Shown piece after piece: positions 1-64,000 of a stretch of DNA of 64,000 bases. The stretch spans positions 14,900 through 78,899 of the forward strand of contig NZ_CP019314.1 of the NCBI RefSeq assembly GCF_001969365.1, written 5' to 3'. The first letter of the stretch is position 1. The number at the start of each line of letters is the position of its first letter. This stretch comes from Tateyamaria omphalii (GTDB lineage Bacteria > Pseudomonadota > Alphaproteobacteria > Rhodobacterales > Rhodobacteraceae). The position numbers were made by a program, and so were the translations under genes. A model generated the notes under the pieces. The model was not told the origin of the DNA. It saw only the letters and a list, made by a program, of their open reading frames with translations, and ran no database searches.

Positions 1-238
1 CGCCGGGCGTGCGCGTGATCATGTCCTGCAGATCCGCGTCCCCGCGACGCTCCAGGTCCTCTCCGGTCTCGATCGCGGCCGAGGTGGGGCTGTCCTGCAC
101 CGTGCGCGACTGCAACTCGCCCCGCAGGATCAGGGTGCCCAGATCAACGGGCGCGCCCTCCTCCTGCGCGGCAGCAAGGGTGGCATTCAGGGCAAACGTC
201 GAAACGCCGCCCACCAAAAGGGGGGAAAGGGCTCTCAT
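1..238 (-). CDS. TonB-dependent outer membrane receptor, N-terminal part (runs off the window)
   Basis: The reading frame starts at the ATG whose complement is at 236-238 and is still open at base 1, so only about 79 residues are visible. They show a signal peptide (MRALSPLLVGGVSTFALNAT, then LAAAQ) followed by a TonB-box/plug start: LGTLILRGE, a DSPTSAA stretch and LERRGDADLQDMI. This order is typical of the plug domain of TonB-dependent receptors and closely resembles the receptor at 9988-12033. It is divergent from the small membrane protein and PepSY gene at 440-2355, and a TonB/ExbBD operon lies nearby, so haem or ferric-siderophore uptake is likely. The exact ligand cannot be read from this fragment. 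Confidence 0.8.
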   Translation of the reverse strand, partial: MRALSPLLVGGVSTFALNATLAAAQEEGAPVDLGTLILRGELQSRTVQDSPTSAAIETGEDLERRGDADLQDMITRTPG

Positions 239-439
239 ATCCAGCTCCGGAAAACGCGTGTTGTGGGTGAGTGTCTGGCGCGGACCGGGGTCGTCGCTGG
301 ATGGCTGCGGCCCAGCATCCATTTCCTGACAAAAATTGCAAGGTACTCCGTTTTCCGGCCCCTCACATCTCGCCATCCGCATCGCAATGCACTATGTTCA
401 ATCGCGACATGCCAGCCACGCACGCCGCGTCGCCAGCCG

Positions 440-784
440 ATGACCAAAGCGGATGACATGCAGGCACGGCTCACCCTCCCCCGCAGCGGACAGCTCTGGA
501 TAGAAACGCGCGTGCGTCGGCACGAAACGCTCTGGCGCTGGATCCTGGCGGGGCCGGCGGCCCTGATCCTGTCGATCCTCGCGATGGCCGGGCTGCCCAC
601 GATCCTGCCCGCAGGCGCAGGCGGCATAAACCACCTTGTCCTGCCCGTGGTCCTGTTCCCGCTCCTCTGGGCCAGCTTCGTGGTCTGGCCCGTCGCCACA
701 ACACGACCGGGTCGCGTGGCCACAACCTACCTGGCGCTCACCGCGCTCCTGCTGCTGCTCATCACCCTGGCATTCCTGACATGA
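440..784 (+). CDS. small three-helix membrane protein preceding a PepSY gene
   Basis: The product is 114 aa with a short charged N-terminus and three hydrophobic segments (about residues 34-58, 64-88 and 95-114), ending almost at the last helix. I chose the ATG at 440 because the upstream extension of this frame is arginine-rich and reads like non-coding sequence. Its stop overlaps the ATG of the PepSY gene by four bases (ATGA), so the two are translationally coupled. Small membrane proteins often precede PepSY membrane proteins in iron-uptake clusters of Rhodobacterales. No catalytic motif is visible; a role as a partner of the PepSY protein is inferred from position only. Confidence 0.7.
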   Translation: MTKADDMQARLTLPRSGQLWIETRVRRHETLWRWILAGPAALILSILAMAGLPTILPAGAGGINHLVLPVVLFPLLWASFVVWPVATTRPGRVATTYLALTALLLLLITLAFLT

Positions 785-2355
785 GCGGCGCCGCACACGC
801 CACCAAACGGCTCGTCGCCCTGCACGGCTGGTCGGCCACGCTGCTGGCCATCCTGCTTTACGTGGTAATGCTCACCGGCACGATTGTCGTACTCGACAAC
901 GAAATCACGGAATGGAGCGCGGGACACACCGAAACCGCGCCCATCTTCGGCCCCCGCACCGACGAACTGGTCAGCCGCTTTGCCGCCCAGGTCCCGCCGG
1001 AACTGCACGAAACGGTGTTTCTGTCGGGCGGCAGCAACGGCACGCTCAGCCTGTTCTTCGGGGCACCGCAACCGCACCCCGATGGGGGAACCCAACGGTT
1101 CGGGCGCGGCTTCCTCGTCGATCCGCAAACGGGCGTGCTGCACGCCGCGCGCGTCGGCTTTTTCAGCGACGTGGTCAGCCACCGGCCCGAGCAGGCGTTT
1201 TCCCACTTCCTCGTCGACCTGCATGTGCAACTGCACGTGCCAGGGCGTTGGGGGCTCTACCTGACGGGGATCCTGGGCGTCACGATGCTGGTGGCGGCGA
1301 TCACCGGTGTGCTGATCCACAAACACATCTTGCGCGACCTCTTCACCACCGAACGGCCCGGCGCGCGGCTGGTGTCGTTCCGGGACAGGCACACGCTGGC
1401 GGGGGTCTGGTCCCTGCCCTTTGCGGTGCTCTTGTCGTTCACCGGCGCCTTCCTCAGCTTTGCCATCTCACTGGGGCTGCCGGTGGTGGCCCTTGTGGCC
1501 TTCGGCGGCGATCAGGACACGGCGCTCGCGACCGTGCTTGGCGCGCGCCCCACTGTCGACAGCACGCTGTCGGCCATGGCCGACCTCACCACCATCTTTG
1601 CCGACGCGACCCTGCGCGCAGGCGCGCCCGTCGGCGGGGCAGAGATCAACGATTACGGCACAGCCGGGGCAGTGGTCAGCACGTTTCACGCCGCCGCAGA
1701 GGGGGCGTTGATCGCCACCAACCTCGACTACAGCGGCACCACGGGCGCCTTTCTCGACACCCGCCAGATCGTGGGCACCGAACCATCGGCAGGCTCCGCC
1801 CTCGCGGCCCTCATGGCGCCGCTGCATTTCGGCAATTTCGCCGGATGGTGGTCGCGGATCATCTGGGTGGGGCTGGGCGGTGCGATGACCTACACCATCG
1901 TGTCGGGCATGCAGCTCTGGCTGCGGCGGCGCGAAAACGACCCCGCGTGGCAGCACGGCGCCCGCGCGCTCAGCCTCGTGGCCTGGGGCCTGCCGCTGGT
2001 CATCGTCGTGACGGGACATGCCTCGCTGGTGGCGCTGCTGACGGACGACCCGAACGCTTGGGTGCCGCGCGTGTTTGTGTGGGGATGCCTCGCTGTGCTG
2101 GGCTATGGTGCGGTGACATTCAAACACCCACTGGAACGGCTCAACCGCACGCTTGGCACCGCAACGGGCCTCTCCCTCCTGCTCCTGCCGGTCACGCGCC
2201 TGCAAACCGGCGGCCTGTCCTGGGGCGAGGCGCTGATGTGGGGCGGCGATTCCGTGCTGGTGATCGACGCCACCTGCCTTGCGCTCGGCCTCGTCTGTCT
2301 GTTTGCACTGCGGCGCCAGCGCAGCACCCAACCGGCTGCCGCGCCCGCAGAATGA
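781..2355 (+). CDS. PepSY-associated transmembrane protein (PiuB/FoxB-like, possible ferric-siderophore reductase)
   Basis: The protein has 524 aa. It opens with a basic, histidine-containing segment and a first helix (LHGWSATLLAILLYVVML), followed by a soluble periplasmic loop containing HLPE-like PepSY sequence (LHVQLHVPGRWGLY around residues 147-160). Further helices lie near residues 165, 205, 360 and 395-500. Histidines at helix ends (LHG, HKH, LHFGNFAGWW) fit the haem-binding pattern proposed for this family. Family members sit next to TonB receptors and are thought to reduce ferric chelates at the inner membrane. Here it is coupled to the small protein upstream and followed by an HmoA-like gene, supporting a role in haem or iron assimilation. 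Enzymatic activity is inferred. Confidence 0.82.
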   Translation: MSGAAHATKRLVALHGWSATLLAILLYVVMLTGTIVVLDNEITEWSAGHTETAPIFGPRTDELVSRFAAQVPPELHETVFLSGGSNGTLSLFFGAPQPHPDGGTQRFGRGFLVDPQTGVLHAARVGFFSDVVSHRPEQAFSHFLVDLHVQLHVPGRWGLYLTGILGVTMLVAAITGVLIHKHILRDLFTTERPGARLVSFRDRHTLAGVWSLPFAVLLSFTGAFLSFAISLGLPVVALVAFGGDQDTALATVLGARPTVDSTLSAMADLTTIFADATLRAGAPVGGAEINDYGTAGAVVSTFHAAAEGALIATNLDYSGTTGAFLDTRQIVGTEPSAGSALAALMAPLHFGNFAGWWSRIIWVGLGGAMTYTIVSGMQLWLRRRENDPAWQHGARALSLVAWGLPLVIVVTGHASLVALLTDDPNAWVPRVFVWGCLAVLGYGAVTFKHPLERLNRTLGTATGLSLLLLPVTRLQTGGLSWGEALMWGGDSVLVIDATCLALGLVCLFALRRQRSTQPAAAPAE

Positions 2356-2423
2356 CGCACTGGAAAGCGACCCGAACAAATGCCATCTGACACGTAACAC
2401 CGACCAGATCAAAGGACGCCACC

Positions 2424-2744
2424 ATGTACATCGCCATGAACCGCTTCACCGTCGCCGCCAACAATGCCGAGGCGTTCGAGGCGCTTTGGCTGGGCCGCGA
2501 CAGCCACCTCAAAACCATGGACGGGTTCGTCGAGTTTCAGATGCTCAAGGGGCCGGAGGATGAGGACGGCACACGGCTCTACGCCTCGCACACCGTCTGG
2601 GCGTCCGAAGACGCCTTTCGCGCCTGGACCCGCTCCGATGCCTTCCGCGCGGCCCACAAAGACGCAGGCAGCACCGCCAAGCTGCACGAGGGCGCGCCAA
2701 AGTTCGAAGGGTTCTCGGTCATCCAGGAAATCGCCGCAGACTAG
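2424..2744 (+). CDS. antibiotic biosynthesis monooxygenase-fold protein, HmoA/IsdG-like haem monooxygenase
   Basis: This 106-aa protein has the dimeric alpha/beta-barrel ABM fold, seen from MYIAMNRFTV at the start, the LYASHTVWAS strand and the DAFRAWTRSDAFRAAH helix. Members of this subgroup (HmoA, HmoB, IsdG) bind haem and open the ring to release iron. It follows the PepSY gene by 68 bases on the same strand and has a weak upstream AAAGGA ribosome site. With the TonB receptor and ExbBD-TonB operon, this makes haem turnover the most economical reading. It converges with the Sel1-type gene, leaving a 10-base gap. A non-haem ABM function cannot be excluded. Confidence 0.75.
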   Translation: MYIAMNRFTVAANNAEAFEALWLGRDSHLKTMDGFVEFQMLKGPEDEDGTRLYASHTVWASEDAFRAWTRSDAFRAAHKDAGSTAKLHEGAPKFEGFSVIQEIAAD

Positions 2745-2754
2745 CGGCACGGGG

Positions 2755-3198
2755 TCACGGTCTGTCGCAAGCGCCGGGGACCTGATGCGCGTCATCTACC
2801 CCCGGCATCATCATGGCCAGCAGCGCCGCACAGGGCGAAGCCACCGCAGCGCCGTCCGCCTTTGATCTGGCAAGAACACTCTGCGCGTCCGGATGCCCCG
2901 CCGCCGCCGCTTGTTCAAGATATGCCGCGCCCCGCGCCTGTGCCTGCGCGTTGCAACCCTCCTCCGTCAGTCGCCCGCCCAGATAAGCCATCGCACCCAC
3001 ATCGCCGCGCATTGCCAAACGCTCCAGCGGGTACAGTGCAACGCCACCACATATCGGCTGGCCTGAATGTTCGGGTTTGGGCCACAGGATCAGCGCGACC
3101 ATCAGCGCACAGGCCAACAGCACGAACATCAGGCACAGATACTGCACGATCTGCCGCGCCTCATCGGATCCTGCTCTGCGCGCGGCCAACCGCCTCAC
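2755..3198 (-). CDS. single-helix membrane protein with Sel1-like repeats
   Basis: The protein has 147 aa and starts with GTG; the GTG overlaps the TonB stop (GTGA). One transmembrane helix near residues 19-40 is followed by a periplasmic part with two short Sel1/TPR-like units (LAMRGDVGAMAYLG and LEQAAAAGHPDAQSVLA). It is the last gene of the exbB-exbD-exbD-tonB operon, so it probably acts with the TonB complex, for example as a scaffold. That role is inference: Sel1 repeats only show a protein-interaction surface. Confidence 0.7.
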   Translation of the reverse strand: MRRLAARRAGSDEARQIVQYLCLMFVLLACALMVALILWPKPEHSGQPICGGVALYPLERLAMRGDVGAMAYLGGRLTEEGCNAQAQARGAAYLEQAAAAGHPDAQSVLARSKADGAAVASPCAALLAMMMPGVDDAHQVPGACDRP

Positions 3199-4133
3199 CT
3201 CCCCTGGATCTGGATGGAAAAGGACCGCTGCGCGCCCTGTGGCGGGGCCGGGAACGGGGCCGCGCGCTGGATCACCTGCATGGCCGCCCGGTCCAACTCG
3301 GCAGAGCCGGAACTGCGCGCCACCGACACCGCGCTCAAGCCCCCGTTTGACGCCACGCGGAACGCGACTGTCGCGGCCCCCTGCGCGCCCACACGCGGGC
3401 GGCGCACCCTCTGGATGCGGCGCATGATCTGGCCGGGATAGTTCGATATGGCCGCATTGCCCGCCTGCGTCGCCCCCTGCCCGGTCGCGCGCTGCGCTGG
3501 CGCCGACGCGGCGCCGTCCGTCTGCCCGGCCTGCGCATTCGTCTGGGCCTGATTGCCACGTGGCGATGGCGCGTCGGGCGTTCGGGTGGCCGTCCGCGTG
3601 GTTTCACGCGGCGCGGGCGGCGGATCCTCCGGCTTGTTCCGCGCCTCGAATGCCCGGCTGCGCACCTGCGGGCGCAAGGACTGGGTCACCTCCATCTGAT
3701 CCGGCTCTTCGGCGGTCAGGGTCTCCGGTGCGGTTGCCGGTGCCTGCTCGGGCGTTGTGGTCGTTTCTGGCGTAACGCGCAGCGTCGGCTCCGGCACGGG
3801 CGCCATTACAGACGTGGGAACATCGGCCTCCCGAGGCGGCCGCGCCGCCGTCACCTCCACGGGCGCGACAGGCTGCACAGGCTCCGGCGGCGCAATCTCC
3901 TCTGCCATATCCTCCACCGGCACGGGCTCGGTCACCTCGGTCGCCTCCACACCGGACAGGGTCCCCTGCGCCAGATCCGCAAAGCCGTCGCCCAGCGACG
4001 CCTCCACCGCCCCAACCTGCCCGCCTTCCATCTGGACCTCTTCGGTCAGATCCAACCGCATCACCCCGCCCAGATGCAGACCCGCCGCCACGGCAAAGGC
4101 ACCAAAGGCGACACGGCGCGACGCAAACCTCAT
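3195..4133 (-). CDS. tonB: energy transducer TonB
   Basis: The protein has 312 aa: a short N-terminal membrane anchor (about residues 8-26), a long Pro/Glu/Thr-rich spacer (about 70-215) that spans the periplasm, and a C-terminal TonB domain from about residue 230 (YPGQIMRRIQRVRRPRVG, then AFRVASNGGLSAVSVARSSG and the final FPAPPQG). TonB couples the proton-motive force harvested by ExbBD to outer membrane receptors. It sits directly after two exbD genes with an ATGA-type overlap and close to two TonB-dependent receptors on this replicon, so it is probably a dedicated, haem-locus TonB. Confidence 0.92.
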   Translation of the reverse strand: MRFASRRVAFGAFAVAAGLHLGGVMRLDLTEEVQMEGGQVGAVEASLGDGFADLAQGTLSGVEATEVTEPVPVEDMAEEIAPPEPVQPVAPVEVTAARPPREADVPTSVMAPVPEPTLRVTPETTTTPEQAPATAPETLTAEEPDQMEVTQSLRPQVRSRAFEARNKPEDPPPAPRETTRTATRTPDAPSPRGNQAQTNAQAGQTDGAASAPAQRATGQGATQAGNAAISNYPGQIMRRIQRVRRPRVGAQGAATVAFRVASNGGLSAVSVARSSGSAELDRAAMQVIQRAAPFPAPPQGAQRSFSIQIQGR

Positions 4134-4510
4134 TGCAGCGCCCTCTCGGTCACGATGATGACACGGCCCGCCCCCGCCCGGCGCAGATCACGGCCCAGAC
4201 GCACCAGATCAGCAGCAGGCAAGTCCCGATCCGGCACGATCCGCACCTCCTCCCGCGCCTCCGGGTCCAGCCCGGCCAAATAGCCCTCAGCATCCGCCTG
4301 CGCGGCGCCGCGATAGACCATCTGCCCATCCGCGTGGATCACCAACGCGTCAGGTGGCGCGCGTCCCTCAAGATCATCGGTCCGCACCAGCGCCAGATCC
4401 CGCTCCAGCGGCGCGGCCAGCGTGCCCGCCACCATGAAAAAGACAAGCATCAGGAACACGATGTTGATCAGCGCGATGGTCGGCTCGCGGGTCTGCCGGC
4501 GCGCACGCAT
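4130..4510 (-). CDS. ExbD/TolR-type biopolymer transport protein with Asn in place of the helix Asp
   Basis: The protein has 126 aa, with a cytoplasmic N-terminus, one helix (IALINIVFLMLVFFMVAGTL, residues 12-31) and a periplasmic ExbD domain. ExbD normally has an aspartate in the helix that carries protons; here the aligned residue is Asn16, while the neighbouring paralogue (4510-4881) keeps Asp18. It probably forms a mixed ExbD complex with that paralogue and the shared ExbB. It overlaps tonB downstream (ATGA) and shares one base (TGATG) with the upstream exbD. The family assignment is firm; the effect of Asn16 is untested here. Confidence 0.88.
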   Translation of the reverse strand: MRARRQTREPTIALINIVFLMLVFFMVAGTLAAPLERDLALVRTDDLEGRAPPDALVIHADGQMVYRGAAQADAEGYLAGLDPEAREEVRIVPDRDLPAADLVRLGRDLRRAGAGRVIIVTERALQ

Positions 4511-4881
4511 CAGCCCTGCCCCAGCACGGTGATCTGCAACCCCGGCACGCCCCGCAGCACCACCAACAGGTCGGTCAACCGCTGCGCCGTCACCCCGTCC
4601 TGCAGGCTCACGATCACCGGCTGCCCCCCCTCCATCGCCGCCGCCAACGCCTCCAACGGCACGGGCGCACCGTTCAACGCCACCGCATCCTCGGCCAGCT
4701 GCAAAAACAGCGGCGGCACCGGCGACACCTCCGCCCCCTGCCCCGCACCACCCGCGGTCAACTCCACCTCTGCAAAGGTTGAAAAGGTCGATGTGAGCAT
4801 GAAAAACAGAAGCAGCAAAAAGATGACATCAATCAACGACGTCATCGACACCCGCCGCCGGATCTGGCGCGCCCTAGCCAC
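4510..4881 (-). CDS. exbD: ExbD biopolymer transport protein (canonical)
   Basis: The protein has 123 aa. Its single helix, SLIDVIFLLLLFFMLTSTF at about residues 15-33, contains Asp18, the conserved proton-carrying residue of ExbD/TolR/MotB stators. The periplasmic domain follows (VELTAGG onward). It overlaps exbB by eight bases and touches the second exbD. With exbB it should form the inner-membrane motor that energises TonB. The exbD designation rather than tolR follows from the tonB gene in the same operon and the absence of tolA or tolB. Confidence 0.9.
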   Translation of the reverse strand: MARARQIRRRVSMTSLIDVIFLLLLFFMLTSTFSTFAEVELTAGGAGQGAEVSPVPPLFLQLAEDAVALNGAPVPLEALAAAMEGGQPVIVSLQDGVTAQRLTDLLVVLRGVPGLQITVLGQG

Positions 4882-5527
4882 GGACCGGCTCCATACCAGT
4901 CTCTAACACAGGCGAATCGGCTCGTCCTACGGGCGCCACAACGGTCAGTACAAAGCCCTCCGCCGCCACACGCTCGGCCTCCATCCGCCCCTCGAACCAT
5001 GCCAGCACCAGCGCCGTGGGCATGGCCACCGCCAGGCCGACCGCCGTGGTCAACAACGCCACCCAGATGCCGCCCGCCAGGATCGACGGATCCACCTGCG
5101 CCCCCGCTGCCTGCAACGCCTGAAACGCCTCGATCATGCCCAGGACCGTGCCAAAGAGGCCCAGCAGGGGCGCCAACTGCGCCACCGTCTCCAAAAACCG
5201 AAACCCGCGCTCCAGCCGCGAAAACCGGGCCTCCGCCATGGCCTGCAACCGGTCCCGGCCAAGGCCATCAAACCCGGCCTCAACCACACCGGCCAGATAA
5301 CTCCGGGACGGGGCCAGCGCCGCGCGCGCCCCGCCTCGATCCCCCGAATCCCACGCCATCACCGCCGCACGCACCGCCGCATGACGGCCCACATGGGCCG
5401 CCGAAAACTGCCACAGCTTGTACAGAACCACAGCCAGGGTGACGACCGACACCACGCCCAGCACCAGCACCACCGGCCCACCAAGGTCCAGCACAGCACG
5501 CAATTGCCCAAGAACAAGATCCAGCAT
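4874..5527 (-). CDS. exbB: ExbB/MotA/TolQ proton channel protein
   Basis: The protein has 217 aa with three helices (about residues 14-36, 112-135 and 150-175). The conserved channel segments are recognisable: LAPLLGLFGTVLGMIEAF and GIWVALLTTAVGLAVAMP. ExbB surrounds an ExbD dimer and conducts protons. It is the first gene of the exbB-exbD-exbD-tonB-sel1 operon after the small periplasmic protein, whose stop it meets at base 5527 (TGATG). Confidence 0.92.
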   Translation of the reverse strand: MLDLVLGQLRAVLDLGGPVVLVLGVVSVVTLAVVLYKLWQFSAAHVGRHAAVRAAVMAWDSGDRGGARAALAPSRSYLAGVVEAGFDGLGRDRLQAMAEARFSRLERGFRFLETVAQLAPLLGLFGTVLGMIEAFQALQAAGAQVDPSILAGGIWVALLTTAVGLAVAMPTALVLAWFEGRMEAERVAAEGFVLTVVAPVGRADSPVLETGMEPVRG

Positions 5528-5952
5528 CAGCCCAGCACCTCGATCTCAACCCGGCTCCTCAGCACCAGACCGGCGGCACAGACGCCCGCCTCCAGCCCCT
5601 CGGCCTCACAGGTGTGCAACCCGTTGAACAGCACGCGGCCCAGACCGTCACAGGCGACATCGGGCACCGCAAACTGCCGCACACGCGGACGACCCACCGG
5701 CAACGCGCCAAAATCAAACAGGGTCAGCCGATCCACCTGGCCCGACGCATCAAACAACACGGTCTCATAGACAAGCTGATCAATGGCCATCTCATGCCCG
5801 TTTGTGACCATGAAGGTCAGCGTACAGGCGCTGTCGCTCTCGGTTACGGTGTTCAATTCGATGGCGATCTTTCCGGTCAGATCACCCTCTTGCGCCGCCG
5901 CTCCTGATGCGGTGAGCGCCAATGCCACCAGACGCGCAAAACCCGTGCCCAT
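5527..5952 (-). CDS. secreted protein of unknown function leading the exbB-tonB operon
   Basis: The protein has 141 aa. It starts with a signal peptide (residues 1-21, ending GAAAQ) and then a beta-rich domain with four cysteines (Cys43, Cys100, Cys114 and Cys124 approximately), which could form two disulphides. The ATG at 5952 has a good AAGGAG site six bases upstream. It abuts exbB, so it should be co-expressed with the TonB motor. I do not recognise a family with known function. A periplasmic accessory role in haem uptake is a guess from position. Confidence 0.72.
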   Translation of the reverse strand: MGTGFARLVALALTASGAAAQEGDLTGKIAIELNTVTESDSACTLTFMVTNGHEMAIDQLVYETVLFDASGQVDRLTLFDFGALPVGRPRVRQFAVPDVACDGLGRVLFNGLHTCEAEGLEAGVCAAGLVLRSRVEIEVLG

Positions 5953-6005
5953 GCCATGCTCCTTGGTTCCAGAGTGGGATGACCTGGCAAGGCAGCTGGG
6001 GACCC

Positions 6006-6019
6006 GTTAACCCCTTAAC
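6006..6019. promoter_or_regulatory. inverted repeat GTTAA-CCCC-TTAAC in the exb/repA divergent promoter region
   Basis: A perfect 5-bp inverted repeat lies 54 bases upstream of the secreted-protein start and about 210 bases upstream of repA. It could be an operator for the iron operon or for RepA autoregulation. No known consensus was matched, so it is reported as structure only. Confidence 0.3.
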
Positions 6020-6226
6020 AACCATGTCTGCACGAGCGGCGCAATACCTGATAGAAAGACTAGGACAAAGCAGCGCGGCAGCTTGTGGCACCAGGATCAA
6101 CAACCGCCAGATGTAGATAAGTCTTGCACGAATCCCGCAAGTCAGCCAATAGTCACGGAAAAAGACGGTCAAACGGTGAAAAGCGTGACCGACAAACACA
6201 GGCAGGTGGCAGAGGAACCGGGGCAG

Positions 6227-7414
6227 ATGGACGGCACGCGCACGCAAAATGACCTCAATTCCGTCATTCGGCAACACTCCGAATGGCTGGCCACGCAATT
6301 GCACGCCCAACGCGAAAGCCTGTTCCCCCCCGATGCAGCGAAACAGATGCGCAAGTTCACCAGTGGTGAGGCCGCGACCCTGCTCGGCGTCGGCGACAGC
6401 TACCTGCGCAAACTGCATCTTGAGGGGCGCGGCCCCTCGCCCGAGGTTACATCGGGCAACCGCCGCCTGTATTCTGCGGCCGATATTCAGTCTCTGAGAC
6501 GCACGTTAGAGACGACCGCCCGCCGTCCCGGCGAATACCTGCCCGGCCGCCGCGAGGGTGACGAGATGCAGGTTATCGGCGTGATGAACTTCAAGGGCGG
6601 CTCGGGCAAGACCACCACTGCGGCCCACCTCTCCCAGCGCCTCGCGCTCAAGGGGTATCGTGTCCTCGCCATTGACCTCGACCCGCAGGCGTCTCTGTCA
6701 GCCCTGCACGGGGTCCAGCCCGAATATGATCTGCCAGAGGGCGGCACGCTCTATGACGCGATCCGGTACGAAGATCCCGCGCCCATCAGTTCGGTCATCC
6801 GCAAAACGTATATTCCCGGCCTTGATCTGATCCCCGGCAATCTCGAACTGATGGAATTCGAACACGACACCCCGCGCGCGCTTGCGACCGGGGCGGCGGG
6901 GCTGTTCTTTTTTCGGGTCAAACAGGCTCTGACACAAGTTGATTGCGACTATGACGTCGTGGTCATCGACTGCCCGCCGCAGCTTGGCTTTCTGACCATG
7001 TCGGCCCTGTCCGCGGCAACCGGCGTGCTGGTGACGATCCACCCCGAAATGCTCGACGTGATGTCGATGTCCCAATTCCTGCGCATGACCGCCGATCTGA
7101 TGGACGTGATTGCAGAAAGCGGCGCCGACATGAAACACGACTGGATGCGCTATCTGCTCACCCGTTACGAACCGGCTGATGCGCCGCAAAACCGTGTCGT
7201 GGCCTTCTTGCGGACGATGTATGGCGATCATGTGCTGAACGCGCCCATGCTGAAATCCACCGCCATCTCGGATGCGGGGCTGACGAAACAGACACTTTAC
7301 GAGGTCGAACGCTCCGCCTTCACCCGCTCCACCTATGACCGCGCAATGGAAAGCCTGAACGCGGTCAACGATGAAATATCGACCCTGATACAGGCAACCT
7401 GGGGGCGCACATGA
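6227..7414 (+). CDS. repA: plasmid partitioning ATPase RepA (ParA-type)
   Basis: The protein has 395 aa. I chose the ATG at 6227 because the family starts just before the DLNSVIRQHSEWLATQL helix and an AGAGGA site lies ten bases upstream. An N-terminal MerR-like helix-turn-helix (residues about 43-90, KFTSGEAATLLGVGDSYLRK) is followed by the ParA ATPase: deviant Walker A KGGSGKT at 123-129 and VIDCPPQLGF as Walker B. RepA binds ATP, moves plasmid copies with RepB/parS and represses the repABC promoter. It overlaps repB by four bases (ATGA). Confidence 0.96.
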   Translation: MDGTRTQNDLNSVIRQHSEWLATQLHAQRESLFPPDAAKQMRKFTSGEAATLLGVGDSYLRKLHLEGRGPSPEVTSGNRRLYSAADIQSLRRTLETTARRPGEYLPGRREGDEMQVIGVMNFKGGSGKTTTAAHLSQRLALKGYRVLAIDLDPQASLSALHGVQPEYDLPEGGTLYDAIRYEDPAPISSVIRKTYIPGLDLIPGNLELMEFEHDTPRALATGAAGLFFFRVKQALTQVDCDYDVVVIDCPPQLGFLTMSALSAATGVLVTIHPEMLDVMSMSQFLRMTADLMDVIAESGADMKHDWMRYLLTRYEPADAPQNRVVAFLRTMYGDHVLNAPMLKSTAISDAGLTKQTLYEVERSAFTRSTYDRAMESLNAVNDEISTLIQATWGRT

Positions 7415-8415
7415 GCGAAAATCGCAAGAAACGCCTGTCGATGCTTGACAGTCTGGCCGCGGCGCAGGCCCCTGCCCCGTCCAGTTCGATGATGACCACG
7501 AACCGCGCCTTGCGGTCCGCGCGGGACGCGGTCGATGCGCATCACGTGTGGGACCTGGACCCATGGGCCATCGACGATTTGCGACCCGAGGACCGGATGG
7601 AGGCGGGAGATCTCCACGATCTGCGCGACGCGATCGAAGCCAACGGCCAGACCGTGCCGATCCTTGTGCGTCGCAACCCCGAGGACGCCGACCGTTACCT
7701 TTTGGTCTACGGGCGACGTCGGCTCGAGGCGATCCGCCAGTCCGACAAGGTCGACAAGGTGCGCGCGCTTGTGGCCACGCTTGATGACCACGAGGCCGTG
7801 CGCGCCCAGATTTCTGAAAACATGGCGCGCCGCGACCTGACATTTATCGAAAAGGCCCTTTTTGCCCGCGCGCTGGTCGACGGCAGCTTTGGCACCCAGG
7901 CACAGGTGGCCGAGGTGTTGACGGTGAGCAAATCCGCCATCTCCATGGCCCTCGCTGTCGTCGATGTCGTCAGCGTCGATCTCGCCCGCGCCATCGGCCC
8001 CGCGCCCGGCGTCGGGCGCCCCCGCTGGGACACCCTTGCCCGCGCGATAGAAACAACCGGCGCAGATGTCAGCTACCTGATCCCCATTGCCCGCGACACC
8101 CATGACAAGGCCGCGCTCGACGCCGTCACCGACCCGATGGGCCCCTTGCACGAAGATCCGTCCATCACGGCATTCGAAGCCGTTTTGGCCTATTTAGAGA
8201 CGAAAAAGCCTGTGGTGTCGCAACCCAAGGTGCGCACAAGCGGGAAAAGCCGGACGGTCCACTCCGGCGACCGGCGTATCGGCACCATCAAGCGCATGTC
8301 ACAGGGCGTGCGTCTAGATGTGGATGCGGGCAATTTCGCGGACTGGCTCGAGCACAACGCCGACGCCGTCCTCAAGGAGCTTCACACGCGCTGGCAAACG
8401 CGCGGCGAAGACTAA
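7411..8415 (+). CDS. repB: plasmid partitioning protein RepB (ParB-type)
   Basis: The protein has 334 aa. The ParB nuclease-like N-domain includes GDLHDLRDAIEANGQTVPIL and the GRRRLEA motif (about residues 67-115). It is followed by a helix-turn-helix (QAQVAEVLTVSKSAISMALA, about 163-182) that would read the parS palindromes, and a C-terminal dimerisation part. RepB loads on parS and is the RepA partner. Its start overlaps repA, as is usual in repABC operons. The two likely target sites are at 9777-9836. Confidence 0.95.
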   Translation: MSENRKKRLSMLDSLAAAQAPAPSSSMMTTNRALRSARDAVDAHHVWDLDPWAIDDLRPEDRMEAGDLHDLRDAIEANGQTVPILVRRNPEDADRYLLVYGRRRLEAIRQSDKVDKVRALVATLDDHEAVRAQISENMARRDLTFIEKALFARALVDGSFGTQAQVAEVLTVSKSAISMALAVVDVVSVDLARAIGPAPGVGRPRWDTLARAIETTGADVSYLIPIARDTHDKAALDAVTDPMGPLHEDPSITAFEAVLAYLETKKPVVSQPKVRTSGKSRTVHSGDRRIGTIKRMSQGVRLDVDAGNFADWLEHNADAVLKELHTRWQTRGED

Positions 8416-8451
8416 GGCAGAGCAGTAACCAAAGGAGGCACGCACCAGAAA

Positions 8452-8550
8452 AGGCAAAAGAAAAGGTCCCGCAAAGCGATGGCGCCCCACGAGACCCTTG
8501 TGTTTAGCAGCTTCAAGGTACGATTTCGCGCCCTCCCCCGCAAGTCCCAA
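8452..8550 (-). ncRNA. candidate antisense ctRNA (incA-type) between repB and repC
   Basis: repABC plasmids encode a small counter-transcribed RNA on the opposite strand between repB and repC that limits RepC synthesis. On the minus strand here a strong intrinsic terminator is present: GGTCTCG (8490-8496) pairs with CGGGACC (8465-8471, one G-U pair) and is followed by TTTTCTTTT. The transcript therefore should end near 8455. The 5' end is uncertain; a weak TTGGGA/GAAATC pair around 8548-8520 would start it near 8515. Incompatibility and copy number would be set by this RNA. Confidence 0.6.
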
Positions 8551-8574
8551 GTGATTCGCGGAGCGGATTTTTTT
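8536..8574 (+). promoter_or_regulatory. S-element-like stem and T-run in the repC leader
   Basis: On the coding strand CCGC (8538-8541) can pair with GCGG (8558-8561), shortly followed by seven T residues at 8568-8574 and then the repC start. In characterised repABC plasmids, ctRNA binding lets the leader fold into such a terminator-like structure that blocks repC. The position and T-run fit; the stem is short, so the exact fold is inferred. Confidence 0.5.
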
Positions 8575-8586
8575 GTGCCTGCGTGA

Positions 8587-9774
8587 ATGATTTTCATGAC
8601 CTACGTTCCCATCACACCGTTTCGCGGGACGGTGAACGCCCTTGTATTGGCGCGCGAACATCTGGCCGGGCGGGCGAAAACCCTGCCCCGCGCCGACAAG
8701 TGGGAGGTGCTGCGCGAATTGGGCGTGGCCGGCCCGAAGCTGGGCGTCAGCGACCGACAATTGACCGTGCTTCAGGCCCTTCTCAGCTTCCACCCCGAAG
8801 TCGAACTGGGTGGAAGCGGGGATCGACCGGTTGTCTTCCCTTCCAACGCGTCGATCTGCGAACGGTTGAACGGCATGGCCTGCTCGACCATGCGGCGGCA
8901 TCTGGCGGGTCTGGTGCAGGCTGGTCTTATCATCCGGCGCGACAGCCCCAACGGCAAACGCTATTCCAGTCGGTCAGGTGGCGCCTTCGGCTTCGACCTC
9001 TCCCCCCTCGCCCTCCGCTTCGCCGAGATTTGTGCCGTGGCAGAGGATGTACGGGCCGAGCGGGACCGCCTCAAGCGCCTCCGCCAGACCGTCAGCCTGA
9101 TGCGCCGCGATCTGGCCGCGCTTGCCGCCTACGGTGCTGATACACAGCCTGACCTCGGGATCTGGGACGCATTCTCCGACCTCGCGATCCTGACCGCCCG
9201 CGACTTGCGTCGGCGCCTCGACGAGGATGATTTGGGACGGCTGGAATGCGTGCTCAATGACGCGTTGGACAAAGCCCGTTCCGTGTTCGAAGCAGAAGAT
9301 ATGATCACCAAAGATGCTGAGAATGAGCAGCACCATCATAATTCAAAGACAGACATATCTGTACTTGAACCAAGCTGTGGACGCGTACCGGATGAAACGG
9401 ATCCGACCTTGGACGATACTTCGAAACCTGCGACACGTGAGGACGCCCAGCCAAACATCCCGCTGGCTTTGGTGTTGTCGGTTTGTGCGGAGATTGCGGT
9501 CTACAGCGATCGACCAATCAGGCATTGGCACGACCTTGTCAGGGCGGCGGATATGGTGCGGCCGATGATGGGTATTCAGCCCTCAGCATGGGGGGAAGCT
9601 GTGAAGGCGATGGGGCCTGAGCAGGCGGCAGTCACAGTGGCGGCGATGCTGGAGAGGTTTGACCAGATCAAGTCGCCCGGAGGATATCTGAGGCACCTGG
9701 CGCGGCAAGCCATGGCGGGGAAATTCTCTTGTGCGCCGATGGTGATGGCGTTGACGCGGAGGGAGGCGGCTTGA
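8587..9774 (+). CDS. repC: plasmid replication initiator RepC
   Basis: The protein has 395 aa if the ATG at 8587 is used; the ATG at 8596 (MTYVPITPFRG) is an equally good start by comparison with other RepC proteins. The N-terminal initiator domain contains the winged-helix region (ICERLNGMACSTMRRHLAGLVQAGLI, split here as residues about 95-120), and a variable linker (about 235-290) leads to the RP-C C-terminal domain ending GGYLRHLARQAMAGKF. RepC opens the origin, which in this plasmid class lies inside repC itself. It follows repB after 171 bases that hold the ctRNA, and the parS sites start three bases after its stop. Confidence 0.95.
   Translation: MIFMTYVPITPFRGTVNALVLAREHLAGRAKTLPRADKWEVLRELGVAGPKLGVSDRQLTVLQALLSFHPEVELGGSGDRPVVFPSNASICERLNGMACSTMRRHLAGLVQAGLIIRRDSPNGKRYSSRSGGAFGFDLSPLALRFAEICAVAEDVRAERDRLKRLRQTVSLMRRDLAALAAYGADTQPDLGIWDAFSDLAILTARDLRRRLDEDDLGRLECVLNDALDKARSVFEAEDMITKDAENEQHHHNSKTDISVLEPSCGRVPDETDPTLDDTSKPATREDAQPNIPLALVLSVCAEIAVYSDRPIRHWHDLVRAADMVRPMMGIQPSAWGEAVKAMGPEQAAVTVAAMLERFDQIKSPGGYLRHLARQAMAGKFSCAPMVMALTRREAA
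9290..9370. other. AT-rich segment inside repC, probable oriV
   Basis: This stretch (around gatatgatcaccaaagatg to gacagacatatctgtac) is visibly richer in A and T than the rest of repC and encodes the linker between its two domains. In studied repABC plasmids the replication origin maps within repC, often at an AT-rich part. The placement is by analogy, with no iterons seen. Confidence 0.4.
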
Positions 9775-9776
9775 GA

Positions 9777-9792
9777 GTTCACAGCTGTGAAC
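9777..9792. promoter_or_regulatory. parS palindrome 1 (GTTCACAGCTGTGAAC)
   Basis: This perfect 16-bp palindrome fits the GTT-N4-GC-N4-AAC centromere pattern of repABC plasmids. It starts three bases after the repC stop. It is the probable RepB binding site and determines partition compatibility. Confidence 0.88.
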
Positions 9793-9820
9793 TTTGTACC
9801 GTGCGGTCTGTTGACCGAAA

Positions 9821-9836
9821 GTTCACAGCTGTGAAC
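9821..9836. promoter_or_regulatory. parS palindrome 2 (GTTCACAGCTGTGAAC)
   Basis: This is an identical copy of the first palindrome, with its start 44 bases further on; the symmetry extends to AAGTTCACAGCTGTGAACTT. Two close copies downstream of repC form a compact centromere. I saw no further copy in the window. Confidence 0.88.
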
Positions 9837-9987
9837 TTTTCCCCCGACGCTGCCCTCTATGCCCCACAAAGGCGGCAAATAATCTTTACAACATCCGGCC
9901 GGAAAGATACCAAAACGACTGATTGCGCGCCCCACCCCAATGCCTGGCAGGCCCCGCGCTGGCAACTGCACAACAGGTGGGGATATC

Positions 9988-12033
9988 ATGCAGAGATGTA
10001 TTCTGGGGGGCGTGGCGATACTCGCTGCGGGCGCGACAACGGTTCAGGCACAGGACGTTCCGGTCGAATTGCCGCCGCTGATACTTGGTACAGCGCTGCG
10101 CGCCGACCGGGACATTCGGGACACGCCCGTGGCCGCTTCGGTCGTTTCGGGCGAAACGCTGGAAAGACGGCAAGCAGATACGATCGAAGAGTTGATCGGG
10201 GACGTGCCGGGCGTGTCGATCGAAGGCGGGCCACGTAGCGTGGCGCAAGAGATCAACATCCGGGGTTTTCAGGACGAGCAGGTGGTGCTGCGCTTTGACG
10301 GCGGACGCTTCAACTTCAATCGGGCGCATAGCGGGCGCTTTTTCTTTGACCCGGATATCGTGCAGAAGGTCGAGGTCGTCAGGGGAGGGGGGTCGACCCT
10401 GTTTGGGTCAGGCGCCATCGGCGGTGTCGTCGCGGTTGAAACCAAGGATGTCGAAGATCTGTTGCTGCCGGGCCAGACAACCGGCGCCCGCTTGCGCTTT
10501 GGCTATTCCGACAACGGCCAGGTCTGGAGCCCGTCTGCCACGGTCTATGGCGATTACGGCAGCTTTGATGCGCTGGCCTTTATCGGTGGGCGCGAGTTCG
10601 GCACGTCGCTGGAAGACGGCAATGGGGACGAGATCCTGCGATCCGAAGTGGACAGCTTGAATGGGCTGATCAAGCTGGGCTTTGAGCCGACCGAGGATCA
10701 GCGGTTTGAGTTGAACCTGTCCTATTACGAAGATGACGGACTGGTGCCGCCCAACGCCAATACCGAAGCCGATCCGGACCCGCGTACAGGCAATGATTCC
10801 GAGCGGTCGGCGGAGATTTTCACCTATCGCATGTCCTGGGACTGGAACCCGGAAGGGTCCGACCTGGTGGATCTGTCGGTGCTGCTTTATGGCAATACGC
10901 TTGAGATTCAGGACGACCGTATCCGGGACGGGCGGGCCGACTTTACCGAATATGACACCATTGGCTTTGAGGTTACGAACCGGTCGCGGTTCGATGTCGG
11001 GGTTCCGGTCGACCTGGTCTATGGGGTCGAGGCCTTTCGGGATGAGCAGAGCGGTACGCGCAACGGTGCCGCACGTGTGCAATTCCCGGACGCCGAAGCG
11101 ACGACGCTCGGTGTTTTTGCCGAAGCAACCTTTGGCGTGACCGACCGGCTGGACCTGATCGCGGGCGTCCGGTTCGACCAGTATGACCGGGACGTGGACG
11201 ACCCCACGCTGGAGGATGCGGATGATGATTTCTTGTCCCCGCGCATCGGCTTTAGCTTTCGGCCCAATGATGACTGGCAGATCTTTGGCAACATCGCGCG
11301 GGCGTTCCGCGCGCCGACGCTGACCGAACTTTACAATGACGGGGTGCATTTTTCCTATGGGTTCCGTAACGGGGTCGAATTCACCAACAATTTTTTGCCG
11401 AACCCTGATCTTGAGGCAGAGGAGTCGACGCAAGTTGAACTGGGCGCGCGGTTCGATCGGGCGAACATGTTCCGGCCGGGGGACAGCCTGCGCCTGTCGG
11501 CGAATGCCTATTATGCCGATGTCGAGAATTTCATTGATGCCATCGTGTTTGAACCGGGGCAGGGACCTCGGGTTCCGGGATCTCCGACCGTGCTTGCCAC
11601 GTCGACCCAGCGGAACATTGATGCCGAGCTGTACGGCTTCGAGGCTGAGTTGGATTATGATGCAGGCAATTGGTTTGGCGGGTTGGCCCTGACGTTGCCC
11701 GAAGGCGAGGCGAAGAACGGTGAGGAGTTGGGGTCGATCCCGCAGGCGCGTTTGACGGCCACCCTGGGCTATCGACCGACATCGGAATGGACCGTGGGCG
11801 CACGCGCAACCTTTGCCGGGGACCAGAATGACGTGCCGGAGACCGGGCGGCCCGGAGAAGCCTTTACCGTGGTGGACCTGTTCGGGTCATGGGCGCCGGA
11901 GCGGGGGCCGTTACAAAATGCGGTGTTCCGTGCGGGCATCGACAACGTGTTTGACGAGCAATACGTGATTTATCCAAATGAGCTGCCGCAAGCGGGTCGG
12001 TCGATCAAATTGTCGGCGTCCTTTCAGTTCTAA
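9988..12033 (+). CDS. TonB-dependent haem/hemoprotein receptor
   Basis: The protein has 681 aa. The start was set at ATG 9988, giving a signal peptide ending VQAQ. The plug domain follows (LILGTALRADRDIRDTPVAA to about residue 155, with VEVVRGGGSTLFGSGAIGG). Then comes a 22-strand barrel ending in the C-terminal Phe (KLSASFQF). Haem-receptor motifs are present: FRAPTLTELY and NPDLEAEEST (the FRAP and NPNL boxes) near residues 440-485. It would import haem or a haemoprotein ligand using the TonB motor encoded at 3195-5527. No gene follows in the same direction; it converges with the Mrp operon. A different ferric ligand is possible. Confidence 0.88.
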   Translation: MQRCILGGVAILAAGATTVQAQDVPVELPPLILGTALRADRDIRDTPVAASVVSGETLERRQADTIEELIGDVPGVSIEGGPRSVAQEINIRGFQDEQVVLRFDGGRFNFNRAHSGRFFFDPDIVQKVEVVRGGGSTLFGSGAIGGVVAVETKDVEDLLLPGQTTGARLRFGYSDNGQVWSPSATVYGDYGSFDALAFIGGREFGTSLEDGNGDEILRSEVDSLNGLIKLGFEPTEDQRFELNLSYYEDDGLVPPNANTEADPDPRTGNDSERSAEIFTYRMSWDWNPEGSDLVDLSVLLYGNTLEIQDDRIRDGRADFTEYDTIGFEVTNRSRFDVGVPVDLVYGVEAFRDEQSGTRNGAARVQFPDAEATTLGVFAEATFGVTDRLDLIAGVRFDQYDRDVDDPTLEDADDDFLSPRIGFSFRPNDDWQIFGNIARAFRAPTLTELYNDGVHFSYGFRNGVEFTNNFLPNPDLEAEESTQVELGARFDRANMFRPGDSLRLSANAYYADVENFIDAIVFEPGQGPRVPGSPTVLATSTQRNIDAELYGFEAELDYDAGNWFGGLALTLPEGEAKNGEELGSIPQARLTATLGYRPTSEWTVGARATFAGDQNDVPETGRPGEAFTVVDLFGSWAPERGPLQNAVFRAGIDNVFDEQYVIYPNELPQAGRSIKLSASFQF

Positions 12034-12078
12034 GAACAGTGTAACATATTGTTCTAGAAGGGAATATGCCGCTACAAG

Positions 12079-12402
12079 CTAGCTGTCCGGCTTCGAATCC
12101 TGTTTCTGGCGCGGGGTCCATGGATTGATGCCCAGGCGGAGCGAGGCGCGTCCGATCATGTGCGCGCCGATGGGGGCCGTCAGCAGCAGGAAGAACACGA
12201 TCAGCACGCAGCGCACGATAATGCCGGGTTCGGCAAAGTGCAGTGCGGCCCCGGCCATCACCAGGCCGGAGCCCAGCGTGCCGACCTTGGTGGCGGCGTG
12301 CATCCGTGTGAACACGTCCGGGAGGCGTATGACGCCGACGCCCGCGGCAACTGTCATGGCGGCCCCTAGAAAGACGAGGATGGCCGCGGCGAGGTCGATC
12401 AT
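12079..12402 (-). CDS. mnhG: Na+/H+ antiporter subunit G (MnhG/MrpG)
   Basis: The protein has 107 aa and three helices. The family signature GVIRLPDVFTRMHAATKVGTLG is clear near residues 24-45. The start is at ATG 12402, overlapping the mnhF stop by four bases; the longer frame upstream is arginine-rich shadow sequence. Last gene of the seven-subunit Mrp operon. MrpG is a small subunit of the multi-subunit Na+(Li+)/H+ antiporter. Confidence 0.92.
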   Translation of the reverse strand: MIDLAAAILVFLGAAMTVAAGVGVIRLPDVFTRMHAATKVGTLGSGLVMAGAALHFAEPGIIVRCVLIVFFLLLTAPIGAHMIGRASLRLGINPWTPRQKQDSKPDS

Positions 12403-12707
12403 TCTGTTTGCTCCTCTTCGTCTTCGCGTGCCTCGCGTCGGATCACCACCCGTTCGGCAAAGCGCGCCAGTGCGACCGTGGCCAGAAAGCCCACCAATGC
12501 CAGCACGAGGGCCACATCGAGAAAGGCGGCGTCCTGCGACCGGATCGCGGCGAGGCCGCAAAAGGCCACGATAGAGACCGTCATCTGGTCCAGCGCCACC
12601 ACGCGGTCGGGCAGGGTGGGCCCGATGGCGAGCCGGACGAGGGCGAGCCCCACGCCGATGAAGACGAGCGCAAAGCCAAGCGTCAGAACGGTGTCCATAA
12701 GTGTCAT
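12399..12707 (-). CDS. mnhF: Na+/H+ antiporter subunit F (MnhF/MrpF)
   Basis: The protein has 102 aa and three helices, with the family motif RLAIGPTLPDRVVALDQMT at about 26-44 and a charged C-terminal tail (REAREDEEEQTE). Start ATG 12707 overlaps the mnhE stop (ATGA). MrpF belongs to the complex that extrudes Na+ in exchange for protons. Confidence 0.92.
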   Translation of the reverse strand: MTLMDTVLTLGFALVFIGVGLALVRLAIGPTLPDRVVALDQMTVSIVAFCGLAAIRSQDAAFLDVALVLALVGFLATVALARFAERVVIRREAREDEEEQTE

Positions 12708-13189
12708 TCCCGGTCCTCCACGGCGTCGATCACCCAGCGTTCCATCCCCTCTTTGAGCGAGCGGCACACCGCCTCGGGGTCGTCGGCGAACATGACGTGC
12801 AGCTTGAGCGTTTTGCGGTCCGCGCTGACGTCGATGCTAAGTGTGCCCGGTGTCAGCGAGATGAGATTTGTCACCAGCAGGATGCCTGCATCGGTCTTGA
12901 CGTCGAGCGGCATGTTCACGATGGCCGGGTTCGAGCGGTGCGTGGGCGTGAAGATGTCCCAAAGTACCTCGATGCTGGACACGATCAATTCGTAGTTGAA
13001 CAGCACCAGCAGCTTGATCCAGTACCAGACCCGCTTGAAATACGTCGATTTGACCCCTGCCAGCGGCTGGATCAGCATCAGCACGAAATAGCCCACCGCC
13101 AGGCCCGACAGCACCGACAGCCAGGTGAATGTGTTGAACAGGATCATCCACGCCACGGCGAAGAAGATGTTGGCGACAAGCGTGTTCAT
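12704..13189 (-). CDS. mnhE: Na+/H+ antiporter subunit E (MnhE/MrpE)
   Basis: The protein has 161 aa. Two or three N-terminal helices (about residues 5-45 and 58-80) are followed by a cytoplasmic domain with the family sequence NLISLTPGTLSIDVSADRKTL. It overlaps mnhD by four bases and mnhF by four bases, so all are translated in a coupled way. Confidence 0.92.
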   Translation of the reverse strand: MNTLVANIFFAVAWMILFNTFTWLSVLSGLAVGYFVLMLIQPLAGVKSTYFKRVWYWIKLLVLFNYELIVSSIEVLWDIFTPTHRSNPAIVNMPLDVKTDAGILLVTNLISLTPGTLSIDVSADRKTLKLHVMFADDPEAVCRSLKEGMERWVIDAVEDRE

Positions 13190-14685
13190 GTCTCACCTCC
13201 GAGTACCGTTGTGATATAGGCCGTGGGGTCCAGAAGTTGCGCGGCGGCGTCCTTGGCGAAGGTCACGAAGGGTTCGGGCGAGAAGCCGATGACCAGCGTC
13301 ATGGCCGCAAGCGCCGCGATTGGGATCAGGAGGTGCCGTCTGGCCTGTGGCGTGAGTTGGTTCAGGGTCGGGTCGACGCCTTCGGGATGGGGTTTCCAAA
13401 AGGCTTCGGCCCAGATCTTGGTCATCGAGAAGATGGTGAGCAGGCCCACGAGGAGGGCGACGGCGGCGATGATCCAGCCTTGGTTTTCGATGGCTGCCGC
13501 CACAAGCACGTATTTGGCCCAGAAGCCTGACAGTGGCGGAAAGCCTGCCAGAGAGAAGGCGGGGATGAAGAAGAGGCATGCCAGCAAGGGCGCGGATTTG
13601 TAGAGCCCGCCGATGCGGTTCAGGTCTGTAGAGCCTGCGGTGCGTTCGGCGACGCCTGCGATGAGGAAGAGGTTCGCCTTTACGATGATGTGGTGGACGA
13701 GGTAGAATACCGCTCCAGCCACAGCGAGCGGGGTCAGCAGGGCGAGGCCCATGATCATGTAGCCGATCTGGCTGACGATGTGGAACGACAGGATCTTGCG
13801 AATGTCGTTCTGAGCTGCGGCGCCGAGGACGCCGGTGACCATGGTCAGCCCGGCCACCCAAAGCAGGATTTGGTGCGTGAAGCCGATGTCGCCGTCGAAC
13901 ACGAGCGTGAACATGCGGATCAGGGCGTAGACGCCGACCTTGGTCAAGAGCCCCGCGAAGACCGCCGAGACCGAGAAGGCGGGCGTGTGGTAGGCGGCGG
14001 GGAGCCAGAAGAACAGGGGGAAGACCGCCGCTTTGACCCCGAAGGCGACCATGAACATCATCGCCACGACAGTCACGAGGCCCTGGTTTTCCACGGTATC
14101 CAGCGTGCGCGCGATGTCGGCCATGTTGAGCGTGCCGGTCATGCCATAGAGCAGGCCGATGCCCGACAGGAACAGGATGGTCGAGATCAGGTTGAGCGTG
14201 ACGTATTTGATGCCGCCGTCGATCTGGTCCTTGTTGCCGCCAAGGATCAGCAGGCCGAAGGACGAGATCAGCATGACCTCGAACCAGACATAGAGATTGA
14301 AGAGGTCGCCGGTCAGGAATGCGCCCACGACGCCACCGATCAGGATGTTGAAGAGGGCATGATAGCCCAGATGCTCCTTGCGTTCGTCAATGTCTGTCAG
14401 CGCATAGACCGACACGGCCAGTGCCGTGATTGCGGTGATGACGACCATGACGGCAGACAGGTAGTCGGCCACCAGCGTGATGCCGAAGGGGGCAGACCAG
14501 CCGCCCATTTGCGCGGCGATCACTCCCTGATCAAGCACGCGCACCATGAGCAGGATCGAGGCCCCCAGCAGCACGGCGTTGCCTGCGACGCTGAACCAGC
14601 GCCCGGCAGCCCCGTAGCGGGCAAGGAAGGCCAGTACCGCCGTCAGGAAGGGCAGTACGAGAGGTGTTGCAAGGGTCCAGGTCAT
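13186..14685 (-). CDS. mnhD: Na+/H+ antiporter subunit D (MnhD/MrpD), NuoN-like
   Basis: The protein has 499 aa and about 14 helices. It is one of the two complex-I-like antiporter subunits: VWFEVMLISSFGLLIL holds the conserved helix-5 Glu, and the helix-7/8 region reads KAAVFPLFFWLPAAYHTPAF with the pumping Lys. It overlaps mnhC and mnhE by four bases. Na+ extrusion and pH homeostasis in a marine cell are the expected roles; K+ or multi-cation specificity cannot be excluded. Confidence 0.93.
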   Translation of the reverse strand: MTWTLATPLVLPFLTAVLAFLARYGAAGRWFSVAGNAVLLGASILLMVRVLDQGVIAAQMGGWSAPFGITLVADYLSAVMVVITAITALAVSVYALTDIDERKEHLGYHALFNILIGGVVGAFLTGDLFNLYVWFEVMLISSFGLLILGGNKDQIDGGIKYVTLNLISTILFLSGIGLLYGMTGTLNMADIARTLDTVENQGLVTVVAMMFMVAFGVKAAVFPLFFWLPAAYHTPAFSVSAVFAGLLTKVGVYALIRMFTLVFDGDIGFTHQILLWVAGLTMVTGVLGAAAQNDIRKILSFHIVSQIGYMIMGLALLTPLAVAGAVFYLVHHIIVKANLFLIAGVAERTAGSTDLNRIGGLYKSAPLLACLFFIPAFSLAGFPPLSGFWAKYVLVAAAIENQGWIIAAVALLVGLLTIFSMTKIWAEAFWKPHPEGVDPTLNQLTPQARRHLLIPIAALAAMTLVIGFSPEPFVTFAKDAAAQLLDPTAYITTVLGGET

Positions 14686-15047
14686 TTCGTGTCTTCTGTG
14701 CGCGGCTCAGCGATCCGCATGTCGTCGGAGTACAGCGTGCCCAGCGTGGAGTAGGCGCGAAACATCAGCACGAGGGCAAAGGCAAAGAGGCCGAAGCCGA
14801 TCACGATGGCCGTCAGCACCAGCGCCTGGGGCAGCGCATTGGCGACATCGCCCACGGGTCCTTCGGCACCTTCGGCGATCAGGGGCGGTGCGCCGGAGGT
14901 GAGCCGCCCTGACACGAAAATGATCAGGTTCGCCGCGTTCGAGATCAGCACCAGCCCGAAGATGAACCGCAGCACGTTGCGCGCAAGCATCAGGTAGACC
15001 GAGGTGGCAACCAGCACGCCGATGGTTATGGCAAGGAGCGCCTCCAT
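14682..15047 (-). CDS. mnhC: Na+/H+ antiporter subunit C (MnhC/MrpC), NuoK-like
   Basis: The protein has 121 aa and three helices, homologous to NuoK of complex I: RNVLRFIFGLVLISNAANL and ALVLTAIVIGFGLFAFAL are the recognisable helices. It starts directly after the mnhB stop (15048) and overlaps mnhD by four bases. Confidence 0.93.
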   Translation of the reverse strand: MEALLAITIGVLVATSVYLMLARNVLRFIFGLVLISNAANLIIFVSGRLTSGAPPLIAEGAEGPVGDVANALPQALVLTAIVIGFGLFAFALVLMFRAYSTLGTLYSDDMRIAEPRTEDTK

Positions 15048-15467
15048 CTAGATCTCCTCTTCCATGGCGAAGACGATGGAGAGGATGGAACCGAAGACCA
15101 CCAGGTAGACCCCGATATCGAAGACGAGGACGGTGGAGAGGGGGATCCCCTTGTCCTCGGGCGTTTCATTGATGAACAGCCATTGGCCGGTGAACAGCGC
15201 ATCGCCAAAGACGGCCGCTGCGATGCCTGCAAGCAGCGCGATGCCCAGCCCGGCCATTGCGATGTTCTGTGGCATGACCTTGAGTGCGGCGCGCGCGTCT
15301 GCGGTCCCGCAGGCCAGCGCAAACAGCACAAAGCCCGTGGAGCCGATGAGACCGCCGATAAAGCCGCCCCCAGGTTCGTTATGGCCGCGGATCAGCATGT
15401 AGAGCGAGAACAGCACCAGAAGCCCGCAGAGATACCGGGTGCCCACGCGCAAGATGATCGAATTCAT
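15048..15467 (-). CDS. mnhB: Na+/H+ antiporter subunit B (MnhB/MrpB)
   Basis: The protein has 139 aa and four helices, with the MnhB signature RGHNEPGGGFIGGLIGSTGF near residues 27-46. It overlaps mnhA by four bases. The subunit is separate here, so mnhA and mnhB are not fused as they are in some rhizobial PhaAB proteins. Confidence 0.93.
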   Translation of the reverse strand: MNSIILRVGTRYLCGLLVLFSLYMLIRGHNEPGGGFIGGLIGSTGFVLFALACGTADARAALKVMPQNIAMAGLGIALLAGIAAAVFGDALFTGQWLFINETPEDKGIPLSTVLVFDIGVYLVVFGSILSIVFAMEEEI

Positions 15468-17737
15468 GGATCTTTCCTTGGGTGTGTGGTGCGCAGAAGC
15501 GCATAGGCTGACAGGGCTGCGATGACCACCACTGCGACCTCGCCGAAGGTGTCGAGTGCGCGGAAGTCCACGAGGATGACGTTGACGATGTTGCGGCCAA
15601 AGGCTTCGGGCCAGCTTGTGACCTCGAAATATTCCGTCAGGCGCAGGTCGAGCGGGGTTTCAAGCACCGCCAGAAGGACAAGGGTCACCGATAGGCCGAT
15701 GGCCCCGGCCAGGATGGCATCGACGGGGCGCCTGTCGCGCCCGTTCTGGTCGAGCACCGGCAGACGCAGGAGGGCGACGGCCACGAGGACAACCACAAGC
15801 GTTTCCACCAGCAGTTGGGTGATTGCGACGTCTGGGGCGCTGAATACGATAAAGATCATGGCGACGCCAATGCCCACCACCCCGAGTGCCGCCATCGCAG
15901 CTATGCGCGAGCTTGTGATTGCCGTCAGCAGCGCGCCTGCGCTGATCAGCACCACGAGGGCGACATTCTGGAATGTGACGTCTGACAGGTCCGGCAGGGC
16001 AGGCATGGCCTGCCGCGCGATCATCGTGCCGCCAATGGCCACCAGCACCGTTGCGAAGGTTGCAAAGATGTAGCGCCGCAGGATGCCCGGCTGGATGATG
16101 CGGGTTTGCCAGGCGGCGAACCCCTTTAGCCCAGCGAGGAACGTGTCCCAGCCGTTGTCGAATTGCGGGGAAGCGTCCACCAGCCGCCCGAGTGCGGGGC
16201 GCAAGCGTTTGTGGCCGAGATAGAGGGCAGCCCCCAGTGCCACCGTCGCGATGGACAGGATCAGCGGCATGTTCACGCCTGCCCAGAGTTGCAGTTCCTT
16301 GGCGTCTTCCATGGACCCCAGCAGCGATTTGACGGTCGGGTCGACCAGGGACGTTTGCAACAGGTCCGGGTAGACGCCGAAAAGCGCGCCCAGGACGGCG
16401 AGGATCACGGGCCCTGCCAGCATGGGCCACGGCGCTTCGTGGGGTTTGCGGGGCAGGGCGATGCCGGTGCGTTGCCAGAAAGGGCGCAGCGCAACGATCC
16501 CAGCCACCGCGAACATCAACGCGTTGGCCGTCAGCAGGGCGGCGGCGAAGATAAACGGTTCAGATCCGATGGCGAGGATACCCGCGTATTTCAGTTCCTT
16601 GCCGATGAAGCCGAGGAAGGGCGGGAAGCCTGCCATGGACAGCGCCGCGAGCCCGGCAGCGAAGGCTGTGACTGGCATGACCCGCCCGAGCCCGCCCAGC
16701 ACGTCCGCCTCGCGCGTGCCGGTGGCGTGGTCAATGCAGCCCACCACGAGGAAGAGGGACGCCTTGTAGAGCGAATGGACCACGAGGAAGGTTGCAAAGG
16801 CCGTCATGGCGTAGCCCGACGTTTGACCGAGAAACAGCGTGAGCGTGCCGAGTGCCATGAGCGTGGTGTAGGCAAGCGCCTGTTTCAGGTCTGTCTGCCG
16901 CAGGGCGAGGATGCTGGCGAAGACGGCGGTGAACGCCCCGGCGATCGTCAGTGTCCAGAACCACACATCCGTGCCCGACATGCCCGGATGGAGGCGCGCC
17001 ATCAGGTAGACCCCCGCCTTGACCATCGTGGCCGAGTGCAGGAAGGCCGAGACGGGTGTGGGCGCGGCCATCGCGTTCGGCAGCCAGAAGTGGAACGGAA
17101 ATTGCGCCGATTTGGTGAACGTGCCCGCCAGGATCAGGATGAGGATGGGCAGGTACATTTCATGCGCCTTGAGCGTGTCGGCCTGGGCCAGGATCACCGA
17201 CAGCTCGAAGCTGCCCATGGAAAAGCCCAGCAGGATGAAGCCCGCGAGCAGCGCCAGCGCGCCCGCGCCCGTCACAAAGAGGGCCTGGAGCGCCGAGCGC
17301 CGCCCTTTGGTCGTGTCGTGCCCGAACCCGATCAGCAGGTAGGAGGTGATTGTCGTCAGTTCCCAGAACACGAACAGCCCGATGAGGTTGTCAGCCAGCA
17401 CCAGCCCCAGCATCGCCAGCATGAAGCTGGTCAGAAACAGCGCAAAGCGGGTGAATTGCGGGTGCCCGGCGAGGTACGTGTTGGAATAGAGCAGCACCAG
17501 CGCCCCGATCCCCGAGATCAGGAGCGCGAAGGTGAGGCTGAGCCCGTCGACAAGGAACGACAGCGAAATGTTCAGCGACGGCACCCAGTCCCACACCAGC
17601 CGCAGGCTTTGGCCCTCGGCGATGGCAGGGGCGAGGCTGAGGAACCAGCCGAAAAGGAGGAGCGCGATCCCGACAGGGATCAGGCCGACAAGGCCGTTTC
17701 CCGTGGGGTTGGTCGCGGTGGCCGTGTCGTCGTTCAA
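15464..17737 (-). CDS. mnhA: Na+/H+ antiporter subunit A (MnhA/MrpA), NuoL-like
   Basis: The protein has 757 aa. The NuoL-like antiporter core (residues about 20-480) contains FWELTTITSYLLIGFGHDT and SAQFPFHFWLPNAMAAPTPV. The C-terminal part (about 570-750) carries the MbhD/MbhE-like helices, including VVGIGVAMIFIVFSAPDVAI. This is the full MrpA architecture, of normal length. It overlaps the universal stress gene upstream and mnhB downstream by four bases each. Confidence 0.94.
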   Translation of the reverse strand: MNDDTATATNPTGNGLVGLIPVGIALLLFGWFLSLAPAIAEGQSLRLVWDWVPSLNISLSFLVDGLSLTFALLISGIGALVLLYSNTYLAGHPQFTRFALFLTSFMLAMLGLVLADNLIGLFVFWELTTITSYLLIGFGHDTTKGRRSALQALFVTGAGALALLAGFILLGFSMGSFELSVILAQADTLKAHEMYLPILILILAGTFTKSAQFPFHFWLPNAMAAPTPVSAFLHSATMVKAGVYLMARLHPGMSGTDVWFWTLTIAGAFTAVFASILALRQTDLKQALAYTTLMALGTLTLFLGQTSGYAMTAFATFLVVHSLYKASLFLVVGCIDHATGTREADVLGGLGRVMPVTAFAAGLAALSMAGFPPFLGFIGKELKYAGILAIGSEPFIFAAALLTANALMFAVAGIVALRPFWQRTGIALPRKPHEAPWPMLAGPVILAVLGALFGVYPDLLQTSLVDPTVKSLLGSMEDAKELQLWAGVNMPLILSIATVALGAALYLGHKRLRPALGRLVDASPQFDNGWDTFLAGLKGFAAWQTRIIQPGILRRYIFATFATVLVAIGGTMIARQAMPALPDLSDVTFQNVALVVLISAGALLTAITSSRIAAMAALGVVGIGVAMIFIVFSAPDVAITQLLVETLVVVLVAVALLRLPVLDQNGRDRRPVDAILAGAIGLSVTLVLLAVLETPLDLRLTEYFEVTSWPEAFGRNIVNVILVDFRALDTFGEVAVVVIAALSAYALLRTTHPRKDP

Positions 17738-18699
17738 TTCTTTTCCAGTTCTTCAATCGTCACGGGTGAGGTAAAGCCTTCCGGCTTGACGGCAAGGACG
17801 GAGCAGGTGACGCGGCTGAGGATTGTGTCGGCGGTGTTGCCGATGAACATGCCCGACAGGCCGGTGCGCCCAAGCGTGCCCATGACCAGCGTGTCGATGT
17901 GCTGTTCATGGGTGTGCTGCGCGATGACGTCGGCGGCGACGCCCTTGACGTGCATGATCTGCATCCGGTCGGCAAACGCGGTATATTGATCCGTTAGAGC
18001 GGTCAGCCGGGCGTGGCTCTCCTGCTTGGTGGTGAGCAGGAGCGCTTCGACATCCTCGGGCGGGGTGTGGACGCGGCTTGAGCGCAAAAGGTGCTCTTCG
18101 TGGAGATACCAGGCGTTCAGCACGTCGAGCTTGGCGTCGTCCTGCACCGAAAGGGACGTGGCCAGCTGCATGACCTTGTGGTTGAGCGCGTTCCGGGTCT
18201 CATCGCTTGGGTCGGGATCGACGGCGGCCACGATGCGCTTGGCCTTTGGCTCGGCCTTGCTGTTGAGGATCCAGACGGGGCAGGGGCATTTGCGCAGAAG
18301 GTGCAGGTCTGGCCCGCCCAGCACATTCCATGTCGGCGTCTGGTCGGCTGCTTTGAGCACCAGGTCGTTGTCATATGTCAGCACATGTCGGATCACTTCG
18401 ATAAAGCCGACACCCTGGGCGAGCATGGTGGTCACGTCGGCGCCGTCCTGCCGAAGACCGGTGGCCACCTGTTCCAATTGGTCCTTGCGCGCCGCAATCA
18501 GTTCAGCCCCGACTTCGCGCCCCCGCTGCCCTGACAGCGTTGCCAGCATCCGCGCCATGTCGGATTGATCGGTTTCGGACACATCCAGCAGGGTCAAACG
18601 GGCGCCATTGGCCTTGGCCAGCCAGTGCGCGCGCGCAACGAGGGCGTCGGACACGCCTTCGGGGTTCGAGACAACGAGGATGTTCTTGAAACGCTTCAT
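17734..18699 (-). CDS. tandem universal stress protein (UspE-like), first gene of the Mrp operon
   Basis: The protein has 321 aa: two Usp domains (about 1-155 and 156-321). Only the second keeps the ATP-binding pattern G-2X-G-9X-G (GTLGRTGLSGMFIGNT). The start is ATG 18699 (MKRFKNILVV); upstream codons in this frame are unrelated. Its stop overlaps the mnhA start by four bases, so stress protein and antiporter are made together. It is divergent from the OxyR-like regulator at 18813. Linking a Usp to Na+/H+ antiport suggests stress-controlled ion homeostasis; this is inference. Confidence 0.9.
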   Translation of the reverse strand: MKRFKNILVVSNPEGVSDALVARAHWLAKANGARLTLLDVSETDQSDMARMLATLSGQRGREVGAELIAARKDQLEQVATGLRQDGADVTTMLAQGVGFIEVIRHVLTYDNDLVLKAADQTPTWNVLGGPDLHLLRKCPCPVWILNSKAEPKAKRIVAAVDPDPSDETRNALNHKVMQLATSLSVQDDAKLDVLNAWYLHEEHLLRSSRVHTPPEDVEALLLTTKQESHARLTALTDQYTAFADRMQIMHVKGVAADVIAQHTHEQHIDTLVMGTLGRTGLSGMFIGNTADTILSRVTCSVLAVKPEGFTSPVTIEELEKN

Positions 18700-18736
18700 G
18701 CCTAGGCCTTTCGGAGCAACAGACGCTGAGATGGGG

Positions 18737-18758
18737 ATCAAATTTGATTGATCAAATT
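18737..18758. promoter_or_regulatory. overlapping palindromes ATCAAATTTGAT and AATTTGAT-TG-ATCAAATT
   Basis: A perfect 12-bp palindrome (18737-18748) overlaps a perfect 8-bp inverted repeat with a 2-base spacer (18741-18758). Both lie 38-59 bases upstream of the stress protein start in the divergent promoter region. A regulator site is likely, but the regulator is not identified. Confidence 0.5.
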
Positions 18759-18777
18759 GAAAACTGGGAAGGAATTG

Positions 18778-18792
18778 ATAGATGTTATCTAT
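18778..18792. promoter_or_regulatory. OxyR-type half operator ATAG-N7-CTAT
   Basis: The sequence ATAGATGTTATCTAT fits the OxyR half-site ATAG-nTnnnAn-CTAT at every fixed base. A matching second half-site at the usual spacing is not evident on either side. It lies 20 bases upstream of the GTG of the OxyR-like gene, as expected for autoregulation. Confidence 0.65.
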
Positions 18793-18812
18793 CAGTCCGG
18801 CAGGAGAAGCCC

Positions 18813-19733
18813 GTGCCAACACTTCAGCAACTGCGTTATCTGGTGGCCGTGGCCGATGCGGCGCATTTCAGGCGCGCGGCAGAGGCCTGCCACGTCACAC
18901 AACCGACCCTGAGCGCGCAACTCAAGGAGTTGGAAAGCAAGCTGGGGTCTGTGTTGATCGAGCGCAGCCGCGGCGGGGTTGTCGTGACCCCCCTAGGTGA
19001 GCAGATCATCCAGCATGCCCGCACTGCGCTGCGCGAGGTTGAGGAAATCCGCACCCTTTCCGCTCTTCAAAGTGGGAGTTTGAACAGTACGATCAAAGTT
19101 GGTGTGGTCCAGTCCCTTGGGTCATACCTGTTGCCAATCCTGGTGCCGGATTTGCACAAGAGCCATCCGCAACTGAAGCTGTATGTGCGTGAGGGGTTGC
19201 CGAAGCATTTGCTTGAGGCCCTGGGGTCAGGGGCGCTCGACTTGCTGCTGTTTCCGCTGCCGACGCGCGAGGCGGAGTTTGAAACGCGGTCGCTGTTTCG
19301 CGAGCCCCTGTCCGTGGTGATGCCTTTTGACCACCCTTTTGCCCGCGAGGAGACCATTGCGCCCAGCATGTTGAAGGGTGAGACCATCATGGCGCTTGAG
19401 CGGGGCCATCGCCTGTATGACAAGGTCGAACGCATCTGCGAACAACACGGTGCGGTACTGTCCAGCGAGTATGAAGGCACGTCGCTGGACACGCTGCGCC
19501 AGATGGTTGCCATGGGAATGGGCCTGACGCTGTTGCCCGCCCTTTATGTCCGGTCGGAGGTCACGAGCCAGGAGCTGGTGCTGGCCCGTCCGTTTCGCGG
19601 CACGCCCCCGTCGCGCACCATTGGCATGGTCTGGCGCCGCAGCACGGCGCGCGAGGCAGAGTATCAGGATCTGGGCGACGAAATCAGCGAAATCCTCGCC
19701 CGTCGTGCGCGCGAGGTGATTGTCTTGGGCTAG
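18813..19733 (+). CDS. OxyR-like LysR-family regulator lacking the peroxidatic cysteine
   Basis: The protein has 306 aa. GTG 18813 was chosen because AGGAG lies six bases upstream and the helix-turn-helix domain starts right after it (LQQLRYLVAVADAAHFRRAA). The effector domain aligns with OxyR: ALERGHRLYDKVERIC at about 194-209 matches the ALEDGHCLRD...GFC stretch of the E. coli protein. The first redox cysteine (Cys199 there) is Arg200 here, while Cys209 matches Cys208. TSLDTLRQMVAMGMGLTLLPAL is also OxyR-like. It is divergent from the usp-mnh operon, with an OxyR-type site between them. Disulphide switching as in classical OxyR is not possible with these residues. Confidence 0.88.
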   Translation: MPTLQQLRYLVAVADAAHFRRAAEACHVTQPTLSAQLKELESKLGSVLIERSRGGVVVTPLGEQIIQHARTALREVEEIRTLSALQSGSLNSTIKVGVVQSLGSYLLPILVPDLHKSHPQLKLYVREGLPKHLLEALGSGALDLLLFPLPTREAEFETRSLFREPLSVVMPFDHPFAREETIAPSMLKGETIMALERGHRLYDKVERICEQHGAVLSSEYEGTSLDTLRQMVAMGMGLTLLPALYVRSEVTSQELVLARPFRGTPPSRTIGMVWRRSTAREAEYQDLGDEISEILARRAREVIVLG

Positions 19734-21844
19734 ACCGCGCTTTGACTGGTCCGCAACCCGCGCAAGGTAAGGAGCCCGGCGATGGCGATGCCCAGAAGGT
19801 CGGTGCGCCAGTCGCCCGAGATCATGCAGACGGCGCCCACCAGCAGGATAATGCGAATGAGCGGCCCTGCGGCGCCCATGAACCAGCCCTGCACCGCACC
19901 CGCCAGCATGTAAACGCCGATGAGGGCGGTGAGGAGGTTTTGGACACTGACGTACCAGGGCGCCTCCATCAGCAGGCCGGGGCTGTAGAAGAACATGAAG
20001 GGCACGATGAAGGCGGCGAGGCCCACTTTGAAGCTGGTGATGGATGTGCGCATCGGCTCGGACCCGGCGATGGCGGCACCCGCATAGGCGGCGAGGGCGA
20101 CGGGCGGGGTGATGGCCGACACGACGGCGAAGTAGAACACGAAGAAATGCGAGATGAGCGGGGTGATCCCGATTTCGATCAGGCCGGGGGCGACGACCGA
20201 GGCGGCCACAGCGTAGGCTGCGGTTGTGGGCATTCCCATGCCGAGGATGACCGAGATCATCATGGCGAAGCTGAGCGCCAGAAGTGTGCTTTGCTGTGCG
20301 AGGTCGAAGAGCAGGCTTGAGAACCGCGCGCCCACGCCGGTGAGAGAGATGACCCCCACGATCAGGCCCGCGCAGGCGCAGACGATGATGATTTGCAGCG
20401 ACATGCGCCCGCCGTTGCCGAGCGCCTCATAGATTTGTTTTGGCCCCATGCGGTAGGGCGTGAGCCAACTGACCACCGCGGCCGAGGCGATGGCGAGTGT
20501 GCCCGCGCGGATCACCGAATAGCCGCTGAAGAGCGCGCCGATCAGGATGACGATGGGCAGGAAAAGGTAGGCTTGTTTTGCCAGCTCGCCGAGTTTGGGC
20601 AACTCGTCCGCGCGCATGCCGCGCATGCCGGTCCGGCTCGCCTCGAAATCGACCATGAAGTAGATGGAGGCGAAATAGAGGATGGCGGGGATCAGCGCCG
20701 CGACCACCAGTTCAGTGTAGGGGATGCCGGTGATTTCCGCCATGATGAAGGCGCCCGCGCCCATGATGGGCGGCATGATCTGTCCGCCCGTCGATGCCGC
20801 CGCCTCGATTGCGGCGGCGGATTGGGGGCGGTAGCCTACTTTCTTCATCAGCGGGATCGTGAGTGAGCCGGTGGAGACAACGTTGCCTGCCGAGGTGCCG
20901 TTGATCATGCCCATGAGGCCCGAGGCCAGCACCGACACCTTGGCCGGGCCGCCCTTGGCCCGTCCGGCGGCGGCGAAGGAGAAGTTGACGAAGTAGTCGC
21001 CCACCTTGGAGCTTTGCAGGAAGGCGGCGAAGATGATGAACAGAATGATGTAGGTGGACGACACGGCGGTGGTTGGCCCCAGCACGCCATTGTCGGTGAA
21101 GACATAGGTGAAGAAGCGTTTGGGGTCGTAGCCGCGGTGTTCGAGGAAGCCCGGCATCCATGGGCCCGCAAAGGCGTAGGCGATGAAGACAAGTGCGATG
21201 ATGACGAGAGCCAGCCCCGCAAGGCGGCGGGTGAGTTCGGCGATCATGATGATGATGACAAAGGCCGCCCAGCCGTTGTTGGGATCGGCAAAGGGTGTGC
21301 CCGCCCGCAGGCGCAACGACAGGGTGTCGAGGCTGAACAGGATGAAGCCGCAGCTTGCCAGTGTCGCCACGATCAGGGCGATGTCGCCCAGCGGCAGTTG
21401 CCCCTTGCGCGCAGGATAGAGCCAGCCGGTGAGCATGGCGAGCAGGGTGCCCGCGCCAAGTGCAGGTCCGAAGGCTGTGAGCGTCCATGGGGGCGGGGCA
21501 GGGGTGCCCGGTTCATGGAACATCATCGCGGCGATGAGGGAGCCGAGGCCGATGGTGGTGCCCAGCAGGGCCACGCCGCCCATGATGTGTGAAACAGGGG
21601 TGTTGGGTCCGTCGGATGCGGGGCGCATGGACATGGCCGCACTGGTGCCGAAGCCCAGGATCAGCGCGCCCGCGATGTGCATGATGCGGAAGGTCCATGT
21701 CTCGAGCGGGGCGATGTTCAGCACGTAAAGGTGCCAGCCCGCATAGACCGCGCAAAGCAGGAAGCCCACGCGCGTCAGCAGGTCGGTGGCGACCGGCGTT
21801 TCGGGCTGTTCCAGCGGTGTGGGCCGTGTCGCTGTGTCCGTCAT
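19730..21844 (-). CDS. TRAP transporter fused permease (TAXI type)
   Basis: The protein has 704 aa and about 18 helices. The N-terminal part resembles the small (DctQ-like) subunit and the C-terminal part the large DctM permease (SGLMGMINGTSAGNVVSTGS, then ILGMGMPTTAAYAVAASV). This fused form pairs with TAXI binding proteins, and one is encoded directly upstream at 21928. Uptake is driven by Na+ or H+; substrates of TAXI systems are often dicarboxylates or amino acids, but this one is unknown. Start: ATG 21844 has GGGGGA eight bases upstream; ATG 21853 is an alternative. It converges with the LysR gene, overlapping by four bases. Confidence 0.92.
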   Translation of the reverse strand: MTDTATRPTPLEQPETPVATDLLTRVGFLLCAVYAGWHLYVLNIAPLETWTFRIMHIAGALILGFGTSAAMSMRPASDGPNTPVSHIMGGVALLGTTIGLGSLIAAMMFHEPGTPAPPPWTLTAFGPALGAGTLLAMLTGWLYPARKGQLPLGDIALIVATLASCGFILFSLDTLSLRLRAGTPFADPNNGWAAFVIIIMIAELTRRLAGLALVIIALVFIAYAFAGPWMPGFLEHRGYDPKRFFTYVFTDNGVLGPTTAVSSTYIILFIIFAAFLQSSKVGDYFVNFSFAAAGRAKGGPAKVSVLASGLMGMINGTSAGNVVSTGSLTIPLMKKVGYRPQSAAAIEAAASTGGQIMPPIMGAGAFIMAEITGIPYTELVVAALIPAILYFASIYFMVDFEASRTGMRGMRADELPKLGELAKQAYLFLPIVILIGALFSGYSVIRAGTLAIASAAVVSWLTPYRMGPKQIYEALGNGGRMSLQIIIVCACAGLIVGVISLTGVGARFSSLLFDLAQQSTLLALSFAMMISVILGMGMPTTAAYAVAASVVAPGLIEIGITPLISHFFVFYFAVVSAITPPVALAAYAGAAIAGSEPMRTSITSFKVGLAAFIVPFMFFYSPGLLMEAPWYVSVQNLLTALIGVYMLAGAVQGWFMGAAGPLIRIILLVGAVCMISGDWRTDLLGIAIAGLLTLRGLRTSQSAV

Positions 21845-21866
21845 GCGTTCCATCCCCCGGCTGCAT

Positions 21867-21899
21867 GAAAAGAGCACCCCGCCCGGAGGGGCAGGGTGC
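21867..21899 (-). terminator. GC-rich stem-loop between TRAP binding protein and permease
   Basis: On the minus strand GCACCCTGCCC pairs with GGGCGGGGTGC (21889-21899 with 21874-21884, one G-U pair, 4-base loop) and is followed by TCTTTT. It probably attenuates or protects the transcript so that more binding protein than permease is made. Confidence 0.75.
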
Positions 21900-21927
21900 C
21901 GTAGGAGCTTAGACCACGTCAGCGGAT

Positions 21928-22920
21928 TTAGTCAGCAAGTTCTGCCGGGATGTCGAAACCGTTATCGCGGAACCACTGTGCCGCGCCCGGGTGCCAGGGC
22001 AGGAAAGTGTTCTTGTCGAAGTTCTCGGGCAGGGTTTCGACCGCAGCCTTGTGGATTTCCAGCATCTTTGGATTGTTGCCCATGACCGTGTCGACGACTT
22101 CATAGACAAAGCTGTCGGGCAGATCAGCATGCGCGATGGCGAAGTTCCACATCGACACCGAAAGCTGATCCTCTTCCAGCGACGGGTAGGTGCCCGCAGG
22201 AATCGTGAATTCGGCCACGGGTTGCGCGTCGATAACCGCCGCCTGTTCCTCGGGCGTGAAGCCGAAATAGGTCACGTCGGTCTGTGCATCGAGCTGGCTG
22301 AAGGCAGGGTAGGGCAGGCCGCCCGCCCAGGTGTAGACGTCGATCAGCCCGTCCTGCAGCTGGCCGGCAAGGTCGGCGGCGCCGCCGTTCCGGAACTCGA
22401 CGTTTTTGCCCATGTCTTCGAGGATGCGCGGCCAGTAGGTGCCGGGTGTGCCGCCTGCAGGGCCAACGCCCACGACGGCGCCGTCGGGGATGTCGGCAAA
22501 GCTGGTGATGCCGGAGCTGGTCAGCGTGACGGCGTGAAAGCCCGTCTTGTACATGGGGAAGATCGCGCGGATCTGGTCGTGCTGCAGGCCTGGCGCCAGC
22601 GCGCTGTTGCCGTTCATTGCGTCAAAGGCTGGGCCCATTGTGACCATCGCCATATCCAGATCGCCGGTCTGCACCAGCGCTGCGTTCTGTACGGGGCCGC
22701 CGGTCACTTCGGTGCCGCCGGGAATGCCGAGCGCGTCCGCGACCATGTTGGCCCAGCCGGCGCCGTAGACGAAATAGGTGCCGCCCTGGCTTGCCGTGCC
22801 GACCGAGAAGCTGTCGGGCCAGTCGCTGCGGTCCTGCGCGCTGAGTGTCGTTGCGGCGAGCCCAATTGTGCTGGCCACTGCCGCGACCTGAACGGCCTTG
22901 AATGTGCGGGTGATGTTCAT
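21928..22920 (-). CDS. TAXI family TRAP transporter solute-binding protein
   Basis: The protein has 330 aa. A signal peptide (about residues 1-29, ending TLSAQ) is followed by the TAXI motif GTASQGGTYFVYGAGWANM and a two-lobe periplasmic binding fold. It delivers substrate to the fused permease at 19730-21844. A good GAGGAGG-type ribosome site precedes the start. The last residues (FDIPAELAD) show that it is full length. Confidence 0.93.
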   Translation of the reverse strand: MNITRTFKAVQVAAVASTIGLAATTLSAQDRSDWPDSFSVGTASQGGTYFVYGAGWANMVADALGIPGGTEVTGGPVQNAALVQTGDLDMAMVTMGPAFDAMNGNSALAPGLQHDQIRAIFPMYKTGFHAVTLTSSGITSFADIPDGAVVGVGPAGGTPGTYWPRILEDMGKNVEFRNGGAADLAGQLQDGLIDVYTWAGGLPYPAFSQLDAQTDVTYFGFTPEEQAAVIDAQPVAEFTIPAGTYPSLEEDQLSVSMWNFAIAHADLPDSFVYEVVDTVMGNNPKMLEIHKAAVETLPENFDKNTFLPWHPGAAQWFRDNGFDIPAELAD

Positions 22921-23121
22921 GATCTCCTCCTCCTGTCAGATGTGCGCGCTGTTTTCAGCGGCATTTGTAACTGAACACCTCGTACGTAGGGTGACGTATG
23001 GTAACGAAAAGGCGCAAGCCTGCGGATCAGCCGATCCTCGCCCAGACATGTCGGTATCCCTTTGGTTTCGTTGGCTACACTTTTTCTTGAAGGTGTCGTG
23101 AAGATCGCGCGCGGGGTCTGA

Positions 23122-24696
23122 TCAAAGCGAAAGCCGCCGCTGAACGCCGATCTGATCAAGGAACATGTCATCGTGGCTGACGATCAGAATGGCGCCGTCA
23201 AAGACGCGCAACGCAGCCTCGAGCGTCTCGACCGCTTCGATGTCCAGGTGGTTGTTGGGTTCGTCCAGAAGAAGGAGCTGGGGCGGTTGGCTGTGGCCGA
23301 GGGTGCAGGCCAGACCTGCGCGCAGGCGTTGTCCGCCGCTGAGCGTGCCGACCTGCTGCAAGGCATCCTCGCCCCGGAACAGAAAGCGGGCGAGCACCGC
23401 GCGCCGGTCGTTTTCGCTGGCTTTTGGATCGAGGCGGGCGAGGGCGTCGCGCACGGTTTCGTTCGGGTCGAGCAGGCTCATGTCCTGATCCAGAAGCGCA
23501 GCGGGGACGTGCAGCCGAACCGACCCGGACACAACGGGAAGGTCGCCGTGGATGCAGGCCAGCAGCGTGGATTTGCCGGACCCGTTCGGTCCGACAATCG
23601 CGATGCGTTCTGGCCCTCGGAGCGTGAGGGAGATGTAGCGCAGTATAGGGGCATCAGATGCGTAGCCGAATGTCAGCCTGTCGACTTGCAGCACATCGCG
23701 CCCCTTGGCGAGGCCGGATGCTGGAATGTCCATGACCATGGGTTCGAGAACCTCCACCGACTTGCGGGCGGTTTCCAGCGCCGTTTCCGCGTCTTCCACC
23801 TGGCGATTGCGTAGACGGGCTGCCGCGCTGCCTGACCCTTCGCTGCGCTCCTTGGCGGCATCTAGCACGAGTTTTGACTGGCTGCCGGACGCCCGCAACT
23901 GTCGTCCTTGCCGGTCTGTGCGCACCTTGCGTTCGGCGGCGCGGCGGGCGCGCGCCTCTGTTTCGGTTACGGAGCGGGTGGCGCGGGCAAGGTCCTGTTG
24001 CGCTGATGCCAGTTCTGCAGATTTCATCTCGCGGTAGGCGGTGTAGTTCCCGCCATAGGTGCGCGCGCCGAGTGTGGTCAATTCGACAATGGCATCCATC
24101 CCGGCCAGCAATGTGCGGTCGTGGCTGGCGATGATGGCGCAGCCGGTCCATGCGCGCAATGCGTCGATGACATACGTGCGCCCGGCCCGATCCAAGTGGT
24201 TTGTCGGCTCGTCCAGCAGCAAGACATCGGGGTGTTGAAACATGAGTGCGGCAAGACCCGCGCGTGTGCGCTGTCCCCCGGACAGTGCGCCGAGGGGTGT
24301 ATTGATCGGCAGGTCGAGACCGCTTGAGGTGAGGGCCGTTTCCAGCCGCGCCACAAGCGTCCAGTCCGCGTTGGCAAGATCGTCTGCGGTGGCTGTGCCT
24401 TGGTCCGCGCGGTTGAGAATGGCCAGATCGTCTCGGACCTCGAACAGATCTGCCAATGTGTCCTCTGGGCGGTGTTCGGGGGTCTGGCGCAGAAATCCGA
24501 CGGCTGGCGGCCGCGTGATGGTTCCCGAAGAGGGGGCAAGTTCGCCTGCGATCAGACGCAGAAGCGTGGACTTTCCCGTGCCGTTGCGTCCGACAAGGCC
24601 GGTGCGTCCCGGTCCGAATGTCAGGTTGAGTTCGGTGAAAAGGGGGCTGTTGTCGGGCGCGTTCCAGCCGAGGCTGGCACAAATGATGGATGACAT
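23122..24696 (-). CDS. ABC-F family ATPase (ribosome-associated or antibiotic-protection type)
   Basis: The protein has 524 aa, with two ABC domains and no membrane part: Walker A GRNGTGKST (about 36-44) and GPNGSGKST (about 369-377), signatures LSGGQRTRAG and LSGGQRLRAG, and Walker B LLLDEPTNHLD and LLLDEPNNHLD. A charged linker (about 225-320, rich in Arg/Glu) joins them. ABC-F proteins work on the ribosome in translation control or antibiotic protection. The subgroup cannot be told from the sequence alone. It stands alone between the TRAP system and the cupredoxin gene. Confidence 0.92.
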   Translation of the reverse strand: MSSIICASLGWNAPDNSPLFTELNLTFGPGRTGLVGRNGTGKSTLLRLIAGELAPSSGTITRPPAVGFLRQTPEHRPEDTLADLFEVRDDLAILNRADQGTATADDLANADWTLVARLETALTSSGLDLPINTPLGALSGGQRTRAGLAALMFQHPDVLLLDEPTNHLDRAGRTYVIDALRAWTGCAIIASHDRTLLAGMDAIVELTTLGARTYGGNYTAYREMKSAELASAQQDLARATRSVTETEARARRAAERKVRTDRQGRQLRASGSQSKLVLDAAKERSEGSGSAAARLRNRQVEDAETALETARKSVEVLEPMVMDIPASGLAKGRDVLQVDRLTFGYASDAPILRYISLTLRGPERIAIVGPNGSGKSTLLACIHGDLPVVSGSVRLHVPAALLDQDMSLLDPNETVRDALARLDPKASENDRRAVLARFLFRGEDALQQVGTLSGGQRLRAGLACTLGHSQPPQLLLLDEPNNHLDIEAVETLEAALRVFDGAILIVSHDDMFLDQIGVQRRLSL

Positions 24697-24830
24697 GGTG
24701 GAATGCTCGCTGCAGGGGAACCGGGGCGGTTGATCAGGTCGTGCGCGTGCAATCCATGTGCTTGGTCCTGTACTGGTCAGATATATTGGAAATAGGGGCC
24801 GGTGCGGCCTGTCACAAGTTGTGTAATGAC

Positions 24831-25304
24831 TTACGCTTGAAGCGCGTTCAGCAGCGTGCGGAAATTGGTGCGTGCGCGGCCGGGGTGGCGCACCTTTTTC
24901 ACCTGCGCGAGGTTTGACAGGTCGCGCGCGACCACAATCAGCCCGACCATCCCCAGTTCGTAATGCGGCAGGCAGAGGTAGCCATAAATGCCGGGAACCT
25001 TGAGCGTCACGGTGATTTCTTCGTCTATGCCGCCGTTCCAGGGCGCGGCCCCGTTCGGGATCATACCGCGCTTGGACGCGGAGTTGTGGCTGGGGTCCGT
25101 GGCCAGGAAAGTGACACTGTCTCCCTGATCCACATGCAGGATCGCCGGGTCGAACACGTTGAGGATATTGCGGTCATTGCAGTCGGCATTCAGCATGAGG
25201 ACCGTGTGCTTGGCCCCCTCGGCGCCTGGAGCCGCCGTTTTTGCAGTGGCATAGCTGCCGGCAAGCGCGGCGAGTGAGACGGTGAAACTACGACGCGTAA
25301 GCAT
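24831..25304 (-). CDS. pseudoazurin-like blue copper protein (cupredoxin)
   Basis: The protein has 157 aa from ATG 25304. A twin-arginine type signal (LTRRSFTVSLAALAGSY) suggests export in folded form. The cupredoxin domain has the type-1 copper ligands: His in DPSHNSAS, then Cys, His and Met in YLCLPHYELGMVG. Pseudoazurins carry electrons in the periplasm. Its start overlaps the end of the ABC ATPase gene by 17 bases, so it is part of the iron importer operon. A link between metal uptake and a copper electron carrier is unusual. It could instead donate electrons to a partner encoded elsewhere. Confidence 0.88.
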   Translation of the reverse strand: MLTRRSFTVSLAALAGSYATAKTAAPGAEGAKHTVLMLNADCNDRNILNVFDPAILHVDQGDSVTFLATDPSHNSASKRGMIPNGAAPWNGGIDEEITVTLKVPGIYGYLCLPHYELGMVGLIVVARDLSNLAQVKKVRHPGRARTNFRTLLNALQA

Positions 25305-26058
25305 GAACGACGAGGTCCTCCCTGGGGCCGGTGGTGATATGGATGTCAACACCGTAGGTCTGCGCGATTTCAGGGTTGTGCAGAACGGTGCAGGGGGCGC
25401 CCTGGGCCACCACCTGTCCGTGTCGCAGCAGGATCAGGTGATCGGCAAAACGCGCGGCGAGGTTCAGGTCGTGCAGCGCGACGATCCCGATGGCCTTGCG
25501 CGTGGCGATGGTGTGTCGGATGCGCCCCAGTACGTCGAGCTGGTGGTGCAGGTCGAGGGCGGAGGTGGGCTCATCAAAGAGATACACGTCAGCCTGCCGG
25601 ATCAGGGCCTGTGCGACCGACACCATCTGTGCCTGCCCGCCGGAGAGCTCTGAAATGTAAGCCTCGGACAGGTGGCCGATGCCCGCGGTATAGAGTGCGG
25701 CGCCGACGGCCTCCATGTCTTCGGGCGTGACCCGCCAGCCTGCGAGGTTCTTGCGGGCCATCATCACCACATCAAAGACTGTCAGGGCGGCGTTGGCTGC
25801 AAAGAACTGCGGCATGAAGCACACCCGTTTGAGCCGCGTGCGTGTTGGGAGCGTGGCCAGGTTTGTTCCGGCAAGCGTGACCGTGCCTGCCGATGGGGTC
25901 AGAAGCCCCGCAATGACCCGAAACAGGGTCGATTTACCGGATGCGTTCGGGCCAATGAGTGCTGTCAATTCGCCGGGCTTCAGGGCGTCGAACCCCGCGC
26001 CGCGCAGGACGGGCCGTTTGTCATAAGAGAAGTTGAGGTTTTGCGTCGTGAGTGTCAC
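25288..26058 (-). CDS. iron-complex ABC importer ATP-binding protein
   Basis: The protein has 256 aa. GTG 26058 is the start, overlapping the permease stop (GTGA); the longer frame upstream is shadow sequence. Walker A GPNASGKST, signature LSGGQAQMVS, Walker B VYLFDEPTSALDLHHQ and the switch His (ALHDLNLAARF) are all present. It energises the FecCD/BtuC-type permease at 26055-27128. The permease precedes it and the cupredoxin follows it. Confidence 0.92.
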   Translation of the reverse strand: MTLTTQNLNFSYDKRPVLRGAGFDALKPGELTALIGPNASGKSTLFRVIAGLLTPSAGTVTLAGTNLATLPTRTRLKRVCFMPQFFAANAALTVFDVVMMARKNLAGWRVTPEDMEAVGAALYTAGIGHLSEAYISELSGGQAQMVSVAQALIRQADVYLFDEPTSALDLHHQLDVLGRIRHTIATRKAIGIVALHDLNLAARFADHLILLRHGQVVAQGAPCTVLHNPEIAQTYGVDIHITTGPREDLVVHAYAS

Positions 26059-27128
26059 TGCCAGTGCCTTTTGCGTTGGCTGAGGATCAGGCTCACGAAA
26101 AACGGGATGCCGATCAGTGAGGTGATCATGCCGATGGGGTAGACGATGCCCGGCGTGATCGCCTTGGATGCGATGGACGTGCCCGACAGGATGAGTGCGC
26201 CCGCGAGGGCCGAGAGGGGCAGGAAACCGCGCTGGTCCTCGCCCACGACCATGCGCGCGATGTGGGGGCCGACAAGGCCGACAAAGGCGATCGCACCGAC
26301 AAAGGACACGGCGACGGCCGACAGGAGCGAGACGCCCGCCAGAACGGTGAGACGCAAAAGCGAGACGTTCACACCAAGGGCCGCCGCCTTGTCCTCGCCC
26401 ATGCGCAGGGCGGTCAGTGCCCAGCTGCGGCTGAGGAAGTAGGGTATAACAATGGCCAGCACGGCCAGACAAATGCCGACCTTTTCCCATGTGGCGCGAG
26501 CCAGGGAGCCCAGTTGCCAGAAGATCAGCTGGGCCAGCTGCAACTCTGATGCGCCGTATTGGAGGAACGCCAGCAATGCGTTGAAGGTGAACAGCATTGC
26601 GATGCCCACAAGGATCATCGCCTCGGGTGTGACGCCGCGCAGGCGGGTGAAGGCAAACAGCGCCAGTGACGCGAGCATGGACATGACAAACGCGTTCACG
26701 GTGACGAAGAAGCCGCCGACGCCGGGGATGACCGACAGGCCCATCACGATGGCAAGCGCCGCCCCGAAGGACGCGGCCGAGGACAGCCCCAGCGTGAACG
26801 GGTCGGCCAGCGGGTTGTTCAGGATGGTCTGCATCTCGGCGCCCGCGGCGCCGAGCATGGCGCCCACGACCACGGCCATCAGAGCGACGGGCAGGCGGAG
26901 GTCCCAGACAATCACCTCTTCCTTCACTGTTGCGATCGTGGGGTTCAGAATGACGTGCGTCACCCGCCAGAAGCCGAGGTCAGCGGGGCCGGTGATCACG
27001 TCGATGACAATTGTGGTGAACAAGGCGAGTGCGGCCAGGGCCACCAACGCCATGCGCCGAATAGAGCGGCGGCGGTAGGCCGTGACGATGCCTTGTGCAT
27101 CGGGCGGTGCGGTTGTCTCTGCGGTCAT
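26055..27128 (-). CDS. iron-complex ABC importer permease (FecCD/BtuC family)
   Basis: The protein has 357 aa and about ten helices, with the family sequences GAMLGAAGAEMQTILNNPLA (coupling region), PFTLGLSSAASFGAALA and FVGLVGPHIARMVVGED. Such permeases import ferric siderophores, haem or cobalamin. It follows the binding protein after 45 bases and overlaps the ATPase by four. The substrate is not determined. Confidence 0.93.
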   Translation of the reverse strand: MTAETTAPPDAQGIVTAYRRRSIRRMALVALAALALFTTIVIDVITGPADLGFWRVTHVILNPTIATVKEEVIVWDLRLPVALMAVVVGAMLGAAGAEMQTILNNPLADPFTLGLSSAASFGAALAIVMGLSVIPGVGGFFVTVNAFVMSMLASLALFAFTRLRGVTPEAMILVGIAMLFTFNALLAFLQYGASELQLAQLIFWQLGSLARATWEKVGICLAVLAIVIPYFLSRSWALTALRMGEDKAAALGVNVSLLRLTVLAGVSLLSAVAVSFVGAIAFVGLVGPHIARMVVGEDQRGFLPLSALAGALILSGTSIASKAITPGIVYPIGMITSLIGIPFFVSLILSQRKRHWQ

Positions 27129-27173
27129 GTGTGCGAAAGCCCGCGACGCATGATACGCCGCAGGCCGTCCTGA

Positions 27174-28334
27174 TCAGTTGGCGGGCGCCGAAGCGCTGAG
27201 CCAGAACTGGCCGGAGTTGTCATAGGGCATGAACCTGTCATGCATCCGGTCAAACGTGTCATGCGGGTCAAGGTCTGCAAAATCGTCGGGGTAGAGCCAC
27301 TTGGCAATCTGCTGCACCGCAACGAAGTGATAGGGTGAGTTGTAGAATTGGTGGTATATGGAGTGGTAGTTTCCATTCTGCACGGCGCGCAGATCCTTGA
27401 ACCCTGAGCGGCCCGCCAGTGCCGCGATCATTTCCGCGTTCACCGCTGGGTCTCCTTCGTAGCCGAGCAGTGTCGAAGTCACTTCGGGCTTGGCTTCGGC
27501 CCAGTTGGCGCCGGTGCCGATGATATGGTCTGGGTCCGCTTCGATGATCCCTTCCATCGAAAGATCCACTGAATAGGCGTTTGCGAGGGTCGAGGCGAAG
27601 TTGGTGCCGCCCGCCAATTCCACGAAACGTCCGTAGTTGTAGGGACCGAAGGACCAGCAGCAGAAATCGTTCTGCCATCCGGCGGCATTTTCGATCACCA
27701 CGAGCGGGCGGTCTTCGGCCGGGATCTGGTCAATGACGTTGGTCACCTTGCGCATTTCGGCCACGTAAAAGTCGACGAACTCGAGTGCACCCTGTTCTTC
27801 GCCCAGCAGCCGCCCAAGGATCAGGAGGGACGGAACCGTGTTTTCAGTGGCGTTGCGGCGGAAGTCGATGAAGGCAACGGATACCCCGGCCTTGCCCAAC
27901 TTCTCGATCAAGCCTGTTTCCTCGGCTTTGAAGAGGTTGCCCACGTCCAGAAGCAAGAGATCGGCTTCCGCTTCCAACACCGCTTCGATGCTGAAGTCAC
28001 CGGCATAGGGATTGCCGAAGTTGATCATTCGGTCTGCATCTTCCGGGAAGGCGGCCTGAAACTTGCGAAAGGCGTCTGGGTCGTATTGGACCAGATCGTC
28101 TTTCCAGCCCACGATCTTTTCGAACGGGTTACCGTCGGTGATGGCGGCGATGGAATACATCATCCGGCCTTCGCCCAGAATGATCTTGTCAGGTGCTTCG
28201 GTCAGAGTGACTTCGCGGCCTGCGATGTCGGTTAGGGTCAGCGCTTCGGCATGTGCGTCAGGGGCTGCCGCGAGCAAGGTCGCAGTGGCTGCTATAGCGG
28301 AGGCGAAGCCGCTGACATTCATGATGAACGTCAT
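27174..28334 (-). CDS. iron-complex ABC importer periplasmic binding protein
   Basis: The protein has 386 aa with a signal peptide (about 1-29) and a class III binding fold: LTDIAGREVTLTEAPDKIIL opens lobe one. ATG 28334 has AGGAG six bases upstream. A conspicuous DFCCWSFGPYNYGRF segment (about residues 225-240) carries vicinal cysteines, and a His/Tyr-rich segment (NYHSIYHQFYNSPYHF, about 335-350) lies near the C-terminus. Both could contact a metal or metal chelate. It is the first gene of the binding protein-permease-ATPase-cupredoxin operon. Confidence 0.9.
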   Translation of the reverse strand: MTFIMNVSGFASAIAATATLLAAAPDAHAEALTLTDIAGREVTLTEAPDKIILGEGRMMYSIAAITDGNPFEKIVGWKDDLVQYDPDAFRKFQAAFPEDADRMINFGNPYAGDFSIEAVLEAEADLLLLDVGNLFKAEETGLIEKLGKAGVSVAFIDFRRNATENTVPSLLILGRLLGEEQGALEFVDFYVAEMRKVTNVIDQIPAEDRPLVVIENAAGWQNDFCCWSFGPYNYGRFVELAGGTNFASTLANAYSVDLSMEGIIEADPDHIIGTGANWAEAKPEVTSTLLGYEGDPAVNAEMIAALAGRSGFKDLRAVQNGNYHSIYHQFYNSPYHFVAVQQIAKWLYPDDFADLDPHDTFDRMHDRFMPYDNSGQFWLSASAPAN

Positions 28335-28450
28335 AGCGGTCTCCTGTTGGCTATGACCGCCTTGGTACGGGGAGTCGAAGGCAATTCAAAGCGAAATAAT
28401 CAGGTATTTCAGAAAAGGGGGCGGCAGGCTTCACTTTGCCGGCAGTGTCG

Positions 28451-28509
28451 TTTCAATTGGTCGAATATTGACTTTCAATTGGTCGAAGCTGTACTTTCAG
28501 ACGGTCGAA
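28451..28509 (+). repeat. three direct repeats TTTCA-N3-T/C-GGTCGAA type with exact 22-bp period
   Basis: Copies start at 28451, 28473 and 28495. The first two share the 15-base core TTTCAATTGGTCGAA and the third reads TTTCAGACGGTCGAA. The 22-bp period is two helical turns, so bound proteins would line up on one face. The array ends 16 bases before the GTG of the AAA/DUF4143 gene, so it probably controls that gene. Confidence 0.75.
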
Positions 28510-28525
28510 ATCATGAGGTTTCTGC

Positions 28526-29752
28526 GTGTATCCACGATTTGCCAGAACCAGGATCACCGAAGCGCTGTCAGACACCCGCGTTGTTATGATCGCAGGACCA
28601 CGCCAGTCGGGCAAGACCACGCTGGCGATGGATCTGGCAGGTGACGATCTGCCGTACCTCACGCTGGATGACGCCACTGTGCTGCGTGCGGCACAGGATG
28701 ATCCGGTTGGCTTTATACGTGGTCTGGATCGCGCTGTCATTGATGAGGTGCAACGCGCGCCCGATCTGTTGCTGGCCATCAAGGCGGCGGTCGATAACGA
28801 CCAGACGCCGGGCAGATTTCTGCTGACGGGATCAGCCAATCTGATGACACTTCCGAAAGTTGCGGACTCTCTGGCCGGTCGCATGGACGTCATTCGGTTG
28901 CTCCCACTCGCGCAGGCGGAGATCGAAGCGCAGCAATCGCGCTTTATAGATACTGCCTTTGCTGGCCGCGTGCCCACCACCGGCACGCCTGTGCTTGGAC
29001 CCGATCTTGTGGATCGGGTACTGGCAGGTGGATATCCCGAGGCTTTGCGGCGCCCGCAGTGGCCGCGGCGCCAGGACTGGTATCACAGTTATCTGGACGC
29101 CATCGTCCAGCGCGATGTACGAGATGTGGCGCAGATCGAGCAAGTGGCGCTCATGCCGCGCCTTTTGTCTGTGTTGGCGGAGCATTCGGGGCAGTTGGTG
29201 AACTATTCGCGTGTCGGGTCTGCGCTGGGGCTGAACCACGTCACAACCCAGAAATACATGCGCGTGTTTGAGGCGCTGTATCTTGTTCACAGCCTACAGC
29301 CTTGGTTCAACAATCGTCTCAAGCGCATGACCAAATCCCCGAAGCTGCATTTTTTGGATGCAGGGCTGCTGGCGGCCATGCGGGACGTGTCACCGGATGT
29401 GGTGGCGCGGGACCGGTCCGTGTTTGGCCCCATTCTTGAGACCTTTGTGTTCAGCGAGTTGCGTAAGATCGCCTCTTGGAGCGACCAGCGCTGCACATTT
29501 TCCCACTTTCGCGACAAGGACAGAAACGAGGTGGACATCGTGCTGGAGAGCCGCAAGGGCGAGGTTGTCGGCATTGAGGTAAAGGCATCCGCAACCGTCA
29601 CGTCTGCGGATTTCTCGGGTCTGCGCAAGCTGGCAGGTGCGTGCAGATCGAAATTTGCGCAGGGTCTTGTTCTTTATGACCACGATCAGGTGGTGCCGTT
29701 TGGTGAAAACTTGTTTGCCGTGCCGATATCGAGCCTTTGGCACAGCACCTAA
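28526..29752 (+). CDS. AAA+ ATPase with DUF4143 C-terminal domain
   Basis: The protein has 408 aa and starts with GTG. The AAA_14 domain has Walker A GPRQSGKTT (about 24-32), Walker B AVIDEVQRAPDLL (about 69-81) and the sensor-1 segment FLLTGSANLMTLP. The DUF4143 domain from about residue 195 includes a helix-turn-helix-like part (YSRVGSALGLNHVTTQKYM) and a PD-(D/E)XK-like core (DRNEVDIVLESRKGEVVGIEVKAS). That Asp/Glu-x-Lys pattern resembles a nuclease fold. The family is common, often mobile, and its function is unclear; toxin-antitoxin-like or defence roles have been suggested. Three 22-bp repeats precede it. Confidence 0.9.
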   Translation: MYPRFARTRITEALSDTRVVMIAGPRQSGKTTLAMDLAGDDLPYLTLDDATVLRAAQDDPVGFIRGLDRAVIDEVQRAPDLLLAIKAAVDNDQTPGRFLLTGSANLMTLPKVADSLAGRMDVIRLLPLAQAEIEAQQSRFIDTAFAGRVPTTGTPVLGPDLVDRVLAGGYPEALRRPQWPRRQDWYHSYLDAIVQRDVRDVAQIEQVALMPRLLSVLAEHSGQLVNYSRVGSALGLNHVTTQKYMRVFEALYLVHSLQPWFNNRLKRMTKSPKLHFLDAGLLAAMRDVSPDVVARDRSVFGPILETFVFSELRKIASWSDQRCTFSHFRDKDRNEVDIVLESRKGEVVGIEVKASATVTSADFSGLRKLAGACRSKFAQGLVLYDHDQVVPFGENLFAVPISSLWHST

Positions 29753-30114
29753 GTCTTGCCGTTGAGGATGGCCATTCGGCCGAGGCCGGCAGCGGTGCCT
29801 TGAGCCAGCCAAGTGCTGTCGATGAAAACCAGACACGCGCCAGCGACGGTCGTGATGTCCAACGGGGTCAGGGTGGGTAAACCGATCAGGACCAAGGCAG
29901 GTCAGGACACAAAGATGAACGGAATGACGCAAGCCATCCAATCGTTTGGCCATTGCGGTGACCGCGGTTTGCGGCCGCAAAGAAGGCGTCAAAGACCTGA
30001 ACGATCGGAACGTCTTGCCTGTCGTGTCAGGAGAGGGCTCCCCGGTCGTGTTGCTCTGGTCGTTCCATTCTTAGCTGGGTGCGCTGATCAAGCGGCCGAA
30101 CAGCGTTTGTGACA
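29753..30114. other. 362-base stretch without a recognisable gene
   Basis: No convincing coding frame was found. On the minus strand the segment ending near 29757 reads as LDITTVAGACLVFIDSTWL followed by AQGTAAGLGRMAILNGKT and a stop, and an adjacent frame reads DWMACVIPFIFV before a stop. These protein-like fragments in two frames could be a decayed membrane protein gene, but I could not place them in a family. Confidence 0.3.
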
Positions 30115-30699
30115 TCAATCCATTTTCATCGCTTCCGTTTCGATGTTGATGCGCACCTCGTCGCCGACAAGCCCGTTGTCGACACCATATGTCATGCCGA
30201 AATCGCTGCGTTGGATTGTGGTCGACATCGACAGGCCCAGCACCTCGCGTTTGTGGCCGAACGGGTATTCCGCGACTTTGTTGAGCGTCACATCAAGCGT
30301 CACAGGTTGCGTGACGCCCAGAATTGTCAGATCGCCCGTGACCGTGCCGTTCACATCGCTCTCTGCGGTCCCGCCGTTGGCGACGAATGTGATGTCGGGG
30401 TGGTCCGATACATGCAGGAAATCCTGATTGCGCACGTGCCCGTCGCGCCGATCGTTGAATGTGTTGACCGAGCTTGCGTCAATTGTCACTGCAACTTCGC
30501 CAAGTTCCTGCGTTTCGACATCATAGGAAAAGGCGCCCTCAAGCTCTGTGAAGATGCCGAGCGTGCGGGCGTAACCGATATGTTCGATGGTGAAATAGAC
30601 GTTGGTGTGCTCTGTATCGAGTTCATAGCGTGCCATGTCCGCTTGTGCGCTGGCTGCAAGGGCTGCAAAAACGGCGGTCGCTGCGAGAGTTGTGCGCAT
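30115..30699 (-). CDS. YceI family periplasmic lipocalin-like protein
   Basis: The protein has 194 aa. A signal peptide (1-20, ending SAQA) is followed by the YceI beta-barrel (YELDTEHTNVYFTIEHIGYA to the end), which binds isoprenoid or other long lipophilic ligands in known structures. It is divergent from the lipid-type operon starting at 30802, which makes a lipid-related role plausible. It could equally be an independent stress protein. Confidence 0.9.
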   Translation of the reverse strand: MRTTLAATAVFAALAASAQADMARYELDTEHTNVYFTIEHIGYARTLGIFTELEGAFSYDVETQELGEVAVTIDASSVNTFNDRRDGHVRNQDFLHVSDHPDITFVANGGTAESDVNGTVTGDLTILGVTQPVTLDVTLNKVAEYPFGHKREVLGLSMSTTIQRSDFGMTYGVDNGLVGDEVRINIETEAMKMD

Positions 30700-30801
30700 G
30701 ATGTCGTATATCCTCTTGTGCGCGCTCCGATTGGAATGCGAGCGGCAAGCGCGTCGCCGGAGTTGCGTGATTTTGGGTTACATGATGGATGATATAGTGC
30801 A

Positions 30802-31560
30802 GTGACGCAGCAATACAGCTTTGATCGGACGCAGCCGCGGCAGCTTCGCTGCGCCACATGGAATGTGCACCGCGCCAAGGGCATTGATGGAAAGGTCGAT
30901 CCTGACCGGATCATGCGGATAATCGACCAAACGCTGGCACCTTTGCAGCTGGACGTTCTGGCCTTGCAAGAAGCTGACGAAGAATGTCGCCCCCATGCAG
31001 GTATCCTTGATATGCGCCGGATCGCCGAAAGCACGGGGCTGGACTACATCCACGATCCTGTTGTGCGGTGGGGGCCGCAGAGTGATGGGTTCCTGGGCAC
31101 GATCCTGTTTTTGTCCCCCGCACTCAAGCGCACGCACATGGATGTCATTGACCTTCCGGGCCATTGCCACCGCGGGGCTGTGGTGGCCGAGACGCTGTGC
31201 GGCGACCGCCCGGTGCGCATCATCAGCACGCACTTGTCGCTGTTTCAGCCCTTGCGCGTGATCCAGATGCGCATCATCGGTCAGTATTTACGCCGGCGTG
31301 CCCCGATGCAGACAATCTTGCTGGGTGATCTCAATGAGTGGCGTCCGTGGGGAGGGGCGATGTTCAATCGTCGCCTCTTGGGTGCCAAGTTTCGCGGTCC
31401 GGTGCGCCGCACTTTTCCAAGCAGGCGACCGCTTTTGCCACTGGACCGCATACTGACCGATGCGCCGGGTCGTATTCGACAGATCCGCGCCGAAGTGACC
31501 GACGACGTGATGGCAGCGTCTGATCATTTACCGCTTGCGGCTATTGTCACAGTTTCGTGA
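30802..31560 (+). CDS. endonuclease/exonuclease/phosphatase (EEP) family hydrolase
   Basis: The protein has 252 aa and starts with GTG, which overlaps the stop of a tiny upstream frame (MDDIVQ). EEP active-site motifs are visible: ATWNVHRAKG (Asn), LQEAD (Glu), STHLS (His), GDLNEW (Asp, Asn) and SDHLPL (Asp, His). The family cleaves phosphodiesters in nucleic acids, phospholipids or inositol phosphates. Being at the head of an operon with a CDP-alcohol phosphatidyltransferase and a sulfatase-like phosphotransferase, a lipid headgroup hydrolase is more likely than a nuclease. There is no signal peptide, so it should act in the cytoplasm. Confidence 0.85.
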   Translation: MTQQYSFDRTQPRQLRCATWNVHRAKGIDGKVDPDRIMRIIDQTLAPLQLDVLALQEADEECRPHAGILDMRRIAESTGLDYIHDPVVRWGPQSDGFLGTILFLSPALKRTHMDVIDLPGHCHRGAVVAETLCGDRPVRIISTHLSLFQPLRVIQMRIIGQYLRRRAPMQTILLGDLNEWRPWGGAMFNRRLLGAKFRGPVRRTFPSRRPLLPLDRILTDAPGRIRQIRAEVTDDVMAASDHLPLAAIVTVS

Positions 31561-31653
31561 CATACCTGAATATTCCGCCCGTTCGCGTGTTTATCAAACT
31601 GTGCAAGTCCACGCGCGGGACTAGGTACTGCCTCTGAATGACTGGAAAAACAA

Positions 31654-32376
31654 ATGTTTCGTAGCACGCCGCATATCGTTGCGTACAAGACCGAAAGCCA
31701 TACGCCGTTGCGAGGCATGCTTGGCGCGTCGGCGCTGTTTGGGGCGCTGCTGCTTCTGGCCTCTCACTACACTTTCGGCGCTGCGACTGCGCCGCTTGCG
31801 GCATTCGCGGTCGCTGTAACGATTGCAGCTTACGGGCTGACGCACAGCTATGTGCATCCAGTGCTGGGGTTGTGTAATGTCGTCACCCTGTCGCGGGTGG
31901 CGATGGTGGCATTTCTGTTTGGCGCCGTGCTGGTTCCGGAGGTGTCTGCCTGGCTGGTGTTTGTGGTCGCGCTTGCCACATTTGCACTGGACGGCGTTGA
32001 CGGCTGGTTGGCGCGCCGCGCCGGGCTTTCGTCGGATTTTGGGGCCCGCTTCGATATGGAAACGGACGCCGGTTTGGGTGCGGTGATTGCTGTATTGCTG
32101 CTGGTCACGGGCACCACCGGTGTGGAGATCCTGGTCCTTGGGTTCATGCGCTACGCCTTTGTCTGCGCCGGTGTCATCTGGCCCGCCTTGCAGGCACCCC
32201 TGCCGCATTCGATCCGTCGCAAGGCAATCTGCGTCGTTCAGATCGCCGCCCTGATCCTGCTGCTGTTTCCGCCAACGCCGGAGATGGTCGGGGTTCCTGT
32301 GGCCACGATCGCGGCCGTTTTGCTTGTATGGTCGTTCCTTGTCGACATCCTGTGGCTGGCGAAGCACGCTGAATGA
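31654..32376 (+). CDS. CDP-alcohol phosphatidyltransferase family membrane enzyme
   Basis: The protein has 240 aa and about six helices. The complete family motif D-x2-D-G-x2-A-R-x8-G-x3-D-x3-D is present in DGVDGWLARRAGLSSDFG followed by ARFDMETD (about residues 113-138). These enzymes join a CDP-activated lipid or alcohol to an acceptor alcohol such as glycerol phosphate, serine or inositol. The product is not predictable. It comes 93 bases after the EEP gene and overlaps the sulfatase-like gene by four bases. Confidence 0.9.
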   Translation: MFRSTPHIVAYKTESHTPLRGMLGASALFGALLLLASHYTFGAATAPLAAFAVAVTIAAYGLTHSYVHPVLGLCNVVTLSRVAMVAFLFGAVLVPEVSAWLVFVVALATFALDGVDGWLARRAGLSSDFGARFDMETDAGLGAVIAVLLLVTGTTGVEILVLGFMRYAFVCAGVIWPALQAPLPHSIRRKAICVVQIAALILLLFPPTPEMVGVPVATIAAVLLVWSFLVDILWLAKHAE

Positions 32377-33986
32377 CAAGGGGTGTGGGGCTTACTCTTG
32401 CTGCGGCGGTGATCTTTGCCGTGCTGGTGCTGCCAAACCACCCCGGCACGATGAAATGGAGCGCGCTCAACCGTTGGCCTTTGGAATTGCCCGTCTTGCT
32501 GCTGGGCGCGCTTGCTATCGGCCCCCGTTGGGGTGTGACCTATGCTGCAGCCCTGGCGCTTGTGTTTGCCGTGATCATCAAAGTGGCCGACTACGGGATG
32601 TTCAGCGCGTTTAACAGGACATTCAACCCGGTGCTTGATCTGTTTCTGGTCGGGGCCGGCCTGTCGCTTTTGCAGGACAGCATTGGTACAGGGCTGGCCG
32701 CGCTCGCGGTTATGGGCGGCGCACTCGCCTTGATCCTGCTCTTCCTCGCCCTTGAACGCAGCCTGCGCGCATGGGCGCGTTTGTCACCGCCAAAGCCCGT
32801 ACGATTGTCTGCGGCGGTGTTGGCCCTTCTTGGCGCAGGTTGGGCCGCGGCTGATGCTGGGCATCATTTGGAGTATTGGCGCTTTGACAAAAGCCCCCCC
32901 GGCACGGCGTGGACCACGCGCCTGACTGTCAAACGGGGGATCGAAGTGCAGCAGACCGCGACTGAACTGGCGCGATTTGCAGAAGCCGCGCAAAAGGATG
33001 CCTATGCCGACGCCTCCGGACTGCTGAACGCACTTGAAGGCCGGGATGTCATCCTGATCTGGATCGAAAGCTATGGGCGCGCCAGCTTTGACAACCCGCT
33101 CTATGCTCCGACGCACTTGGGAACGCTGCACGCGGCGCAAGCCGAGATCGCGCAAACCGGAATGGCCATGAAAAGCGGTTGGCTGACGGCCCCAACATCA
33201 GGCGGTCAAAGCTGGCTGGCGCACGGCGCGCTCGCCAGTGGCCTTTGGACATCCGACAACGGGCGGTACAAGGCCATGCTGGCCAGCGGTCAAAGGTGGC
33301 TGTTCCACTTCGCCCAGGACGCGGGCTACCGCACGACGGCGATCATGCCCGCGATTACCGTGGGCTGGCCCGAAAGTCTGGTCATGGGCTTTGACCAGAT
33401 CTTTCCTGCCTCCGACATCCCCTACAAAGGTGATCCGTTCCGCTGGGTCACCATGCCGGACCAGTTCACACTGGCCGCATATCCTGCGCTGCTCACACCC
33501 GATACGCGACCCGACTTCGTTCAGATCGCGCTTATCTCGTCCCACGCGCCTTGGACCCCTATTGCGGACATGGTGCCGTGGGACGCGGTCGATGACGGGA
33601 CCATTTTTAACGACATGGCGGCGCGGGGCCCGGCGCCCAAGGATCTGTGGCGCGACCAGGATGCGGTGCGCGATGCCTATCGCCGGTCGGTCGATTACTC
33701 CCTGCGCGCAACGTTCGCGCACGTGGCGCGGCTTGGCGATGCGGCGCCGCTGATCATTGTGGCGGGCGATCACCAGGCGGCAGGCTTCGTCGCGGGTAGC
33801 GATAACAAGGATGTCGCCGTCCATATGATCGGCCCGCCTGATGTGCTTGACCGGATCACGCACTGGGAGTGGACCGACGGCCTGATTCCTTCCCCGGATG
33901 GCCCCGTGCGGCGCATGGACAGCTTTCGCAACGCCTTTCTTGACGCATTCACCTACGCGCAGGTTTCGGAGATGGTAGGGAAATGA
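32373..33986 (+). CDS. membrane-anchored alkaline-phosphatase-superfamily enzyme (sulfatase/LtaS/OpgB-like)
   Basis: The protein has 537 aa. Four or five N-terminal helices (to about residue 165) anchor a periplasmic sulfatase-fold domain: VILIWIESYGRASF, SGGQSWLAHGALASGLW (expected nucleophile region) and IIVAGDHQAAGF (metal-binding Asp/His). This layout resembles LtaS and OpgB, which transfer phosphoglycerol or phosphoethanolamine headgroups from lipids outside the membrane. The motif residues differ from LtaS, so the transferred group is unknown. Coupled on both sides by four-base overlaps. Confidence 0.85.
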   Translation: MTRGVGLTLAAAVIFAVLVLPNHPGTMKWSALNRWPLELPVLLLGALAIGPRWGVTYAAALALVFAVIIKVADYGMFSAFNRTFNPVLDLFLVGAGLSLLQDSIGTGLAALAVMGGALALILLFLALERSLRAWARLSPPKPVRLSAAVLALLGAGWAAADAGHHLEYWRFDKSPPGTAWTTRLTVKRGIEVQQTATELARFAEAAQKDAYADASGLLNALEGRDVILIWIESYGRASFDNPLYAPTHLGTLHAAQAEIAQTGMAMKSGWLTAPTSGGQSWLAHGALASGLWTSDNGRYKAMLASGQRWLFHFAQDAGYRTTAIMPAITVGWPESLVMGFDQIFPASDIPYKGDPFRWVTMPDQFTLAAYPALLTPDTRPDFVQIALISSHAPWTPIADMVPWDAVDDGTIFNDMAARGPAPKDLWRDQDAVRDAYRRSVDYSLRATFAHVARLGDAAPLIIVAGDHQAAGFVAGSDNKDVAVHMIGPPDVLDRITHWEWTDGLIPSPDGPVRRMDSFRNAFLDAFTYAQVSEMVGK

Positions 33987-34888
33987 CTATGCACTGGATC
34001 AAGTTCGCCGTGTCTGCCGGGGCGCTTGCCCTGCTCATGTGGTGGACCGACGCACCGAGTGTTTTGGCCCGCCTGCAGGATGCGGACCTTACGTGGATCC
34101 TGCTGGCGTTGCTGTCCGTGACGGCGGCCACATTCGCGATGGCCAGCCGGTGGCAGATTGCGGCGCGGGCATTTGATATCCGCATCGCGTATGGGTTGGC
34201 CTTGCGCGAGTACTACCTGGCGCAGCTGATCAACCTGGCCGTACCGGGCGGCGTGGCGGGTGACGTGACGCGGGCGGTCCGCGTGCGCCAGGCGGGTGAT
34301 CTGAAACGCGCGGCACAGTCGGTCATGGCCGAGCGGCTCTTGGGCCAAAGCGCGCTCCTCGGGCTCATGCTGCTTGGCTTTGCCGCAGCGCTCGTCTTGC
34401 CGGGCGGGCCCATGTGGGGCGGCTTGGGCTGGCTTGTCCTGAGTGTCCTTGGGGGGTGTATCGCCGCCGCTGCCGTCACGGCCAAGACCAATACGGCAAC
34501 AGCCCGGTTCATTCGCACAACCGGCAATCTGTTGCGGCGCCCCGCCCTGATCGCGCACGGCGCCGTCACGACTTTATGCCTTATCTTCGGCTTTTACGCC
34601 TGCGCGCGCGCAACCGGAGTGACGCTCCCCATTGAGGCATGGGCAACCCTTATCCCTCTGGTCCTCACCGCCATGCTGATCCCGCTGTCCATCGGTGGCT
34701 GGGGCTGGCGCGAAGGGGCTGCTGCGGCCCTCTTTCCAATGATCGGCGCACCGGCCAGTGCGGGCGTGGCGACAGGCATCACCTACGGCCTCGTGCTCTT
34801 CGTCGCCGCACTCCCGGCTGCCGGTCTCCTTCTAGTCCAAGGCATTTCATTCCCCCTTCCAACGAAAGGCAAAGCTGACACATCATGA
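33983..34888 (+). CDS. YbhN/LPG-synthase-type membrane protein (UPF0104)
   Basis: The protein has 301 aa and about eight helices with the family sequences YLAQLINLAVPGGVAGDVTR and IPLSIGGWGWREGAAAALFP. Relatives are the flippase domain of MprF and partners of glycosyltransferase or phosphotransferase systems, so lipid flipping or lipid-linked transfer is a reasonable guess. It overlaps the genes on both sides by four bases, joining the lipid enzymes to the ABC importer. Confidence 0.88.
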   Translation: MTMHWIKFAVSAGALALLMWWTDAPSVLARLQDADLTWILLALLSVTAATFAMASRWQIAARAFDIRIAYGLALREYYLAQLINLAVPGGVAGDVTRAVRVRQAGDLKRAAQSVMAERLLGQSALLGLMLLGFAAALVLPGGPMWGGLGWLVLSVLGGCIAAAAVTAKTNTATARFIRTTGNLLRRPALIAHGAVTTLCLIFGFYACARATGVTLPIEAWATLIPLVLTAMLIPLSIGGWGWREGAAAALFPMIGAPASAGVATGITYGLVLFVAALPAAGLLLVQGISFPLPTKGKADTS

Positions 34889-35874
34889 CACAACCTGCTC
34901 ATCTCACCCGCCGCTTCTTTCTTCAAACCAGCGCCACCGGCGTTGCAACCGTTGCCGCAGGCGTCCCCGCCTTTGCCGCAACATCGGTGAACTTCCAGCT
35001 GTCGTGGCTGCATTCGGTACAATTCGGCGGCAGCTATATCGCCGCCGACAAGGGGTATTGGAGCGACCTGGGCCTCGACGTTTCGCTGAGCCAGGGCGGC
35101 CCCAATGCGCCTGTTGAACCGCCCGTCGTGTCGGGCACTGCGCTTGTCGGGATTTCCGCCGCCGACTACACAGCCGCCGCCGTGGCGCAGGGTGCGCCGT
35201 TCAAGATCATCGCCGTCGCCATGCAGAAGAACCCGTTTGCCATCGCGTCACTCGCTGGCAACCCGGTGAACACGCCCGCAGACCTTGTCGGCAAGCGGAT
35301 CGGTATGGCGGTGGCCAACACACCTGTGTTGCAAGCGCTCTGCACGCTGAACAACATCGACATCAATGGCATCGAGATTGTGCCGACCCAATACGACCCC
35401 GCTCCGTTGGTGAGCGGACAGGTCGATTGCCTGCTCTGCTGGGAAACCGATCTGCCCGTCGCGATGACGGTGCAGGGGGTCGACAACACAACGATGCTGA
35501 TGGCCGATCATGGCTATGCCCTGCATTCGCAAACCTACATCGCGACCGAAGACGCGCTGGCCAATCGCCGCGCCGATCTGGTGGCGCTTTTGAAGGGCGA
35601 GGTGATGGGCTGGAACGACTATTTCGCCGATACGGATGCCGCTGCGGCCCTCGCCGTCGACATGTTCCCTGACGCGGGCCTCGACCTTGAGGCGCAGAAG
35701 TTGCAGGCTGCGCGGCAGGTGCCGTTGATGTTCAGCGATCTGACAGCAGAGAACGGGTTTGGTTGGTTTACGGATGAAACCGTCGCCTCCAATATCGAAA
35801 CTCTGGCGCTGCTCGGGCAGGATGTTTCGGCGGATTTGTGGGACCGGTCGCTGCTCGAAGAGGTGCATGGCTGA
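34885..35874 (+). CDS. ABC importer binding protein (NMT1/ThiY/SsuA-like)
   Basis: The protein has 329 aa. A twin-arginine signal (TRRFFLQTSATGVATVAAG, cleaved after AFA) is followed by the NMT1 fold: FQLSWLHSVQFGGSYIAADK and a GISAADYTAAAV segment. Relatives bind pyrimidine precursors of thiamine, sulfonates, nitrate or riboflavin-like rings. Starts four bases before the end of the YbhN-like gene. The ATPase follows after 24 bases. Confidence 0.88.
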   Translation: MTQPAHLTRRFFLQTSATGVATVAAGVPAFAATSVNFQLSWLHSVQFGGSYIAADKGYWSDLGLDVSLSQGGPNAPVEPPVVSGTALVGISAADYTAAAVAQGAPFKIIAVAMQKNPFAIASLAGNPVNTPADLVGKRIGMAVANTPVLQALCTLNNIDINGIEIVPTQYDPAPLVSGQVDCLLCWETDLPVAMTVQGVDNTTMLMADHGYALHSQTYIATEDALANRRADLVALLKGEVMGWNDYFADTDAAAALAVDMFPDAGLDLEAQKLQAARQVPLMFSDLTAENGFGWFTDETVASNIETLALLGQDVSADLWDRSLLEEVHG

Positions 35875-35898
35875 TCTACGCCTGAGGTCCGTCCGGGC

Positions 35899-36642
35899 AT
35901 GGTCAGCATCAATATCCAGTGCAACAGCGTCACCAAGCGTTTTGGCGCGACCGAAGTTGTCGCGCCCTTTTCCGTCACGCTTGCCGCAGGGCAAACCACG
36001 GCGCTTGTGGGTCCGTCGGGTTGCGGTAAATCAACGATCTTGCGGATGATCGCGGGACTGGAGGCGCCGGATGACGGCACAATCACGCTTGGATCCGACC
36101 CGCCAAAAACAGTCGCCAGGCGAGGCGGTCTGGCTATGGCGTTTCAGGATCCGTCGCTGCTGCCGTGGCGCAGCGTGCGCGCCAATATTGCACTGGGGGC
36201 CGAACTGGCCCGCAAACCAGTGGGTGATGTCGATGCGCTGATCGACTTGGTCGGTCTGGACGGTTTCGCGGACCACCGCCCGGCTGAATTGTCCGGCGGC
36301 ATGCGTCAACGCGCAGCCATTGCCCGCAGCCTCGTCTCCGCACCTGATGTGCTGCTGCTCGATGAGCCGTTTGGCGCAGTCGATGCGATGACGCGCAGGC
36401 GGCTCAACGCGGACCTGCCGCCGCTCTGGCGGTCGCGCGGCGCGACGGTCGTCCTGATCACCCATTCCGTGCAAGAGGCGGTCTTGCTTTCTGATCGGGT
36501 TCTGGTGTTGTCTCCGAGGCCGGCGCGCATCGTCGCCGATATCCCCATTGAACTGACTGGCCCGCGCCACGCCGACCAGTTCGAAACGCGCGACTTTCTC
36601 GCGTCCTCGCGCCGGGTTTTCGCGGCGCTCGAGGACACATGA
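35899..36642 (+). CDS. ABC importer ATP-binding protein (SsuB/ThiZ/TauB-like)
   Basis: The protein has 247 aa with Walker A GPSGCGKST (about 37-45), signature LSGGMRQRAAIARSL, Walker B VLLLDEPFGAVDAMTR and switch His in LITHSVQEA. It energises the fused permease that it overlaps by four bases. It belongs to the nitrate/sulfonate/taurine ATPase group, matching the binding protein type. Confidence 0.92.
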   Translation: MVSINIQCNSVTKRFGATEVVAPFSVTLAAGQTTALVGPSGCGKSTILRMIAGLEAPDDGTITLGSDPPKTVARRGGLAMAFQDPSLLPWRSVRANIALGAELARKPVGDVDALIDLVGLDGFADHRPAELSGGMRQRAAIARSLVSAPDVLLLDEPFGAVDAMTRRRLNADLPPLWRSRGATVVLITHSVQEAVLLSDRVLVLSPRPARIVADIPIELTGPRHADQFETRDFLASSRRVFAALEDT

Positions 36643-38174
36643 CGTCCGCGCTGCGCATCATCGGCTGGGCGCTTCTGGCACTTATTCTGTGGGACCTAAT
36701 CGCCCGCGTCGTGCCCGGCAATGCGCTTGTCAGCAGCCCGTTCGCCATCATGGCTTACACCCGTGACAATGCCGCACTGCTTATTCGCGCGACGGTCGAA
36801 ACATCAATCAACGCCGCGTGGGGCTTTGTTTGGGGAAACCTTGGCGCCATGGTGCTGGGCGCCGCGATTATGCTGGTACCGCGCAGCGAACGCACCCTAA
36901 ATTCGCTGGCGCTCTTGATCTTCTGCATTCCGCTTATCGCCAGCGGTCCAATCCTGCGCGTGCTTTTCGGCACTGGCACCGGCCCGCAAATCACGCTCGC
37001 CGCACTGGCCGTTTACTATACGACACTGCTCACCTTCCTTGTTGGCCTTCGTTCGGTGTCGCAGACTTGGACCGATCTCATGCGCGTCTACGGGCGCGGG
37101 GCACTGGCCACACTGGTCCGCATCCGCGCGCGCGCCAGCCTGCCTTACCTGTTCGTGGGGCTGCAAATCAGCGCGCCTGCCGCCTTCCTCGGCGCCATGA
37201 TCGGCGAGTTCACCGGGGCGGAGCGGGGCCTTGGCGTGCTGACGCTGCGCGCGATGCGGGGGTTGGACACTGATGCCACGTGGACGCTTGCGCTGATCTC
37301 CGCCTTGCTCGCCATGGCAGGCTATGCGCTGATCGGATGGGTCGGCCAGCGGCTGGTCGGATACCGGCCTGTCATCTTGCTGTCCGCGCCCACATCAATA
37401 GGCTCGCGCGGGCCCCTGACCCGCGTCGCCGAGATTGCGTTTATCGTGGCCTTGGGCTTGTCCCTCTGGCAGGTGTCGATGGACGCCTTTGACCTAAACC
37501 GCTTCTTTGCCAAGCGGCCGGGTGATGTCTGGATCTTCCTGATGGACGCGAACAACCGCAGCATACTGCTGTCGGCACTTGGCGAAACCCTGTCCTTCGC
37601 CGCGCCGGGGTACATCGCAGGCCTTGCTCTGGGCGCGGCTCTCGCGGTTCTCCTGGTGCTGTCTCCGGCCCTGAGTGGGGCGATGATGCCCGTTGCTGTC
37701 GCCTTGCGCGCTGTGCCGATCATCACGACTGCGCCGTTGCTGGTGCTGGCCTTTGGTCGGGGGCTGGTGGGCACGATGGTCGTGGTTGCGGTGATGATCT
37801 TTTTTCCCACCTTCGTCGCCTGCCAACAGGGTCTGCGCCAGACGCCCGGGCAGATTACTGATCTGTTCAGAAGCTATGGGGCAGGGCGGTGGGCGTTGCT
37901 GCGCGCAGCCCAGGTCCCGGCTATGCTGCCCGCCTTTTTCGCGTCGGCGCGCATGGCTGTGCCAGCGGCGTTGCTGGCGGTGACGACGGTGGAGTGGCTG
38001 GCGACGGGTAAGGGGATTGGCGTTCTGATGGCGATGACCGCGAGCACATCGAACTACAATATGCTCTGGTCCTGTGTGGCGGTGCTGGCGCTGGTGGCCG
38101 TGGCCGTCTACGCACTGGTCGCGACACTGGAACGCGCTGTGCTGCGCATCTACGCAAGCGAGCAGGTGACATGA
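36639..38174 (+). CDS. ABC importer permease, two permease domains fused in one chain
   Basis: The protein has 511 aa and about 12 helices. Two BPD_transp_1 domains are fused: coupling loops AAFLGAMIGEFTGAERGLGV (first half) and AALLAVTTVEWLATGKGIGV (second half) both carry the expected E-x3-G pattern. Most related systems use a homodimer of a single-domain permease; here one chain supplies both halves. It overlaps the ATPase and the glycosyltransferase genes by four bases each. Confidence 0.9.
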   Translation: MTSALRIIGWALLALILWDLIARVVPGNALVSSPFAIMAYTRDNAALLIRATVETSINAAWGFVWGNLGAMVLGAAIMLVPRSERTLNSLALLIFCIPLIASGPILRVLFGTGTGPQITLAALAVYYTTLLTFLVGLRSVSQTWTDLMRVYGRGALATLVRIRARASLPYLFVGLQISAPAAFLGAMIGEFTGAERGLGVLTLRAMRGLDTDATWTLALISALLAMAGYALIGWVGQRLVGYRPVILLSAPTSIGSRGPLTRVAEIAFIVALGLSLWQVSMDAFDLNRFFAKRPGDVWIFLMDANNRSILLSALGETLSFAAPGYIAGLALGAALAVLLVLSPALSGAMMPVAVALRAVPIITTAPLLVLAFGRGLVGTMVVVAVMIFFPTFVACQQGLRQTPGQITDLFRSYGAGRWALLRAAQVPAMLPAFFASARMAVPAALLAVTTVEWLATGKGIGVLMAMTASTSNYNMLWSCVAVLALVAVAVYALVATLERAVLRIYASEQVT

Positions 38175-39211
38175 CGCGGGCCGTTTTCGCCATCCCGGGC
38201 GACAAGGATCGTCGCACTGGCGGCTTCATCTATGAGGCACGCGTGCTGGCCGAGTTGAACGAGATGGGTTGTACAACGGCGCATTTACAATTGCCCGACA
38301 GCTTTCCTGATCCTACCGCGTCGGACATGGCAATGACCCTTGATGCGTTGCGGGCGGTTCCGGCGCATTTGCCTATCATACTGGATGGTCTTGTTTTTGG
38401 TGCAATTGACCCGATCGGGCTGGCCGAGGTCGCTGCGCCGGTGATTGCCATGGTTCATCATCCTCTGGGCCTTGAGACGGGCTTGCCCAAGGCGCGTGCC
38501 GACTTTCTGTTGCAAAACGAAGCAGCGGCTCTGCGTCAAACCGAACATGTCATTGTACCAAGTCCTGAAACGGCGCGCGTCTTATGTCGCGATTTGGGTG
38601 CCGATCTAGACAGGATCACGGTGGCACCGCCTGGATTTGACAGACCGATTGTCAATCGTGAACCCTGCAACCCTCAGCTCATTTTGTCTGTCGGACTTCT
38701 GGCGCCGCGCAAGGGGCATGACGTTTTGCTGACGGCCCTTGGCCAACTGCGAGACCTGGAATGGCAGGCGGACATCGTGGGCAAGACACATGATGCGGAT
38801 TATGCGACTGCACTCTATGTTCAGGCCCGTGCATTATGCATTGATGATCGTGTGACGTTTTCTGGCGAAGTTGATCCGTCTGGACTTTCCAGCCGTTTCA
38901 ATGCTGCACATGTTTTCGCGCTTGCGACCCGGTACGAGGGGTATGGCATGGTTTTGGGCGAGGCCATGGCATATGGTCTGCCGGTTGTGTCATGCCGGGT
39001 CGGCGCTGTTCCCGAAACGGTCGGGAAAGCAGCTGTGCTTGTCCCGCCAGATGATCCCGCAGCGTTGGCGACCACGCTGCGGCAGATCCTGCAAGACGAA
39101 TCCAAAGCAGTTGAATTGTCCCGGCTGTCAGTGAAAGAAGCTGCGACGCTTCCCCGATGGCGGGATGCGGCGCGGTTGTTTGAAACGGTGATTGGCGGGT
39201 GCGTCATTTAG
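38171..39211 (+). CDS. GT4-type glycosyltransferase
   Basis: The protein has 346 aa with the GT-B fold. The donor-binding site is seen in ILSVGLLAPRKGHDVLLTAL and in ATRYEGYGMVLGEAMAYGLP, containing the E-x7-E motif. It transfers a sugar from a nucleotide donor to an unknown acceptor, perhaps the lipid or headgroup made by this operon. It is the last gene of the cluster and has a noticeably lower GC content than the genes before it. Confidence 0.88.
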   Translation: MTRAVFAIPGDKDRRTGGFIYEARVLAELNEMGCTTAHLQLPDSFPDPTASDMAMTLDALRAVPAHLPIILDGLVFGAIDPIGLAEVAAPVIAMVHHPLGLETGLPKARADFLLQNEAAALRQTEHVIVPSPETARVLCRDLGADLDRITVAPPGFDRPIVNREPCNPQLILSVGLLAPRKGHDVLLTALGQLRDLEWQADIVGKTHDADYATALYVQARALCIDDRVTFSGEVDPSGLSSRFNAAHVFALATRYEGYGMVLGEAMAYGLPVVSCRVGAVPETVGKAAVLVPPDDPAALATTLRQILQDESKAVELSRLSVKEAATLPRWRDAARLFETVIGGCVI

Positions 39212-39256
39212 GGATGGCGAGTTCTAAGTATGAACATACCGTCCTAATAATGAGAA

Positions 39257-39691
39257 TTATGTGTTATTTTGATATGTTGCGCCAATGGCAACGAGCGCGG
39301 CGTTGGCAACATCCTTGTCCTGGTCGGCAGAGCCTGATCCAACGCCGACACCTCCGACACATGCGCCGTTAATAACAATGGGCAGCCCGCCGCCCAATCG
39401 CGTCACTGCATTGTCCGTTGCAGCAGCAATGGCAAGACCAACCGCTTCGGGAATGGCGTCGCTGGGCGCGCGGATAGAGGCAGCGGTGCGCGCCTTGGCC
39501 TCAGCGCTTTTGAGGCTGAGGAATTTTGCTCCGGACATGCGGATCTGACCAAGCGTGACGCCGCTTGCGTCCACGATTACAATGCATTGCGGTTGGCCCA
39601 TTTCCTCGGCTCGCAAGACTGACGCCTGCAACATTGCCAAGACCGCCCCGTGTGTGAGGACAAGCGAGTTTTCAACATGCATGGGTTCCAT
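39257..39691 (-). CDS. GlcG/HbpS family haem-binding-type protein
   Basis: The protein has 144 aa from ATG 39691 (39682 is an alternative). Family features are the VTRLGGGLPIVINGACVGGVG strand-turn (split around residues 106-126) and the GSADQDKDVANAAL helix. HbpS-like proteins can bind haem or act with redox sensors; GlcG occurs in glycolate operons. It is divergent from gnd, with a gluconate-type operator between them, so it may be a minor part of the sugar-acid regulon. The function is not settled for the family. Confidence 0.82.
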   Translation of the reverse strand: MEPMHVENSLVLTHGAVLAMLQASVLRAEEMGQPQCIVIVDASGVTLGQIRMSGAKFLSLKSAEAKARTAASIRAPSDAIPEAVGLAIAAATDNAVTRLGGGLPIVINGACVGGVGVGSGSADQDKDVANAALVAIGATYQNNT

Positions 39692-39705
39692 CCTCAGGCT
39701 CTCTT

Positions 39706-39719
39706 TGTTATCGGTAACA
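39706..39719. promoter_or_regulatory. LacI-type operator TGTTATCGGTAACA upstream of gnd
   Basis: The site fits TGTTA-N4-TAACA, as do the two sites upstream of idnD at 62394-62421, and resembles E. coli GntR/IdnR operators. It lies between the GlcG-like gene and gnd and probably controls both. The LacI protein at 58875-59879 is the best candidate regulator. Confidence 0.7.
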
Positions 39720-39748
39720 TAACAGCAGTTCCGGGAAGAGGAAAGCAC

Positions 39749-41170
39749 ATGTCTGCAGCAGAAATCGGCGTGATCGGGTTGGGGACGATGGGGGCTATGC
39801 TGGCGCTCAACATCGCGGATAATGGTTTTGCGGTTGCGGTGCACAATCGGACCGCGGCCCGTATCCCGGAGTTCATGGAGAAGGCCGGTGATCTGGCCCG
39901 GCGGATCACAGGCCACGCGGAATTGGAGGATTTTGTGAAGGGGCTGGCCAGCCCCCGAAACATCATCCTTATGGTGCCCGCAGGTGATGCCGTCGATGCG
40001 CAGATCGAACAGCTACGCCCTCTGCTGGATGTGGATGACATGGTCATTGATGCGGGCAACGCGAATTTCCATGACAGTGAACGTCGGGCAAAAGCGTCGG
40101 AAGAGGCGGGCGTTCCGTTTCTTGGCATCGGTGTGTCCGGGGGCGCGGAAGGCGCACGGTTCGGCCCTTCCATCATGGGCGGCGGCACGCCAGAGGCTTG
40201 GGATCGTGTCGCGCATATTCTAAAGGCCATCTCGGCCAAATACGAGGGCCAGCCCTGTGCCACCTACATGGGCACGGGTGGGGCCGGGCATTTCGTCAAG
40301 ACGGTGCACAATGGAATCGAATATGCCGATATGCAGCTGATTGCCGAAGCCTATGGCGTGATGCGTGATGGGATGGGAATGGATGCGGCGGCCTGCGGCG
40401 CTGTCTTTGATCGCTGGAACAAGGGGTTGTTGCAGAGCTACCTGATCGAGATTTCAGGCAAGGTGTCTGCCGCGACTGATCCCGAGACGGGCAATCCGAT
40501 GCTGGACATGATCCTTGATCGTGCGGGCCAGAAAGGCACCGGGCGTTGGACTGTGATCGAGAGCCAGATGCTGGGCGCGCCTGTGCCTGTGATCGAAGCG
40601 GCTGTCGTTGCGCGCAACATGTCGGCGCAGCGCGATTTGCGTCTGGCCGGGGCCAAGGCGTTTGGTCCGACCGGTGGGGCGATGGCTGACGGCACGCTCA
40701 GCCTGGACGATCTGGAACAAGCGCTGATTGCGGGCAAGGTGCTGTGCTATGCCCAAGGCTTTGAACTGCTAATTAAAGCGCGCGCAGAATATGACTGGGA
40801 CTTGCCCATGGCAGAGATTGCCAAGGTGTGGCGCGAGGGGTGCATCATTCGTTCGGCTATGCTGAACGACATGGCGTCGGCGCTTACCGACGCGCCGGAG
40901 CAGAACCTTGCGCTGGCGCCCTATTTCGCGGACGTGTTGCGCAAGAACGTTGCGGGGCTGCGCAAGGTCGCCGTCGTCGCGATGGGCGCAGGGCAACCCG
41001 TGCCAGCGCTTGCTGCCGCTTTGAACTATTTCGACACGCTGACCAGCGCGCGCACCACGGCAAACATGCTACAAGCGCAGCGTGATTACTTCGGCGCCCA
41101 CAGTTTTGAGCGCACCGACAAAGATGGCAGTCATCACGGTCCCTGGCTGGATCAACACCTACAGGGGTGA
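39749..41170 (+). CDS. gnd: 6-phosphogluconate dehydrogenase, decarboxylating
   Basis: The protein has 473 aa. ATG 39749 (MSAAEIGVIGLGTMGAMLAL) has an AGAGGA site. The Rossmann motif GLGTMG, the NRT dinucleotide loop (VAVHNRTAARI), the substrate loop GVSGGAEGARFGPSIM and the catalytic Lys region GTGGAGHFVKTVHNGIEY are all in place. It oxidises 6-phosphogluconate to ribulose-5-phosphate with NADP+. It is the last step of the gluconate route whose first steps are at 61096-63574. Its 3' end overlaps the convergent gluconolactonase gene by 12 bases. Confidence 0.95.
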   Translation: MSAAEIGVIGLGTMGAMLALNIADNGFAVAVHNRTAARIPEFMEKAGDLARRITGHAELEDFVKGLASPRNIILMVPAGDAVDAQIEQLRPLLDVDDMVIDAGNANFHDSERRAKASEEAGVPFLGIGVSGGAEGARFGPSIMGGGTPEAWDRVAHILKAISAKYEGQPCATYMGTGGAGHFVKTVHNGIEYADMQLIAEAYGVMRDGMGMDAAACGAVFDRWNKGLLQSYLIEISGKVSAATDPETGNPMLDMILDRAGQKGTGRWTVIESQMLGAPVPVIEAAVVARNMSAQRDLRLAGAKAFGPTGGAMADGTLSLDDLEQALIAGKVLCYAQGFELLIKARAEYDWDLPMAEIAKVWREGCIIRSAMLNDMASALTDAPEQNLALAPYFADVLRKNVAGLRKVAVVAMGAGQPVPALAAALNYFDTLTSARTTANMLQAQRDYFGAHSFERTDKDGSHHGPWLDQHLQG

Positions 41171-42082
41171 GACGCCGTTCACGTTGAGGAATACGGAATA
41201 CAGTGAGGTTGTCCCGGCGATAAACAGCCTGTTCAGCTTTTCGCCGCCGAAACAGACATTCCCGACCAGTTCGGGGATATGCACCTTGCCGATCAGGACG
41301 CCGTCGGAATTGATGCAATGCACGCCGTCGGCAGCTGAACTCCAAATGCGGCCATCGGTGTCGATGCGGAAACCGTCAAACAGCCCTTCGGTGCAAGTTG
41401 CGAAGACGTTGCCGCCAGAAAGTGTGCCATCGGCGTTCACGGTGTGACGGCGGATATGCTTGGCGCCATCCGGATCGTGTGTGATGCCGGTGTCGGCGAT
41501 GTAGAGTATCGACTCGTCGGGCGAAAAGGCGAGGCCGTTGGGTTTGACATAATCATCGGCGGCGATTGTGATCTCACCCGATGGATCCACGCGGTAGACG
41601 TGGCAGGCGCCGATTTCGCTGTCGGCCCTGTCACCTTCGTAGTCCATCAGGATGCCGTAGCTGGGGTCGGTGAACCAGACCGAGCCGTCTGATTTGACCA
41701 CGACGTCATTGGGAGAGTTTAGCCGTTTGCCCTGGTAGCTGTCCGCAATGACGGTGATCCTTCCGTCATGTTCGGTGCGCGTGACCCTGCGGGCGAGGTG
41801 TTCGCAAGACACAAGGCGGCCCTGTCGATCAACCGTGTGTCCGTTGGAATTGTTCGAGGGCTGGCGGAAAGTTGACACTGACCCGTCGGTATCGTCGTAG
41901 CGCAGGATGCGGTTGTTGGGGATGTCGGACCATAGGAGGTACCGCCCGGCTGCGAACCATACCGGCCCTTCCGACCACCTGGCTCCAGTCCACAGCCGTT
42001 CGACCCGGGCGTGGCCGACAAAGCACTCCGCAAATTCGGGTTCAATGACTTCGAACCCGGTCCCCTCGATCACGCCGAACAT
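41159..42082 (-). CDS. SMP-30/gluconolactonase family lactonase
   Basis: The protein has 307 aa from ATG 42082, which has AAGGA seven bases upstream. The metal-binding residues of the six-bladed propeller are visible: Glu in ARWSEGPVWF, Asn in RLNSPNDVVVKSDGS and Asp in LYIADTGITHD. It hydrolyses sugar lactones to aldonic acids. It is the last gene of the CUT1 importer operon and overlaps the cytochrome gene by 41 bases. No signal peptide, so it should act in the cytoplasm. Confidence 0.9.
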   Translation of the reverse strand: MFGVIEGTGFEVIEPEFAECFVGHARVERLWTGARWSEGPVWFAAGRYLLWSDIPNNRILRYDDTDGSVSTFRQPSNNSNGHTVDRQGRLVSCEHLARRVTRTEHDGRITVIADSYQGKRLNSPNDVVVKSDGSVWFTDPSYGILMDYEGDRADSEIGACHVYRVDPSGEITIAADDYVKPNGLAFSPDESILYIADTGITHDPDGAKHIRRHTVNADGTLSGGNVFATCTEGLFDGFRIDTDGRIWSSAADGVHCINSDGVLIGKVHIPELVGNVCFGGEKLNRLFIAGTTSLYSVFLNVNGVSPL

Positions 42083-42785
42083 CCTCTTTTCCTTCCATAG
42101 TCTCGCCATACCGACGAACGCCCCAGCCCGGAGGTGGCCCCTGGTTGCCGGGATGTGTGGGGTCCGTACCCCAGATCGCCTGATAGGTGTCGATTGCCAT
42201 GCCGCGCTTTTGCATTCTGAAGAAGCCCATCGCCAATGCGGTCCACCATATCCCCAAAACCAGCCACATCCAGACCGGGCCATTGGCTTTCCACAAGCCC
42301 AAGACAATCGTGATGATCGCCAGCAGGATGACGGTGTATCCGATGCCCTTGTGCAGCGCTTCGAACATGCGCCGCCACGGGGTCATGTCGTAGTGGTGTC
42401 CGCGCATCTGTGTGTCAGTTGGCCCACCTTTGGAGCCGCGAACGAGGCCGAGAATAACCTGCGTTGCAGCACCGACGAGCACCGCGTAACCCAGCCAGTT
42501 GTGCAGGCTCATTGACCCAAAGTCGCTGGGCAGCACAAGCGCGAGGCCGAGGATCGACAGACCCACGACAAGCGACTGGCCCATCCAGTGGCTGCGCCAC
42601 CAGACCAGGTTGTCCACCTCGCGTGGCCAGTCCTGCCCGGGCAAGACTTTGAAAAACCGCGCGATGATCACGGCCATAGGCGCCAGAATGCCCCAGGCCA
42701 GCACCATCGACCGTGCGTGCCACGAGATGGCAAAGCCCACCTCATGCGCGCGGGTTGGATCAATGGGGGCGAGGAGCCAGTCCAT
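42042..42785 (-). CDS. cytochrome b561-type membrane protein
   Basis: The protein has 247 aa from ATG 42785, sharing one base with the permease stop. Four or five helices carry paired histidines at helix ends: HEVGFAISWHARSM, SLHNWLGYAV and ALHKGIGYTV. This fits two b-type haems as in cytochrome b561 and ferric reductase-like proteins. It would move electrons across or into the membrane. Finding it between a sugar permease and a lactonase suggests sugar oxidation linked to the respiratory chain; that is inference. Confidence 0.75.
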   Translation of the reverse strand: MDWLLAPIDPTRAHEVGFAISWHARSMVLAWGILAPMAVIIARFFKVLPGQDWPREVDNLVWWRSHWMGQSLVVGLSILGLALVLPSDFGSMSLHNWLGYAVLVGAATQVILGLVRGSKGGPTDTQMRGHHYDMTPWRRMFEALHKGIGYTVILLAIITIVLGLWKANGPVWMWLVLGIWWTALAMGFFRMQKRGMAIDTYQAIWGTDPTHPGNQGPPPGWGVRRYGETMEGKEDVRRDRGDRVRSH

Positions 42786-43720
42786 CAGCCTTTGACCGCC
42801 CCGGCGGTCATGCCAGTGATGATCTGGCGGCTGGCCAACAGGGTAAAGATGATGGGCGGGATTGCCAGCAGCATACCGGTCGCCATGATGACCCCCCATT
42901 CAACATTGAACTCGGACATGTTGTTTACGATCAGGATCGGCACAGTGCGCGTATCGCGGTCTGAAAGGGCCGAGGCGAGCAAGTATTCGTTCCATGCGAT
43001 CCGGAAGGTGAAAATAGCAGCGGCGGCGAGGCCGGGTTTGATCAGGGGCAGGACGACTTTGAAGAACACCTGGAATGGCCCTGCCCCATCGACGCGCGCC
43101 GCTTCCTCAAGCGAACGGGGCACCTGGACGATGAAACTTTGCAGGATCCAGATTACGAAGGGCAGGTTCATTGCCACGTAGATCAGGATGATGCCGGAGT
43201 GAGTGCCTGCAAGGCAGACATCACCCCGGCCACCAAACGCGTCTCGGATCGCTCCTCCGACGATGCCATCGCGGTCCAAACAGAACTCGTTATTCCACAA
43301 ACCGAAAACAGGGACGAGCAGCACGGCAGGCGGCACCATGCGGACCATCAGCGTGCTGAGTGATACAGTGTCTCGCCCCATGAACCGGAACCGCACCAGC
43401 GCATAGGCCGCCATGCACCCGATCACGAGGGTCAGCGCGGTCGAGATCAGCGCGATGATCAGCGAGTTGATAAAGGCGTTTCCGAACTTGAGCGAACAGA
43501 AATCAATGTGGTCCGGCTCGTACCAGAGCACGTCGCAGAGCGCCTTTTCGTAGTTCTGGATCGTCGGCAAGAAGATCAGGCCGGAGGTGCCCGATATGAT
43601 GTCTACGTCCAGCTTGAACGAATTCATGAACATCAGGATCACAGGGCCTACGGACATGAAGACCAGAAGGGCAATGACCGCGTAGAAGGCAGGATTTGCG
43701 CGGGAGTTGGGGGTGGACAT
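42785..43720 (-). CDS. CUT1 sugar ABC importer permease (MalG-type)
   Basis: The protein has 311 aa and six helices. The coupling loop EEAARVDGAGPFQVFFKVVL is the EAA motif. Start ATG 43720 meets the previous permease stop (TGATG). A periplasmic loop (about residues 165-205, FCLDRDGIVGGAIRDAFGG) is longer than usual and holds two cysteines. It partners with the permease at 43720-44631. Confidence 0.9.
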   Translation of the reverse strand: MSTPNSRANPAFYAVIALLVFMSVGPVILMFMNSFKLDVDIISGTSGLIFLPTIQNYEKALCDVLWYEPDHIDFCSLKFGNAFINSLIIALISTALTLVIGCMAAYALVRFRFMGRDTVSLSTLMVRMVPPAVLLVPVFGLWNNEFCLDRDGIVGGAIRDAFGGRGDVCLAGTHSGIILIYVAMNLPFVIWILQSFIVQVPRSLEEAARVDGAGPFQVFFKVVLPLIKPGLAAAAIFTFRIAWNEYLLASALSDRDTRTVPILIVNNMSEFNVEWGVIMATGMLLAIPPIIFTLLASRQIITGMTAGAVKG

Positions 43721-44631
43721 CAGCTTTCCTCCTCGACCAGCGCATTCAACCGGGCGGCGCGTGCTTCCTGCCAGCGGTTGAAGGCGAACATGCCCACCGT
43801 CAGCAAGAGCAGCAGGATCAGCAGGTAATTCGACATGGCCGCCGCAACGCCAAGTTCGCGGAATTCGGTGGCGGTGCGACTGATCCGCAGCGCCAGGATT
43901 TCGGTGGACAGGCCAGGTCCGCCCTCGGTCATCACAAGGATCACCTCCAGCACCTTGAAGGCGTCGATCAGGCGCAAGAGCGCGGTGACGATCAGGACGG
44001 GCATCATCAGCGGGAGCTTGATGTGGATGATCTGTTGCCAGCCGGTTGCGCCGTCGATACGTGCCGCTTCCAACGCAGAGCGGGGCAGTGATTGCAGGGC
44101 GGCGAGCGACAGGATGAAGATGAAGGGCGTCCATTGCCAGATGTCGGCGATGATGACCGACGTTAGCGCATAGTCCCCCAGCCAATCCACGCGCGGCAGG
44201 CCGATGCTGTCGAGGAAACGGTTAAACGTGCCGACCGTTGGATGGTACATGTAGCGCCACATCAGACCTACCACGACAGGGGCGATCATCATGGGCAGGA
44301 TGAACATGGTGCGCAGGACCGAGATGCCCCTGATCTCGCGGTCGAGCAGCAGGGCGAGGCCCACGCCGATGATCATCTCGATTGTGACGACGAAGAAGGC
44401 AAAGCGCAGGGTGACGCCCAGGCTTTCGTGAAAGTTCGGGTCGTTCCACAGGAAGATGTAGTTCTTGAGGCCCACGAACTCCGCCTCGCCGATGGTCTGG
44501 CTGGGGTTCCAGTCGCGAAAACTACCCCAGACCATGTAGCCCAGCGGGTACATCAGCGCGATTGCCATGATGATCGCGGCGGGTGCCATGAACATGTAGG
44601 GCGTCAATCGGTTGGCCATCGCGGTGCGCAT
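43720..44631 (-). CDS. CUT1 sugar ABC importer permease (MalF/UgpA-type)
   Basis: The protein has 303 aa from ATG 44631 and six helices. The EAA loop reads SALEAARIDGATGWQQIIHI. It pairs with the MalG-type permease downstream. It is separated from the binding protein gene by 82 bases that contain a strong stem-loop. Confidence 0.91.
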   Translation of the reverse strand: MRTAMANRLTPYMFMAPAAIIMAIALMYPLGYMVWGSFRDWNPSQTIGEAEFVGLKNYIFLWNDPNFHESLGVTLRFAFFVVTIEMIIGVGLALLLDREIRGISVLRTMFILPMMIAPVVVGLMWRYMYHPTVGTFNRFLDSIGLPRVDWLGDYALTSVIIADIWQWTPFIFILSLAALQSLPRSALEAARIDGATGWQQIIHIKLPLMMPVLIVTALLRLIDAFKVLEVILVMTEGGPGLSTEILALRISRTATEFRELGVAAAMSNYLLILLLLLTVGMFAFNRWQEARAARLNALVEEES

Positions 44632-44663
44632 GGGTCGATCTTTCCAAGGTCGTGAAGGGGTCA

Positions 44664-44700
44664 AAGGACCGGGGCGCGGGCGTGACACCACACGCCCCGG
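44664..44700 (-). terminator. GC stem-loop after the CUT1 binding protein gene
   Basis: On the minus strand CCGGGGCG (44693-44700) pairs perfectly with CGCCCCGG (44669-44676), followed by TCCTTTG. This weak T-tract suggests partial termination or mRNA protection, favouring the binding protein over the permeases. Confidence 0.65.
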
Positions 44701-44713
44701 CAGGAGGAAAGGC

Positions 44714-46042
44714 TTACTGCCAGGTGTAGTAGCCGGCGTCGTCCATCACGGCGCGGGTCCGTTCGGCGACGCCATCGAGGGCTTCCTGAATGTCCAGATC
44801 CTCGGTCAGCACCTTGGACATGGTCGTGCCGATGTCAGCATTGATCTTGCCCCAGACGGGGATGATCGGGCGCCAGTCGGGATCTGCGAATTTCAGGGCT
44901 TCCCCAAAGGTCGCGGCGAACGGATATTTCTCGTTCAGACCCGCATCCTGATACGTCGAGAAACGCGAGGGGTTGCCACCTTCCATGGCGACCATCAGGT
45001 CCCCTTTCTTGGACGTCAACCACTGCATTAGCAGGAAGGCTGCTTCCTTGTTCTCGGCGTTCTTTGGGATACCGATGCCAAAGCCACCGGTCTGGCTGCC
45101 GCGACGTACGCCTTCGGGGTGCATGGCATAGCCGACCTTGCCCACCACCTGGCTGCGCTCCGGGTCTTCGAAACCCGGCATGAAGGCGATGGAATCCATG
45201 AACATCGCGGCCTGACCCGTAGCGAATGCGTTGGCGGCTTCGGAGGGGCCAAAGCTCATCGCGCCTTCTGGGCCGCAATCGACGATGGTTTTCAGCGCGT
45301 TGGCGGCTTCGACACCGGCGGCATTGTTGATGATTGGGTTCCATGCGTCGTCAAACACGCGACCGCCCAGAGGGGCGAGGTGCAGAAGGAACGCGTGGCT
45401 GGCCTGGTGGCCTGATGCCGCACGCGATGCCATGCCGCCCATGCCCGGCTCAACCTCGGGGATCTTGCAGGCTGCATCGAGCAGTTGGTCATAGGTTTCG
45501 GGCGTCGGGATCCCATGCTTTTCAAAAATGTCCTTGCGGTAGGCGAGGACGGAGGTTTCAGACCCAAACGGGATGCCGAACAGCGAGCCGGTCGGACCCG
45601 GCAGATACCCTTTGAAGCCGCCCGCGACACCGATGTTTTCGACATAGCCGTCGATCAGATCACCCGCGTCATAGTTCGGGTCGGCCAGCTTGGGGTTCAT
45701 GAAGTACTTGGCGAGGTTTTCCAACTGGTCGGCAAAGACGTAGTCAGCCTTGGAAAACACGACGTAGGAGATGAGGTCATACTCGCCCTCGTCCTGCGCC
45801 AGTTCCAGTGTCTGACGCTCACGCATTTTGAGGTAGGGCAGTTGGTCCACCTCGACCTCGATGCCGGTTTCCTTGGTGAACTCGGGCAGCACTTTCATCG
45901 CGGCATTGTAGTGCGGGTGCGCGGGGAAGTTCACGATCAGCGTCGTGCCCGCGTATTCCTCGTAGGGGTTGGCATAGGCCGCCCCCGCCATGATGGCGGC
46001 GGTCGTCAGACCCACCGCTGTGGTTTTCAGTCCTTTGAACAT
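44714..46042 (-). CDS. CUT1 sugar ABC importer binding protein
   Basis: The protein has 442 aa. A signal peptide (1-24, ending AAYA) is followed by the MalE-type fold with GIPFGSETSVLAYRKDIFEK and the AEAANAFATGQAAMFMDS-like loop. The substrate is unknown; the neighbouring lactonase and LacI regulator suggest a sugar or sugar acid. It follows the ATPase gene after 30 bases. Confidence 0.9.
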   Translation of the reverse strand: MFKGLKTTAVGLTTAAIMAGAAYANPYEEYAGTTLIVNFPAHPHYNAAMKVLPEFTKETGIEVEVDQLPYLKMRERQTLELAQDEGEYDLISYVVFSKADYVFADQLENLAKYFMNPKLADPNYDAGDLIDGYVENIGVAGGFKGYLPGPTGSLFGIPFGSETSVLAYRKDIFEKHGIPTPETYDQLLDAACKIPEVEPGMGGMASRAASGHQASHAFLLHLAPLGGRVFDDAWNPIINNAAGVEAANALKTIVDCGPEGAMSFGPSEAANAFATGQAAMFMDSIAFMPGFEDPERSQVVGKVGYAMHPEGVRRGSQTGGFGIGIPKNAENKEAAFLLMQWLTSKKGDLMVAMEGGNPSRFSTYQDAGLNEKYPFAATFGEALKFADPDWRPIIPVWGKINADIGTTMSKVLTEDLDIQEALDGVAERTRAVMDDAGYYTWQ

Positions 46043-46072
46043 GTGTTCCTCCCTAGAACTCTTTTTTGGTTG

Positions 46073-47161
46073 TCAAAGTGCGGTTTCGGTTGCGCGGTCG
46101 AACAGGTGCACGCCGCGTTGGTTGACAGCGAATGTGAGGGTCTGGCCGAGCGCGACTGGCGTTTCCGAGTTCACCTCGACCATCACTTGGGCCTGTCCGC
46201 ATTTGCAGAGCAGGACCGATTGCGCGCCGACATATTCGGACACCTGCACGTCAAGCGTCAGCGCGCCTGCGGGGTCCGCGCCGTCTTCGTAGTTCAGGTC
46301 CGAGGGGCGGATGCCCAGTGTCACATCGCGGCTGGAATGCGCTTTTGCCTTGGCTGCCGTCTCGCCTGTCAGCTTCAGGTCAAACCCGTCGCCTGTGACC
46401 CAAATGTCCCCTGCCCGTTCTTCAAACGTGCCATCCAGGAAATTCATGGGTGGCATTCCCATGAAGCCCGCAACGAACTTGTTGACCGGGCGCTTAAACA
46501 GCTCTTCAGGCGTGCCCTGCTGCTGGATGTAGCCGCCGTGCATGACGACAATGCGGTCGGCGAGCGTCATCGCCTCGATCTGGTCGTGGGTGACGTAGAT
46601 CATGTTTTTCTGAACCCGCTGGCTCATGAGCGCCAGTTCAGCACGCATCTGCCCGCGCAGTTTCGCGTCGAGGTTCGACAGCGGTTCATCAAAGAGGAAA
46701 ATGCCGGAATCCTTGGCGAGAGCGCGGGCCATGGCGACCCGTTGGCGTTGACCACCTGACAAGGCACCGGGCTTGCGGCCCAGGAAGTCGGTCAGGCCGA
46801 CCATGTCGGCGACTTCCTTGACCTTTGCGTTGATTTCGGATTTCGGGCGACGTGCAAGACGCAGGGCAAAGCTGATGTTCTGCGCCACGTTCATATGCGG
46901 GTAAAGCGCGTAGTCCTGGAACACCATTGCAAGATCGCGTTCCTTGGGCTCCAGATGGCTAACAGGTTTGTCGTCCACATAGATCTCGCCGTCTGACACA
47001 TCCTCCAATCCGGCAATCATGCGCAGGGTTGTGGATTTGCCGCAGCCCGAGGGGCCGACAAGCACGGTAAATTCATTCTCGGCCATCTCAAGCTCGATCC
47101 CGTGCAAGACCTCTACGGTGCCGTATCGTTTGACCAGATTGTCGAGCCGGATGGTGGGCAT
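46073..47161 (-). CDS. CUT1 sugar ABC importer ATPase (MalK/UgpC-type)
   Basis: The protein has 362 aa. Walker A GPSGCGKST, signature LSGGQRQRVAMARAL, Walker B IFLFDEPLSNLDAKLR and switch His (YVTHDQIEA) are followed by the C-terminal regulatory TOBE domain (from about 240). It is the first gene of the operon ATPase-binding protein-permease-permease-b561-lactonase, with two operator sites 19-54 bases upstream. Confidence 0.93.
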   Translation of the reverse strand: MPTIRLDNLVKRYGTVEVLHGIELEMAENEFTVLVGPSGCGKSTTLRMIAGLEDVSDGEIYVDDKPVSHLEPKERDLAMVFQDYALYPHMNVAQNISFALRLARRPKSEINAKVKEVADMVGLTDFLGRKPGALSGGQRQRVAMARALAKDSGIFLFDEPLSNLDAKLRGQMRAELALMSQRVQKNMIYVTHDQIEAMTLADRIVVMHGGYIQQQGTPEELFKRPVNKFVAGFMGMPPMNFLDGTFEERAGDIWVTGDGFDLKLTGETAAKAKAHSSRDVTLGIRPSDLNYEDGADPAGALTLDVQVSEYVGAQSVLLCKCGQAQVMVEVNSETPVALGQTLTFAVNQRGVHLFDRATETAL

Positions 47162-47179
47162 GAGCGTATTTCCGTTTTT

Positions 47180-47215
47180 TGTTACCGGTCACATTAGCAA
47201 GTGTGACCGGTAACA
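47180..47215. promoter_or_regulatory. paired operators TGTTACCGGTCACA and TGTGACCGGTAACA
   Basis: Two 14-base sites at 47180-47193 and 47202-47215 are exact reverse complements of each other, separated by eight bases. They lie just upstream of the CUT1 ATPase start and are the probable binding sites of the LacI protein encoded next to them. Confidence 0.75.
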
Positions 47216-47260
47216 CAAGAAAAATTCCCTAGCGTAACTGCCTGAAAATCCTTGGTTTCG

Positions 47261-48292
47261 CTATTTCGTGCTGTCGCGGAAGGTCAAATTGACCGGCACC
47301 GGGACCAATGTGCGACTCACCGGATTGTCCTCGGCAAGCAGCTTGCCGATCAGTTGCCCAGTCTCTCGTCCGATGGTTTTGGGGTCCACTGAAACGGTGC
47401 TGATCGTGGGCGTGGCAAAGCGCGACACCTCGAAATCGCCGAAACCCGCGATGCCGATGTCGCCGGGCACGGATTTGCCCAGTTTCAGCATCACCGACAG
47501 CACGCCAAACGCCGGCGCATCAGACACACAGAAAACGCAATCGGTGTCGGGAAAGTCGGTAAGCAGGCGGGTGGCTGCGGCGGCGCCTTCTTCAATCGAC
47601 AGGGGCGGTTTGCCGATCTTGAGAGCGCGGTCAGTCGGCAGGCCCGCCTCCGCCATCGCATCCAGATACCCCTTGCGCCGCGCGGCGCCACGGGTCCAGT
47701 CATCATCCGCCTCGCCCACGAATGCGATCTTTCGATAGCCACGGTCGATTAGGGCGCGTGTCATGTCCGCGGCCGCCTTCCGGTTGGAAAAGCCGATGGT
47801 GTGGCCGATAGGATTATCGGGCCGCTCCCAAAGCTCGATCACAGGGATATGCGCGTCGCTCAGCAGCGCGATGGTCCGGTCCGAATGCCCGTCGTAGGAC
47901 AGCACAATCGCCTCGGGTCGGCGCTTCAGCATATCCTCGACCAACTGCTCCTCGCGGTCAGGCGAATAGTCGGTGTGGCCCAGCAGGATCTGCTGCCCGA
48001 TCCCTTCAAGTTCTTCGGTCAGCGCCTGCACGGTTTCGGCAAAGTGCAGGTTGTTGAGGGACGGGACCAGTACGGCCACAAAACCCGACCGCTTTGTCGT
48101 CAGACTGCCCGCCATTTGGTCCGGGACATAGTTCATCTCGCGCACGACCTTGAGGATGCGGTCGCGTGTGTTCTTTGAAATTGGGCTGTCCTTCTTCAGT
48201 GCGCGGCTCACTGTCATGCGAGAAACACCGGCTGCGCGGGCCACGTCACGCATGGTGACAGGGCCAGAAGACTTTGGTGGCGTGTGGGACAT
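47261..48292 (-). CDS. LacI-family regulator of the CUT1 sugar importer operon
   Basis: The protein has 343 aa from ATG 48292; a TTG at 48328 and GTG at 48316 would add up to 12 residues. The helix-turn-helix is TMRDVARAAGVSRMTVSRAL, with the hinge following, then a periplasmic-binding-type effector domain (SGFVAVLVPSLNNLHFAET onward). Its gene precedes the importer on the same strand and the paired operators lie between. It probably represses the importer and is released by an imported sugar. It is close in sequence style to the LacI at 58875. Confidence 0.9.
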   Translation of the reverse strand: MSHTPPKSSGPVTMRDVARAAGVSRMTVSRALKKDSPISKNTRDRILKVVREMNYVPDQMAGSLTTKRSGFVAVLVPSLNNLHFAETVQALTEELEGIGQQILLGHTDYSPDREEQLVEDMLKRRPEAIVLSYDGHSDRTIALLSDAHIPVIELWERPDNPIGHTIGFSNRKAAADMTRALIDRGYRKIAFVGEADDDWTRGAARRKGYLDAMAEAGLPTDRALKIGKPPLSIEEGAAAATRLLTDFPDTDCVFCVSDAPAFGVLSVMLKLGKSVPGDIGIAGFGDFEVSRFATPTISTVSVDPKTIGRETGQLIGKLLAEDNPVSRTLVPVPVNLTFRDSTK

Positions 48293-48416
48293 GCGCTGCA
48301 GGGTGTGCCCGGTCACATCGCGCGTCAAGATGCAAATTCCGGGTTACTCGGGCTGTGTTGCATGTCCCGGCACAACCGATCCGAAACACCCGCAGTTTCC
48401 AAAAATTTGGCGCATT

Positions 48417-48445
48417 TTGGATTTTGCAATAATCTGTGGTAGAAT
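48417..48445 (+). promoter_or_regulatory. sigma70-type promoter TTGGAT-17-TAGAAT
   Basis: A -35 (48417-48422) and -10 (48440-48445) pair with a 17-base spacer lies about 115 bases upstream of the endopeptidase-muramidase gene. The region is AT-rich compared with the rest of the window. Predicted from sequence only. Confidence 0.5.
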
Positions 48446-48559
48446 TGTTGTTCAAACATACGCGCCCGTCTTTTGTGGCAGGCGTAACAAAGTCATTGAA
48501 AAGCCAAAGCTACGAAACAAAAACCCAGATTTTTCAAACCAATTTTATAAGGTGCATAC

Positions 48560-50236
48560 ATGTCAGGGCTTACAAAACGGGACGGCGATATCTCGCGCCT
48601 TCATCCTGCCATCCGCGACAGTGTCGTGGCCATTCAGAAAAAGCTGAACAGTGAAAACATCCCCTTCCAGGTGTTTGAGGCGTTTCGTACGCCGCACAGG
48701 CAAGCCAACCTCTACGCCAAAGGCCGGACAAAGCCGGGAAACAAGGTCACTTGGGTCGGGCCTTGGGGTTCGATTCACCAATACGGTTTGGCCGTGGACT
48801 TTGTTTTGTTCGAAAACGGCAATTGGAGTTGGGATGACAGCGGCGCCAAGGCCAAGTGGTGGAGCCGCATGCATGAGGTAGCGGCCGACCACAATATGAC
48901 CCCGCTTTACAACAAAAAGAAGCAGCTGATCGAAAAGCCTCACGTCCAGTTGATGGGTGTCACATCATCGGAATTGCGCAATGGCATTTATCCGGATGGT
49001 GGTGATGCGATATGGGCGGAACACCTTGCTGATCTTATCGACAGTTGGGACGGCGGCGCGACCCCGGCGAAGCCTTCCCATGCGCCAGAAAAGCCAGCTC
49101 TTGATCCAGCGGTTGTTGCCGATATTGAACCCGATGCAACACTGCCGGCTCCGACGGTCGCGCTTGACACCGCCGACACAGATGCCCGTTTTCAGAAGCT
49201 GCACAGCTTTATCAAATGGGCGGAGGGGGGATTTGCCAACCACCCCGACGATACTGGCGGTGCAACCAACTTCGGTATCACGCGCGAAACGCTTGAAACC
49301 TGGCGCGGGAGGCCCGTCACCGAAGATGAGGTGCGCGCCTTGACCCGAGAAGAGGCGGATCAGATCCTGCGCACCAATTACTATGCGCGATGTCGGTGCG
49401 GTGAAATGCCCGATCGGACCGCGATGGTTGTTTACAACACTGCAGTGCTGTCCGGCACCGGCAAGGCGATCAAGACCCTGCAAGAGGCATTCAATGCCAT
49501 GGGTATGACGGTGAATGGGGGCCCGCTCAAGGTGGATGGGATCATTGGGCGCAACACCATCGCCGCGGCGCGCGAGACTGACGCGGAGGCGATGTCCGAG
49601 ATCTATGTTGATCTCTACGAAGCCTATCTGAAGACCCGCCATAACTTTGATACCTTCGGAAACGGTTGGATGAACCGGACCGCAAAACTGCGTGAGTTTT
49701 TGACGACATTGCCAAAGGGGGCGGGCAAGCGCCCGACGACTGTCATGAAAGTATCTAACAAACCTTTGGGCCTGGACCTGGACGCAGATGATCTGGTGTC
49801 GCTGATTGCCGCCGTTTCGACCGGAGGTAAAAGTGCCGCTGCCAAATTGGTGTTATCCCGCATCATTCAAAAGAAGGTGGCGGAGGCAGATGATGACACT
49901 GCGGCCGAAAGTATTCTGAAGGATGTTGTGGAACAGAAACTTGACGCGCTCGAACCGGAAAAGCCAGCGCTCACGCCAGTGAATGCAGCGCTTGGGGAGA
50001 CCGTTGGCAAGCTGTTGAACGGAAAGAAATCCGTCATCGGGATCGTTGGCCTCGTTCTCACCTCGGTCATCCCGGCCGTCTTCCCTGAAGGCGGCGGCGT
50101 CATCGACCCGACGTTTGTGCAGCAACTTAAAGCGAACCCGGATATCCAGACAATTCTGTTCACCGTGCTGAGCATTTTTACGGGGTGGGGCTTCCTCGGG
50201 AAAATTGACAAGGCCATTCGCGACGCACGGACCTAA
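48560..50236 (+). CDS. bifunctional M15 endopeptidase / GH108 muramidase with membrane tail (endolysin-like)
   Basis: The protein has 558 aa. Residues 1-140 form an M15 metallopeptidase: SIHQYGLAVD (zinc His73, Asp80) and EKPHVQL (Glu125, His128). Residues about 208-305 form a GH108-type muramidase with catalytic Glu222 in KWAEGGFANHPDDTGGATNF. A PG_binding_3 domain follows (LKVDGIIGRNTI to GNGWMNRTAKL, about 306-380). After a linker, two hydrophobic helices (about 491-508 and 529-547) end the protein. No signal peptide is present. AAGGTG precedes the ATG and a strong terminator follows the stop, so it is a single-gene unit. No phage structural genes are near. The tail resembles a holin more than a wall anchor, but that is inference. 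Confidence 0.88.
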   Translation: MSGLTKRDGDISRLHPAIRDSVVAIQKKLNSENIPFQVFEAFRTPHRQANLYAKGRTKPGNKVTWVGPWGSIHQYGLAVDFVLFENGNWSWDDSGAKAKWWSRMHEVAADHNMTPLYNKKKQLIEKPHVQLMGVTSSELRNGIYPDGGDAIWAEHLADLIDSWDGGATPAKPSHAPEKPALDPAVVADIEPDATLPAPTVALDTADTDARFQKLHSFIKWAEGGFANHPDDTGGATNFGITRETLETWRGRPVTEDEVRALTREEADQILRTNYYARCRCGEMPDRTAMVVYNTAVLSGTGKAIKTLQEAFNAMGMTVNGGPLKVDGIIGRNTIAAARETDAEAMSEIYVDLYEAYLKTRHNFDTFGNGWMNRTAKLREFLTTLPKGAGKRPTTVMKVSNKPLGLDLDADDLVSLIAAVSTGGKSAAAKLVLSRIIQKKVAEADDDTAAESILKDVVEQKLDALEPEKPALTPVNAALGETVGKLLNGKKSVIGIVGLVLTSVIPAVFPEGGGVIDPTFVQQLKANPDIQTILFTVLSIFTGWGFLGKIDKAIRDART

Positions 50237-50256
50237 ACCTTGACCAAACATACCAA

Positions 50257-50293
50257 TGTGCCCTCGGCCAATTTGGGCCGAGGGCACATTTTT
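50257..50293 (+). terminator. strong intrinsic terminator
   Basis: A perfect 13-bp stem (TGTGCCCTCGGCC at 50257-50269 with GGCCGAGGGCACA at 50276-50288) is followed by TTTTT. It ends the endolysin-like gene and may also slow transcription from the convergent sugar importer operon. Confidence 0.9.
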
Positions 50294-50306
50294 GGACCTC
50301 AATCGT

Positions 50307-51455
50307 TTAACGATCCAGCGCACCCACGCCCGAGAAGCGGAACGCTTCCTGTTCCAATGCGTCGATTTCCTCGGCGCTCATCTGATCATGAGCGACGGTG
50401 ATCCGGCCCAGGAAGACAAAGGGCAACTTGTCGGCGCGCCCTTCGAGGTCTGCCTTAATCGCTTCGGCGGTGGCAGCACCCACGTCATCCCCCATACGCA
50501 TCGGTGTGGCGTCCAGCTCACCACGGCGGATGGCGTCCAGTTCCAGGCCCGTGCCGCCCCACCCGGTCGAGAAAATCTCTTTCTCCTTGCCCACAGACAC
50601 CTGTGCCTCGACCGAGCCCATGGCCATTGCAGTGTTGGCGTTGTGGATGATCGTGGCTTCGGGGTAAGATTGCAGGATGAGCGATGTGCCGGCAAAGCCG
50701 CCCTCGCGCTGATACTCACCGTAATGTTCATAGACGGTGGTCCAGCCCGCTTTGGTTTCCACACAGTTCTTGAAATCACCGGAACGTTGATTGTCGGTGA
50801 TACCCGGAATGCCCCTGTTCATCGCCATAGTCACGCCTTCGCCCAAGCGGCCAATCATGTAGTCGCACATGGTCAAGGCACCGGCAGCCGATGAAAAGTC
50901 GAACCAGGCGGCAGGCTGATGCTCAAGTTCCTTCAGCGGTGTATGGAACGCCCAGACATAGGTGGTCAGGTCGTCTGTTTCGGCAGCAAGTTTCGAGATA
51001 TTGTCGGCCTGAATCGCCAGTTCCGACGGGCCAAAGATCACGTAGTCGTAGATGTCTTTATCCAGAACGACCTGATTGGCATAGGTTGTTTGAAGCGAAT
51101 GCTCAATCTGGCGAGAGGCAAACTCGGTGGTTTCGTACTGCAACCCCAATTCGTCCAGCCGCTTCGTCATCGCCAGATAATTGCGCGCCCAAAAGTCCGA
51201 GGTATCCGACGACGGATAGATCAGGGCGATCTGGATCGGCGCATCCTGCGTGCCAGTGAATGTCACCGCCTCTGCGCCAACAGCGGCTTGCATGGCCTCC
51301 AGCTTACCTTCGGCGTTCACCTCGTCGGGCACCCAATAGTCACGGTCAGCGATATCGGGCAATTCCTTTAGCGGTAGTGTGGCATGGCCATCCGCCAACG
51401 CAGCTGTGCCCAACGCAAACGACGCGACCAATGCTGTTGTAGTCATAAATTTCAT
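50307..51455 (-). CDS. ABC importer periplasmic binding protein (LuxP/TorT/RbsB-like)
   Basis: The protein has 382 aa from ATG 51455 with GGGAGG upstream. A signal peptide (ending ALADG) is followed by a class I sugar-binding fold: IQIALIYPSSDTSDFWARNY and QVVLDKDIYDYVIFGPSEL. An extra N-terminal segment (about 27-70) precedes the fold, as in LuxP/TorT-type proteins. It is the last gene of the CUT2 double operon. The substrate is unknown. Confidence 0.85.
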   Translation of the reverse strand: MKFMTTTALVASFALGTAALADGHATLPLKELPDIADRDYWVPDEVNAEGKLEAMQAAVGAEAVTFTGTQDAPIQIALIYPSSDTSDFWARNYLAMTKRLDELGLQYETTEFASRQIEHSLQTTYANQVVLDKDIYDYVIFGPSELAIQADNISKLAAETDDLTTYVWAFHTPLKELEHQPAAWFDFSSAAGALTMCDYMIGRLGEGVTMAMNRGIPGITDNQRSGDFKNCVETKAGWTTVYEHYGEYQREGGFAGTSLILQSYPEATIIHNANTAMAMGSVEAQVSVGKEKEIFSTGWGGTGLELDAIRRGELDATPMRMGDDVGAATAEAIKADLEGRADKLPFVFLGRITVAHDQMSAEEIDALEQEAFRFSGVGALDR

Positions 51456-51490
51456 AAGGTTTCCTCCCGTTTGGAAATGTGTGTGTTTCT

Positions 51491-51529
51491 CGGGGTGGCA
51501 CTCTCCTCCGGTCACCCCGCGACGCACCC
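51491..51529 (-). terminator. stem-loop between CUT2 permease and binding protein
   Basis: CGGGGTG (51523-51529 on the minus strand) pairs with CACCCCG (51491-51497) across a 25-base loop. There is no T-run, so mRNA processing or stabilisation is more likely than termination. Confidence 0.4.
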
Positions 51530-51542
51530 TGTTGTGCCGTTG

Positions 51543-52670
51543 CTACCCGCTTGGCGCGGTGTCCCCGGCAAGAATGCCACCGATGGCCAGTAGGGCAATC
51601 AGGACACCGATGAGCAGCGCGGAAAACCGCACCAATTTCTGGCCTTCCGCTGTCTTTAGATCAGCGAACCAGCCACCCGCACCGTCGCGGTCTTTCTTCT
51701 GGATCCAGGCGTAAAGCGCGACAGAGCTGATGATGACAAAGCCCGACGCGACCGGCTGCCAGAAAAACTCGATCCGCAGCGTGACCAGAGCGTTCAGCAT
51801 CATGGCGAGCAGCAGCACGCCCGAGAACGATCCGATGATTGACGCGCGGCCACCGAACAGCGACGTGCCCCCCACAACCACCGCTGCAATGACGTGCAGG
51901 TTAAAGAAAGGCGCCATCGTTGCCTGAATGGCGTTCTGCTTGCCCGTCAACATCAGACCCGCGAGGGCTGCACATGCCCCGCACAGCACATAGGCATAGA
52001 CCTTGTGGCGTTTCACACCGATGCCGGTCAGTTCCGCCGATTCAGGGCTGGAGCCGATGGCGACCGTATAGCGGCCAAAATGCGTGCGTTGCAGGATGTA
52101 GTAACCCGCCACCATGGTCAGCATCCCGATCACAGCAGGCGTGGGAATGAAGAACGGTGTTTGGCCGCGACCGATCTCGGTCAAGATGTCCGGAAAGCGT
52201 GCCAGCACCAACCCTTTGGCCAGCAACAACGCCAGACCTTTATAGACAAGGTCCATCGCGAGCGTCCCGATGAGGTCAGGCACGTTGAAGCGCGTGATCA
52301 CCAAGCCGTTGATGAGGCCCAGAAGCGCCCCAATAGTCAGCGCAATCGGAATGCCCACATAGATCGAAAAACCAAACTGTTTGACCAGAAAAGCCATAAT
52401 GATCGCCGACAAAACGGCCACCGACCCGACGGACAAGTCAATGCCGCGCTGCGTGATGACGAATGTCATCGCCATCGCCATGGGCATGTACAGGGCCGCG
52501 TCCTGGAGGATCAGCTCAAGGTTACTGATGCGGTAGAACCGGTCGGGCGAGGCAATCGCCATGAACAAAAAAATCGCGGCAATCATCGCCATCGGCGCAA
52601 TGACCGCCATGTACGGCTCCAACCGTTCGCTCAACGGTGGCTTGTAATTTTGGTCAACTGCAGAGCTCAT
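51543..52670 (-). CDS. CUT2 sugar ABC importer permease (FrcC/RbsC-type)
   Basis: The protein has 375 aa from ATG 52670, overlapping the ATPase stop by four bases. About ten helices with QRGIDLSVGSVAVLSAIIM and AAVVVGGTSLFGGRASIIG, both hallmarks of the RbsC family. It forms the channel for the transporter made of the genes at 50307-53428. Confidence 0.91.
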   Translation of the reverse strand: MSSAVDQNYKPPLSERLEPYMAVIAPMAMIAAIFLFMAIASPDRFYRISNLELILQDAALYMPMAMAMTFVITQRGIDLSVGSVAVLSAIIMAFLVKQFGFSIYVGIPIALTIGALLGLINGLVITRFNVPDLIGTLAMDLVYKGLALLLAKGLVLARFPDILTEIGRGQTPFFIPTPAVIGMLTMVAGYYILQRTHFGRYTVAIGSSPESAELTGIGVKRHKVYAYVLCGACAALAGLMLTGKQNAIQATMAPFFNLHVIAAVVVGGTSLFGGRASIIGSFSGVLLLAMMLNALVTLRIEFFWQPVASGFVIISSVALYAWIQKKDRDGAGGWFADLKTAEGQKLVRFSALLIGVLIALLAIGGILAGDTAPSG

Positions 52671-53428
52671 GCCGCGTCCTCCTTGGCACCAACGATCATG
52701 CCCAGCACCTCTTGGGTCGAGCTTTCGGCTGTCAGCGCCACGCCGACACATTGGCCACGGCGCTGCACATGAACGCGGTCCGCCACTTCGAAAACGTCGT
52801 CGAGCGAGTGACTGATGAGGATCACCGCCAGGCCCTGCGCCTTCAGCGTTTTAATGAGTTTGAGAGTCCGCGCGGTTTCCTGCGGACCTAGGGCAGCGGT
52901 GGGTTCGTCCATGACCAGCACCCGCAGGCCCTCGTGATAGACAGCACGCGCAATGGCGACCGCCTGACGCTGACCGCCGGACAGGCTGTCGGTCGGTGCA
53001 TCCAGGGATTTCAAGCGCACACCCAGACGTTCCATCAAAACCCGTTCGGTTTCCGACCGCATCTTCTTGTTGTCGAGGACCGTGATCCCCATCACCTTCT
53101 TGGTAAGCTCATTGCCCAGGAACATGTTGGCCGCCGGATCAAGGTGATCGGCCAAAGCAAGTGTCTGATACACCGCGTCGATCCCTGCTCGCGCCGCGTC
53201 AGCGTGGTTGGAAAACTCGATTTTCTCACCATCGAGAAAAATGTCGCCTTCGGTCGGTTGGTAAACGCCTGTCAGCACTTTGATGAGCGTTGACTTGCCC
53301 GCGCCGTTGTCGCCCACAATCGCCAGAACTTCGCCGGCATAAGCGCTCAGGTCGACGCCCTGCAGAGCGGTCACCCCTCCGAAACGTTTGGTTATCCCGC
53401 GCATCTGCACGAGTGGCGTATCAGCCAT
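52667..53428 (-). CDS. CUT2 sugar ABC importer ATPase, single-domain (FrcA-type)
   Basis: The protein has 253 aa from ATG 53428 with an AGGAGGAAG site. Walker A GDNGAGKST, signature LSGGQRQAVAIARAV, Walker B VLVMDEPTAALGPQE and switch His (LISHSLDDV) are intact. It has one ABC domain, whereas the other CUT2 system in this operon uses a double-domain ATPase. The FrcA/FrcC pairing is known for fructose-type importers in rhizobia, but the substrate here is open. Confidence 0.92.
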   Translation of the reverse strand: MADTPLVQMRGITKRFGGVTALQGVDLSAYAGEVLAIVGDNGAGKSTLIKVLTGVYQPTEGDIFLDGEKIEFSNHADAARAGIDAVYQTLALADHLDPAANMFLGNELTKKVMGITVLDNKKMRSETERVLMERLGVRLKSLDAPTDSLSGGQRQAVAIARAVYHEGLRVLVMDEPTAALGPQETARTLKLIKTLKAQGLAVILISHSLDDVFEVADRVHVQRRGQCVGVALTAESSTQEVLGMIVGAKEDAA

Positions 53429-53538
53429 GTCTTCCTCCTCCGGTTGCACGGATGCTGCGGGTTACGCACATGCCCGAGCTGTTCTGATTTGGGTGCGGGG
53501 TCCCGTCACTCACTCCGGGAACCCACAGGGAGGGACCT

Positions 53539-54585
53539 CTATTTCCCCCAGATCTCGGCATAGGCCTCGCGGTAGGGGATGTCGGGGTCAAAGGCGTTGG
53601 TGTCGCCCAGCTTGGCCAGCCCTTCGGGCGTCACAAGCGCAGGCGAGGTAACGTAGCCGGAACACGCCTCGCCCTGGATGGCGCGGTTCAGCTCGTCTAC
53701 CAGCTGCCAGCCTTGCAGGTTCAGCGGTTCGGCTACGGTAATCGCCTGGTACCCGTTCGACCGGATGCGCTGGAATGCGGCCTCCGACCCGTCCCCGGCA
53801 GAGCCCGCCAACGGACCGGCATCGGGTGACAAGCCAGCCGCAGCCAGTGATGGTCCCATAAAGTCGAAGTACAGGTCGTTGATTGCCAGCGCGTGGGTCC
53901 AGCTCTCGCCGTATTTCTGCAACAGCGACGTGGTCAGCGGCCCCATGCGCGTAGATGTATCGGCAATCGGCGTGTCCACATATTCGAGCACCTTGCCCCC
54001 CGCGGCCTCGACAGTCTCTTTCAGCCGGTCCGCCTTGTCGATGGCGATCTGGTACGTGGAATCGGTGAAGATCACGACGCCTATCTCTTCGCCTTGTGCT
54101 TTGGCATCGTCGATGGCCCACTCGGCCGCTACCTCAGATACAGTCATTGCGTCGGTCGATACGTTGGCAAAGATACCGCCGGGCGCGTCACAACCAATGA
54201 CGGGACCGGAGTGCCAGGCGACCATTGGCACGCCCGCATCCACAACACCTTCCAAAGCGGCTTGCTGCTCCACTGCGTCAAATCCGTTGATGATGATGCC
54301 ATCGGCCTTCAGCGCCAACGCCTGACCAATCGCCGCCGTACGGCCTTGGATCGAGCCAGCGCCGTCCAGCACGCGCACTTCCCAACCGATTGTCTCTGCC
54401 GCCTCTTCAACACCCGTGGTCACACCCAGGATGCCGCCGTTTTTCAAGTCGCCTGCGACGACAACAATGGATTTGCCATCTGCTGCTGCCGGGCCGCTTG
54501 TTGGTCCGTCCCATTCGGCCAGTGCCGGTACGGCTGTCATCATTGTCGTGGTCACAAGCCCCGTGATGAATGTACGTTTTTGCAT
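53539..54585 (-). CDS. CUT2 sugar ABC importer binding protein (RbsB-like)
   Basis: The protein has 348 aa from ATG 54585 with AGGGAGG upstream. A signal peptide (1-24, ending ALA) and a class I sugar-binding fold follow: GADGIIINGFDAVEQQAALE-like segment and PMVAWHSGPVIGCDAPGG. Cysteines in VIGCDAPGG and GEACSGYVTS may form a disulphide. It belongs with the permease at 54668 and the RbsA-like ATPase at 55677. A GGTCCC/GGGACC stem (53499-53537) lies after it. Confidence 0.88.
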   Translation of the reverse strand: MQKRTFITGLVTTTMMTAVPALAEWDGPTSGPAAADGKSIVVVAGDLKNGGILGVTTGVEEAAETIGWEVRVLDGAGSIQGRTAAIGQALALKADGIIINGFDAVEQQAALEGVVDAGVPMVAWHSGPVIGCDAPGGIFANVSTDAMTVSEVAAEWAIDDAKAQGEEIGVVIFTDSTYQIAIDKADRLKETVEAAGGKVLEYVDTPIADTSTRMGPLTTSLLQKYGESWTHALAINDLYFDFMGPSLAAAGLSPDAGPLAGSAGDGSEAAFQRIRSNGYQAITVAEPLNLQGWQLVDELNRAIQGEACSGYVTSPALVTPEGLAKLGDTNAFDPDIPYREAYAEIWGK

Positions 54586-54667
54586 GGTTTCCTCCCTTTG
54601 CAATTTCGATCTTGCTGTGCAGCTTGATCCAAAAGCCGGTTTCCACCCTTTGGGCTGCACGTCTGCG

Positions 54668-55690
54668 TCAACGCTTGTCGGCCGCTTTCTTGCGCTGCGC
54701 GTAGCCTGCTATGCCGATGGCAACCAGCAGCGTAACCCCGTTGAAGAGCGGCTCGACCCAGAACGAGCCGCCGAATTGTTGAATGCCTGAAATACCCACG
54801 GCCAGGATGACAACACCAACGACCGTGCCCCATACATTGACCCGTCCGGGTTTGATTGTGGTGGAACCCAGGAAAGCACCGACGAGGGCCGGCAGCAGGA
54901 ATTCCAGGCCGACCGATGCTTGACCGATCCGCAGCTTCGCAGCGAGCAGGACACCGGCCAAAGCAGTCATCGAGCCAGAGGCAACGAAGGCGCCAATCAC
55001 ATATTTCCGCGTCGGAATACCATTCAGCTGCGCCGCGCGCTGGTTAGCGCCAATGGCGTAAAGGTATCGGCCGATGGGCGTGTACTCGAGGATGATCCAC
55101 ATCACGACGGTGATGACGATCAGATAATAGGCGGTGATCGGCAGGCCAAAGACGAAGGTCGTGTTCAGGGCATAGAATCCGTCGGGCAACAGCCCAACCA
55201 TCTGACGCCCACCCGTGTGCCACAGGGCCAGTGCATAAAGGACCGTGCCGGTGCCGAGGGTCGCGATGAAGCTGTCGATCTTGGCGACTTCGACCAGTAG
55301 CCCGTTCAGGAACCCCGTCAGCGCACCCAGAAGCAGAACAATGGCGACGGCCATCGGCCACGGCAGGCCCAGCATGGTTTGCAAGCTGATGGCAAGGATG
55401 TGCCACAACACAATGCCATAGCCTACAGTCAGGTCGATTCGCCCTGCCGCCATCGGGATCATCGCTCCTAACGACAAGAGCGCAATAATCGCCTTGTCCG
55501 AGATGATGGACCGCAGGTTCAGCATCGTCGGGAACGTGTTGGGCAGCAGGACCGAAAACAGCCCGATCAGAAACACGGTCAAAATGACCAACCCGTACAC
55601 CGGCAGGAACCGCATTAGCCGCTTGCCCATGGACAGCCCCTTGAGGTCCGCCTTCGTTGGCTCGAGTGCGCTGGATTCAAGCGACTGCAT
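54668..55690 (-). CDS. CUT2 sugar ABC importer permease (RbsC-type)
   Basis: The protein has 340 aa and about ten helices with AAGRIDLTVGYGIVLWHI and LPALVGAFLGSTTIKPGRVN. Its start overlaps the RbsA-like gene by 14 bases. Family motifs are a little changed (DLTVGYG instead of DLSVGS), so the substrate may be unusual. Confidence 0.9.
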   Translation of the reverse strand: MQSLESSALEPTKADLKGLSMGKRLMRFLPVYGLVILTVFLIGLFSVLLPNTFPTMLNLRSIISDKAIIALLSLGAMIPMAAGRIDLTVGYGIVLWHILAISLQTMLGLPWPMAVAIVLLLGALTGFLNGLLVEVAKIDSFIATLGTGTVLYALALWHTGGRQMVGLLPDGFYALNTTFVFGLPITAYYLIVITVVMWIILEYTPIGRYLYAIGANQRAAQLNGIPTRKYVIGAFVASGSMTALAGVLLAAKLRIGQASVGLEFLLPALVGAFLGSTTIKPGRVNVWGTVVGVVILAVGISGIQQFGGSFWVEPLFNGVTLLVAIGIAGYAQRKKAADKR

Positions 55691-57203
55691 GCGAACCGCT
55701 CCCTTCTGTCTTGATATTCCCGGCCGAGGCCGACTGGATCAGGTTCTCGGTCGTCAATCGTGTGCCGCTCAGTTCGTCGATAATCGCCCCTTGGCTGAAG
55801 ACGATGGCGCGGTGGCAGATCGTTGCGATTTCTTCAAAGTCCGTGGATATGACCAGAATAGCGACGCCGTCACCCAAGGCGCGATTCAGCAGGGCATAGA
55901 TTTCCGACTTCGCGCCCACATCAACGCCAGCGGTCGGATCCTCGCAAATCAGTAGCTTGCGCTTGGTGGCGAGCCAGCGACCAATCACAACCTTTTGCTG
56001 GTTGCCCCCTGACAATGCTTCAATGGCCAGGGTCGGATCATTGGGCGACAGGCCCAATTCCGCCCCGATGACTGCCGCCTGATCTGCTTCCACGCGGGAA
56101 GACAGCATGTTCAGCAGTTTGCGGCCAATGCCATCGGGGTTGAGGAACGTATTTTCGCGGATCGTCAGGCTCATCGCAACGGACTCTTCCGTCCGGTCTT
56201 TGGCCACCAGCCCAACGCCCGAATGTAGTGCCTTTTGAGGTGATGACAGGTCTGGCGTCTTGCCCCCCAGCGTCACCTGCCCCTCAAACGGCACAAGGCC
56301 AAAGAGCGCCCGCGAGATCGCTTCGTGCCCTGCGCCCCGCAGGCCAACCAGGCCGAGCACTTCGTTCTTCTGCAAGTCAAAGTCGAGCGTTTGCATCCCG
56401 GCCACGTCGAAGTTGCGCAGGGACAGCACCGCCTCGCCAATTTGATCGGTCGCCTTGACCATCTCTCGGGTCTTGCGGCCAACGATTTTCTGTACAAGCT
56501 CTTCCGGCGTGGTGTGGTCAATGCTGCGCACGCCCACCATGGCGCCGTCGCGCAGCACAGCCACGCGGTCAGCGATCTGGAAAATCTCATCAAGGCGGTG
56601 GGAAACGTAGATCATGCCCACCCCCTTGTCCCGCAGCGGCCGGATTGCGGCAAACAGGCGTTCGACCTCATCTGCAGGCAGCGATGCCGTGGGTTCATCC
56701 AACACAAGGAATTCGCTGTCCACAGCCAGCGCGCGGGCAATGGCCACCAGGGACTTTTCGGTCCGGGTCAGATCCTCGACCCGCGTTGTCGGGTCAAATT
56801 CGGCATCGACCTTGCGCAGGGCCTCAACTGCAAAGCGCTCCACATCCTTCCACCGGATCAGGCCGTTCTTCTTGGAAAAGCCCAAGGCGAGGCCGATATT
56901 CTCGGCCACCGTCATCCATTCGATTAGGCCCAGATCCTGGTGAATAAACGCCACCTTCTGGCGCTCACCAAACCCCGCCGGTTTGTGCTGATAGGGCACA
57001 CCGTCAATCAGCACCTGCCCCGCGTCCGCCGTATGGATGCCACCGAGCACCTTGATCAGGGTCGACTTGCCCGCACCGTTCTCGCCCAACAGGGCGACAA
57101 TCTCGCCCCGACCGACGGTCAGCGACACATCTTTCAGCGCGTAGGTGCCGCCAAAGTGCTTGTCGATGCTGTCGAAAAACAAACCTGTTTGCAGGTCCGG
57201 CAT
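55677..57203 (-). CDS. CUT2 sugar ABC importer ATPase, two ABC domains (RbsA/XylG-type)
   Basis: The protein has 508 aa from ATG 57203 with GGAGGAGAC-like sequence upstream. Domain one has GENGAGKST and FLVLDEPTASLPADE; domain two is partly degenerate (GLRGAGHEAIS for Walker A), as normal for RbsA, with LSGGNQQKVVIGRWL and LLICEDPTAGVDVGAK. First gene of the six-gene operon, downstream of two operators and divergent from a LacI gene. Confidence 0.92.
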   Translation of the reverse strand: MPDLQTGLFFDSIDKHFGGTYALKDVSLTVGRGEIVALLGENGAGKSTLIKVLGGIHTADAGQVLIDGVPYQHKPAGFGERQKVAFIHQDLGLIEWMTVAENIGLALGFSKKNGLIRWKDVERFAVEALRKVDAEFDPTTRVEDLTRTEKSLVAIARALAVDSEFLVLDEPTASLPADEVERLFAAIRPLRDKGVGMIYVSHRLDEIFQIADRVAVLRDGAMVGVRSIDHTTPEELVQKIVGRKTREMVKATDQIGEAVLSLRNFDVAGMQTLDFDLQKNEVLGLVGLRGAGHEAISRALFGLVPFEGQVTLGGKTPDLSSPQKALHSGVGLVAKDRTEESVAMSLTIRENTFLNPDGIGRKLLNMLSSRVEADQAAVIGAELGLSPNDPTLAIEALSGGNQQKVVIGRWLATKRKLLICEDPTAGVDVGAKSEIYALLNRALGDGVAILVISTDFEEIATICHRAIVFSQGAIIDELSGTRLTTENLIQSASAGNIKTEGSGSHAVA

Positions 57204-57245
57204 AACGTCTCCTCCGGCATCACGCGGACCCAACCTCCCCGTTGA

Positions 57246-57314
57246 GTTACCCGTAACGTTCCGCTAGCATCGGGTCAGAGCGCGCGCTCTGTCAAGGCTT
57301 AAGTTACCCGTAAC
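57246..57314. promoter_or_regulatory. two identical operators GTTACCCGTAAC flanking a 16-bp palindrome
   Basis: GTTACCCGTAAC occurs at 57246-57257 and 57303-57314 (57 bases apart), with the perfect palindrome CAGAGCGCGCGCTCTG at 57276-57291 between them. The layout between a LacI gene and the CUT2 operon suggests looping repression of both divergent units. Confidence 0.78.
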
Positions 57315-57331
57315 GTAAAGCGATCGTAATC

Positions 57332-58363
57332 GTGGATAAAGCAAGTAAAAACAATAAAGTAAGCCTATCTCAGGTGGCCCGCGCTGCAGGGGTGTCGAAA
57401 ATGACCGCCAGCCGCGTTTTGCGGGGTGAGGGCGGATATTCCGAAAACACCCGCCTGAAGGTGATGGAGCAGGTGGACACACTTGGCTATCTGCCGAATC
57501 GTTTGGCGACGGTTTTCGCGGGCGACCAAAGCTCGACCTTCATCGGCGTGTCGATCCCGGACCTCGGGAACGAGGTGTTTGCGCAGGTGCTCGAGGGCAT
57601 TGACCGCAAGCTGGGAACCTTCGGATACCAGTCCGTATTGGGCCTCACCCAGCACACGCTGGAAGAGGAAGAGAACTGGATCAGAACGGTGCTATCCTGG
57701 CAACCTGCGGGCCTGATCCTGACGGGTCGCTACCACTCGCCAAGGGCCACCGACATGCTGCGGAACGCCGGGGTTCCTGTGGTCGAAATCTGGGATCTGA
57801 ACGCTGCCCCGCTCGATATGAGCGTCGGCATCAACCACTTCGACAGCGGCTTTGACATGGGCCGTTACCTGACCTCTCTGCGCTATAAGAACATCGGCTA
57901 TGTGGGCACCTCCCACGACACGGCCAATGCCGCGACCGAACGGCTGAACGGTTTTTGCAAGGCGGTCGAGGGCGCGGGCGGTGCAGTCGTCAAACAGCTT
58001 TGTCTGCACGATACGGCGACATATTATCCGGGTTTTTATGGCACCGAGCAACTGCTGGCGGCAGCCTGCGATATCGAGTGCATTTTCTACCAAAACGACG
58101 CGATGGCGTTTGGGGGCCTGCAATATTGCGCCTCCAAGGGGCTGACAGTGCCCTATGATATCGGTATCGCCGGGTGGGGCGACCTCCCCATCGCATCCGT
58201 GATGAACCGACGGCTGACCTCTTGCCACGTGTCGCACCTGAAGCTGGGGCAAAGGGCGGCGGAAATGATGATGGGGCGACTGACGGACGAGCCGGTGCCG
58301 ACCTGTACCGATATCGGATTCCGGCTGATCCCAGGGTCGACAGTGCGGAATAGTGGCGTCTGA
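57332..58363 (+). CDS. LacI-family regulator of the CUT2 double operon
   Basis: The protein has 343 aa, starting with GTG 57332. The helix-turn-helix VSLSQVARAAGVSKMTASRV and a sugar-binding-type effector domain (STFIGVSIPDLGNEVFAQVL) are clear. It is divergent from the six-gene CUT2 operon, and the twin GTTACCCGTAAC sites overlap its promoter region, one only 17 bases from the start codon. Autoregulation and sugar-responsive repression are the likely mode. Confidence 0.91.
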   Translation: MDKASKNNKVSLSQVARAAGVSKMTASRVLRGEGGYSENTRLKVMEQVDTLGYLPNRLATVFAGDQSSTFIGVSIPDLGNEVFAQVLEGIDRKLGTFGYQSVLGLTQHTLEEEENWIRTVLSWQPAGLILTGRYHSPRATDMLRNAGVPVVEIWDLNAAPLDMSVGINHFDSGFDMGRYLTSLRYKNIGYVGTSHDTANAATERLNGFCKAVEGAGGAVVKQLCLHDTATYYPGFYGTEQLLAAACDIECIFYQNDAMAFGGLQYCASKGLTVPYDIGIAGWGDLPIASVMNRRLTSCHVSHLKLGQRAAEMMMGRLTDEPVPTCTDIGFRLIPGSTVRNSGV

Positions 58364-58425
58364 AATTCATATTCGATTTGACGGCAAGCGACCCTCAATC
58401 TGGGAAGATTGACATCACACGATAC

Positions 58426-58443
58426 TGTATACAATTGTATGCA
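58426..58443. promoter_or_regulatory. GntR/FCD-type palindromic operator TGTATACAATTGTATGCA
   Basis: The core ATACAATTGTAT is a perfect 12-bp palindrome and 16 of 18 bases are symmetric. It resembles binding sites of FadR-type GntR regulators and lies 23 bases upstream of the VOC gene start. No GntR-type regulator gene is in the window. Confidence 0.55.
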
Positions 58444-58466
58444 ACAGAATGAGTTGAGGGCGGACC

Positions 58467-58832
58467 ATGATTGAGGACCTACACCACGTTCAAATTGCTA
58501 TGCCCAAGGGTCGCGAAGGCGACGCCAGAAAATTCTACCTTGACGTCCTCGCCTTTTCGGAAGTCCAGAAGCCCAAAGAACTCCTCAAACGGGGTGGCGT
58601 CTGGTTCCAAAGTCAAAGCGCAAGGCTGCATCTTGGCGTTCAAGAGCCGTTTGTTCCAGCTAGAAAAGCTCATCCAGGGTTCAGGGTTGGATCTCTTAGC
58701 GATGCGCGTCAAAGACTCATCGCCGCGGGCATCGAATTTCGAACGGATATAGATTTGCAGAAGATGAAGCGTATCTACGTTGACGATCCGTTTGGGAACC
58801 GCATCGAACTGCTGGAAGTGACAGCCGCATGA
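58467..58832 (+). CDS. VOC (glyoxalase/bleomycin-resistance fold) protein
   Basis: The protein has 121 aa and two beta-alpha-beta-beta-beta units: LHHVQIAMPKGREGDARKFY and VDDPFGNRIELLEV. Metal-ligand candidates are His in LHHVQ, His in LHLGVQ and Glu in RIELLEV. Members act as glyoxalases, dioxygenases or antibiotic-binding proteins. Only the fold can be stated. It has its own promoter region with a GntR-type site and is somewhat lower in GC than its neighbours. Confidence 0.87.
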   Translation: MIEDLHHVQIAMPKGREGDARKFYLDVLAFSEVQKPKELLKRGGVWFQSQSARLHLGVQEPFVPARKAHPGFRVGSLSDARQRLIAAGIEFRTDIDLQKMKRIYVDDPFGNRIELLEVTAA

Positions 58833-58874
58833 TTTAAACGTAGCGAGGACGTTAGCCTGGCGAGTAAGTATGGT

Positions 58875-59879
58875 TCAACTCGTCTCTCCCACCACAAGCG
58901 CCGATCCAACATCGACCCGCACAGGCTCGCTGACCTCACCATCGAAAATCCCCTGCAACAGGTCCACGACCTGCCGCCCGATATCGTCTGCCTGCACATT
59001 CACCGTCGTGATCTGCGGGTTTGATACCTTGGCCACCTCGAAATGACCAAAGCCGGTAATCGCCAGATCATCGGGCACCCGCAGACCCATCCGCTGCGCC
59101 GCACTCAAACATCCAAAAGCCACCGGGTCCGACACGCATACGAGCGCATCATACTGCGCCACATTCCTCCCGATCGCCTCGATCACCGCAGCGCCATGGC
59201 GCATCGACACCGGCGCAGGCCCTGCATCAATCATCGCGACCTCCGGCAACCCATGCGCCCGCGCCGACGCAACTACACCCGCCCGGCGCACCGCACCGCG
59301 CATATCGGCCCCTTCGGACGCGCCGACAAAGGCCAGCTTGCGCCGCCCTGTTGCCACAAGATGATTCACGATATGGGCCATCGCGTCGCCGTTGGAAAAG
59401 CCCACCACATGGCCCAGCGGGTCCTCGGGCAGGTCCCACATCTCGATCACCGGCAGGTCTCGGGCCTGCACCAGCTTGCGCATCTCATCCGTGTGATGAC
59501 CGCCGGTCAGCACCAGCGCCTCGGGGTTGCGTGTCAGAAGCTGGCGCACCAGCTCTTCCTCCCGCTCGACCCGGTAGTTCGTACTGCCCAACAGCAACTG
59601 GAGCCCTGCCGCGCCCAGCCCATTGGTGAGCGCGCGAAACGTTTCGGCAAAATTCGCATTGTTTACCGATGGCAGCGTGACAGCCACAAACCCGCTTTTC
59701 TGGGTGCGAAACGCCTGCGCCGTGCTGTCATAGACATAGCCCAATTCGTCTGCCACCTGTCGCACTCTGGCGCGGGTCTTGGCATTGACGGTGCGGTCCT
59801 CGCGCAAGGCGCGGCTGACGGTCATGGGCGACATGCCCACCGCCTGCGCAACGTCCCGCATGGTGACACGCGCGCCCAT
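58875..59879 (-). CDS. LacI-family regulator of the idonate/gluconate genes (GntR/IdnR-like)
   Basis: The protein has 334 aa. The helix-turn-helix VTMRDVAQAVGMSPMTVSRA and the effector domain (SGFVAVTLPSVNNANFAETF) resemble E. coli GntR/IdnR. It is the last gene of the idnO-gntK operon, three bases after the small monooxygenase-like gene. Likely targets are the TGTTA-N4-TAACA sites at 62394-62421 and 39706-39719. Gluconate or a derivative would be the inducer by analogy. Confidence 0.88.
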   Translation of the reverse strand: MGARVTMRDVAQAVGMSPMTVSRALREDRTVNAKTRARVRQVADELGYVYDSTAQAFRTQKSGFVAVTLPSVNNANFAETFRALTNGLGAAGLQLLLGSTNYRVEREEELVRQLLTRNPEALVLTGGHHTDEMRKLVQARDLPVIEMWDLPEDPLGHVVGFSNGDAMAHIVNHLVATGRRKLAFVGASEGADMRGAVRRAGVVASARAHGLPEVAMIDAGPAPVSMRHGAAVIEAIGRNVAQYDALVCVSDPVAFGCLSAAQRMGLRVPDDLAITGFGHFEVAKVSNPQITTVNVQADDIGRQVVDLLQGIFDGEVSEPVRVDVGSALVVGETS

Positions 59880-59882
59880 GAT

Positions 59883-60215
59883 TTACGCCCTGAATTCGTT
59901 CAATTGCGTGACGTGGTGGTGAATGCGCCCGTCGAAATGCGCGGCCACAATTTCGCCCGTCACATCACGCGATTGCGCGCGATAGGGACTGTCCAGCGCA
60001 CTCTCCATCGCGGCCTCATCGGGATAGGTGATGGCCAGGATCAGCGGAAACTCGGGCGCGCCCTCGTCCCTGTCATCGCTGAACATCACCCGCACATCGG
60101 TGTTGCCGGGAAACTGCTTCCACAGGGGCCCAAGCCGTTCCAGAACGGCGGCGCGGAACGCATCGGTCTGGCCGGGTTTCACCGATCCTTCGAAAAGGGC
60201 AAACCGTGTGATCAT
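59883..60215 (-). CDS. small dimeric alpha/beta-barrel protein (EthD/ABM-like)
   Basis: The protein has 110 aa from ATG 60215, overlapping the dehydrogenase stop by four bases. The ferredoxin-like ABM/EthD fold is suggested by MITRFALFEGSVKPGQTDAF and ILAITYPDEAAMESALDSPY. A histidine-rich end (HFDGRIHHHVTQL) is present. Its role in sugar-acid use is unknown; it may be a lactone or aldehyde-handling accessory protein. Confidence 0.72.
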   Translation of the reverse strand: MITRFALFEGSVKPGQTDAFRAAVLERLGPLWKQFPGNTDVRVMFSDDRDEGAPEFPLILAITYPDEAAMESALDSPYRAQSRDVTGEIVAAHFDGRIHHHVTQLNEFRA

Positions 60216-61099
60216 GTCTCTATCTCCTCTTTCGCGCCGCTGAAAAACTCCATGACGGCGGCCTGATCCTCGCCCCCCAGACCGGCGGCGGTCAGCATGC
60301 GGTGGATCTCGGTGCACAGGGCTGTCATTGGCATCGATGTGCCTGTCTGCCGTGCCAAATCGTTCACCATATTCAGATCCTTGACCATATTGTCGATCCG
60401 ACCCGTGCGGCGGTAATCTTTGGTCGCAAAGCGCGGCAGGTACTCCTGCAACAAGGCCGAGTCCGCCCGCCCGCCTTTCAGCGCCTGCGGGATTTTCTCC
60501 GCATCGACACCCGCATCCAGCGCAAGCTGCGTCGCCTCTGCCACGGCCATAAAGCCCAGCCCACACAGCACCTGATTGATCAGCTTTGTTGTCTGCCCGG
60601 CCCCTGACGGCCCCATATGCGTATAATTCGACGCCACGTGCTTCAGCGCGACATGGGCACGCTCGACGTCCTTGGCCTCGCCGCCCGCCATCAAGGTCAA
60701 CTCGCCGATCAACGCCTTGGGCGCCCCGCCTGACAACGGGCTGTCGACCCAAGCCAAGTTACGCTCCGCCGCCATCTTGGCGAACTTACGCGTCGCATCC
60801 GGCTCGATCGAGGACATGTCGATAATGACGGTCCCCGGCTTGGCCGTATCCGCGACCCCGTCCTTGCCAAAGGCGGCAAGGCCAACGATGCGCGACGCAT
60901 TCAGACTGGTGATGACAAAGTCCACGTCCCGCGACGCCTCAGCAGCCGAAGCCGCCGCAACAGCGCCCTGCGCCACCAGGGCATCCACCCGCGCGGTGTC
61001 GAGGTCGAACACTGTCAGGCTGTTCCCGGTTTCCAACAACCGCGTGCCAATAGCGCCGCCCATGGCACCCGCCCCGATCAGGGCAATCTTCTCGCTCAT
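60212..61099 (-). CDS. beta-hydroxyacid dehydrogenase (3-HIBADH/6PGDH-like)
   Basis: The protein has 295 aa. Rossmann motif GAGAMGGAIGTRLLE, substrate loop DSPLSGGAPKALIGELTLM and catalytic Lys in GAGQTTKLINQVLCG are in place. Related enzymes reduce tartronate semialdehyde or oxidise 3-hydroxyisobutyrate or other beta-hydroxyacids. Located between gntK and the small barrel gene with four-base overlaps, so a sugar-acid substrate is likely but not identified. Confidence 0.88.
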   Translation of the reverse strand: MSEKIALIGAGAMGGAIGTRLLETGNSLTVFDLDTARVDALVAQGAVAAASAAEASRDVDFVITSLNASRIVGLAAFGKDGVADTAKPGTVIIDMSSIEPDATRKFAKMAAERNLAWVDSPLSGGAPKALIGELTLMAGGEAKDVERAHVALKHVASNYTHMGPSGAGQTTKLINQVLCGLGFMAVAEATQLALDAGVDAEKIPQALKGGRADSALLQEYLPRFATKDYRRTGRIDNMVKDLNMVNDLARQTGTSMPMTALCTEIHRMLTAAGLGGEDQAAVMEFFSGAKEEIET

Positions 61100-61596
61100 A
61101 TCATCGTCCCCCGCACGTAGTCTTCGGACTGCGCAACCACCTGGTCAAAGGGGCGCGCGATGTCGATCTCTCCGCCCCACTCGTCCTCATGCAGCCGCTC
61201 AAGCGTCGCGAACTGGCTGTCGAGCAGGGACGCAGGCATGAAATGTCCGGGCCGGTGTGCAACCCGCCGCGCCAACACATCGCGCGGCGCATCCAGATGC
61301 AGGAAATGCACCGGCTCATCCACCTGTTGCCTGATCCAATCGCGATAGCTTTTCTTCAGCGCCGAACAGCCAACGGCAATCGCACCCTCATGCCGCGCCA
61401 GCATCCGCCCCACATCTGCCAGCCAAGGCGCGCGGTCGTCATCGTCCAGGGGCACACCCTGCGCCATCTTGTCGATATTGTCCTGCGGATGCAGGTCATC
61501 GCCATCGACAAACGCCATGTCGCACAGCACCTGCAACGCCGTCCCGACCGACGACTTGCCGCACCCCGACACTCCCATCAGCACATAGCACCGCAT
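61096..61596 (-). CDS. gntK: gluconokinase
   Basis: The protein has 166 aa. P-loop GVSGCGKSSVG (residues 8-18), DGDDLHPQDNIDKMAQGVPL (substrate region) and GCSALKKSYRDWIR are typical of GntK/IdnK. It phosphorylates D-gluconate to 6-phosphogluconate, the substrate of Gnd (39749-41170). It shares one base with the SDR stop and overlaps the dehydrogenase gene by four bases. Confidence 0.94.
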   Translation of the reverse strand: MRCYVLMGVSGCGKSSVGTALQVLCDMAFVDGDDLHPQDNIDKMAQGVPLDDDDRAPWLADVGRMLARHEGAIAVGCSALKKSYRDWIRQQVDEPVHFLHLDAPRDVLARRVAHRPGHFMPASLLDSQFATLERLHEDEWGGEIDIARPFDQVVAQSEDYVRGTMI

Positions 61597-62351
61597 CAGA
61601 GCGACGCCGTGATGCCGCCGTCCACGAACAGCGTGTGACCATTAACGAAACTGGACGCGGCCGAGGACAGAAAAACGGCGGCCCCCACCAGTTCGTCGAC
61701 CTGACCCCAGCGGCCCGCCGGTGTGCGCTTCTCCAACCAGGCAGAAAACTCAGGATCCGCTACAAGGGCCGCGTTCAGCGGCGTGTCGAAATAGCCGGGC
61801 GCGATGGCGTTGCACTGCAATCCATGCTTGGCCCACTCGGTCGCCATCCCTTTGGTCAGGTTCGCCACGGCGCCTTTGGTCGCGGTGTAGGGTGCAATGC
61901 CCGGACGGGCCAAGGCCGTCTGGACAGAGGCGATGTTGATGATCTTGCCTGCCCCGCGCCCGATCATGTGCCGCGCAACAGCCTGACCGACGTGAAAGAC
62001 GCTCGCGATATTGGTCTGCAACAGCCGCTCGAAGGCATCGGCCGGAAAGTTCTCCAACTCCGTCCGGTGTTGCATCCCGGCGTTGTTGATCAGGATGTCT
62101 ATCGGGCCCGTCTGCGCCTCAAATCCGTCCACTGCGGCGCGCACCGCATCATGGTCTGTCGCATCGAACGCCAGTTGATGCACCGTGCCGCCCAATGCTT
62201 CTGCCGCACGCGCCAGCTTGCCAGTGTCGCGTCCGTTCAACACAATCTCAGCCCCGGCGTCCGCGAGGCCCTTGGCCAAGGCAAGGCCGATGCCCTGCGA
62301 CGATCCGGTGATCAGGGCGCGACGGCCCGCAAGCGTGAAAAGGTCAGACAT
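61596..62351 (-). CDS. idnO: gluconate 5-dehydrogenase (5-keto-D-gluconate reductase), SDR family
   Basis: The protein has 251 aa from ATG 62351. SDR motifs are TGSSQGIGLALAKGLAD (dinucleotide), NNAGMQ, catalytic Ser in NIASVQ and YTATKGAV (Tyr-x3-Lys). Sequence style (LFTLAGRRALITGSSQGIG, GYFDTPLNAALVADPEF) matches gluconate 5-dehydrogenases, which interconvert 5-ketogluconate and gluconate. First gene of the gluconate operon, divergent from idnD. Confidence 0.9.
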   Translation of the reverse strand: MSDLFTLAGRRALITGSSQGIGLALAKGLADAGAEIVLNGRDTGKLARAAEALGGTVHQLAFDATDHDAVRAAVDGFEAQTGPIDILINNAGMQHRTELENFPADAFERLLQTNIASVFHVGQAVARHMIGRGAGKIINIASVQTALARPGIAPYTATKGAVANLTKGMATEWAKHGLQCNAIAPGYFDTPLNAALVADPEFSAWLEKRTPAGRWGQVDELVGAAVFLSSAASSFVNGHTLFVDGGITASL

Positions 62352-62393
62352 GCAACACTCCGAATAATAGGGGCGGGATTGACGCCCGCTGAT

Positions 62394-62421
62394 TGTTACC
62401 GTTAACATGATACCGATAACA
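62394..62421. promoter_or_regulatory. tandem operators TGTTACCGTTAACA / TGATACCGATAACA
   Basis: Two adjacent 14-base sites of the TGTTA-N4-TAACA type lie between the idnO operon and idnD. They match the site before gnd (39706-39719) and are the probable binding sites of the LacI protein at 58875-59879. Confidence 0.75.
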
Positions 62422-62444
62422 TCTCCTGTCAACGAGGAATCGCA

Positions 62445-62534
62445 ATGCCCAAACCCATCGCCCTCGACGACATTAACGTCGACAAGCTGACCGGTGATAG
62501 CGCAACCTGCGGCTCGGCGCCCCTCGTTCTGTGA
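62445..62534 (+). CDS. 29-codon upstream reading frame before idnD
   Basis: ATG 62445 has GAGGA six bases upstream and encodes MPKPIALDDINVDKLTGDSA and nine more residues, ending in a TGA that overlaps a GTG at 62531 and lies 11 bases before the idnD ATG. The good ribosome site and the position suggest a translated leader or coupling peptide. It could also be a remnant of a larger gene. Confidence 0.45.
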   Translation: MPKPIALDDINVDKLTGDSATCGSAPLVL

Positions 62535-62545
62535 AAGGCCACACC

Positions 62546-63574
62546 ATGAAAGTCATCGTTGCCCACGCGGCCAAGGACTTGCGGGTCGAAACCCGCGACA
62601 GGCCCACGCCCGGCCCGGGCCAGGTGCTGGTCAAGATGGCCGCGGGCGGCATCTGCGGCTCGGACCTGCACTACTACAACCACGGCGGTTTCGGCCCGAT
62701 CCAACTGCGCGAACCGATGATCCTCGGGCACGAGGTCGCCGGGAATATCGAAGCCCTGGGCGAAGGTGTGACGGACCTCGACACCGGAAGCCTCGTCGCC
62801 GTATCGCCCTCTCGCCCGTGCGGGCACTGCACATACTGCCGCGAAGGCAAACAGAACCACTGCCTCAACATGCGGTTCTACGGCTCTGCCATGCCCTTCC
62901 CCCACATCCAGGGGGCGTTCCGCGAATACATCGTTGCCGATGCCGCTCAATGCGCCCCGGCGGGCGACCTGAGCGCCGGCGAGGCCGCAATGGGCGAACC
63001 CCTCGCCGTCGTCCTGCACGCGGCAAAGCAAGCGGGCGATTTGATGGGAAAACGCGTGCTGGTGACCGGCTGCGGACCCATCGGCCTGCTGGCCGTTCTG
63101 GTGGCACGCGCGGCAGGCGCGGTCGAGGTTGCAGCGACTGACATCTCGGATTTCACTCTCGCCAAGGCGCGAGATGTCGGCGCCGATCACACCATAAACG
63201 TCGCCCAAACCCCTGACGGTCTCAGCCGTTTCGAAGCGGACAAGGGCCATTTCGACGTCCTCTTCGAATGCTCCGGCGTGGCCTCTGCCCTTGCCGCTGC
63301 CGTCCCTGCCCTGCGCCCCGGCGCCACCGTTGTGCAACTTGGCCTGGGCGGTGACATGACCCTGCCCATGCAGGCGATGACGGCCAAGGAACTGCAACTC
63401 AAGGGATCCTTCCGCTTCCATGCCGAGTTCTTCACGGCGGTCGAGATGATGCGCACCGGACGGCTCGACGTGACCCCGCTGATCACCCACGCCATCGGGA
63501 TCGATGCAGCAGTCGATGCGTTCGAACTGGCTGGTGATCGGTCGCAAGCGGTTAAGGTCAACATCACATTCTAA
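62546..63574 (+). CDS. idnD: L-idonate 5-dehydrogenase, zinc alcohol dehydrogenase family
   Basis: The protein has 342 aa from ATG 62546, with AAAGG seven bases upstream. Catalytic zinc Cys is in GGICGSDLHYYNHGG, the GHE motif in ILGHEVAGNIEAL, and the four structural zinc cysteines in RPCGHCTYCREGKQNHCLN. The nucleotide motif VTGCGPIGLLAVLVA follows. It oxidises L-idonate to 5-ketogluconate. It is divergent from idnO, and the two enzymes form consecutive steps. Confidence 0.9.
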   Translation: MKVIVAHAAKDLRVETRDRPTPGPGQVLVKMAAGGICGSDLHYYNHGGFGPIQLREPMILGHEVAGNIEALGEGVTDLDTGSLVAVSPSRPCGHCTYCREGKQNHCLNMRFYGSAMPFPHIQGAFREYIVADAAQCAPAGDLSAGEAAMGEPLAVVLHAAKQAGDLMGKRVLVTGCGPIGLLAVLVARAAGAVEVAATDISDFTLAKARDVGADHTINVAQTPDGLSRFEADKGHFDVLFECSGVASALAAAVPALRPGATVVQLGLGGDMTLPMQAMTAKELQLKGSFRFHAEFFTAVEMMRTGRLDVTPLITHAIGIDAAVDAFELAGDRSQAVKVNITF

Positions 63575-63714
63575 TGACCCGCGGCGGTGCCCCGTGTATC
63601 GCCGCTTGTCCTCCGCACTAAAGTCTACTATTTTTATCAGAAATCACCGAACATAGCCAAGCCACCGCGGCTCAGCCATCCCATTGCCCGTTTCAAGCAT
63701 CAGGATATGGCCGC

Positions 63715-64000
63715 GTGTCTGCACATCCCCTTTCCGCCGAAGACATCCGCGCCCGCCGCGCGGACAGCCCGAAACCCGCGACAGGGACTTTGCCGAGCAA
63801 AACGGCATCAGCGAAGGCGCGCTCGTCGCCGCCTATTGCGGCCGCGGCGTCACTCGGATCGACGCACACCCGGATGTGGTCATGGCTGCGGCACAGGAAC
63901 TTGGCGAGGTCATGGCCCTCACACGCAACGCGTCCTGCGTGCACGAGAAAATTGGGACCTACGACAACTACCACCCCGGTCAGCACGCCGCGATGATACT
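63715..64000 (+). pseudogene. hmuS: hemin-degrading factor (HmuS/HemS), start, with apparent -1 frameshift; runs off the window
   Basis: From GTG 63715 the frame reads SAEDIRARRADSPK, the usual start of HmuS. After AAA at 63772-63774 the family continues only in another frame: TRDRDFAEQNGISEGALVAA, then GVTRIDAHPDVVM, MALTRNASCVHEKIGTYDNY and HPGQHAAMIL at the edge. One extra A in the run would restore a single frame. It is either a real inactivating change or a base missed in a homopolymer. HmuS takes haem from the importer and releases or degrades it, fitting the receptors at 1-238 and 9988-12033. Confidence 0.78.

Follow-up and report, generated by a model that had tools for sequence, protein, structure and literature searches.

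A predicted single-chain lysin joining an M15 peptidase, a GH108 muramidase and a C-terminal two-helix hairpin on a Tateyamaria plasmid

A natural fusion of a holin with an endolysin, found in six Clostridium sporogenes genomes, is described in the available part of PMC9527704, where it is argued that the fusion flips in a single transport event without a large hole. The accessible part of PMC13236601 gives the classical holin-endolysin route for R. capsulatus GTA lysis, and LypABC for Caulobacter. The gene described here resembles the C. sporogenes protein, as far as the available part of PMC9527704 describes it, in having a membrane part and a wall enzyme in one chain, a likeness of description and not of sequence. 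The two differ in build: the clostridial protein starts with a TpeE-family holin of one short helix, whereas the present lysin has two enzymes first and a two-helix hairpin last, and comes from a Gram-negative marine genus. Holin-endolysin fusions are already known, and what is new here is the reversed order and the presence of two enzymes. Among the literature matches listed, drawn mostly from outside the subscription journals and judged by titles and the start of abstracts, no description of an M15-GH108-membrane chain was found. An earlier note on this DNA had pointed out that phages usually split peptidase, muramidase and holin into separate proteins; this may be true, but the fusion in PMC9527704, on the evidence of its accessible part, and the chains of five other family genomes discussed below do join such parts. 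We propose, with a confidence that we would call about even, that the lysin is a moron-type, phage-derived single-chain endolysin with a holin-like hairpin, and a predicted cell-lysis gene.

The window, the whole stretch of 64,000 bases that was analysed, runs from base 14900 to the end, base 78899, of its contig, which is one of 8 in a 4.3-Mb genome. The placing of the gene on a plasmid holds, as the contig carries RepA/RepB/RepC-type replication and partition genes (6083..9774, + strand; identified with Pfam, with the RepB family under its cut-off and ParB_N above). The lysin gene (48560..50236, + strand) encodes 558 aa from an ATG start, and its delimitation relies on the ORF, Pfam, selection and orthologues. 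The four parts that had been read in it were recovered in the same order: an M15/VanY-type peptidase domain (48596..48928, + strand, aa 13-123; Pfam 33.9 bits, cut-off 25), a GH108 N-acetylmuramidase domain (49217..49456, + strand, aa 220-299; Glyco_hydro_108, 84.2 bits, cut-off 21.2), a PG_binding_3 domain (49466..49678, + strand, aa 303-373; 24.2 bits, slightly under the cut-off of 24.6) and the C-terminal two-helix hairpin. The zinc residues His73 and Asp80 lie within the Pfam match to M15, with Glu125 and the third zinc residue, His128, immediately beyond its end, and the GH108 catalytic residue Glu222 is present. All five are as previously read and are invariant in 7/7 aligned full-length proteins, own copy counted. 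The peptidoglycan-cleaving catalytic domains are therefore predicted to be complete, as befits a modular endolysin. In line with this, six of the eight PHROG matches were to endolysin families, the top one being phrog_315 (E 2e-38). The match to NCBIfam NF040573 (holin-associated N-acetylmuramidase) reached 84.9 bits, under the curated cut-off of 240 bits. Hydropathy in the first 78 aa did not exceed 0.23, so neither a signal peptide or hydrophobic N-terminus nor the N-terminal signal-arrest-release helix of SAR endolysins was detected there.

For the GH108 part the closest solved structure, by sequence and fold, was Brucella SagA (7dnp, E 4e-37), followed by NMB1012, Sen1395 (1e-12) and TtsA (6v40, E 4e-12). 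For the M15 part, the closest chains by both sequence and fold were the endolysins Ply500 (2vo9), an L-alanyl-D-glutamate peptidase, and LysB4 (6akv), with ChiX (5opz) among the fold relatives (E 0.38 by sequence, 5e-3 by fold). SagA, TtsA, Ply500 and LysB4, which are among the nearest solved structures of single domains, have one catalytic region each, and none spans both or the tail. The closest GH108 structures are compatible with lysis as well as with secretion. A non-lytic or partly lytic release of proteins, akin to type 10 secretion, in which the chain would flip its enzymes out and open the wall for other proteins, would suit the kinship with TtsA and ChiX and the single-event transport argued for the natural fusion in the available part of PMC9527704. 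We nonetheless regard it as unlikely, given that reading the neighbourhoods by eye revealed neither a cargo gene nor a spanin next to the lysin, and that the neighbours differ from genus to genus. The separate holin, endolysin and cargo genes of a type 10 secretion system were likewise not found, the own neighbours being transport and regulator genes and those of the relatives having been read by eye. The DNA-transfer device that the earlier note had also considered is rejected: an inspection by eye of the ORFs on the 78.9-kb contig revealed neither a relaxase nor a type IV secretion gene.

The tail carries the membrane part. The first predicted membrane helix (50030..50086, + strand, aa 491-509) has a mean hydropathy of 2.13 and coincides with a low-confidence AF2 helix at 492-507; the second (50144..50200, + strand, aa 529-547) is marginal at 1.53, with a low-confidence AF2 helix at 527-541. 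The two closing helices of the earlier reading thus reappear, and the next-highest stretch in the rest of the chain reaches only 0.89. Helix 2 carries the conserved FTGWGFLGKIDKAI, present in 6/6 sequences of the alignment and slightly different in one further copy (L067), and its hydropathy is marginal across the full-length proteins (1.2-1.5). In 7/9 full-length proteins the N flank of the hairpin is positive, the loop neutral or negative and the C flank positive, and these charges suggest a hairpin with both ends inside (N-in/C-in). The N flank is neutral in L071; in L027 the automatic rule picked a different first segment, and the hairpin placed by alignment gave +2, -1 and 0. Structure prediction, which had been suggested as a check, was informative for the enzymes and poor for the tail: the AF2 model of the full chain had a mean pLDDT of 55.6, with moderate values in the enzyme regions and values below 50 in 388-558, whereas the tail modelled alone (41.7) was too poor to use, and confidence in the tail was low, mostly <50, in both models.

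No family could be assigned to the tail. Among seven members, none matched any Pfam family, holin families included, and one matched a PHROG, an endolysin family at E 0.14, with no match to a holin family. It was not alignable with the GTA_holin_3TM protein of the same genome (hhalign probability 0.2%), and on this value we rejected a fused GTA holin as its origin. The term "holin-like" in the earlier note therefore agrees with hydropathy and charge, though not with any holin family, and we use it as a tentative description of shape.

Other chains in these bacteria combine similar parts differently. In five other family genomes (L036-L040), membrane helices, GH108 and PG_binding_3 also share one chain, but there the two helices precede a C-terminal GH108 domain, no M15 match is present and the GH108 domain belongs to a separate clade; the helices matched no Pfam holin family. 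In L036 and L040 an additional hydrophobic stretch occurs at the N-terminus. The chromosome of the own genome holds a GTA-type pair of a GH108 muramidase and a GTA_holin_3TM protein (L002:764-1968), and a GH108 match of this kind occurs in 19/20 genus genomes. That pair resembles the lysin in coupling a GH108 muramidase with a membrane partner, but it consists of two separate genes, its muramidase falls in another clade and its holin is the one that could not be aligned with the tail.

The GH108 tree was built from 49 of the 51 domains found, the fragments L006 and L034 being excluded. With a program warning of long branches attached, it placed the nine full-length lysin rows on one side of a branch (100/99), the 16 rows labelled GTA-type (holin partner checked for L002 only) on one side of a branch, and the five chains in which two membrane helices precede GH108 in a separate clade (97/95). 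The separate clade of the lysin and its transport-gene neighbours led us to reject membership in a Rhodobacterales GTA lysis pair.

Full-length relatives are rare. The search for the same domain order, which the earlier note had proposed, found copies in 4/20 genus genomes and 5/394 family genomes (own included in both), with differing neighbours. One of the four Tateyamaria copies is split across both ends of a 130-kb contig, as a circular replicon predicts, and RepC lies on the same contig as the lysin in three of the four. One of the five family copies is broken, with TAG and TAA inside; at most three candidates were scored per genome in that search, so further copies in a family genome could be missed. 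When 295 genomes were searched with a profile of the tail alone, these five family genomes again matched strongly, and two weak matches turned up elsewhere. At class level, an M15-profile search of 385 genomes (at most nine candidates scored in each) returned only the own copy at E 1e-20 or better among the candidates scored. A scan of GTDB contigs gave seven lysin loci in six organisms, and IMG/VR gave two, one of which we take to be the Puniceibacterium contig again; in plasmid and phage records no single place covered 80% of the chain. The G142 copy (L072:8457-10208), beside a trpB-like gene by eye, is cut by stop codons and decaying.

We next compared the own copy with two Tateyamaria orthologues (L023, L028) by NG86, bearing in mind that the resulting dN/dS values are rough because dS is near saturation. 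Over the full gene they came to 0.053 and 0.062, with 0.022 and 0.031 for the M15 region, 0.032 and 0.047 for the GH108 and PG_binding_3 region, 0.058 and 0.080 for the tail, 0.093 and 0.083 for the second linker and 0.102 for the first linker (L028; not computable for L023), as against 0.041-0.055 for the flanking genes. Enzymes and tail are under purifying selection, and within Tateyamaria the tail, with values between those of enzymes and linkers, looks less constrained than the enzymes. In comparisons with other genera (L024, L026) the tail is conserved about as well as the enzymes, at 73% and 60% identity against 59-71%, while both linkers fall to 31-36%.

In its own genome the lysin stands alone among transport and regulator genes identified with Pfam. 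A LacI-family regulator beside a sugar ABC operon (47261..48328, - strand; Pfam) and the periplasmic binding protein (SBP) of another ABC operon (50307..51527, - strand; Pfam) flank it and lie outside the device. No phage gene was found among the window ORFs read by eye, and a Pfam scan of 16 window ORFs besides the lysin gave no phage structural family. The neighbourhoods of the full-length relatives are unrelated and change with the genus: sugar transport operons surround the Tateyamaria copies, the Pelagimonas copy lies beside a ribonucleotide reductase gene and an HD-domain, dGTPase-like gene, and the MAG, G153, G273 and G142 copies have yet other neighbours by eye. Apart from the G412 and Puniceibacterium copies, no phage genes were recognised by eye beside the lysin, which is consistent with a stand-alone gene in most genomes and not with one always inside prophages. 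No tRNA gene marks an integration point in ten lysin loci.

The statement that no phage genes are present applies to the window but not to the G412 copy, which lies 304 bases downstream of a late phage operon with terminase, portal, head protease and tail protein genes (PHROGs). That operon also encodes a 119-aa protein, holin-like by eye, and ends in an M15_3 peptidase/endolysin. The position of the lysin copy directly behind these late genes supports a phage-derived lysin. However, the copy sits at the end of the viral contig and has a GC of 0.534 against 0.65 for the phage, and for these two reasons it may belong to the host DNA flanking the prophage, which weakens phage descent. The Puniceibacterium contig contains a prophage of the G412 kind, with the lysin past its integrase and transposase-like genes between; no 15-mer occurs in both of the 400-base ends of the contig. 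Within the late genes of the G412 prophage, on the opposite strand, lie two adjoining genes, one PIN-like and one AbrB-like, which look by eye like a toxin-antitoxin pair (L082:11628-12229).

Base composition was also informative. In the own genome (0/13 at or below), L028 (0/15) and G412 (0/4), all scored flanking ORFs have a higher GC3 than the lysin, whose GC3 is near the bottom in L023 (1/14), L024 (2/7), L026 (1/10) and L027 (1/6). The low GC3 in the own genome and G412, together with the stand-alone position in unrelated neighbourhoods, supports a moron-type gene. In L071 and L073, by contrast with these, GC3 fits the flanks (10/12 flanking ORFs at or below in each), which weakens phage descent. 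Such host-like composition in two relatives, and a stand-alone, well-conserved gene, could also mean a prophage leftover retained as an anchored wall-remodelling enzyme without lysis. This seems quite unlikely to us: the protein has no export signal, and the inside topology suggested above would keep the enzymes off the wall.

A match to the LacI-like flank gene at E 1e-100 or better occurs in 14/20 genus genomes. We compared the loci of eight of the ten LacI-bearing genus genomes without a lysin. The LacI-SBP pairing is kept in 5/8, and in the other three no SBP match lies within the fetched stretch. In G009 just 58 bases separate the two genes; in one lysin-lacking locus a 107-aa ORF that matches no Pfam family lies between them; and in three other Tateyamaria the lysin site is taken by a PF00905-fold ORF (L101:1997-2851; L098:6226-7110, - strand; L104:1829-2761; Pfam, 73-78 bits), presumably class D beta-lactamase-like to judge by its motifs. 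Since the contents between LacI and SBP vary in this way among genus genomes, the lysin spot appears to be a swap site. A patchy, single, intact gene at a swap site, on plasmid and host loci and under purifying selection, would suit a device for abortive infection or self-destruction made of one gene, whose product would lie dormant at the membrane until a phage depolarised it. Set against this are the lack of any PADLOC match, both for the own lysin and for L067, and the transport operons that neighbour the Tateyamaria copies, and we think it decidedly unlikely. A related speculation, which we hold to be just as improbable, is a host-owned single-gene self-lysis switch, parked by its hairpin, that would fire on depolarisation by phage or stress, burst the cell before the phage matures or release its contents to kin, and spread alone between genomes.

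The earlier note had credited the gene with its own promoter and terminator. A sigma-70 consensus scan found no promoter for the lysin gene, at variance with the first claim. A 26-base block (48422..48447, + strand; -138 to -113 from the ATG) is a candidate promoter that may accompany the lysin in Tateyamaria. It matches its consensus at 20-24/26 positions in the four lysin-bearing Tateyamaria, partly by construction, and the informative part is its absence from eight lysin-lacking relatives (<=15/26). Five lysin carriers of other origin gave 13-16/26, and random 310-base stretches of the window gave 10-17, apart from a single value of 24 that presumably comes from the block itself. As to the terminator, a 15-bp stem-loop lies between the convergent genes (50255..50290) and possibly acts in both directions, but a terminator scan of the region gave three sites against 3.0 in shuffles, no excess. 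No SOS or CtrA site is common to the ten lysin upstream regions, and the four Tateyamaria regions have none. L024 has one exact CtrA-type site, L024 and L027 have one-mismatch CtrA half sites, and L027 and L071 have one-mismatch LexA-type sites. Having found no common pattern, we rejected SOS or CtrA control, and its lack weakens the case for lysis.

Returning to the phage-derived single-chain endolysin that we favour, the protein, which lacks a signal peptide, would be synthesised in the cytosol, and its C-terminal hairpin would anchor it in the inner membrane with both ends inside, as the charges suggest. Once enough molecules had gathered, or the membrane was depolarised, the hairpins could open the membrane as a holin does; the tethered M15 peptidase and GH108 muramidase would then gain access to the wall, where they would cleave peptide stems and glycan strands, and the producing cell, or a subpopulation, would lyse. 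The case for lysis draws on two catalytic domains that are complete and invariant in their active-site residues, the endolysin PHROG matches, a C-terminal hairpin without a signal peptide and a tail conserved like the enzymes between genera. The tail without a holin family, its low-confidence AF2 models and the marginal helix 2 argue against it, and a suicide gene under purifying selection would need some benefit. Should the protein lyse cells alone, it would be a natural one-protein Gram-negative lysis system in which a single polypeptide makes the hole and cuts both glycan and peptide. One could then test directly whether a tethered endolysin can cross or flip through a holin-type lesion, a question raised in the accessible part of PMC9527704, and lysis genes would be shown to spread independently of their phage.

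A last group of proteins shares the M15 part. L030, on a Rhizobium beringeri plasmid, and L035 have a related M15 domain first (49-50% identical), a wall enzyme second and a hydrophobic C-terminus, but carry glucosaminidase and PG_binding_1 instead of GH108 and have a different tail. Three lysins adjoin lipase-like genes: L027, of the same architecture, a membrane protein that matches patatin weakly (L027:11899-14145; 18.6 bits, cut-off 27.7); L030, of the glucosaminidase type, a broken frame that is membrane-patatin-like by eye and whose first piece has no Pfam match (L030:3586-5792); and L070, also of the glucosaminidase type, a Tle1-like phospholipase (L070:7452-9329; 219.7 bits). These neighbours would fit an antagonistic effector acting on other cells, with a tail that inserts into the target membrane. 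We consider this very unlikely, as the Tateyamaria copy has no recognisable immunity gene next to it, the lysin has no secretion signal, and the membrane-patatin protein matched in none of ten genomes with such lysins, in a search run without a positive control. On that same count the membrane-patatin lipase was rejected as a conserved partner. No gene was named lysin in the five annotated records, among six of the eight records of plasmid homologues of this lipase, in which many genes are called "hypothetical". Beside the Rhizobium lysin lies a protein with a TIR-like N-terminus and a membrane helix, by eye, and a WD40 propeller by Pfam (L030:8507-11506, - strand). M15 proteins, recognised by eye, also occur in two similar loci of G018 (L074:2366-10530; L075:9111-15113), accompanied by a protein that resembles a regulator, one with a glycine-histidine repeat (HGGHGG) and one of about 700 aa (by eye), and one of the two M15 proteins has an SLT domain as well.
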